A stretch of DNA of 25,715 nt, taken from positions 1-25,715 of the IMG/VR virus record IMGVR_UViG_3300047474_000739. One strand, given 5' to 3'. Made by a program: the position numbers and the translations under genes. Source of the DNA: a virus. The notes under the pieces are model-generated. The model did no database searches and had not been told where the DNA came from. It was given only the letters and a program-made list of their open reading frames with translations. Positions 1 to 25,715 of this stretch are shown piece by piece. How positions within the stretch are numbered: the first letter of the stretch is position 1; the number at the start of each line of letters is the position of its first letter.

Positions 1-1
1 A

Positions 2-337
2 CGCGCTCTAGGTGGTTTCGGTGCGGTTGCTGGAAACGGCGGCGGTGCAAACGGAGTAGACAACCGCGGCTCATTATGGTATGACAACGGCGGACTTACT
101 TTTGAGGGCATCAAAGTATTTAAAGCACCTGGAATGCCAGCAGACCATATTGTAGCGGCTGAAAAGTCAAACCTATTTTTTGGAACGGCTTTACTAGAAG
201 ACTTAGGCGCAACAAGTGCCAAGGTTTTAGACATGGCAGACCTAGACGGTAGCGACAATGTTAGAATTGTACTCAGATACCAAGCTGGGGTGCAATACGG
301 CGTTTCGCAAGACTTGACGCTATATACACTAGCATAG
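2..337 (+). CDS. Major capsid protein, C-terminal fragment
   Basis: Open from the window edge in frame 2, so the N-terminal part lies outside. The visible 111 residues start with a Gly/Ala-rich stretch, then FEGIKVFKAPGMPADHIV, NLFFGT, and a C-terminus of the type LDMADLDGSDNVR followed by GVQYG. This combination, a late domain naming a 'loaded' test molecule (NLFFGTxLLED) and ending in a DGSDNVR / AGVQYG pattern, is what I know from HK97-fold capsid proteins of Bacteroidetes phages. It forms the icosahedral shell. A strong terminator follows at 360-400, as expected for a very highly expressed gene. The N-terminal delta/propeptide region cannot be judged. The call rests on remembered family pattern, not on an alignment. 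Confidence 0.8.
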   Translation, partial: RALGGFGAVAGNGGGANGVDNRGSLWYDNGGLTFEGIKVFKAPGMPADHIVAAEKSNLFFGTALLEDLGATSAKVLDMADLDGSDNVRIVLRYQAGVQYGVSQDLTLYTLA

Positions 338-359
338 TAAATAAATAATTCAATAAATT

Positions 360-400
360 AAAGGTGGGTAAGCCGTATAGTGCCTACCTACCTTTTTTTT
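360..400 (+). terminator. Rho-independent terminator after capsid gene
   Basis: Arms 363-370 and 385-392 pair over 8 bp (one G-T wobble), extended by three A-T pairs at the base, and are followed directly by a run of eight T (393-400). It ends the capsid transcript and is followed within 10 bases by a degenerate copy of the late-promoter motif. Confidence 0.85.
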
Positions 401-409
401 TAACTTTTA

Positions 410-419
410 AAATAATATA
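410..419 (+). promoter_or_regulatory. Degenerate late-promoter motif before the tail-tube gene
   Basis: AAATAATATA agrees at 7 of 10 positions with the ACGTTATATA motif found before other virion genes, and keeps the same 3-base distance to the ATG at 423. A TAACTTTT sequence at 401-408 could alternatively be a host-type -7 box. Placement right after a terminator supports a promoter of one kind or the other. Confidence 0.4.
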
Positions 420-422
420 AAT

Positions 423-959
423 ATGAGCTGTAATTCATTAAGTATCGGACGTAAATTGCCCTGTACTAGCTCTGTAGGTGGCATAAAAGCGTTTTACGTT
501 GCTAGCTACGGCACACTAGGCGACCTTACAGTAAGTCCAACAACAGGCGAATTAACCGCAATAACTGGAACGCCAGACCTTTTTAAATACGAGGTTGAGG
601 GTAGCAACGGTTTAGAGCAAGCAATTACATCGTCGGCTGAAAATGGTAGCATTTTTTATGAGCAAACTTTAACGGTAACGCTTAAAAAATTAGATATGGC
701 TACGCAACACGAATTAACCGACATGCTAAAAGCTAGAACGCATATTTTTGTCGAAGACTATAACGAAAATTATTTTCTTATGGGTGCGACAAATGGCGTC
801 CATAGTAGCGGCGGTAGTATTACTACTGGACAAGCCTATGGCGACCTTAGCGGTTTTAGCGCATTGACTTTCGCTGCACAGGAAACGTTGCCAGCGTATT
901 TTACGGCGTCAACTGTAGTAACATCAAACGTAGACGCATCACAAATACAGCCAGCATAA
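423..959 (+). CDS. Putative major tail (tube) protein
   Basis: 178 residues, flanked by terminators at 360-400 and 995-1023, so it is a single-gene transcription unit, which suits an abundant structural protein. Visible pattern: SVGGIKAFYV near residues 17-26, an FYEQTLTVTLKKLD strand at about 78-91, a helix with HELTDMLKAR (96-105), a strand with HIFVEDYNENYFLMG (107-121), and a C-terminal beta segment DLSGFSALTFAAQE (141-154). The order of strands with one central helix fits a tail-tube fold, and I remember similar proteins next to the capsid gene of flavobacterial siphoviruses. A head decoration or other shell protein cannot be excluded. No catalytic motif is visible. Confidence 0.55.
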   Translation: MSCNSLSIGRKLPCTSSVGGIKAFYVASYGTLGDLTVSPTTGELTAITGTPDLFKYEVEGSNGLEQAITSSAENGSIFYEQTLTVTLKKLDMATQHELTDMLKARTHIFVEDYNENYFLMGATNGVHSSGGSITTGQAYGDLSGFSALTFAAQETLPAYFTASTVVTSNVDASQIQPA

Positions 960-994
960 TAGGGGTTTAATATAGGTATATGCTAAGGCTAACT

Positions 995-1023
995 AGAGGG
1001 CGCGGAAACGCGCTCTTTTTTTT
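995..1023 (+). terminator. Rho-independent terminator after tail-tube-like gene
   Basis: GCGCG (1000-1004), GAAA loop (1005-1008) and CGCGC (1009-1013) form a tight hairpin, extended outward by five weaker pairs including two G-T wobbles (995-999 with 1014-1018), and run into T8 (1016-1023). It lies 20 bases before the late-promoter motif at 1043. Confidence 0.9.
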
Positions 1024-1042
1024 GGCAAAAAACTAAATTACA

Positions 1043-1052
1043 ACGTTATATA
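1043..1052 (+). promoter_or_regulatory. Late-promoter motif copy 1 (ACGTTATATA)
   Basis: Exact ACGTTATATA, three bases before the ATG at 1056 and just after a terminator. It is one of five exact copies, all upstream of virion or packaging genes. If the TATA part is a -10 type element, transcription would begin at or very near the start codon, giving a leaderless or almost leaderless message. Confidence 0.75.
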
Positions 1053-1055
1053 TAT

Positions 1056-1472
1056 ATGAAAGTTTTAAAGCCAACAACTGACGAACAAACGTTTTACTTT
1101 ATACCTAAGTATTATGAAATTTCCGCCAAGCTGTTTTTTAGAGACGATCAAACAAACGAGGTCGTAGAATACAACCCTACAATGATTAAAGTTAACGACT
1201 TTATTAAAGTTACTGGCGTTTTTAATTTGCGAGAGGGACATTTTTACGATATGTCTTTAGTTAACAACTTTGACATATGGAATGAAAACCTAGACTTATA
1301 TAGCCAGGCTAGGTATAACTGGAATGACGAAAAACGTACAGAAAATTTAGTCGTAGACAAAATATTTTGTACAGCGCAACCAATAGACCAAAATTTATAC
1401 CAAGAGTATACAATAAATAAAGGCGTTTATAAGACAGACGACAGTTTTGACAATGACTATATTATACTATGA
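1056..1472 (+). CDS. Virion-associated protein of unknown function
   Basis: 138 residues, first gene of the operon that continues through portal, fibre and lysis genes. It overlaps the portal start by four bases (ATGA at 1469-1472). The protein is rich in aromatic residues (Phe, Tyr, Trp) and Asp/Asn, has alternating beta-type patterns (KVNDFIKVTGVFNLREGHFY, residues about 45-64; VVDKIFCTAQ about 99-108), and ends in DNDYIIL. I do not recognise a named family. Position between the tail tube and the portal suggests a head-tail interface or minor structural role, which is an inference from context only. The start is well supported by the late-promoter motif three bases upstream. Confidence 0.75.
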   Translation: MKVLKPTTDEQTFYFIPKYYEISAKLFFRDDQTNEVVEYNPTMIKVNDFIKVTGVFNLREGHFYDMSLVNNFDIWNENLDLYSQARYNWNDEKRTENLVVDKIFCTAQPIDQNLYQEYTINKGVYKTDDSFDNDYIIL

Positions 1473-3250
1473 AAAAAACAACTAAAAAGCCGACTAGCAA
1501 CCCTGGGTTAAAATTTATAAACCTAAATACTTATACGTCGCCAGAAATAATAGAAGACAAAAACCAAAGCTGGGTTTCGTATGGCTCTGACAATAACTAC
1601 TATGGCTACCTTAATGACCTTTTTAACGGCTCGCCTACAAATTCGGCAGCAATAAACGGTATTGCTCAACTTATAGCTGGGCGCGGCGTAGATGCTACAG
1701 ACAGCTCGAAAAAACCAAACGGCTATGCTGTAATGAAAAAACTATTTACAGACGACTGTTTGCACAAAATAGCCATAGACTTAAAGCTATTCGGACAGGC
1801 AAGCGTCCAGGTTATTTACAATGAAGAGCGCACGCAAATAGTACAAGTAGAGCATTTTCCTATTGAGACATTAAGACCAGAGCGTTGTAACGAAGACGGC
1901 GACATTGAGGCATACTACTATAGTAACGACTGGGCAGACGTAAAAAATAAAAGCGAATTAAAACGTATACCAGCTTTTGGAATGTCAACAGAGGCTTTAG
2001 AAATATATTGTATAAAACCATATAAGCCAGGTTTCGTATATTTTTCGCCACCAGACTACCAGGGGGGTTGCCAGTATATAGAAATGGAAACCGAAATAAG
2101 CAATTTTCATTTAAACAGCTTACTAAACGGCATGTCGCCTAGCCTTTTAATGAATATGAATAGCGGCATACCAGACGAAGACACCCAGCGCGAAATTGAA
2201 CAAAAAATTTACCAAAAATATACTGGTACGTCAAATAGTGGTCGTATAATTTTAGCCTTTAACAATGGCGCAGAAGAGCAAGCGACTATCGAGACTGTAC
2301 AACTATCGGACGCGCATCAACAATATGAGTTTTTAAGTCGTGAAAGCGGCGCGAAAATTTTGGTTAGCCATAGAATTACAAGTCCTTTATTGCTAGGAAT
2401 TAAAAGCGACGGCAACGGTTTTTCGTCAAATGCCGACGAGCTAAAAAACAGCTCTATTTTATTTGACAATACAGTAATAAGACCGTTTCAAGACTTAATA
2501 CTAAAAGCGTTTGACACTATACTAGCATTTAACGACGTTAGCTTAAACCTATATATTAAGACACTACAGCCGCTAGAGTTTGTAGACTTAGAAAACGCAA
2601 ATACAAAAGAAGAGGTCGAAGAGCAAACAGGTCAAAAAAAAGAATTTAGCAGCGACGCGCCAGAGCTTACAGACGAAATAGCCGCGGCAGTTTTAGAACG
2701 CTTAGAAACTGTAGGCGAAGACGAAGACCTAGAAAACTGGGACTTAATAGACGCTAGACCAGCAAACGAATACGACGCTGACGTAAGGGGTGGTTTAAAC
2801 TTAGCTAGTACAGTAAAAAGTACGCCAAACCAAAAAAGCGACCAAGACACGCTAATAATAAAAGTACGTTACGCTTATATGGGCAACAACAACCCACAAA
2901 GAGACTTTTGCCAGAAAATGTGGAATGCCAAAAAAATATACCGCGTCGAAGACTTAGACAGCGACAACCCAAATTACAACGGTAATGCAAACGGCGTTAA
3001 CCCAGGCTTAGGAATAGGCGGTGCGGACAATTACAATATATTTTTATATAAAGGCGGTGCAAACTGTAGACATTATTTTGAGCGTAGAACGTACCTAAGA
3101 AAAAACAATAAAAAAATTACAGTTACCGAGGCTATTAAGAAAATAAACGAGCTTGATCCTAGCTTACGCAAAGAGGCACGCATCGTTAAAAACCCAAAAG
3201 AGGTAGCTATGTACCCAGCAGACATGCCAAACAACGGTTATTACAATTAA
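1469..3250 (+). CDS. Phage portal protein with C-terminal extra domain
   Basis: 593 residues. Residues about 30-370 follow the portal pattern: an N-terminal WVSYGSDNNYYGYL segment, a helical stem region with IDLKLFGQASVQVIY, VEHFPIETLRPER, and a clip/crown part with SHRITSPLLLG and FSSNADELKNSS. An acidic linker (about 380-455, with EEVEEQTGQ and GEDEDLENWDLID) leads to a separate C-terminal domain (about 465-593) containing RDFCQKMWNAKKIYR, GGANCRHYFERRTY and MPNNGYY. I remember this last domain as a module attached to portals or prohead proteases of Bacteroidetes phages. Its conserved Cys/His residues suggest metal binding or a MuF-like role inside the capsid. Portals form the 12-subunit ring through which the terminase pumps DNA. 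The gene lies downstream of the capsid gene, which is not the usual order. Confidence 0.8.
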   Translation: MKKTTKKPTSNPGLKFINLNTYTSPEIIEDKNQSWVSYGSDNNYYGYLNDLFNGSPTNSAAINGIAQLIAGRGVDATDSSKKPNGYAVMKKLFTDDCLHKIAIDLKLFGQASVQVIYNEERTQIVQVEHFPIETLRPERCNEDGDIEAYYYSNDWADVKNKSELKRIPAFGMSTEALEIYCIKPYKPGFVYFSPPDYQGGCQYIEMETEISNFHLNSLLNGMSPSLLMNMNSGIPDEDTQREIEQKIYQKYTGTSNSGRIILAFNNGAEEQATIETVQLSDAHQQYEFLSRESGAKILVSHRITSPLLLGIKSDGNGFSSNADELKNSSILFDNTVIRPFQDLILKAFDTILAFNDVSLNLYIKTLQPLEFVDLENANTKEEVEEQTGQKKEFSSDAPELTDEIAAAVLERLETVGEDEDLENWDLIDARPANEYDADVRGGLNLASTVKSTPNQKSDQDTLIIKVRYAYMGNNNPQRDFCQKMWNAKKIYRVEDLDSDNPNYNGNANGVNPGLGIGGADNYNIFLYKGGANCRHYFERRTYLRKNNKKITVTEAIKKINELDPSLRKEARIVKNPKEVAMYPADMPNNGYYN

Positions 3251-3254
3251 AATT

Positions 3255-3779
3255 ATGGCGACAGCATTATTTATAAATAGGACAGACTTAGTTAAAAACA
3301 CTATAATAAACGGAAACGTAGACACCGACTTGTTTTTGCAGTCGGTAAAGCTCGCGCAACAAACGCACGTTTTACAGTATTGCGGCTCGGCATTGTACGA
3401 CCAAATTTCAAACAAAATACTTGCTAGTCAAGATGAAGTTAACCCAGTACCTATAGACGCTGACACGCAAGCGTTACTTAATGACTATTTACAACCTATG
3501 CTTATACATTTTAGTATGGTTGACTATTTGCCTTTTTGCTCGTTTCAAATAAAAAACGGCGGTCTATATAAGACAACTAGCGAAACAGGCGCAAATGTAA
3601 ATAAAGACGAGGTTGACTATTTAGTGCAAAAGCATCGAAGTAGTGCCGAATTTTATACCAGGCGTTTTATTGACTATATGAGTTTTAACGCGGCGGCTAA
3701 ATTTCCTAAGTATTACGAAAACAGAAACGAGCAAATGCAGCCAGAAAAAAGCGCGGCATTTACAGGCTGGGTATTATGA
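3255..3779 (+). CDS. Head-completion / connector protein (DUF6712-like)
   Basis: 174 residues starting 4 bases after the portal stop. Pattern: LFINRTDLVKNTIINGNVDTDLF (about residues 5-27), QYCGSALYDQI, a long helical LLNDYLQPMLIHFSMVDYLPF segment (about 74-94), GGLYKTTSE, a DEVDYLVQKHRSSAEFYTRRFIDYM helix, and a C-terminal FTGWVL. This series matches my memory of the DUF6712 family, placed directly after portal genes, with an all-helical shape like the gp6-type head-tail adaptors that form a ring under the portal. The function is inferred from the family's position, not from a catalytic signature. Confidence 0.7.
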   Translation: MATALFINRTDLVKNTIINGNVDTDLFLQSVKLAQQTHVLQYCGSALYDQISNKILASQDEVNPVPIDADTQALLNDYLQPMLIHFSMVDYLPFCSFQIKNGGLYKTTSETGANVNKDEVDYLVQKHRSSAEFYTRRFIDYMSFNAAAKFPKYYENRNEQMQPEKSAAFTGWVL

Positions 3780-3877
3780 AAAAACAGTATAAAATAAAAA
3801 CGACAAACGTAAAAAAGCTAGTAAGCTACTTACGTAAACAAAACAAACAAAATGGCAAATACAATAAACTGGGGTAA
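3776..3877 (+). CDS. Small basic protein, hypothetical (33 aa)
   Basis: An ATG overlapping the stop of the connector gene (ATGA) opens a 33-residue frame, MKKQYKIKTTNVKKLVSYLR at its start, that runs 26 bases into the next gene. Very basic and helical. The tight ATGA coupling, and the otherwise unexplained 72-base gap between the two larger genes, support translation. The small size and the overlap with 3852 keep confidence moderate. No function can be given. Confidence 0.45.
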   Translation: MKKQYKIKTTNVKKLVSYLRKQNKQNGKYNKLG

Positions 3878-4340
3878 AATTTATTGCTATATGTCCGACT
3901 GGGACAGCTGGGGGGACGTACAAAACAAGCGGTCAATACAAAACCTTGCCGCACCAGACTGTCTAGTAGAGCAAGTCGCATGCGGCGCGTCTAGTAGTTT
4001 TAGCGGTGGGCAACAATTTCCTACTTACTTAAACGTAAACCTAGGTACTGGCACAGGCGTAGTTACATTAACTTACGATGCTTACGGAATACCAGACAAA
4101 TTTGAGGTTTGGTTTGACGGCAATAAAGTCATAGATACTGGCTACAGAGGCGACGCATTTAGACAAGCGGCTTTAGACGCCGCTCTAGCTGAACGCGGTT
4201 TGCCTAGCGAGCCAATAGTAGGCGCGGCGTTTGGTACGGCTACATTTAACAAAACAACAACAGCGTCTACGGCACAAATTCGAGTATATGCGCCTATGAG
4301 CGGCACAGGCTGGATAACCGAATTAAGCTGTCCAGTATAA
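3852..4340 (+). CDS. Virion protein, probable beta-sandwich binding domain
   Basis: 162 residues. N-terminal YCYMSDWDSWGD, then a long beta-rich region: GTGTGVVTLTYDAYGIPD followed by KFEVWFDGNKVIDTGYRGD (about residues 68-105), and a closing pair of strands ending in WITELSCPV. The TYDAYGxPDKFEVxFDG / VIDTGYRGD pattern recurs in phage and bacterial surface proteins as a jelly-roll-like module that packs against a partner. It sits just before the tail fibre, so a fibre-associated, baseplate or adhesin-accessory role is plausible. No enzyme motif is visible. The start is the only ATG in good context; the gene overlaps the small basic frame at 3776. Confidence 0.6.
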   Translation: MANTINWGKIYCYMSDWDSWGDVQNKRSIQNLAAPDCLVEQVACGASSSFSGGQQFPTYLNVNLGTGTGVVTLTYDAYGIPDKFEVWFDGNKVIDTGYRGDAFRQAALDAALAERGLPSEPIVGAAFGTATFNKTTTASTAQIRVYAPMSGTGWITELSCPV

Positions 4341-4359
4341 AAAAAAATAAAACTTAGAT

Positions 4360-6567
4360 ATGAGTACACTAACAAACAAAAGAATAAGCGACACTTACAA
4401 AGGTCTACTTAAAACGGCAGACGAAAGTACACTATCGGAAACACCTATTGCAATTTCTGACGGCGACGGCAACAGCTCTGGCGTACTTTTAGACAACGGC
4501 GGAAATTTAAAAGTAAATAATACTGTAGAGTTTGGCAGCCTTAAAGATGCTGACGAAGACATTACTATTGAAAAATTTGTAGACGAGGCAGACGGCATAG
4601 AAAACAACGACAACGACACAAGCCTACCAACTAGCGCGGCTGTAAAAAACTATGTAGACACAAAAATAACCGCAGAAGACTTAGACTTTAGCGGAAACGG
4701 CGGTACTGGCGACGTAGACCTGGACAGCGAAACATTTGAAATAAAAGGCTCTAACGGTATATTTACAAACGCAAGTGATAATGTACTAATTGTAAGCGGT
4801 AGTGCCTTAGAAGCGGCTATAAACAGCAATACAGCGGACATAGCTACAAACGTTTCGGACATAGCTACAAATGCTAGCGGCATAAGTACAAACGCTACAA
4901 ATATCGGTACTAACGCAACCAATATAGCGTCAAACGATACCGACATAGCTACCAATGCGGCAAACATAGCGACTAACGTTACTAACATATCTACAAACGA
5001 AAGTAACATAGCAACAAACGCAACTAACATAGCCGCTAATACAACCGACATAGCAACGAATGCGGCTGACATAGCAAATAACGATACTGACATTTCAAAT
5101 TTGCAGACAAGCGTTGCTACAAACGTTACTGATATTGCTAGTAATGCAAATGACATTTTGCAAAACGCTACTGAAATAGCTACAAATGCCTCTGGAATAT
5201 CGACAAATGCAGCTGGCATAGCTACAAATTCTACTGACATAGCTACAAATGCGTCTGACATTACAAACAATGCAGCAAATATATCGACAAATACAGCTCA
5301 AATTTCAACAAATACAGCTGGAATTGCAACCAACGTAGGCGACATTTCTACAAATGCTACAAACATTTCTACAAATACTACAAACATAGCTACCAACGCT
5401 AGTAATATAGCAACCAATGTTACAAGTATTGCCTCTAATACTAGCAACATATCTACTAATACATCTAGTATTGCTACTAATGCAACTAATATAGCAACGA
5501 ATACAGGGAATATAACTACAAACGCTACAGACATAGCAGACCTACAAACCGACTTAGGCTTAAAAGTCAATAAGGCTGGCGACACAATGACTGGCGCATT
5601 GACAGTAAACGCAAAATTTACAGCAAATGACGTAGACAAACACGCGCCGAGCGTTGTTTATGACGCGGACGCTGGGCAAGTTTTAAAGAACGAAGACAGC
5701 GAGCTAGCAATAGGCTTAGGATCTGTATACCCTACAGCGGTTAACTACCCTTTGTGGGTGCAAGGTCGTAAAAACGACGACACCGCAAGGAATATTTGTT
5801 TGCAGCCTGTAGACGGCAGCGTACAAATAGGAGTAGACAACTTTAATGGCGACAAAGGCTCTTTAGCTACTGGTTATGAAAATAAAATAAACGGCAAATT
5901 TTCGTTTGCAACTGGTAAATTAAACGTTTTAGGTACAAGCGAGGTTACGGCAGCCATAGGTAGGTTAAACGAAGTTAATGGTTTAGGTAGTACGGCTATC
6001 GGTAGTAACAATACAGTAACAAAAAAAAACACAGTCGTTATAGGTAGTGGCAACACCGCAAATAATGAAAATAATTATATTTTAGGCTTTTCGAATACTA
6101 CTGAACAAGCACAAAGTACAGCCGTTGGTAGGTTTAATAACTTAGACAGTGCAAAAATTGTTTCAGTCGGACACAATAATACATCAAGCGGTACTACAGA
6201 CAACGCTACGTCTTTTGGTTATCTAAATGAGAGCCTACACTCAAATAGCCATTTATTTGGACAGGGATTAGAAAGCTCTCAAGCAAAAGAGATTATAATA
6301 GGTAAATTTAACGCGCCGCCGAGCAACCCAACTGGCACAGGCACAAGGAACGCAAATGTAATTATAGCCGTAGGGACTGGAGAATTTGCTGGCGCAACTA
6401 TGAATGCAGTAGAGTATTACGGTTTTAATGACGGCAGTATGCAAGTTATACATAAGGCTTTATACAATGCTAATAGTTACGCAAACGACACCGACGCTAG
6501 CGCTGGCGGCGTACCGCTAGGCGGACTGTACAGACATAATAACGACGTAAAAATTAGAATGACTTAA
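4360..6567 (+). CDS. Tail fibre with long tandem heptad coiled coil
   Basis: 735 residues. Residues about 1-155 form an N-terminal attachment part with VKVNN-like and DTSLPTSAAVKNYVDTKI segments. Residues about 160-397 are 33-34 uninterrupted heptads with consensus A/S-T-N-x-x-D/N-I, giving a long trimeric coiled-coil shaft. Then LGLKVNKAGDTMTGALTVN (a phage-fibre hinge motif) and a C-terminal part with G-N/S-x-N repeats (TGYENKINGKFSFATG, AIGSNNTV, VVIGSGNT, VGRFNN) that resemble YadA/Hep_Hag head repeats, forming a left-handed beta-roll tip. No S74 chaperone is visible at the end, which reads DVKIRMT. It is the likely receptor-binding fibre. The lysis genes follow after 2 bases. Confidence 0.85.
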   Translation: MSTLTNKRISDTYKGLLKTADESTLSETPIAISDGDGNSSGVLLDNGGNLKVNNTVEFGSLKDADEDITIEKFVDEADGIENNDNDTSLPTSAAVKNYVDTKITAEDLDFSGNGGTGDVDLDSETFEIKGSNGIFTNASDNVLIVSGSALEAAINSNTADIATNVSDIATNASGISTNATNIGTNATNIASNDTDIATNAANIATNVTNISTNESNIATNATNIAANTTDIATNAADIANNDTDISNLQTSVATNVTDIASNANDILQNATEIATNASGISTNAAGIATNSTDIATNASDITNNAANISTNTAQISTNTAGIATNVGDISTNATNISTNTTNIATNASNIATNVTSIASNTSNISTNTSSIATNATNIATNTGNITTNATDIADLQTDLGLKVNKAGDTMTGALTVNAKFTANDVDKHAPSVVYDADAGQVLKNEDSELAIGLGSVYPTAVNYPLWVQGRKNDDTARNICLQPVDGSVQIGVDNFNGDKGSLATGYENKINGKFSFATGKLNVLGTSEVTAAIGRLNEVNGLGSTAIGSNNTVTKKNTVVIGSGNTANNENNYILGFSNTTEQAQSTAVGRFNNLDSAKIVSVGHNNTSSGTTDNATSFGYLNESLHSNSHLFGQGLESSQAKEIIIGKFNAPPSNPTGTGTRNANVIIAVGTGEFAGATMNAVEYYGFNDGSMQVIHKALYNANSYANDTDASAGGVPLGGLYRHNNDVKIRMT
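4840..5550 (+). repeat. About 33 tandem degenerate 21-bp repeats in the fibre gene
   Basis: Each 21-bp unit encodes one heptad, with cores such as GACATAGCTACAAATGC and AACATATCTACAAACG. The units have drifted at synonymous positions, so this is an old array held by protein selection, not a recent duplication. Recombination between units would change shaft length in 7-residue steps. Confidence 0.85.
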
Positions 6568-6569
6568 TT

Positions 6570-6725
6570 ATGGACGCAACAAGTTTAAAAATATATAGTT
6601 TTAACTTATCGGCTATGACTGTTAGCTCGCTTAATATCGTTGAAGATAGTTTGAAAATTTTACTTCTTTTAGTTACAATAGGCTACACTTTGTCAAAATG
6701 GCTAGAAATGCGAAAAAAGAAATAG
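6570..6725 (+). CDS. Small one-pass membrane protein, holin-like
   Basis: 51 residues starting 2 bases after the fibre stop. Residues about 24-45 (EDSLKILLLLVTIGYTLSKW) form one hydrophobic helix, followed by a basic tail EMRKKK, so the C-terminus should stay cytoplasmic. The N-terminal SLKIYSFNLSAMTVSSLN pattern is one I recall from small proteins directly before amidases in flavobacterial phages. It lies immediately upstream of the amidase, which supports a lysis role as holin, antiholin or pinholin, although a second and better holin candidate occurs at 7313. Confidence 0.65.
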   Translation: MDATSLKIYSFNLSAMTVSSLNIVEDSLKILLLLVTIGYTLSKWLEMRKKK

Positions 6726-6738
6726 CTAAAAGTTTAAT

Positions 6739-7161
6739 ATGCGTAAAGTCAATAAAATAATTATTCATTGTACGGCTACGCCAGAGGGTAGAGACGTAAG
6801 TATTGACGAAGTAAGACGCTGGCACGTAAAAGAGCGAGGCTGGCGCGACGTAGGCTATCATTTTTTAATACGTTTAGACGGCACAGTCGAAGAGGGTAGA
6901 CCTATAGAAATGACAGGCGCGCATACGCGAGGGCATAACTGGGACAGCATCGGAATTGCTTACGCTGGCGGAATGTCAAAAGATATGACAGAGCCAAAAG
7001 ACACGCGTACTGACGAACAAAAAGACAGTTTTGTAGACTTACTGTGCCAGCTGCATGACTGTTACGGCGGTACAATTTACGGACATAGAGACTTTAGCGA
7101 AAAAGCCTGTCCAAGTTTTGACGCAAAAACTGAATACGAAAACATAAGCAACCGTTACTAA
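6739..7161 (+). CDS. N-acetylmuramoyl-L-alanine amidase (endolysin)
   Basis: 140 residues, the whole length of a minimal Amidase_2 / T7-lysozyme domain. Zinc ligands are in place: His10 (IIIHCTAT), His116 (YGHRDFS) and Cys124 (KACPSFD). The T7 catalytic equivalents Tyr40 (GYHFLI) and Lys122 are also present. It cuts the bond between MurNAc and L-Ala of peptidoglycan. No signal peptide or cell-wall-binding domain is seen, so export depends on a holin. It overlaps the next frame by one base (TAATG). The presence of every metal ligand suggests an active enzyme. Confidence 0.95.
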   Translation: MRKVNKIIIHCTATPEGRDVSIDEVRRWHVKERGWRDVGYHFLIRLDGTVEEGRPIEMTGAHTRGHNWDSIGIAYAGGMSKDMTEPKDTRTDEQKDSFVDLLCQLHDCYGGTIYGHRDFSEKACPSFDAKTEYENISNRY

Positions 7162-7316
7162 TGGCATATAGTTTTAGCATAATGTCTTTAATACCTACAG
7201 GAATGATCCTAGGCTGGGCGTATTACCCAAGAGACGTAGAAAATAATTACAGCGAGGTTAATTTGTATTTACTTTTTATACAACTACAATTTCGCTGGGC
7301 AAACACCGCAATATGA
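7161..7316 (+). CDS. Small hydrophobic protein in lysis cassette
   Basis: 51 residues, coupled to the amidase by TAATG and to the following holin by ATGA, which makes translation likely. The N-terminus MAYSFSIMSLIPTGMILGWA is hydrophobic enough for a membrane helix or signal anchor. A second hydrophobic stretch (LYLLFIQLQFRW) occurs near the end. The position between amidase and holin fits an Rz-like, antiholin or inner-membrane lysis accessory role, but no lipobox or coiled coil typical of spanins is seen. Function unknown. Confidence 0.6.
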   Translation: MAYSFSIMSLIPTGMILGWAYYPRDVENNYSEVNLYLLFIQLQFRWANTAI

Positions 7317-7708
7317 AAAAAATAATAAACTGGTTTTCGACAGGCGTAATAGGCGAAATAAACAAAGTTATAGACAACTTATTTACTAGCGACGAAGAGC
7401 GCATGCACGCTAAAAATGAAATGCTTAAAATACTTAAAGAGCAACAGCTAGAATTGCAACGCTTACAAACAGAAATTATAGTAGCCGAGGCAAACGGAAA
7501 CTGGCTACAACGTAGCTGGCGACCTATTTTAATGCTAGCGTTTGGGTTTATAGTTATTTATGTAAAGTTTCTAGCACCATTATTTGACTTTAAAATACCA
7601 GAGTTAGAAAACGAGTTTTGGAATTTACTACAAATAGGCATAGGCGGCTATGTTATAGGGCGTACAGGCGAAAAAATAGCTAAGGAATACGCTAGTACCA
7701 AAAAGTAA
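7313..7708 (+). CDS. Holin of the GTA/3TM type
   Basis: 131 residues. An N-terminal amphipathic part, a charged helix (about 27-60, EERMHAKNEMLKILKEQQ), then NGNWLQRSWRPILML at 61-75, which is the hallmark of the gene-transfer-agent type holin family. Hydrophobic segments at about 72-91 and 103-117, then GRTGEKIAKEY. It would open the inner membrane so the amidase at 6739 reaches peptidoglycan. It ends the late operon, and is followed by A/T-rich repeats and a terminator. Confidence 0.8.
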   Translation: MKKIINWFSTGVIGEINKVIDNLFTSDEERMHAKNEMLKILKEQQLELQRLQTEIIVAEANGNWLQRSWRPILMLAFGFIVIYVKFLAPLFDFKIPELENEFWNLLQIGIGGYVIGRTGEKIAKEYASTKK

Positions 7709-7730
7709 TTTAATGAGCTTAAAAGCTCTT

Positions 7731-7822
7731 ATACTAGTATATACGAGTAGACTAGTATATAGTAGTATATGTATATAGTAGTCTAGTATATAGCTAGTAT
7801 ACTAGTATATAGTAGTAAAAAA
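7731..7822 (+). repeat. A/T-rich CTAGTATAT repeat and palindrome cluster
   Basis: CTAGTATAT or its one-base variant occurs at 7734, 7752, 7783, 7794 and 7802, mixed with AGTAGTATAT and GTATATAGTAGT. Perfect palindromes ATACTAGTAT lie at 7731-7740 and 7799-7808 (12 bp, TATACTAGTATA, at 7798-7809). No reading frame crosses it. Location at the boundary of late and early genes suggests a replication origin with iteron-like sites, or an operator cluster. Confidence 0.7.
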
Positions 7823-7831
7823 TATAGATAT

Positions 7832-7856
7832 TTTGCTTAACGGCAAATTTTTTTTT
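7832..7856 (+). terminator. Probable terminator after lysis operon
   Basis: TTTGC (7832-7836) and GCAAA (7843-7847) pair around a 6-base loop and are followed by nine T (7848-7856). The stem is short, so strength is uncertain, but the place between the lysis operon and the early genes is right. A hairpin GAGCT-TAAA-AGCTC at 7715-7728 may assist. Confidence 0.55.
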
Positions 7857-7895
7857 GAGTTTTTTTTTAATTATTTAATTTTTACATTTACACTT

Positions 7896-8123
7896 ATGGA
7901 ATTACAAGACAGAGTATTGAAAATTGTAGGCTACAAAACCTGGTCGGACAAAAAAAAGGTCGATGCGCTACTAGAAATTGACGCTACAGCTTACACTAAT
8001 TTAGGCATAGACAGCACAAAAACTGAAATTGAGCGTACTAAAAAAGATAGCCGTTTCATTTATAGAGCTATAAAAAGCATAGACGAAAAACTAGGTAAAG
8101 AGCTACTATTTACACAATGCTAG
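7896..8123 (+). CDS. Early protein of unknown function, NinG partner
   Basis: 75 residues from ATG 7896. A longer frame from TTG 7833 would start inside the terminator and add a Phe-rich leader, so it is rejected. Pattern: LKIVGYKTWSDKKKVDALLE, then IDATAYTNLGIDSTKTEIE, then a helical C-terminus. I recall proteins of this type directly before the NinG-like nuclease in flavobacterial phages, and no function is known to me. Charged and probably helical, possibly DNA- or protein-binding. The stop is followed immediately by the NinG ATG. A TACATTTA at 7883-7890 may be its -7 box. Confidence 0.75.
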   Translation: MELQDRVLKIVGYKTWSDKKKVDALLEIDATAYTNLGIDSTKTEIERTKKDSRFIYRAIKSIDEKLGKELLFTQC

Positions 8124-8531
8124 ATGCCAGCCAAACCAACAGTAAGCAAGCTAAAAAAGAAACTAGACACTATATTTAGTAAGTATGTACGCCTTAGTAA
8201 TGCAGACAAAAACGGTTACGTTAAATGTTACACGTGCGGCGTAAAAAAATACTGGGAAAAAGACGGCATGCAAGCTGGACATTTTATGTCTAGGAAACAT
8301 ACAGCTACGCGTTTCGACGAGCAAAACGTCAAACCCCAATGCTACAGCTGTAATTGTCATTTTTACGGCAGACAGTTTGAGTTTGGCAAAAACCTAGATA
8401 AACAGTTTGGCGAGGGTACAAGCGACGCTTTACTACAAAAAAGTAGACAGACGCAAAAAAATACTGTAGCTGACTTACAAGACCTTATCGAATTATATAC
8501 CAATAAACTAGAAGAGCTACTAAAAAAGTAG
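8124..8531 (+). CDS. ninG: NinG/Rap-like recombination nuclease
   Basis: 135 residues. Zinc pairs Cys35-x2-Cys38 (KCYTCG) and Cys73-x2-Cys76 (QCYSCN), with the HNH-like core between them: AGHFMSRKHTATRFDE (51-66) and NVKPQC. This is the bacteriophage lambda NinG pattern (PF05766). In lambda, NinG/Rap is a structure-specific endonuclease of the recombination pathway that acts on branched DNA such as D-loops and Holliday junctions. Starts directly after the previous stop with no gap. A terminator follows at 8580. Confidence 0.9.
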   Translation: MPAKPTVSKLKKKLDTIFSKYVRLSNADKNGYVKCYTCGVKKYWEKDGMQAGHFMSRKHTATRFDEQNVKPQCYSCNCHFYGRQFEFGKNLDKQFGEGTSDALLQKSRQTQKNTVADLQDLIELYTNKLEELLKK

Positions 8532-8579
8532 TATATTCGCATCGTAGCAGACTTGCTACATTTCTATTATATCGTAGGC

Positions 8580-8606
8580 AAGGGCAGTTTTTTTAAGCTG
8601 CCTTTT
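8580..8606 (+). terminator. Rho-independent terminator after ninG
   Basis: Arms 8580-8587 and 8598-8605 pair over 8 bp (one wobble) with core GGCAG/CTGCC, and three weaker pairs can close the loop. The tract CCTTTTGTTTTT follows. A separate 6-bp hairpin (GTAGCA, TGCTAC) lies at 8543-8558. Confidence 0.8.
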
Positions 8607-8634
8607 GTTTTTATCAACAATTTGTTTATATTGC
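8604..8634 (+). promoter_or_regulatory. Host-type promoter candidate for 8654
   Basis: TTTG at 8604-8607, 19 bases, then TATATTGC at 8627-8634, close to the Bacteroidetes TTTG-N19-TAnnTTTG pattern but missing one T. It lies in a terminator-promoter junction 19 bases before the ATG at 8654. Confidence 0.4.
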
Positions 8635-8653
8635 AGTCGTAATACGATACGAT

Positions 8654-8806
8654 ATGAATAGTACCAATAGCCAAAAAGCATATTTGCAAGCGCGAATAAC
8701 AGCCTTAGAAAAAGAGCTAGACAGCCAAAATAATAAAATAGAATTTTTGAACGCCAAAATTGAAATGCTAGAAATAGCGGTCAATGAGGCATATTTATTT
8801 ATATAA
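8654..8806 (+). CDS. Small coiled-coil protein (50 aa), hypothetical
   Basis: MNSTNSQKAYLQARITALEK at the start, then a continuous heptad pattern with Leu/Ile at core positions (about residues 10-42) and a hydrophobic end AYLFI. Probably a dimeric or trimeric coiled coil. First gene after the terminator at 8580-8606 and preceded by a promoter-like sequence, so it begins the ssDNA-handling operon. Codon choice (GAC, CTA, AGC) matches neighbours. Function unknown. Confidence 0.65.
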   Translation: MNSTNSQKAYLQARITALEKELDSQNNKIEFLNAKIEMLEIAVNEAYLFI

Positions 8807-8825
8807 CCCTTAAAACCTTAACAAA

Positions 8826-9206
8826 ATGAAAACAGGTAAAATTACCCATATAGACCAAGGCGGTCAATGGAATGGTCTAACAAAGTATAAAGTAACGTTT
8901 GCTGACGGAAACCAGTATACGTTTTTCGCAAAAGGCGACTTTAAGTTTTCCGTAGGCGAAACAATAAACTACGAGGTAACAAATGAAGAGTACCGCAACG
9001 CTAAGATACCGCTAGATGCTTACAAAAAAGACAGCGGCGCAAATGAAACGCCAAAGGCAAACTACAGTACAACTAGCAAAGACACGCTTATAATACGACA
9101 GACTTGTATAAAAGCGGCAGCCGAATTTAACGCGCAACGTACCGCCGTTGACGTAAGTAATATAATTAACGATGCGGAAATAATGTTTAACTGGGTAACA
9201 CAATAA
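8826..9206 (+). CDS. Probable OB-like nucleic-acid-binding early protein
   Basis: 126 residues. Residues 1-60 alternate short beta strands (KTGKITHI, YKVTFADGNQYTFFA, ETINYEVT) with a FxxGDxKFSVG turn, which reads like a small beta-barrel. A charged linker (about 62-85) leads to a helical C-terminus RQTCIKAAAEFNAQR...NWV. I remember this two-part layout from phage proteins beside replication genes in Bacteroidetes phages, where a single-stranded-DNA-binding role is assumed. It is next to the protein with an SSB-type tail, which strengthens that idea. The role is inference. Confidence 0.55.
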   Translation: MKTGKITHIDQGGQWNGLTKYKVTFADGNQYTFFAKGDFKFSVGETINYEVTNEEYRNAKIPLDAYKKDSGANETPKANYSTTSKDTLIIRQTCIKAAAEFNAQRTAVDVSNIINDAEIMFNWVTQ

Positions 9207-9208
9207 TT

Positions 9209-9538
9209 ATGAATAATACGAATAGTAAATACGAAAGCGAGTTTGTCAATAGTTTTGTCGTAAAAGACGAGCCAAAATTTGACTGGATAACAGCAAAGCT
9301 GCATATAAAAGCTAGCGAGTTTGTAGACTTTTTACGTAAACACAAAGAGCATATAAACGAAAACAACGGCTTTATGTCAATAGACATTTTGAGAGCGCAA
9401 AAAGACCGTACTAAAATGTACGCTAAATTTACCAAAATTAACAAACAGGCTTTAAAAGCTGAACAGCAAAAAGTAGAAACGTCCGAGTTTATGCCAGACA
9501 GGCAGACGGTTAAAAACGACGAAGACCTACCGTTTTAA
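9209..9538 (+). CDS. Early protein with SSB-type acidic C-terminal tip
   Basis: 109 residues, 2 bases after the previous stop. It ends in NDEDLPF, nearly the C-terminal tip of bacterial SSB (DDDIPF), which docks host repair and replication proteins such as RecO, ExoI and PriA. The body has FDWITAKLHIKASEFVDFLRKH and then MSIDILRAQKDRTKMYAKF, a compact alpha/beta pattern seen in phage proteins of this neighbourhood. It is not an obvious canonical OB-fold SSB. It may bind ssDNA with the partner at 8826, or recruit host factors. A strong terminator follows. Confidence 0.65.
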   Translation: MNNTNSKYESEFVNSFVVKDEPKFDWITAKLHIKASEFVDFLRKHKEHINENNGFMSIDILRAQKDRTKMYAKFTKINKQALKAEQQKVETSEFMPDRQTVKNDEDLPF

Positions 9539-9560
9539 ACAGTAGGCACAATGTAATTAT

Positions 9561-9588
9561 AAGGTAGTAGAAATGCTACCTTTTTTTT
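9561..9588 (+). terminator. Rho-independent terminator after SSB-tail gene
   Basis: AAGGTAG (9561-9567) pairs with CTACCTT (9576-9582). Two more pairs close on a GAAA loop (9570-9573). T8 follows at 9581-9588. A TATCTTTA at 9588-9595 may serve as -7 box for the next gene. Confidence 0.9.
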
Positions 9589-9611
9589 ATCTTTAACCAA
9601 AATAAAACGAT

Positions 9612-10517
9612 ATGCTAGTAAACTACAACGACCAAATAAAAACACTTTCAAACCTACGTACAGGAAAATTAAAGCAAGGCTTAAAGCTAGGCATACCAGA
9701 AATAGACGAGTATTTTGTAATGAAACCGCAAGACTTTGGAATATGGCTAGGGCATGCTAACGTAGGAAAAACAAGCCTTACTATTTACTTAATGCTATTG
9801 TATGCCATAAAGCATAACCAGAAATTTTTAATTTATTCTAGCGAAAATGAGCCTTTTGAGCTTATACAAAAATTGCTAGAGTTTATACTAGAGCAACCAA
9901 TAAACAAAATAATACCTACAGACTTTAACCAAGGCATAGCCTGGATAAAAAAACATTTTCAATTTATAGACAATACCAGGCTGTATACATACAAAGAGCT
10001 TTTAGAAGAGGCGCAAAACCATAGGATAATATTTAAGTACGACGGTTTCCTTATTGATCCGTACAATAGTTTGGCAAAGGACAAAGAAATGCTAAAAGGT
10101 TTGGGCGTACACGAGTACGACTACGAGGCAACAACCGACATAAGACTATTTTGTAAAAAACATAAAGTTACTGTCTGGCTATGTACGCATGCAAACACCG
10201 AGGCAATACGACAAGTATATAGAGACGGCGAGTTTCAAGGCTACCCAAAAGTACCAGAGAGTTCGAGTATTGAGGGCGGCGGAAAATTCGTCAACCGCTC
10301 TGACTTTTTCGCTTGCTGTCATCGTTTTATTCAGCACCCTGTTTTGTTTATGAATAGCCAGCTACATATAAAAAAGGTAAAAAGCATTTCGTCTGGCGGT
10401 CGTTGCACCAGCCTAGACAACCCCATAATTTTAAAAGCAATTACCAACAATGTTGGGTACTCTATTAACAATGAAAGTCTAGTAAAAAAACTTAAATTAG
10501 AGCGCGCACCTTTTTAA
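9612..10517 (+). CDS. RecA/DnaB-type ATPase, probable replicative helicase
   Basis: 301 residues with one RecA-like ATPase core. Walker A GHANVGKTS (47-55), SSENEP (76-81) with the catalytic Glu, Walker B FLIDPYNSL (146-154), and THANTEA (192-198) as the DnaB/RadA-type sensor. There is no N-terminal primase-binding domain of full DnaB, so it is a helicase-core-only or AAA_25/RepA-like protein. It would move on single-stranded DNA or load recombination proteins. It lies just behind the ssDNA-binding genes and before the sigma-like factor. Family placement between DnaB-like helicase and RadA-like recombinase is not certain. Confidence 0.8.
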   Translation: MLVNYNDQIKTLSNLRTGKLKQGLKLGIPEIDEYFVMKPQDFGIWLGHANVGKTSLTIYLMLLYAIKHNQKFLIYSSENEPFELIQKLLEFILEQPINKIIPTDFNQGIAWIKKHFQFIDNTRLYTYKELLEEAQNHRIIFKYDGFLIDPYNSLAKDKEMLKGLGVHEYDYEATTDIRLFCKKHKVTVWLCTHANTEAIRQVYRDGEFQGYPKVPESSSIEGGGKFVNRSDFFACCHRFIQHPVLFMNSQLHIKKVKSISSGGRCTSLDNPIILKAITNNVGYSINNESLVKKLKLERAPF

Positions 10518-10534
10518 ACCCTAGTATTTTGTTG

Positions 10535-10542
10535 TACCTTTT
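10535..10542 (+). promoter_or_regulatory. Host-type -7 box candidate for the sigma-like gene
   Basis: TACCTTTT differs from the Bacteroidetes TAnnTTTG box only at the last base and lies 9 bases before the ATG at 10552. No clear -33 TTTG at the right spacing. If real, the sigma-like gene is under host control, as expected for an early-to-late switch. Confidence 0.35.
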
Positions 10543-10551
10543 TATGCATAT

Positions 10552-11142
10552 ATGAAATGCGTACTAACAGAAATTTATAAAAGTCATAAAATATGGCTAG
10601 ACATTGTACAGAGTTTTAGCGTCAATAACGAGACAGCGCAAGACGTTGTTTCCGAAATGTATGTAAACGTACAGAAACACGTACAGGAAAAAGGCGCGGA
10701 CATATACTACAATGGCAACCAAATAAATTACTACTTTATATATATATGTCTTCGCAACCTAGTCTACGACTTAAAGCGCAAAGAAAAAAAAGTAACATAC
10801 TTACAAATAAACGAGCGGCTAGACTTACAGCAAGACGACGACTATATAGAAGAGCCAGACGCCTACGACAAATTAAAGTCTATTTTAGAATGGTACGAAA
10901 AACCAGAGTATTTAGACATGCTAGAAAACGAGACTTATTTAGAAGAGTTTAGCAGCGACAAAATGCACCTTTACTATTTACGTAGAATTTTTAAAGAGGT
11001 ATACCTGGACGGCAAAAAACTAGCAAAATTTAGCCGCGAGACTAAAATAACATATTGGTCGCTACGCAATACATTAAAGACTATTAAAAGACAAATAAAA
11101 AATGAGTATAAAAATAGGCACAATACTAGAGACAATATTTAA
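10552..11142 (+). CDS. Sigma-70-like RNA polymerase sigma factor
   Basis: 196 residues. Region 2-like part at about 11-80: HKIWLDIVQSF, then AQDVVSEMYVNVQKHV (as in AEDLVQETF of ECF sigmas) and YFIYICLRNLVYDLKRKEKK (as in the core-binding and -10 recognition helix). An acidic linker (about 90-106, with QQDDDYIEEPD) leads to a region 4-like helix-turn-helix at about 140-185 (YYLRRIF, then FSRETKITYWSLRNTLKTIK). This is the layout of small phage-encoded ECF-type sigma factors, which direct host RNA polymerase to phage promoters. The ACGTTATATA boxes before the virion genes are its likely targets. Direct proof of binding is absent. Confidence 0.75.
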   Translation: MKCVLTEIYKSHKIWLDIVQSFSVNNETAQDVVSEMYVNVQKHVQEKGADIYYNGNQINYYFIYICLRNLVYDLKRKEKKVTYLQINERLDLQQDDDYIEEPDAYDKLKSILEWYEKPEYLDMLENETYLEEFSSDKMHLYYLRRIFKEVYLDGKKLAKFSRETKITYWSLRNTLKTIKRQIKNEYKNRHNTRDNI

Positions 11143-11263
11143 GTATACAGGCGTCAAATGGCTAGTAAAAAAAATAGTAATTGACTGGCTAGGTTTCGAG
11201 ACTTGCGGTTGCGAAAACCGACGCGACAAACTAGACAATTTAACATTTAGACGTAATGACTAA
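11102..11263 (+). CDS. Small CGC-motif protein (53 aa), hypothetical
   Basis: Overlaps the end of the sigma-like gene by 41 bases in another frame. An amphipathic or weakly hydrophobic first half (ILETIFKYTGVKWLVKKIV) is followed by GFETCGCENRRDKLDN. The CGxC-ENRRDKLD pattern occurs in small phage proteins with a Cys pair followed by an Arg-rich helix, so the frame is probably real despite the overlap. It ends inside the start of the next gene. Function unknown, possibly metal-binding. Confidence 0.55.
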   Translation: MSIKIGTILETIFKYTGVKWLVKKIVIDWLGFETCGCENRRDKLDNLTFRRND

Positions 11264-11465
11264 AAAAGACTATAAATACTGGACGAAGTTTAGAGAAAAC
11301 AAGTCTAACAAAATAAGCAAAGAAGAGTTTAAAACAATAGCCGAAATGCACGCCAGGCTAAAAGAGCATGCCTACTATTTGCCCTGTACGTGCAACCCAA
11401 AAGGCATACAGCGTTTTATTGACGACCTTAATACATTATACAATGAGCATAGAAATAACGCATAA
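11256..11465 (+). CDS. Small CTC-motif protein (69 aa), hypothetical
   Basis: The start ATG at 11256 overlaps the previous stop (8 bases). Residues about 30-60 read MHARLKEHAYYLPCTCNPKG and then IQRFIDDLNTLY. I remember the HxxxxPCxCNPK-xxxxxIDDL pattern from small flavobacterial phage proteins of unknown role. The two Cys plus His could bind a metal. Mostly helical and charged. It overlaps the next gene by 23 bases. Confidence 0.65.
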   Translation: MTKKDYKYWTKFRENKSNKISKEEFKTIAEMHARLKEHAYYLPCTCNPKGIQRFIDDLNTLYNEHRNNA

Positions 11466-11922
11466 CCTAGAAAAAGCCGTAGTAACAATTTTAAACTTTG
11501 ACGACTGGCAGCTGACGTGGACAGGCGAAAAAAACAGTCTTTACGATGCCGAGGGTTTAACGCCAGAAAAAAACGGCAAGCGTACGCGTTGCGTTATAGA
11601 AATGAAGTTTCGCAAAAAATACTACGAAAAAAAGTTAATAGAAAAAAGTAAGTACGACGAGCTTATGGCTTTAGACGACGACATAATAAAGCTGTACTTT
11701 GTCAATGATCCAAAAGGAAATTATTTGTTTTGGTTAAACGGTATAAATATGCCAGACATAGAAACCAAAGACATACGCAAAACAACCCTATGGAATAATG
11801 GACACGCCGAAAAAGAAATATATCTATTGCCAGAGAGTAAAGCTAGTATTGTAAACGTAAACCAGCCAGAGCGACCAGAAAAAAGTATATGGGACGAGTA
11901 TTTTAAAAGACGCGGCAAATAA
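11443..11922 (+). CDS. Early protein of unknown function (159 aa)
   Basis: I chose ATG 11443 (MSIEITHNLEKAVVTIL) over the upstream ATG 11368, because the extra 25 residues read through the previous gene in another frame and look unlike protein. The protein is highly charged and has beta-type segments (AVVTILNFDDWQLTWTG; RTRCVIEMKFRKKYYEKKL; IKLYFVNDPKGNYLFWLNG). The C-terminus ends in IWDEYFKRRGK. No motif recognised. It lies among tiny early proteins and may act on host functions, but nothing in the sequence shows this. Confidence 0.65.
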   Translation: MSIEITHNLEKAVVTILNFDDWQLTWTGEKNSLYDAEGLTPEKNGKRTRCVIEMKFRKKYYEKKLIEKSKYDELMALDDDIIKLYFVNDPKGNYLFWLNGINMPDIETKDIRKTTLWNNGHAEKEIYLLPESKASIVNVNQPERPEKSIWDEYFKRRGK

Positions 11923-11973
11923 GTTTTACACAATATATGCTAGGTATTAACAATTTTTTTAGTAAATTGACCT

Positions 11974-12300
11974 ATGCAAAAATACGATATAATAAAAGAA
12001 ATGGAAAACAACGTTTTAGACGTCGAGGAAATGGCGTACTATGGCGAGTTTGAGTTAGCCAGTAGTTTACTTATAAACTGGAAACAAAAAGCACATAAAG
12101 CGCAAAGCACCGAAACTTTAAAAGAGCTACAACAATGCGCTAACGCGTTGGCACGTATAGGAATATATGTAAACCATATGCAAGCTCGCCAGCGCGAGTT
12201 TAACGTACAGCTGGGTAGGTTTCGTATGGCAAAGCTAGAGGCGGACGCAAAGGCTGAAAAAGCCTTACAGGAATTAGAAGACTATAAACTAGAATTATGA
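11974..12300 (+). CDS. Small helical early protein (108 aa)
   Basis: Almost entirely helical: KEMENNVLDVEEMAYYGEFE, LINWKQKAHKAQ, LKELQQCANALARIGIYVN, then a long charged coiled coil MAKLEADAKAEKALQELED at about 84-102. The last codons overlap the next gene (ATGA). Probably an oligomer. No known domain identified. The 51-base gap before it carries an A/T-rich stretch with TAGTAAATTG near the start, which could be a weak -7 box. Confidence 0.65.
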   Translation: MQKYDIIKEMENNVLDVEEMAYYGEFELASSLLINWKQKAHKAQSTETLKELQQCANALARIGIYVNHMQARQREFNVQLGRFRMAKLEADAKAEKALQELEDYKLEL

Positions 12301-12440
12301 CAGAAAAATTAAATAAAGAGTTAAAACAAATACAGTACAATTTAAAGTTTACAAAATTCGAGGGTACTGTTGGCGAAAAATTAAAACAGGCTTTTGAAAA
12401 ACGAGAGCGCGACATAATTAACATAAAAAAATACCTATGA
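12297..12440 (+). CDS. Small basic helical protein (47 aa), hypothetical
   Basis: Coupled by ATGA overlaps on both sides, which is the main evidence that it is translated. Reads MTEKLNKELKQIQYNLKFTK then FEGTVGEKLKQAFEKRERD, a charged helix-turn-helix-like pair of helices. No function recognised. Confidence 0.55.
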   Translation: MTEKLNKELKQIQYNLKFTKFEGTVGEKLKQAFEKRERDIINIKKYL

Positions 12441-12604
12441 AAAACTATGAAGTAGAGTATATGTATTTAGCTTATTGCGGCGAAGACCTAGAGGGTTACG
12501 AGTTTGACACCGTAAACGTCGATGCTATAAGTCCAAAACAGGCAATAGAAAAAGCAAAACTAGTCGCGCCGTTTAACGCGAAAAAATTTAACATAACAAC
12601 TTAA
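12437..12604 (+). CDS. Small protein of unknown function (55 aa)
   Basis: Begins in an ATGA overlap with the previous gene and ends two bases before the exonuclease gene. Acidic first half (YEVEYMYLAYCGEDLEG, YEFDTVNVDAISPKQAI) with alternating strands and one helix (KQAIEKAKLVAPF). It resembles the small single-domain proteins of phage early regions that bind a partner by a beta sheet. No motif is recognised. Confidence 0.55.
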   Translation: MKNYEVEYMYLAYCGEDLEGYEFDTVNVDAISPKQAIEKAKLVAPFNAKKFNITT

Positions 12605-12606
12605 AT

Positions 12607-13410
12607 ATGACAGACCAAATTACACTACTAGACGGAAACGTCTACGGAAAACAACAGCTACTAGCTAAAATGACTGACGACAGTTTTTATTACGGCGAGC
12701 TGTCAAAACTAGCTTTAAGTAGCTCTAGCCTTAAATTACTTTTAGACAGTCCAAAGACATACTACTATGTCAATAAGTATGGACAGAACGAAACGACAGC
12801 CGCTTTACGTAGCGGACACCTTTTCCATTTAGCAATTTTAGAGCCAGAAAAATACGAGCAAGTCAAATTTGTAGAGGTGCAAAGTAGAAACGCCAAAGCG
12901 TTTAAAGAGGCGGTCGCCGAGCATGGCGAAGTATTTACAGCAAAAGAGCGCGACGACAACAATAGACTTATAGATGCCTTTTTTAAAAACCCAAAAGCTG
13001 TTGAGCTTATAGGCGACTGTAAAACCGAAGTGCCAGCAATAGGCGAAGTCCTAAATACTGGCTACCCATTTAGAGGCAAGGCAGACGTACTAAAAAATAG
13101 CGGCGGCATCGTTGACATAAAAACAACGCAAGACGTACAGAATTTTGACAAGTCCGCTTTTAAATACAAATATCATTTACAGGCTGCAATTTATTTAGAC
13201 CTATTTAGCACGCCAGAAAAACCGCTAACGCATGAAGACTTTACGTTTCTTTGCATTTCAAAAACCACCCTAGATATTGGCGTATGGAAATGTAGCGAGG
13301 CATTTATAGAATACGGACGCCAGGAATTACGCAAAGGCTTAAACCTATATGAAACTTATATACGCCCAGACTTTGACATAAACGACTATACAATACAGGG
13401 TACGCTATAA
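12607..13410 (+). CDS. PD-(D/E)XK exonuclease, RecE/Cas4-like (DUF3799)
   Basis: 267 residues. N-terminal LSSSSLKLLLDSPKTYYY, SGHLFHLAILEPEKY (69-83, with His74), Glu141 (KTEVPA), GKADVL with Asp160, VDIKTT with Asp170 and Lys172, and YHLQAAIYLDLF (Q192) as the last motif. This is the full set of active-site positions of the PD-(D/E)XK superfamily as seen in RecE C-terminal and DUF3799 nucleases. It likely resects double-stranded ends for phage recombination. No RecT/Bet annealing partner is obvious, unless one of the ssDNA-binding proteins at 8826-9538 takes that role. It overlaps the next gene by one base. Confidence 0.85.
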   Translation: MTDQITLLDGNVYGKQQLLAKMTDDSFYYGELSKLALSSSSLKLLLDSPKTYYYVNKYGQNETTAALRSGHLFHLAILEPEKYEQVKFVEVQSRNAKAFKEAVAEHGEVFTAKERDDNNRLIDAFFKNPKAVELIGDCKTEVPAIGEVLNTGYPFRGKADVLKNSGGIVDIKTTQDVQNFDKSAFKYKYHLQAAIYLDLFSTPEKPLTHEDFTFLCISKTTLDIGVWKCSEAFIEYGRQELRKGLNLYETYIRPDFDINDYTIQGTL

Positions 13411-13751
13411 TGGAATACAGCAACAATTTCGAGTACGACCTAAAAGTAGGGCAAGTCAAAGAGCGCGAGCTAGCCGACATACTAGAAAACAAAACCGTTG
13501 AGGTTAAAAAATGTACGGACGCATTTAGTAGTATTTTTATTGAGTACGAAAGCCGAGGCAAACCGTCTGGCATAAGCACCAGCAAAGCCGACTACTATTG
13601 CATAGTTTTAAATAAGTCTTTTGTAATTATCGAAACCGCAAAACTTAAAAAATTATGTAAGCCGTACTTTAAGACAAAGCGAGACATACTAGGCGGCGAC
13701 AACGATACGTCCAAAGGCATAAAATTACCAATAAGAGACATATATTTATGA
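13410..13751 (+). CDS. Second PD-(D/E)XK-like nuclease, small
   Basis: 113 residues, coupled by TAATG. GQVKERELADIL (about 14-25) supplies the first Glu, Asp37 (CTDAF) and Glu45 (IEYES) the metal site, followed by RGKPSGISTSKADYYCIVL and GGDNDTSKGIKLPIRDIYL. I recall IEYESRGKPSGI...KADY as a Bacteroidetes-phage family of small nucleases near restriction-enzyme or Holliday-junction-resolvase folds. It may process branched intermediates made by the preceding exonuclease or by NinG. It overlaps the next gene by four bases (ATGA). Confidence 0.65.
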   Translation: MEYSNNFEYDLKVGQVKERELADILENKTVEVKKCTDAFSSIFIEYESRGKPSGISTSKADYYCIVLNKSFVIIETAKLKKLCKPYFKTKRDILGGDNDTSKGIKLPIRDIYL

Positions 13752-13939
13752 AAACTAAAAAAAGCACCTGGCGTAAAATAAACGGCAAATGGGTAAACCT
13801 AGAAGACATAAGCAAAAAAGCTGGTAAAGCAAAGTATATAAAATGCGACGAGAATAGTCAAATATATACTTACGTGCGCACAAACAAAAAAGCAGCCTAT
13901 AAACAAAACTTTAAACCAAACCGTTTAAAAGACAAATAA
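13748..13939 (+). CDS. Small basic protein (63 aa), hypothetical
   Basis: Very Lys-rich: KKSTWRKINGKWVNLEDISK then KAGKAKYIKCDENSQIYTYV, and a basic tail ending in RLKDK. One Cys only, so a zinc finger is unlikely. Probably nucleic-acid-binding by charge alone. ATGA coupling upstream and TAATG coupling downstream support expression. Confidence 0.55.
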   Translation: MKTKKSTWRKINGKWVNLEDISKKAGKAKYIKCDENSQIYTYVRTNKKAAYKQNFKPNRLKDK

Positions 13940-14091
13940 TGAGACAAAAAAAGCTAACACAACAACAACGCATAGAAACCCTAGAGCGAGTAGTCGCAAA
14001 ACTATATATTGAAATACAAACCAATAGTAAACTAATTAAAAAACTAACACACGATGAGCCAGCACAAAAAAATAGCAGACCTAGTAATTAA
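13939..14091 (+). CDS. Small coiled-coil protein (50 aa), hypothetical
   Basis: Coupled to the previous gene by TAATG. A Gln-rich start (MRQKKLTQQQRIETLERVVA) continues as a leucine/isoleucine coiled coil to about residue 37, then a polar tail. It overlaps the DnaA-C-like gene start by 38 bases. Function unknown. Confidence 0.5.
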   Translation: MRQKKLTQQQRIETLERVVAKLYIEIQTNSKLIKKLTHDEPAQKNSRPSN

Positions 14092-14458
14092 ATATACAGG
14101 CGAAAACATATACAGCAAACGTAGAACGCAACCAATAGTAGATGCCAGGGCGTTGTTTGAATACATAATGCGCGAAGACTACAAAGTAACATACCAAAGC
14201 ATTACGGATCATTACCGAAAAAACTGTAAAAAACGAAAGCACGACGTTATGATATATAGCGTTAGAAACTTTGAAAACGAAATAAGGCACAGGCGTAAAG
14301 ACTTAAACGAATACTACCAAAACATACTAGAGACTGAAATAACAGTAAGACAATACCAAAACGCATATTTACTTATAAGCCAAATTAAAAACCAAAAACA
14401 AATACGTAAATTTCGTAAGTATATGACCGACATATTAAAAGAGCCAGCCAAAGTTTAA
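14054..14458 (+). CDS. DnaA C-terminal-domain-like DNA-binding protein
   Basis: 134 residues. VDARALFEYIMREDYKVTYQ (29-48) and KKRKHDVMIYSVRNF (59-73) align by eye with the helix-turn-helix of DnaA domain IV, where an A-R-x-x-x-x-Y helix precedes the basic loop and the D-H-S-T-V-type signature (here KHDVMIYSV). No ATPase domain is present. Such a protein could bind a DnaA-box-like site, for origin control or transcription. The C-terminus is a charged helical tail. The A/T-rich repeat region at 7731-7822 is a possible target. Alternative: a generic phage HTH regulator. Confidence 0.5.
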   Translation: MSQHKKIADLVIKYTGENIYSKRRTQPIVDARALFEYIMREDYKVTYQSITDHYRKNCKKRKHDVMIYSVRNFENEIRHRRKDLNEYYQNILETEITVRQYQNAYLLISQIKNQKQIRKFRKYMTDILKEPAKV

Positions 14459-14465
14459 AAAAGTT

Positions 14466-14475
14466 ACGTTATATA
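14466..14475 (+). promoter_or_regulatory. Late-promoter motif copy 2 (ACGTTATATA)
   Basis: Exact copy, three bases before the ATG of the terminase small subunit at 14479, in the 20-base gap behind the early operon. Same spacing as copies 1, 4 and 5. A GCCAAA lies 19 bases upstream, similar to GC-A-rich elements before copies 1, 3 and 5, and might act as a weak -35. Confidence 0.75.
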
Positions 14476-14478
14476 AGT

Positions 14479-14814
14479 ATGGTACGAGACACAAAAGACA
14501 GTAAAAAAAAGATGCTAGAGGCTCTAGAGTACAACCTAGGCATCGTTTCTACGTCGTGCGCAAGTGCTGGCGTAAGTAGAGCTACACACTACCGCTGGGT
14601 ACAAGAGGACGAAGAGTATAAAGCATACGTGCAAGACATACACGAAAGCGCAATAGACTTTGTCGAAAGCAAATTGTACGAAAAAATAAAGGACAAAGAC
14701 ACCGCTAGCATTATTTTCTATTTAAAGAGTAAGGCAAAGCATCGAGGCTATGTAGAACGCCAACAGCTAGAGGTGCAAGACACAAAAGAATTTACAGTTA
14801 AAGTAATTGAATAA
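14479..14814 (+). CDS. terS: Terminase small subunit
   Basis: 111 residues. Residues about 21-44 form a helix-turn-helix (GIVSTSCASAGVSRATHYRW), the DNA-recognition unit of small terminase subunits; the TSCASAGVSRATHYRW pattern is typical of this group in Gram-negative phages. A long helix with AIDFVESKLYEKI follows, then a C-terminal segment ASIIFYLKSKAKHRGYVER and a beta-strand tail for contact with the large subunit. TerS recognises the packaging site and regulates TerL. It overlaps the next gene by one base (TAATG). Confidence 0.85.
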   Translation: MVRDTKDSKKKMLEALEYNLGIVSTSCASAGVSRATHYRWVQEDEEYKAYVQDIHESAIDFVESKLYEKIKDKDTASIIFYLKSKAKHRGYVERQQLEVQDTKEFTVKVIE

Positions 14815-14984
14815 TGGCAGACATAACAAAATGCCAGGGTACTGGCTGCATAGTAAAAGACAGCTGTTTTAGGTATACAGCACCAGACGGCGAAAGGCAG
14901 TCGTATTTTACAGAGCCGCCGCTAAAAGCAAGCCAACAGCATGACGGCATGACTTGCGAGTATTACTGGAAAAACGAGGCATAA
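14814..14984 (+). CDS. Cys-rich miniprotein between terS and terL (56 aa)
   Basis: MADITKCQGTGCIVKDSCFR at the start gives Cys at 7, 12 and 18, then RYTAPDGERQSYFTEPPLK, and a fourth Cys at 48 near the end (MTCEYYW). Four Cys suggest a zinc-ribbon or short zinc knuckle. I remember very similar proteins (KCxGxxCxxKxxCxRYTA) beside terminase or capsid genes in flavobacterial phages; the function is unknown. TAATG coupling to terS and a one-base gap to terL make co-translation with the packaging motor likely. Confidence 0.8.
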   Translation: MADITKCQGTGCIVKDSCFRYTAPDGERQSYFTEPPLKASQQHDGMTCEYYWKNEA

Positions 14985-14985
14985 T

Positions 14986-16158
14986 TTGCAAATAGAAACA
15001 AACGTAGTCTGGAAACACCTAGAGCATACAGACAAAAAAATTGTCATAATGCAAGGGGGTACGCGGTCTGGTAAAACCTACAACACTTTGCTTTGGCTTA
15101 TATTTTCCTATTGCCAAAAGTATACAGGCAAGACTATAACTATTTTCCGCGCAACCTACCCAGCTTTACGCGCAACCGTAATGCGAGACTTTTTCGACAT
15201 ACTTAATAAATACGACTTATACAACGAGGCGCACCATAACAAAAGCAACAGCGAGTATAGACTAAACGGTAACCTATTTGAGTTTGTAAGCATAGACCAG
15301 GCAAGCCGCTTAAAAGGTCGGAAACGAAACCTAGCATTTTTAAACGAGGCAAACGAATTTAGCTACAGCTCGTACAGCCAGGTTTTATTTAGGACAGTAG
15401 GCACGCCAGGCGCACCGTCTATAATTTTAGACTACAACCCCAGCGACGAGTACAGCTACATATACACCAGAATTAAAACACGCGAAGACGCGGCGTTTCA
15501 CATTACTACATACAAAGACAATAAATTTTTAGAGCAAAGCCTAGTAGACGAAATAGAGCGTCTAAAAGAAACCGACGAGGACTACTGGCGCGTATACGGT
15601 CTAGGGCAAGTCGGACGAAACCGAGCAACCGTATTTAAGTTTAGCGAATGCCAGGAAATACCAGAGCGAGCCAAACTAATTGCACGCGGTCTAGACTGGG
15701 GGTTTGTGAATGATCCAAGCTGCCAGGTGGCAACCTACCTACTAGACAACAACCTATATATAGACGAAGAGTTTTACCAGTACGGAATGACAAACCGCGA
15801 CATACATAATAAACTACTAGAGCTAGGCTTAAAACGAAACGACGAAATTTTTGCCGACAACAGCGAGCCAAAAAGTATTGACGAGTTACACCGCTACGGC
15901 TGGAATTGCAAACCGTCTACAAAAGGCAAAGACAGTATTTTAATGGGCATCGACTTAATGAAGAGGTATAACATTTTTGTTACAAGTCGTAGTACAAACA
16001 CAATACAGGAATTTAGAAACTACAAATGGCTCGAAGACAAAAACGGCATGCTACTAAATAAACCAGAGCCGAAAAACGACCACACCGTCGACGCGGTGCG
16101 CTATAGTATTTTTACAAAACTGTCAAGACCGAATATTGCTAGGTACGCAATAAGATAG
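14986..16158 (+). CDS. terL: Terminase large subunit
   Basis: 390 residues from a TTG start; an ATG at 15049 would leave too little before the ATP site. Walker A GGTRSGKT (24-31), a Walker B LAFLNEANEF (117-126) with catalytic Glu121, and an RNase H-like nuclease domain with GLDWGF (Asp237), ADNSEPKS (Asp291, Glu294) and NDHTVDAVRY (Asp369). This is the Terminase_3/6 type motor that cuts concatemers and pumps DNA through the portal at 1469. It is the last gene before the RNA locus; no terminator hairpin is seen between them, only 11 bases and the RNA promoter. Confidence 0.95.
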   Translation: MQIETNVVWKHLEHTDKKIVIMQGGTRSGKTYNTLLWLIFSYCQKYTGKTITIFRATYPALRATVMRDFFDILNKYDLYNEAHHNKSNSEYRLNGNLFEFVSIDQASRLKGRKRNLAFLNEANEFSYSSYSQVLFRTVGTPGAPSIILDYNPSDEYSYIYTRIKTREDAAFHITTYKDNKFLEQSLVDEIERLKETDEDYWRVYGLGQVGRNRATVFKFSECQEIPERAKLIARGLDWGFVNDPSCQVATYLLDNNLYIDEEFYQYGMTNRDIHNKLLELGLKRNDEIFADNSEPKSIDELHRYGWNCKPSTKGKDSILMGIDLMKRYNIFVTSRSTNTIQEFRNYKWLEDKNGMLLNKPEPKNDHTVDAVRYSIFTKLSRPNIARYAIR

Positions 16159-16169
16159 CTTTATAAACA

Positions 16170-16201
16170 TTTGGTTGGTAACTTTTTTTGTTGTATATTT
16201 G
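16170..16201 (+). promoter_or_regulatory. Bacteroidetes-type promoter for the RNA locus
   Basis: TATATTTG at 16194-16201 fits the TAnnTTTG -7 box exactly. TTTG at 16170-16173 is a -33 candidate with a 20-base spacer, inside the allowed range. Transcription should begin near 16208. It is the best host-like promoter in the window and drives a unit that starts with untranslated RNA. Confidence 0.7.
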
Positions 16202-16207
16202 TAATGT

Positions 16208-16521
16208 CGCGAGTAAGCAGACACGCTCTTTAACATTTTGACTAGCAATTTTAAGCAGAAACTTAAAGTAAATACGCCAGATACATTTAAAACATAATAT
16301 AAACGTCCTATGTATATGTACCCTGGTTTCAATTTATAGGTATTGAAGTAGGCTTGCGAGCCAGCCTGGACAGGCAAAGTAGGGAAAATAACCTAGCTAG
16401 TGTTAAAAGCAAACAGTAAGACTGAAAGCCGTAGTTATACGAAAAATAGCAGTCAAGCCTAAGCCAACCAGGCGAGCGACTTAAACTACTAAATATGGTC
16501 GGTTAACTAAAATTCGATATA
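16208..16521 (+). ncRNA. Candidate structured RNA, part A
   Basis: No frame of any size runs across 16159-16521. Helices I could pair by eye: 16248-16255/16262-16269; 16281-16286/16310-16315; a closing stem 16322-16328/16466-16472 (CCTGGTT with AACCAGG); an inner stem 16349-16356/16454-16461 (TAGGCTTG with CAAGCCTA); a hairpin 16329-16333/16342-16346; 16364-16367/16372-16375; 16380-16383/16392-16395; and CGTA-GTTA-TACG at 16430-16441. Nested long-range stems around a multi-branched core are typical of functional RNA. It does not look like tmRNA, RNase P, or a group I or II intron. Function unknown. The start is the predicted transcription start and the end is set by the small gene at 16522. 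Confidence 0.6.
16225..16235 (+). promoter_or_regulatory. boxA-like antitermination element
   Basis: GCTCTTTAACA is identical to the core of the E. coli rRNA boxA and close to the CTTTGACATnTTG leader element in front of Bacteroidetes rRNA operons; the following bases are TTTTG. It lies about 17 bases after the predicted start of transcription. boxA recruits NusB-S10, which protects long untranslated RNA from Rho, as in rRNA operons. Confidence 0.6.
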
Positions 16522-16692
16522 ATGAAAAATTACGACTACAAAAAACTAATTGAAGACGCCGAGTTTGAAGTCAAGTATTACCAAGGTCAATACGACAAAG
16601 CCGAAAGCAATTTGTTTAGAGCTAGACTAGCTTTAGAGGCTCTACAAATTAGACAAGCCGAACAAGCCGAGCCAGTCTTAGAAACGAGTTAA
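16522..16692 (+). CDS. Small helical protein inside the RNA locus (56 aa)
   Basis: MKNYDYKKLIEDAEFEVKYY starts a charged helix that continues as DKAESNLFRARLALEALQIR to about residue 44, then a polar Glu-rich tail. Codon use (GCC, GAC, CTA, TTA) matches true phage genes, so I consider it translated. It interrupts the otherwise non-coding locus at 16208-16916. A coiled-coil dimer or an RNA-bound partner of the flanking structures is possible. I know of no family. Confidence 0.6.
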   Translation: MKNYDYKKLIEDAEFEVKYYQGQYDKAESNLFRARLALEALQIRQAEQAEPVLETS

Positions 16693-16916
16693 AAATTCTA
16701 GCTAGAAAAAAACTAGGTTGTTAGTGCCTAAGGGGGTTAACCGCTAGCGTAAAAATACAAACGAGTTAAGTTTCCTAGTAGCTTAACACCTAAAAATGGG
16801 ACAACGGAAATATACCATTTAAAATATAGTTTTTCCTATCCAGTAAGATGCTGGCGTTTGAGAAAACAAACAGTCGTACAAACTTATAAGGGCAGCCGAA
16901 AGGTTGCCTTTTTTTT
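16693..16916 (+). ncRNA. Candidate structured RNA, part B
   Basis: No open frame. Visible stems: TTCTAG-CTAGAA at 16697-16708, ACTAGG/CCTAGT at 16712-16717/16774-16779, GTTAAG/CTTAAC at 16765-16770/16782-16787 (an alternative to the previous stem), GGAAA/TTTCC at 16806-16810/16832-16836, CCAG/CTGG at 16840-16843/16851-16854, GTTTG/CAAAC at 16856-16860/16867-16871, and the terminator hairpin. Short palindromes GGTTAACC and CGCTAGCG lie around 16735-16749. It may be the 3' part of one long RNA or a separate processed RNA. Confidence 0.5.
16888..16916 (+). terminator. Rho-independent terminator of the RNA locus
   Basis: GGCAGCC (16891-16897), GAAA loop (16898-16901) and GGTTGCC (16902-16908), extended by three pairs at the base, with T8 at 16909-16916. 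It ends the RNA unit 23 bases before the late-promoter motif of the tail operon. Confidence 0.9.
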
Positions 16917-16939
16917 ATACGCTCAATTCTAGTATTTTT

Positions 16940-16949
16940 ACGTTATATA
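16940..16949 (+). promoter_or_regulatory. Late-promoter motif copy 3 (ACGTTATATA)
   Basis: Exact copy after the terminator at 16888-16916. Here the ATG (16964) is 14 bases away, not 3, so this transcript should have a short leader. That argues that the motif acts in transcription, not only as a translation signal tied to the start codon. Confidence 0.75.
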
Positions 16950-16963
16950 TTAAACACTAGAAA

Positions 16964-17578
16964 ATGAAGCTAGACATACGAGTACCTACGTCGCTTAACG
17001 ACATACCCTTACACCAGTACCAGAAATTCATTAAAACGTTTGAAGACATAGACGACTTAAACGAAGACTACGCGGCAACTAAAATGCTTGAAATTTTTTG
17101 CGGCTTAAAATTAAACGATGCGCATAAAATTAAAATAGGCGACATGAAAAAAATAACGACAAAGCTAAATAAGGCTCTGTCTGAAAAACCCCTACTTATT
17201 ACTAGGTTTAAGCTGGGCAATACCGAGTTTGGTTTTGTACCGCAACTAGACGACTTAACGTTTGGCGAGTTTGTAGACATTGAAAACAATGTAGGCGACT
17301 GGGAAACTATGCATAAAGCTATGGCGGTTTTATACCGACCAGTCAAACAACGCGTAGGCAAAAAGTACGAAATAGAAGACTATAGAGGCGACAGCTGGCA
17401 CGATGCTATGTTAAACATGCCAGCCAGCGTTGCGGTTTCGGCTATCAATTTTTTTTTTCATTTAGAAAACGACTTACTGAAAGTTACGCTAGCCTATTCG
17501 GATCAAGCGGAAACACCAGTACAACAGGAAATGCAGACAACTTTAACAAACAATGGGGGTGGTATCACAGTTTCATGA
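16964..17578 (+). CDS. First gene of tail operon, tail-chaperone-like
   Basis: 204 residues. LNDIPLHQYQKFIKTFEDID (about 11-30), YAATKMLEIFCGL, FVPQLDDLTFGEFVDIENNV (about 91-110), then DWETMHKAMAVLYRPVKQR (112-130). The LTFGEFVDIEN and HKAMAVLYRPV patterns occur in proteins that I recall from Bacteroidetes phages before tail completion genes. The helical layout and the overlap with a second short frame (ATGA at 17575) parallel the G and GT tail assembly chaperones, although the tape measure gene is not immediately downstream. No frameshift site is obvious. Function is inference from family memory and place. Confidence 0.5.
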   Translation: MKLDIRVPTSLNDIPLHQYQKFIKTFEDIDDLNEDYAATKMLEIFCGLKLNDAHKIKIGDMKKITTKLNKALSEKPLLITRFKLGNTEFGFVPQLDDLTFGEFVDIENNVGDWETMHKAMAVLYRPVKQRVGKKYEIEDYRGDSWHDAMLNMPASVAVSAINFFFHLENDLLKVTLAYSDQAETPVQQEMQTTLTNNGGGITVS

Positions 17579-17715
17579 GACTAGCCGACAACAGGTTTTT
17601 AGACCTAGAGGTTGTAGCAAAAAAAAACGTACATAACTGTCTAACATATTTGACATACGTAAAACAAAAAGACGAAGTACAAGACAACTATATAAAAAGT
17701 AAATTTAAAAAGTAA
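17575..17715 (+). CDS. Small basic protein, possible chaperone partner (46 aa)
   Basis: MRLADNRFLDLEVVAKKNVH then NCLTYLTYVKQKDEV. ATGA overlap with the previous gene and TAATG overlap with the next one. It could be the T-like part of a tail-chaperone pair made by translational coupling, or just a small assembly factor. The basic tail ends in KSKFKK. Confidence 0.55.
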   Translation: MRLADNRFLDLEVVAKKNVHNCLTYLTYVKQKDEVQDNYIKSKFKK

Positions 17716-18191
17716 TGGCAAACAGCGGCGCAAGGGCATTTTATTTAATGCTAGACACAATAAAAGATACTTTACTAGCAGACGAAAATTGTAATACGGT
17801 AACGTATGGCGACCTATCGGACATTGACCTAAGCAAGCAGACTATTTTTCCGCTGTCTCATATTATAGTAAACCAGGCTACAAACGACAGCCAGACTATG
17901 AGTTTTAACGTTACTATTTTATGTATGGACGTAGTAAACGTTGACAAAGCAAAAGCAGAAAACGTTTTTGAAAAACATACTTACGAGCATTACGTATTAA
18001 ATACTCAACTAGCTGTAGGAAATAGGCTATACCAACTTTTACATAATGGGCAAGTAAGACTAGACGGTTACCAAGTAGACGGCGACGCAAATTGCGAGCC
18101 ATTTGTAGAACGTTTTAGCAACAACCTAGCTGGCTGGGCAATTACATTTGACATAATGGTTAAAAACGACTTATTTATATGCCAAAGCTAA
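17715..18191 (+). CDS. Tail completion / terminator-like protein
   Basis: 158 residues. VTYGDLSDIDLSKQTIFPLSH (about 24-45), SQTMSFNVTILCMDVV, then LNTQLAVGNRLYQLLHNG (about 95-112) and CEPFVERFSNNLAGWAITFDI (about 126-148). The alternating beta strands with one Leu-rich helix fit the tail terminator fold (gpU/gp15-like) that caps the tube next to the head. I remember the TIFPLSHIIVN and EPFxxRFxNxLAGW patterns from flavobacterial siphovirus tail clusters. It overlaps the next gene by 13 bases. Confidence 0.65.
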   Translation: MANSGARAFYLMLDTIKDTLLADENCNTVTYGDLSDIDLSKQTIFPLSHIIVNQATNDSQTMSFNVTILCMDVVNVDKAKAENVFEKHTYEHYVLNTQLAVGNRLYQLLHNGQVRLDGYQVDGDANCEPFVERFSNNLAGWAITFDIMVKNDLFICQS

Positions 18192-18751
18192 AAAACGTAA
18201 TTAAGGAAATGAACGCCTTAGGCGTCAATACAATTTCTAAGGCAAAGTCAAACCTAGAAAAAAGCAACAGCTCTGGCGCGTTGTCGCAAAGTCTTACATA
18301 CGACATAAACGAAAAAGACGTTGACAACCCAATACTAGAGTTTTACGGTTTAGACTATGGCAAGTTTGTAGACCAAGGCGTCCAGGGAAATAACCCACAG
18401 GCGCAACCGCCAGGCGCGTTAGCTAGGTACAATAAAGCACCAGGCAGTCCGTACCAATTTGGCACAGGCACAGGCAGCGGCAGTCTTAGGGGTGCTATTG
18501 ACAAATGGGTTGTACAAAAAGGCATACCAGCGGCACGCGACGAAAAAGGTAGGTTTATAAAACGTAAGTCTTTGGTTTACTTAATGACGCGTAGTATATG
18601 GAATACTGGAATAAGACCGACATACTTTTTTGAAAAAGCACAGGAAAGCGAAAGCCGAGGCATACAGCGAAAATTTGCAAAGGCATACGCAAAAGACATA
18701 GAAGACCAAATAAAAGAAGAGCAAAAGAAAAAAAGAAAAAAACGTAGGTAA
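18179..18751 (+). CDS. HK97 gp10-like neck/tail-joining protein
   Basis: 190 residues. Residues 55-70 read FYGLDYGKFVDQGVQG, the YGxFVDxGVxG signature of HK97 gp10-type proteins, followed by a flexible Gly/Gln/Pro loop, IDKWVVQKGIPAARDEKGRF (a gp10-family turn) and a helical C-terminus ending in a strongly basic KKKRKKRR tail. Such proteins join head and tail. The extremely basic tail could bind DNA or be removed. It overlaps the next start by one base (TAATG). Confidence 0.7.
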   Translation: MPKLKNVIKEMNALGVNTISKAKSNLEKSNSSGALSQSLTYDINEKDVDNPILEFYGLDYGKFVDQGVQGNNPQAQPPGALARYNKAPGSPYQFGTGTGSGSLRGAIDKWVVQKGIPAARDEKGRFIKRKSLVYLMTRSIWNTGIRPTYFFEKAQESESRGIQRKFAKAYAKDIEDQIKEEQKKKRKKRR

Positions 18752-19707
18752 TGGCTGACAAAAGATATTTAAGAAGTACAATAAACTTATATGCAAACAC
18801 TAGCGGAAACCCTATAACAGAGGGGTACGCTTTACTTTCGTTATTTATAAACGGCTCTACAACGCCGCTGTACGAAGTACGCAAAAATGCAGTCCAACAG
18901 CCAAACGGAAATATAGAAATTGAAGAGGCTTTATTTGAGGTAGGCGAGCTTTTTTCCGACTACCTAGACATAGACTTTAACGGCACGTATACAAGCCAAA
19001 GTCTACAATGCGAGGCTGTACTAAACTTTTACGACAGCACCAATACAGTAACGCCATACCAAAACACATTTACTTTTTATGGCGTAGACGGTTTTACTTA
19101 TTTTGAAGAGGGCGCAAATGTTATAGAAACTGGCACACCGCCAGCAATTACAACGCGCACGCTATACGTGCCAGAAAATACAGCTGGGTACGTACCGACT
19201 TTTTCGGCAACTGGTTTTACCTACAATTCGTTTAGCGCAACCGCAACATCAAAAACTGTTAACGGCGTAGTATGGAAAATTGTACGCGTATGCGAGCCTA
19301 GGTTTGATCCGTATAAAATTACGTTTGTAAATAAGTACGGCGCGCTGCAAAACATATACTTTACTTTAATGCGTAGAGACAGCGTAGCTACAAGGCATGA
19401 AAATTTTAAACGCAATATTGTAAACAACCAAGGCGCGTACAGTACAGATGCGCACCAGACTAAAACTTTTAATTTTCAAGGTACAGACAGCTTTACTCTA
19501 AATACGCCGTTTGTCAATGAACAGTTTAACGAAACCCTAGAAGAGCTTATGCTAAGTAAAAAAATATGGGTTACGGAAAATGGGCAAGTTTTGCCTGTAA
19601 TATGTACAACCAAGTCGCTAGAAAAAAAGACACTAAACAATGACAAACTAGTGCAATACCAAGTCGGTTTTAAATATGCGTTTGACAAAATAAACAAGGT
19701 GCGGTAA
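18751..19707 (+). CDS. Virion protein, beta-rich, tail-associated
   Basis: 318 residues of alternating beta strands and short loops rich in Thr, Asn and Tyr (NLYANTSGNPITEGYALLSL near the start, YFEEGANVIETG, RTLYVPENTAGYVPT in the middle). The C-terminal part TLMRRDSVATRHENFKRNI and LNTPFVNEQFNETLEELMLS looks like an attachment helix pair. It has the length and beta content of a distal-tail or minor tail protein. Encoded just before the larger 19707 protein. No hydrolase motif seen. Confidence 0.6.
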   Translation: MADKRYLRSTINLYANTSGNPITEGYALLSLFINGSTTPLYEVRKNAVQQPNGNIEIEEALFEVGELFSDYLDIDFNGTYTSQSLQCEAVLNFYDSTNTVTPYQNTFTFYGVDGFTYFEEGANVIETGTPPAITTRTLYVPENTAGYVPTFSATGFTYNSFSATATSKTVNGVVWKIVRVCEPRFDPYKITFVNKYGALQNIYFTLMRRDSVATRHENFKRNIVNNQGAYSTDAHQTKTFNFQGTDSFTLNTPFVNEQFNETLEELMLSKKIWVTENGQVLPVICTTKSLEKKTLNNDKLVQYQVGFKYAFDKINKVR

Positions 19708-21776
19708 TGGTAGAAATGCAGCTTTACATACAAAACCAAAGGGTAGACACGTTTAAGGACGAAAGCGTTACGCTTACAGATAGTATACAAAACGTTAGAG
19801 ACTTTGAAAAAATATTTACGTCTTTTAGCCAGTCTTTTAATTTACCAGCTAGCAAAACAAACAACAAAATATTTAAACACTACTACAATTTTAACATACA
19901 GGCAAACTACGCTTTTGACGCCAGAGTTAAAACACTAGCAAACATAGAGCTAAACAGCATGCCGTTTCGTAGAGGTTATATAAAACTAGAGGGCGTAGAC
20001 TTAAAAGACAATGTACCCTATTCATATAGAATTACATTTTTTGGGGAAATTGTAAAACTTAAGGACGCTATAGGCGAAAAAAAACTGTCCGACTTGCAAG
20101 GTTTAGGCTCTGTTGTTTATAATTCTAATAACATACGTAATTATATGCAAAGAACGCCGACGCAGAATGACGTAGTAGTGCCGCTTATTACACATACTCA
20201 AAGACTGTACTACAATAGTAATTCGTCTGTTTTTAATTCTGGCAACTTACACTATGGCGCACAATTTGACGGCGTAAAATGGAATGAGTTAAAACCAGCT
20301 ATGCGTTTAAATAGAATTATAGAGGGTATAGAGGAAACGTTTCCGCAGCTAGAATTTACAGACGACTTTTTTAAAAACGAAAACAACCCTAAATTTCATA
20401 ACCTTTTTATGTGGCTGTCGCGTAAGTCTGGCGCAGTAGAAAATTTAAGCGGCTCGTCTGAAGTTTTAACTTTTATAGACGACTTTCCTGTCGGTGGCTC
20501 ACAAAACTACGTTTTTGTTTCGTCTGGCGGCTATATAGGAATTGACTACTATTACCATAGGCAATATTTAACTGTATATAGGTATACTTTGACTTATAAT
20601 TCTGGGGGTAGTTATAAAGCGACAGTACGAGACACGTTTGGTCAAATACTATACGAAAGCCCAGAAGTTACTGGTAATTTAACTATAAATTTGTCTGACT
20701 TAAGTTTAAGTAATACGCAATTTTTAGCAACAACGCTTTATATTACAGCAAGCCAGCCAGTTACATTTACAAACATACGTTTCCGAGGCGAATATTATGA
20801 ATACGATCCCTACGGTAGTATTGTAGACAGTTACAATATTTCTACTGGCTCTGTTACTACAGACGCGGACTTTGTTTTTGACTATAACTTGCAAATGCCA
20901 GATATTACGGTTTTAAACTTTTTAAGCGGTTTGTTTAGAATGTTTAACCTTACGGCTTTTGTGCAAGACGACGGAAAAATAAAAGTACAGCCGCTTGACG
21001 AGTATTACGAAGACAACCCAGTTTATAGAGACATAACGCAATATGTAGGGACAGAAAAAAGCAGCGTAGATGCGGCGCTACCTTACAGACAAGTTAAATT
21101 TGAGTTTGCAGACACTAAAAGTTTTTTAGCTAACAAGTTTGGCGAAATTGAAAACAAAGCCTGGGGTTTGCTGCAATACAACAACAACCAAAACGACTTA
21201 ACAGGCTCGTTATATAAAGTTACCGCGCCGTTTGGGCATTTCCTTTACGAGCGACTTAATGACGCTTCAAACAACCAGCAACTAAATTTACAATGGGGGT
21301 GGTCTGTCGATAAAAGCCAAAATGCGCAGTTACCGCAACCGCTTTTGTTTTACCCTATTTTTGCAGACGATACGCCGCAAATTTCTGTAGTAGACGAGGT
21401 AAACCAAGACAACGAGCCAGTAAGCCATACTACGTTAAGACCAAAGTCAATGCCGTTTAACCATTACGCTACAAACCCAGCAAATGGTAATTTTCAACTA
21501 AATTATACCCAGGAAATTAGCGAATGGACAGGACAAAATAATTTTACAGAGACATTGTTTAGTGCATACAGAAAATACATTTTAAGCATTTTTAACCCAA
21601 AACAGCGTATAACTACTTTAGAAGTTATGCTACCGCTGGCGGTACTTTTAAAAATAGAAATGAAAGACCGTCTAATTATTGCTGGAAACAATTATAAAAT
21701 AAACAAGCTGACTACAAACCTACAGACAGGAAAAAGCCAGCTAGAGCTAATTAACGACTATACCATAGAGGCATGA
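19707..21776 (+). CDS. Large tail / baseplate hub-like protein
   Basis: 689 residues. The N-terminus carries FEKIFTSFSQSFNLPASKTN (34-53) followed by NKIFKHYYNFNIQ, a strongly conserved block in Bacteroidetes phages, then YIKLEGVDLKDNVPYSYRITF. The central part is beta-rich; LNFLSGLFRMFNLTAFVQDDG then KIKVQPLDEYYEDN, and a C-terminal LEVMLPLAVLLKIEMKDRLIIAG motif that resembles hub domains of baseplates. It probably forms the tail-tip hub around the tube end. It overlaps the next frame by ATGA. Confidence 0.6.
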   Translation: MVEMQLYIQNQRVDTFKDESVTLTDSIQNVRDFEKIFTSFSQSFNLPASKTNNKIFKHYYNFNIQANYAFDARVKTLANIELNSMPFRRGYIKLEGVDLKDNVPYSYRITFFGEIVKLKDAIGEKKLSDLQGLGSVVYNSNNIRNYMQRTPTQNDVVVPLITHTQRLYYNSNSSVFNSGNLHYGAQFDGVKWNELKPAMRLNRIIEGIEETFPQLEFTDDFFKNENNPKFHNLFMWLSRKSGAVENLSGSSEVLTFIDDFPVGGSQNYVFVSSGGYIGIDYYYHRQYLTVYRYTLTYNSGGSYKATVRDTFGQILYESPEVTGNLTINLSDLSLSNTQFLATTLYITASQPVTFTNIRFRGEYYEYDPYGSIVDSYNISTGSVTTDADFVFDYNLQMPDITVLNFLSGLFRMFNLTAFVQDDGKIKVQPLDEYYEDNPVYRDITQYVGTEKSSVDAALPYRQVKFEFADTKSFLANKFGEIENKAWGLLQYNNNQNDLTGSLYKVTAPFGHFLYERLNDASNNQQLNLQWGWSVDKSQNAQLPQPLLFYPIFADDTPQISVVDEVNQDNEPVSHTTLRPKSMPFNHYATNPANGNFQLNYTQEISEWTGQNNFTETLFSAYRKYILSIFNPKQRITTLEVMLPLAVLLKIEMKDRLIIAGNNYKINKLTTNLQTGKSQLELINDYTIEA

Positions 21777-21922
21777 TAAATTTAATACTAGAAATGCTAC
21801 AGCAAGCCAACGGCGAAACAGAAAACATACGCATAGCGCAAGGAAAAAATAAACTACCTAACACCCTAAAAGACGGTTACAAACAACTTAAAACACAAAG
21901 CAAATGGGCGTTGAAAAAATAG
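21773..21922 (+). CDS. Small helical protein before tape measure (49 aa)
   Basis: Starts in the ATGA overlap with the hub gene and overlaps the tape measure start by 19 bases, so all three are translationally linked. MINLILEMLQQANGETENIR and then basic NKLPNTLKDGYKQLKTQSKW. Possibly a small assembly factor for the tape measure. The overlap into the next gene makes the exact end interesting but not doubtful. Confidence 0.55.
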   Translation: MINLILEMLQQANGETENIRIAQGKNKLPNTLKDGYKQLKTQSKWALKK

Positions 21923-23565
21923 GCGTAGAGTTTGAGGTAAAAAACAAAAACGCTGTAAAGCAAATAAAAGAAACTAGCGTTGCGTTAAATAAATTTAGCG
22001 ACGACCTAGACAGAAACCGCGAGGGGTTACAATTACTAGACCAGCTTACAGGCGGCGCAGTAAGTAGCTTACAAGACTTTAAAGCTAGCGCAAAGGGCGG
22101 TATTGCAGCCGTAAAGGGTTTGTCTGGCAGTTTTAAAGCGTTAAAGGCGTCTATTATAGCTACTGGTATCGGTGCAATAGTAGTCGCTCTGGGGTTAATT
22201 GTAGCCTACTGGGACGATATTAAAGAGCTAGTTTCTGGCGTTAGTGCCGAGCAAGAGGCATTACTAGCGACGCAACAACAAAGCGTAGCGGCAAGCCAAC
22301 AAGCCAGCGACGCAATTAGCGCAACATCAAACACCTTAAAGCTACAGGGTAAAAGCGAGCGCGACATATTAAATATGAAAAAGGCGCAAACCGACGAGAC
22401 TATAAAGGCTCTAGAGGCGCAACTAATTACACAAAAAGAAATAAAGGCAGCGCAAGTCGAAACAGCTACCAGAAACAGAAATATAGTAGCTGGGTTTGTT
22501 ACAATGGTTTCCGCGCCTTTAGTAACGTTACTAGCTTTAGTAGACGGTCTGTCGCAAGGTTTAGTCGCCTTAGGTTTAATAGATAGTAGCACAAATTTAG
22601 CCGAGGGGTTTGTAATGGGCGTAGCTGAATTGCTTTTTGATCCAGACGAGGTAGCAGCCAAAGGCGACGAGACTATAGCCGAGACTGAAAAACAACTTAC
22701 TAAGCTAAAAAACCAAAGAGACGGTTATGTACTACAGCAACAAGCGCAAGACCAAAAAATAGCTGACGAAAAAAAGGCTAAAAAAGAAAAAGAAGAAAAA
22801 GAGGCGCAAGACAAAATTGACGCGGACGCAAAAAAAGCGTCTGACGCCGAAGAAAAACGCCAGCAAGCTATTGACGCAATACAAAACAAATACAAAGTAA
22901 AGCGCGAAGACGAGGCGGCGTTACTTGAAAGTCAAAAACTAGAGCTAGAAAAACAAAGACAGTTAGATGAGCTAGAACGCTTAGACGCCAACGAGGCACA
23001 AAAGGCAGACATAATAAAATTTTATGCTGGTAAAATACAAGACGCTAAAGACAACGAGGCAGACCAAGAGACGGCACGCGAAGAGCTTATAAAAAACCAA
23101 AAACTAAAAGCTATAGGGCAAACTTTTGGGCAAGTAGCTAACATTTTAGGAAAAAACAGCGCGGCTGGCAAGGCGGCAGCTATTGCAGCGGCTACAATAA
23201 ACACCTACCAAGGGGTTACGCAAGTTTGGAAAAATGAAAGCGTTTTACCAGAGCCATTTGCTACAATACAAAAGGTAGTTTCAACAGCAACCGTACTGGC
23301 GTCTGGTTTAAAAACGGTACAAAAAATAAAAAGCGTACCAAAACCCAAAGGCGTTAAAGGTGGCGACAGCGGCGGCGGTGGTAGTGTAAGCGGCGGACGT
23401 CCAGCAGCACCAGCTTTTAACATAGTAGGCGGCAGCGGTACAAACCAACTAGCAGACACTATAGCCGAGGCATCAAACAAGCCGTCCAGGTCTTACGTAG
23501 TATCGTCTGACGTTAGTACGGCGCAAGAGCTAGAGCGTAAAACTGTAGCCGACGCGAGCATTTAA
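21904..23565 (+). CDS. Tail tape measure protein
   Basis: 553 residues. A basic/amphipathic N-terminus leads to SFKALKASIIATGIGAIVVA (76-95), the hydrophobic segment typical of tape measures that may enter the host membrane. A second hydrophobic region lies at about 195-225. A long Lys/Glu/Ala coiled coil covers about 255-400, and the C-terminal quarter is Gly-rich (GGDSGGGGSVSGGRP). With about 1.5 angstrom per residue the tail would be near 80 nm long, which is a rule-of-thumb inference. No lytic domain is visible. It is the last gene of the tail operon. Confidence 0.85.
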   Translation: MGVEKIGVEFEVKNKNAVKQIKETSVALNKFSDDLDRNREGLQLLDQLTGGAVSSLQDFKASAKGGIAAVKGLSGSFKALKASIIATGIGAIVVALGLIVAYWDDIKELVSGVSAEQEALLATQQQSVAASQQASDAISATSNTLKLQGKSERDILNMKKAQTDETIKALEAQLITQKEIKAAQVETATRNRNIVAGFVTMVSAPLVTLLALVDGLSQGLVALGLIDSSTNLAEGFVMGVAELLFDPDEVAAKGDETIAETEKQLTKLKNQRDGYVLQQQAQDQKIADEKKAKKEKEEKEAQDKIDADAKKASDAEEKRQQAIDAIQNKYKVKREDEAALLESQKLELEKQRQLDELERLDANEAQKADIIKFYAGKIQDAKDNEADQETAREELIKNQKLKAIGQTFGQVANILGKNSAAGKAAAIAAATINTYQGVTQVWKNESVLPEPFATIQKVVSTATVLASGLKTVQKIKSVPKPKGVKGGDSGGGGSVSGGRPAAPAFNIVGGSGTNQLADTIAEASNKPSRSYVVSSDVSTAQELERKTVADASI

Positions 23566-23582
23566 CAAAAAAACAATTTAAC

Positions 23583-23592
23583 ACGTTATATA
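23583..23592 (+). promoter_or_regulatory. Late-promoter motif copy 4 (ACGTTATATA)
   Basis: Exact copy three bases before ATG 23596, in the 30-base gap after the tape measure. There is no terminator hairpin between, so it adds a new transcription start within a larger late unit. Confidence 0.75.
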
Positions 23593-23595
23593 AAT

Positions 23596-24216
23596 ATGAA
23601 AATTATAGAGTTAATTATAGACGAGACAGACGAGTACAGCGGCGTTGACGCCATTTCGTTAGTCGAGTACCCAGCCATTGAGGAAAACTGGGTTGCGTTA
23701 AAAGAAAACAATAAGGAATACAAGTTTAAGGCAGTAGACGATGACAAGCGTATTTTAATGGGCGCGCTTTTAGTGCCTAACAAAATGATATACCGCAAAG
23801 ACGGCGACGAAGAGTATTACATACACTTTACAAAAGAGACTGTAAAAAAGGCTAGCGAGTTATATTTACAAAGAGGCAATACTAACAATGCGACATACGA
23901 GCATATAAAAGAAGTAGACGGCGTTTCACTAGTCGAAAGCTGGATAGTCGAAGACAAAGAAAAAGACAAAAGCAATTTATACGACCTTAATTTGCCTGTC
24001 GGTACGTGGGTAGGCGCTGTAAAAGTAAACAACCCTAAACTTTGGGAAATGGCAAAAGTCGACGGCTCAATAAAGGGTTTTAGTATCGAGGGGTTTTTTG
24101 CGGAAAAAGCGCAAAGACCAAAAGAGCAAATAAGCGAAGACTTAGCCGCTGAATTGTCGGCAGCTAAAAAGCTACTAAAAATTAAACAGGCGTTAATTGA
24201 AATGTCGCAAAAATAA
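23596..24216 (+). CDS. Prohead protease, XkdF-like serine protease
   Basis: 206 residues. DEYSGVDAISLVEYPAIEE (12-30) at the N-terminus, RILMGALLVPNKMIYR (52-67), YEHIKEVDGVSLVESW (101-116) with His103, and DGSIKGFSIEGFFAE (156-170) with Ser163. These are the motifs of the XkdF/S78-related prohead proteases, with His and Ser as catalytic residues and VESW nearby. It cuts scaffold or propeptides inside the procapsid. The C-terminal 25 residues form a charged helix. Its placement directly before the tagged proteins at 24430, 24905 and 25303 suggests these are substrates, which is an inference. Confidence 0.85.
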   Translation: MKIIELIIDETDEYSGVDAISLVEYPAIEENWVALKENNKEYKFKAVDDDKRILMGALLVPNKMIYRKDGDEEYYIHFTKETVKKASELYLQRGNTNNATYEHIKEVDGVSLVESWIVEDKEKDKSNLYDLNLPVGTWVGAVKVNNPKLWEMAKVDGSIKGFSIEGFFAEKAQRPKEQISEDLAAELSAAKKLLKIKQALIEMSQK

Positions 24217-24220
24217 TTTT

Positions 24221-24394
24221 ATGAATAGACGTAAACGCAAAAACAATTACCAAGTAGAACGAGGCAACAACGCGTCGCCAACTGGCGGTAGCCGCGCATG
24301 CCTTTGTAAAGACGAAAAAACCTATAGTAGAGACTGTTGCGACGGCTCGCTATGGGCGCAAGGTATCGGAAACATAACAGCGGTACGTAGCTAA
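24221..24394 (+). CDS. Cys-rich miniprotein after protease (57 aa)
   Basis: ATG 24221 is chosen over the in-frame ATG 24197, which lies inside the protease gene. A basic N-terminus MNRRKRKNNYQVERGNNASP, then GGSRACLCKDEKTYSRDCCD and GSLWAQGIGNI. The CxCK...YSxxCCDGSLWAQGIG pattern is one I recall as a recurrent small protein of flavobacterial phages. Four Cys in a C-x-C...CC layout could hold a metal or form a small disulfide core. It stands alone with a 35-base gap behind it. Confidence 0.7.
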   Translation: MNRRKRKNNYQVERGNNASPTGGSRACLCKDEKTYSRDCCDGSLWAQGIGNITAVRS

Positions 24395-24416
24395 AAATGC
24401 AAAAAAAAACAAACTA

Positions 24417-24426
24417 ACGTTATATA
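24417..24426 (+). promoter_or_regulatory. Late-promoter motif copy 5 (ACGTTATATA)
   Basis: Exact copy three bases before ATG 24430, opening the transcript that should run through the three tagged proteins to the capsid gene. GCAAAA lies 18 bases upstream, as before copy 1. Confidence 0.75.
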
Positions 24427-24429
24427 TTT

Positions 24430-24900
24430 ATGAGTACAGAAAAAGTAGTATTTAACAAACTATTTAAAGGCAAAAAAGAAATTAGTTTAAGCATTAAAAA
24501 TGACTTAGAAAATATCTTTAACGAATTGTCTTTTGCAGATAGCGGCGACGCTGACTTTGATAATGTTGTTGAAAAAGCAATAGACTTTGACGCTAAGTTA
24601 ATGCAAGCTCGTGAGGCTGGTAGAGAATTTGCTAACGCAAACGAAATTTTACAAAGTAAATACGACCAGTTAGATAATTTAATACAGCAAGCAGATGCTA
24701 AAATAGCTGAATACCAAAACGCTTTACGCGAGTTAGGTTTAAATGATATGACACCAGAAACGGAAGAGTATATAGATAAATTAGACCAATATTATAAAAT
24801 AGATAGCAAGGTATTTAATTATAATAACGAACAAGAAAAATTTACAGGCGGAACAGACTTTATTAGTTTAATGAGCTGGGTTAGAGACTTAGAAAAATAA
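24430..24900 (+). CDS. Tagged capsid-module protein 1, scaffold-like
   Basis: 156 residues. The first 14 residues MSTEKVVFNKLFKG are shared with the next gene. The rest is an acidic, mostly helical coiled-coil protein (about 45-110, AREAGREFANANEILQSKYD) with a Thr/Glu-rich end. It has the size and charge of a small scaffold or internal head protein. It uses GAT, AAT and GCT more often than the other genes, which fits a different expression level or origin. Lies between protease and capsid. Function inferred. Confidence 0.7.
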   Translation: MSTEKVVFNKLFKGKKEISLSIKNDLENIFNELSFADSGDADFDNVVEKAIDFDAKLMQAREAGREFANANEILQSKYDQLDNLIQQADAKIAEYQNALRELGLNDMTPETEEYIDKLDQYYKIDSKVFNYNNEQEKFTGGTDFISLMSWVRDLEK

Positions 24901-24904
24901 ATTT

Positions 24905-25306
24905 ATGAGTACAGAAAAAAGAGTATTTAACAAGCTGTTTAAAGGTAATACTAAGCTATCAAAAAAAATGGTTTTGTCGTCAATACCTAAAATAGAAGAG
25001 CTTACAAAAAACGCTGAATTAGACTATAATGTTTTTGACGATATGCTAGACAGCTGGGTTACGCGTTACTTAGACTTGCAAAACGAGGTTACTAGTTTAG
25101 TTAATATGCGCGAAAAAACAGCACAAAGTATGTTTGACTTAGACAACGCTATGGCTGACTTTGCTAGTAATGCCGAAGAGTTAGGGTTAAACCCATTTAG
25201 GTTTGACGAGTTTGCAAACGCAACTTTAACTACTGGTAGTTACGGTAATAACATTGAAAATTTAAACGACATTATGGACGCCGCAGAAAATATGACAAAA
25301 CTATGA
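24905..25306 (+). CDS. Tagged capsid-module protein 2
   Basis: 133 residues, 4 bases after the previous stop. MSTEKRVFNKLFKG at the start is almost identical to the previous protein, while the bodies differ. The remainder is helical (LDLQNEVTSLVNMREKTAQ, MFDLDNAMADFASNAEELG), ending in NIENLNDIMDAAENMTKL. Both proteins share an EELGL/RELGL-like turn after the coiled coil, so they may be distant paralogs also in the body. ATGA overlap with the third tagged gene. Confidence 0.7.
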   Translation: MSTEKRVFNKLFKGNTKLSKKMVLSSIPKIEELTKNAELDYNVFDDMLDSWVTRYLDLQNEVTSLVNMREKTAQSMFDLDNAMADFASNAEELGLNPFRFDEFANATLTTGSYGNNIENLNDIMDAAENMTKL

Positions 25307-25715
25307 CTACAAAAAATAGAGTATTTAGCAGACTGTTTGAAAACAAACAACACGCTGCACAGCTAAGAGCTGAAAAACGCAAAGAAGACAAACTACAAAA
25401 AGTAGCTCTAGGTCTAGTAAACGACCTAGACTATGAGTTTGAAAGTTTACGAGACGAAGTAGGGCGTTTGTCTTATTCTGTAGAGGAATGGTTTGACGAA
25501 AAATTTGACGTTTGGTTTGAAATAGGTAGGGATATTTACTCTGTTTATTTTCAAAACAGCGAGGCGTTTTTAACGCCAGACGACGTAAGCGCAGACAGAG
25601 ACAAATTACTACAAATTAAAGAAAAAGCCGAAGAGCTAGGGCTAGACGTAGTAGACGTATACCCAGACTACGACGAGCATTTACAGGAAATTGAATATCT
25701 AGCAGACTTAGACCA
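25303..25715 (+). CDS. Tagged capsid-module protein 3, partial
   Basis: The frame is open to the window edge (at least 137 residues). The start MTTKNRVFSRLFENKQHAAQ keeps the tag pattern with conservative changes, followed by a basic helix (LRAEKRKEDKLQKVALG), an acidic middle part (FDEKFDVWFEIGRDIYSVY) and KEKAEELGLDVVDVYPDYDE. The EELGL segment is again present. The capsid gene, whose end lies at 2-337 if the map is circular, should follow. Role unknown. Confidence 0.7.
   Translation, partial: MTTKNRVFSRLFENKQHAAQLRAEKRKEDKLQKVALGLVNDLDYEFESLRDEVGRLSYSVEEWFDEKFDVWFEIGRDIYSVYFQNSEAFLTPDDVSADRDKLLQIKEKAEELGLDVVDVYPDYDEHLQEIEYLADLD

Follow-up and report, generated by a model that had tools for sequence, protein, structure and literature searches.

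Between the terminase and tail genes of this phage we found what appears to be an inserted accessory unit (approximately 16194-16911) with terL on one side and the tail operon on the other, the leader making up its 5′ half, and we hold with middling confidence, on comparison with related phages, that it is an RNA "moron", an exchangeable unit with an rrn/tRNA-style promoter-boxA that would carry structured RNAs probably acting in trans. The window, as we call the whole stretch of 25,715 nucleotides analysed, is a fragmentary virus record of 25.7 kb carrying terS, terL, portal and tail genes. Its source is a marine Bacteroidota siphophage-like virus, the closest annotated relatives of its TerL being those of Flavobacterium phages (37% identity). 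The upstream neighbour of the unit is terL, the large terminase gene (14986-16158, + strand; Pfam Terminase_3, E 2e-23; PHROG 2, E 5e-40), and downstream lies the first tail-operon gene, gp204 (16964-17578, + strand; 204 aa; PHROG 32199), with the conserved stretch TTTACGTTATATATWAAAC ahead of it. Since dozens of IMG/VR relatives carry a TerL of 57-100% identity, the slot behind terL can be compared across phages, and terL was used as the anchor for locating the homologous slot in the relatives (L numbers below).

The promoter proposed by the sequence-only reading was confirmed as one of host type, with a -33 element TTTG (16170-16173) and, after 20 nt, a -7 box TATATTTG (16194-16201), both on the + strand, following the motif definitions of PMC9723704, in which TAnnTTTG is the -7 consensus, the sigma-A box of flavobacteria. 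Positions 16161-16199 are conserved at 76-90% in the relatives, most of which carry at the promoter position TATATTGC, corresponding to TAnnTTGY, the SM5-type box of flavobacteria. Among otherwise near-identical phages the slot promoter switches from the sigma-A type, TAnnTTTG, to the SM5 type, TAnnTTGC, or back, as seen at 16194 of the window versus L003, L008, L009 and others.

The exact boxA reported behind this promoter, GCTCTTTAACA (16225-16235, + strand), is indeed present and has no second exact copy in the window, but it begins 23 nt after the -7 box and not 24 as had been given. Its extended form, the 17-mer GCTCTTTAACATTTTGA (16225-16241), resembles the rrn leader GTTCATTAACATATTGA of two flavobacterial genomes, from which it differs at 3 of 17 positions; it lies just 3′ of the promoter and 5′ of an untranslated RNA, and in the flavobacterial 16S leaders GTTCATTAACATATTGA is found shortly 3′ of TATATTTG. 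The 17-mer is the sole match in the window even when 3 mismatches are allowed. Because 18 of 100 shuffled sequences also yield such a match, boxA is weak evidence within the window alone, and it gains its weight from the recurrence of the motif in relatives. The extended boxA is present in the window, L003-L006, L009, L014 and L027-L030, and is thus common to four otherwise unrelated leaders, those carrying the RNAs named below A, E and J, and the D carrier L006.

The absence of a gene for more than 300 nt, also claimed earlier, agreed with our analysis of the leader: the longest open stretch on the + strand is 38 codons, a PHROG search gave no significant match (best E 0.03), the indels between homologous copies have lengths not divisible by three, and the next ORF begins at 16522. 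A decayed gene was rejected on the length of this open stretch and on the protein search that had been named as a refuting check, which found no gene remnant in any frame. It could still be argued that the leader is a non-functional intergenic remnant, since it is variable and AT-rich, gains and losses are frequent at this place, and its whole fold is only slightly better than shuffles (z -1.63). We consider a remnant or decayed gene improbable: module A stays 94-100% identical in phages with differing flanks, and compensatory changes, described below, are found in modules B, D, G and K.

When the slot was cut by local alignment against the relatives, it fell into sharp-bordered pieces. RNA module B (~115 nt, + strand) is composed of a 5′ piece, GTCGCGAGTAAGCAGACA (16206-16223; aligned to L005, L008, L014 and L083), and a 3′ domain (16412-16508) with a GYUA/UAGC hairpin, an AGUC/GACU helix around a GCCU/AGGC hairpin, and a 3′ hairpin. 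The AGUC/GACU helix reads CGUC/GACG in three relatives, 97.8% of the cells are paired over 8 sequences with 2 pairs changed on both sides, and the covariation score exceeded that of 498 of 500 shuffles, slid controls giving 0-0.03; most B pairs are invariant, and shuffles of the minimal B (L083) fold just as well. The end of B (16495-16506) reads ATG NNN RGT TAA, a possible three-codon mini-ORF in most copies, just 5′ of the real start codon; in L003 this frame stays open and runs into the ORF.

Nested in B is RNA module A (16225-16411, + strand; ~187 nt including boxA), with a predicted closing helix at 16241-16246/16396-16401 (ACUAGC/GCUAGU) and six predicted hairpins inside, one of them with a UNCG loop. 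In a predicted outer helix of A, boxA (GCUCUUUAAC) pairs with GUUAAAAGC, so that the boxA strand may be sequestered; this outer arm is lost in L009. Module A alone folds better than its shuffles (z -2.65), 4 of 200 of them being equally good. The A core of L005 carries 8 substitutions, six at unpaired sites and two forming one compensated pair, with 0 broken pairs against a random mean of 3.9 (P=0.003), in a post hoc test on the window's own predicted fold with a hand-adjusted gap; L009 is neutral for the fold (P 0.45 alone). The module is known in only three distinct sequences, the copy of L003/L004 being identical to that of the window, and its fold is the least secure among the supported RNAs, with thinner evidence than K, B and D.

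The sequence-only reading had joined the whole region by nested long-range stems (16322-16328/16466-16472 and 16349-16356/16454-16461). Although the window sequence allows these stems, they are not conserved: in L005, 3 of 15 pairs are broken and uncompensated, L009 has the 5′ arms without a partner, and B is found in relatives without the 5′ arms. They connect two separate RNA modules. What survives of the proposed large RNA is a boxA-led structured RNA, probably non-coding and of no Rfam family; in place of one single large molecule there are two nested modules plus module K.

Beyond the leader, the unit contains a 56-aa ORF (MKNYDY...; 16522-16692, + strand) of no known family, with homologues in most close relatives, and RNA module K (16693-16887, + strand), which is present in the window and L005 and absent from L003/L004, so that a near-identical phage lacks it. 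The pairs of K are 16720-26/16742-48 and 16765-70/16782-87, together with 16712-17/16774-79, which crosses the second of these as a pseudoknot. Between the two K sequences ACUAGG/CCUAGU is replaced by ACCAGG/CCUGGU and GUUAAG/CUUAAC by GUUUAG/CUAAAC, one of these two compensatory changes being located in the helix-crossing pairs; the nested minimum-free-energy fold of K is no better than shuffles (z 0.04). An intrinsic terminator (16888-16911, + strand) ends the unit, its position kept and its stem and loop sequences varying in the relatives. The unit thus has a promoter and a terminator of its own and stands between genes that are neighbours in relatives, L091 having terL directly followed by gp204. 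In these features, and in its presence or absence between otherwise collinear genes, it resembles the phage morons; it differs in that its main variable cargo is structured RNA, the 56-aa ORF being the only protein cargo. A second moron-like unit was noted at 8590-8640 of the window, where a terminator-like hairpin is followed by a TATATTGC promoter and a small ORF.

The content of the slot varies widely. B alone is found in L008, L010, L011, L083 and L086; B with A nested in it in the window and L003-L005; B with D in place of A in L006, and with E in place of A in L014; A without B, behind RNA C, in L009; D with H in L016; a tRNA-like RNA, F, in L018-L026; J in L027-L030; and G in L034-L048. 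L007 and L012, both near relatives, contain no RNA, the promoter leading straight to the start codon. B is thus found without A in L006, L008, L010, L011, L014, L083 and L086, its 5′ piece missing in L006, L010 and L011. Three B carriers (L008, L010 and L083) lack boxA, which is therefore dispensable for B. RNA F is tRNA-like with an insert of ~50 nt in the anticodon arm (L018:1928-2049 and L019:5280-5401, also L020, L023, L025 and L026), and exceeds the Rfam tRNA threshold in two of the six (L018 and L019); its anticodon-stem pairs UUUGC/GCAAA versus UUUAC/GUAAA covary by eye. The closing helix of D has 16 pairs, 5 of them changed on both sides and none broken in 3 sequences, and G has 3 compensated pairs. 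As compensatory changes are found in several modules, several different structured RNAs share one slot. The comparison of homologous regions behind terL for covarying pairs, which had been suggested as a check, thus gave support for B, D, K and G, and thinner support for A.

The kind of RNA in the slot changes while TerL stays 80-98% identical, and in L091 RNA D is found in the replication region, ~5 kb 5′ of terS and away from terL and the tail operon. From these comparisons the slot RNA looks like an exchangeable add-on rather than a part of the packaging machinery. A packaging-related, pRNA-like RNA tied to the terminase had been suggested on the ground of its place, and in most relatives an RNA does stand directly behind terL; the constant link to the terminase is, however, missing, the RNA being absent behind terL in L007, L012 and L091 or different behind near-identical TerL, and we regard this function as extremely unlikely, also because RNA D is ~5 kb from terL in L091.

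The same comparisons bear on the main rival, a cis-acting antitermination or UTR element, which would either allow read-through of the 16888-16911 terminator into the tail operon by modifying RNA polymerase as lambdoid nut or HK022 put RNA does, or stabilise or regulate the mRNA of the small ORF. The put-type antiterminator of HK022 is a pair of neighbouring, conserved stem-loops acting in cis against termination. Like put and the boxA-containing nut of lambda, the leader is a promoter-proximal RNA element; unlike them, it has no evident boxB or put-type hairpin pair, many unrelated RNAs occupy the same place, and no tie to the downstream operon is seen in L091. The RNA modules follow the promoter and precede the start codon, share their strand with the tail operon, and could be a 5′ UTR belonging to the small ORF; the tail genes have a terminator in front of them, and boxA is an antitermination signal (PMC10250234), all in agreement with a cis role. 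Against it, L007 and L012 retain the terminator and the tail operon without any RNA, structurally unrelated RNAs and even a tRNA-like RNA fill the slot, RNA D is found ~5 kb from terL and the tail operon in L091, and B precedes different ORFs in L011, L014, L083 and L086, so that the cargo is not tied to one gene. We therefore judge a cis-acting leader rather unlikely, and prefer RNAs acting in trans.

With respect to known RNA families, the Rfam scan that had been recommended matched none: Rfam 15 gave nothing in the window at the gathering threshold and only chance-level matches at a permissive one. The GOLLD model (RF02032) gave no match in the window at either threshold, while it does find GOLLD in L163, and the ROOL model gave none in the window; membership in the GOLLD or ROOL family is thus contradicted. 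Neither tRNA nor tmRNA was detected in the window by ARAGORN, Rfam or the T-arm pattern GGTTCRANYCC, and a search of GenBank phage DNA returned fragments of 25-37 bases only. When IMG/VR was scanned with exact patterns of A, B, D and K, each was found in 1 to 8 contigs, almost all from close relatives; a covariance-model search for A and B found nothing in 300 genomes from the family of a Winogradskyella MAG, and was weak in that it had no positive control. In favour of one large ornate RNA of the GOLLD/ROOL kind, the window RNA is phage-encoded, structured and boxA-led, and like GOLLD and ROOL it has no known function. GOLLD and ROOL are found close to tRNA islands (PMC12286853), which boxA marks in the present analysis too, and the GOLLD of L163 shares its tRNA island with a boxA leader. 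The window RNAs differ in having no sequence or covariance-model match, in consisting of independent modules of 115-195 nt (A ~187 and B ~115 nt) joined by no conserved long-range stems, and in their place between terL and the tail genes, and such a single large RNA is very unlikely here. In L163 the GOLLD RNA (10357-10776; Rfam 286 bits) is located in a phage tRNA island ~3 kb upstream of the same-strand boxA leader.

The general role of the promoter-boxA was examined by scanning IMG/VR with the pattern TATATT-N14-44-YTCWTTRACATWTTGA, which found 58 stretches. In 6 of 37 independent matches a tRNA gene starts 9-13 nt after the motif, against 0.10 expected (P about 1e-9); these six, L116:11437, L117:2766, L118:1117, L120:172, L123:4153 and L128:10038, stand ahead of the first tRNA of arrays in six independent Bacteroidota-like phage families. 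In this group of phages the motif therefore indicates where a stable RNA begins, in good agreement with the earlier view of boxA as a mark of such RNA, and its presence in the slot leaders is not due to chance. The boxA pattern was not above the reversed-pattern control in whole Winogradskyella genomes, because the rrn boxA there reads GTTCATTAAC. We tentatively propose that Bacteroidota phages share an rRNA-style promoter-boxA cassette for stable RNAs, used for tRNA arrays and possibly for undescribed exchangeable trans-acting RNAs (A, B, D, E, J and others), with boxA serving as a finder of RNA families. Within the open-access literature, subscription journals being outside the scope of the search, no description was found of boxA before phage tRNA arrays, nor of the combination of unrelated structured RNAs in one slot; boxA, morons and phage non-coding RNAs are each of a known kind.

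The sequences themselves show the motifs of promoter and boxA, the modularity and exchange of the RNAs, their compensatory changes, the terminator and the association of boxA with tRNA genes. The course of events that we infer, from transcription and Nus binding to processing and trans action on a target, would be as follows. Host sigma-A-type polymerase would begin transcription at TATATTTG, and ~20 nt on, the nascent RNA would expose a boxA resembling that of the host rRNA leader. Binding of NusB/S10 to boxA could render the polymerase Rho-resistant and hold the 5′ end during RNA folding, as for rRNA and phage tRNA arrays. The modules would then fold separately: A, with ACUAGC/GCUAGU as its closing helix immediately behind boxA, would sit inside B, and behind them would come the 56-aa ORF, K and the terminator. 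The RNA modules would be exchangeable cargo, most likely stable structured RNAs that affect the host in trans, for instance to take it over or to counter its defences. Such a unit shares with the boxA-led stable RNA operons (rrn leaders, boxA CRISPR arrays, phage tRNA arrays) a promoter, a boxA within tens of nt and a long untranslated structured RNA, and differs from them in that its product is not rRNA, crRNA or tRNA and that a protein ORF and a second RNA belong to the unit.

To our knowledge most phage non-coding RNAs are still unmapped, with few signals that tell where they begin. If the boxA rule is true, TATATT followed after 14-44 nt by YTCWTTRACATWTTGA would flag the 5′ end of a stable RNA in a Bacteroidota phage, whether known (tRNA arrays) or unknown. 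That several unrelated folded RNAs, and a tRNA-like one, take each other's place between one pair of genes is what would be expected of rapidly selected accessory factors, such as those for host take-over or counter-defence, here made of RNA, and the slot supplies concrete loci for experimental study.

A closing helix as a general companion 3′ of boxA was dropped after a generic test in other phages gave no signal, and an artificial tandem boxA query gave unspecific matches in GenBank phages, the Lak phages excepted. In Prevotella phage Lak-A2 (MK250019.1, 418186-418209) two successive promoter and boxA-like pairs lie downstream of two tRNAs and are followed by an apparently non-coding stretch. 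Rfam scans of the boxA leaders of L121, L159 and L166 gave no match. In L159 (from 7898), in the homologous pair L146 (from 8214) and L167, in L121 (from 3770) and in L166 (from 1137), the boxA leader is followed by 150 to >400 nt of apparently structured non-coding sequence. In L156 (~55-260) a boxA leader precedes a short RNA that seems to consist of acceptor and T arms only (GGATGCTC...CGGATCGAATCCG...GAGCATCC), a possible tRNA-like structure.
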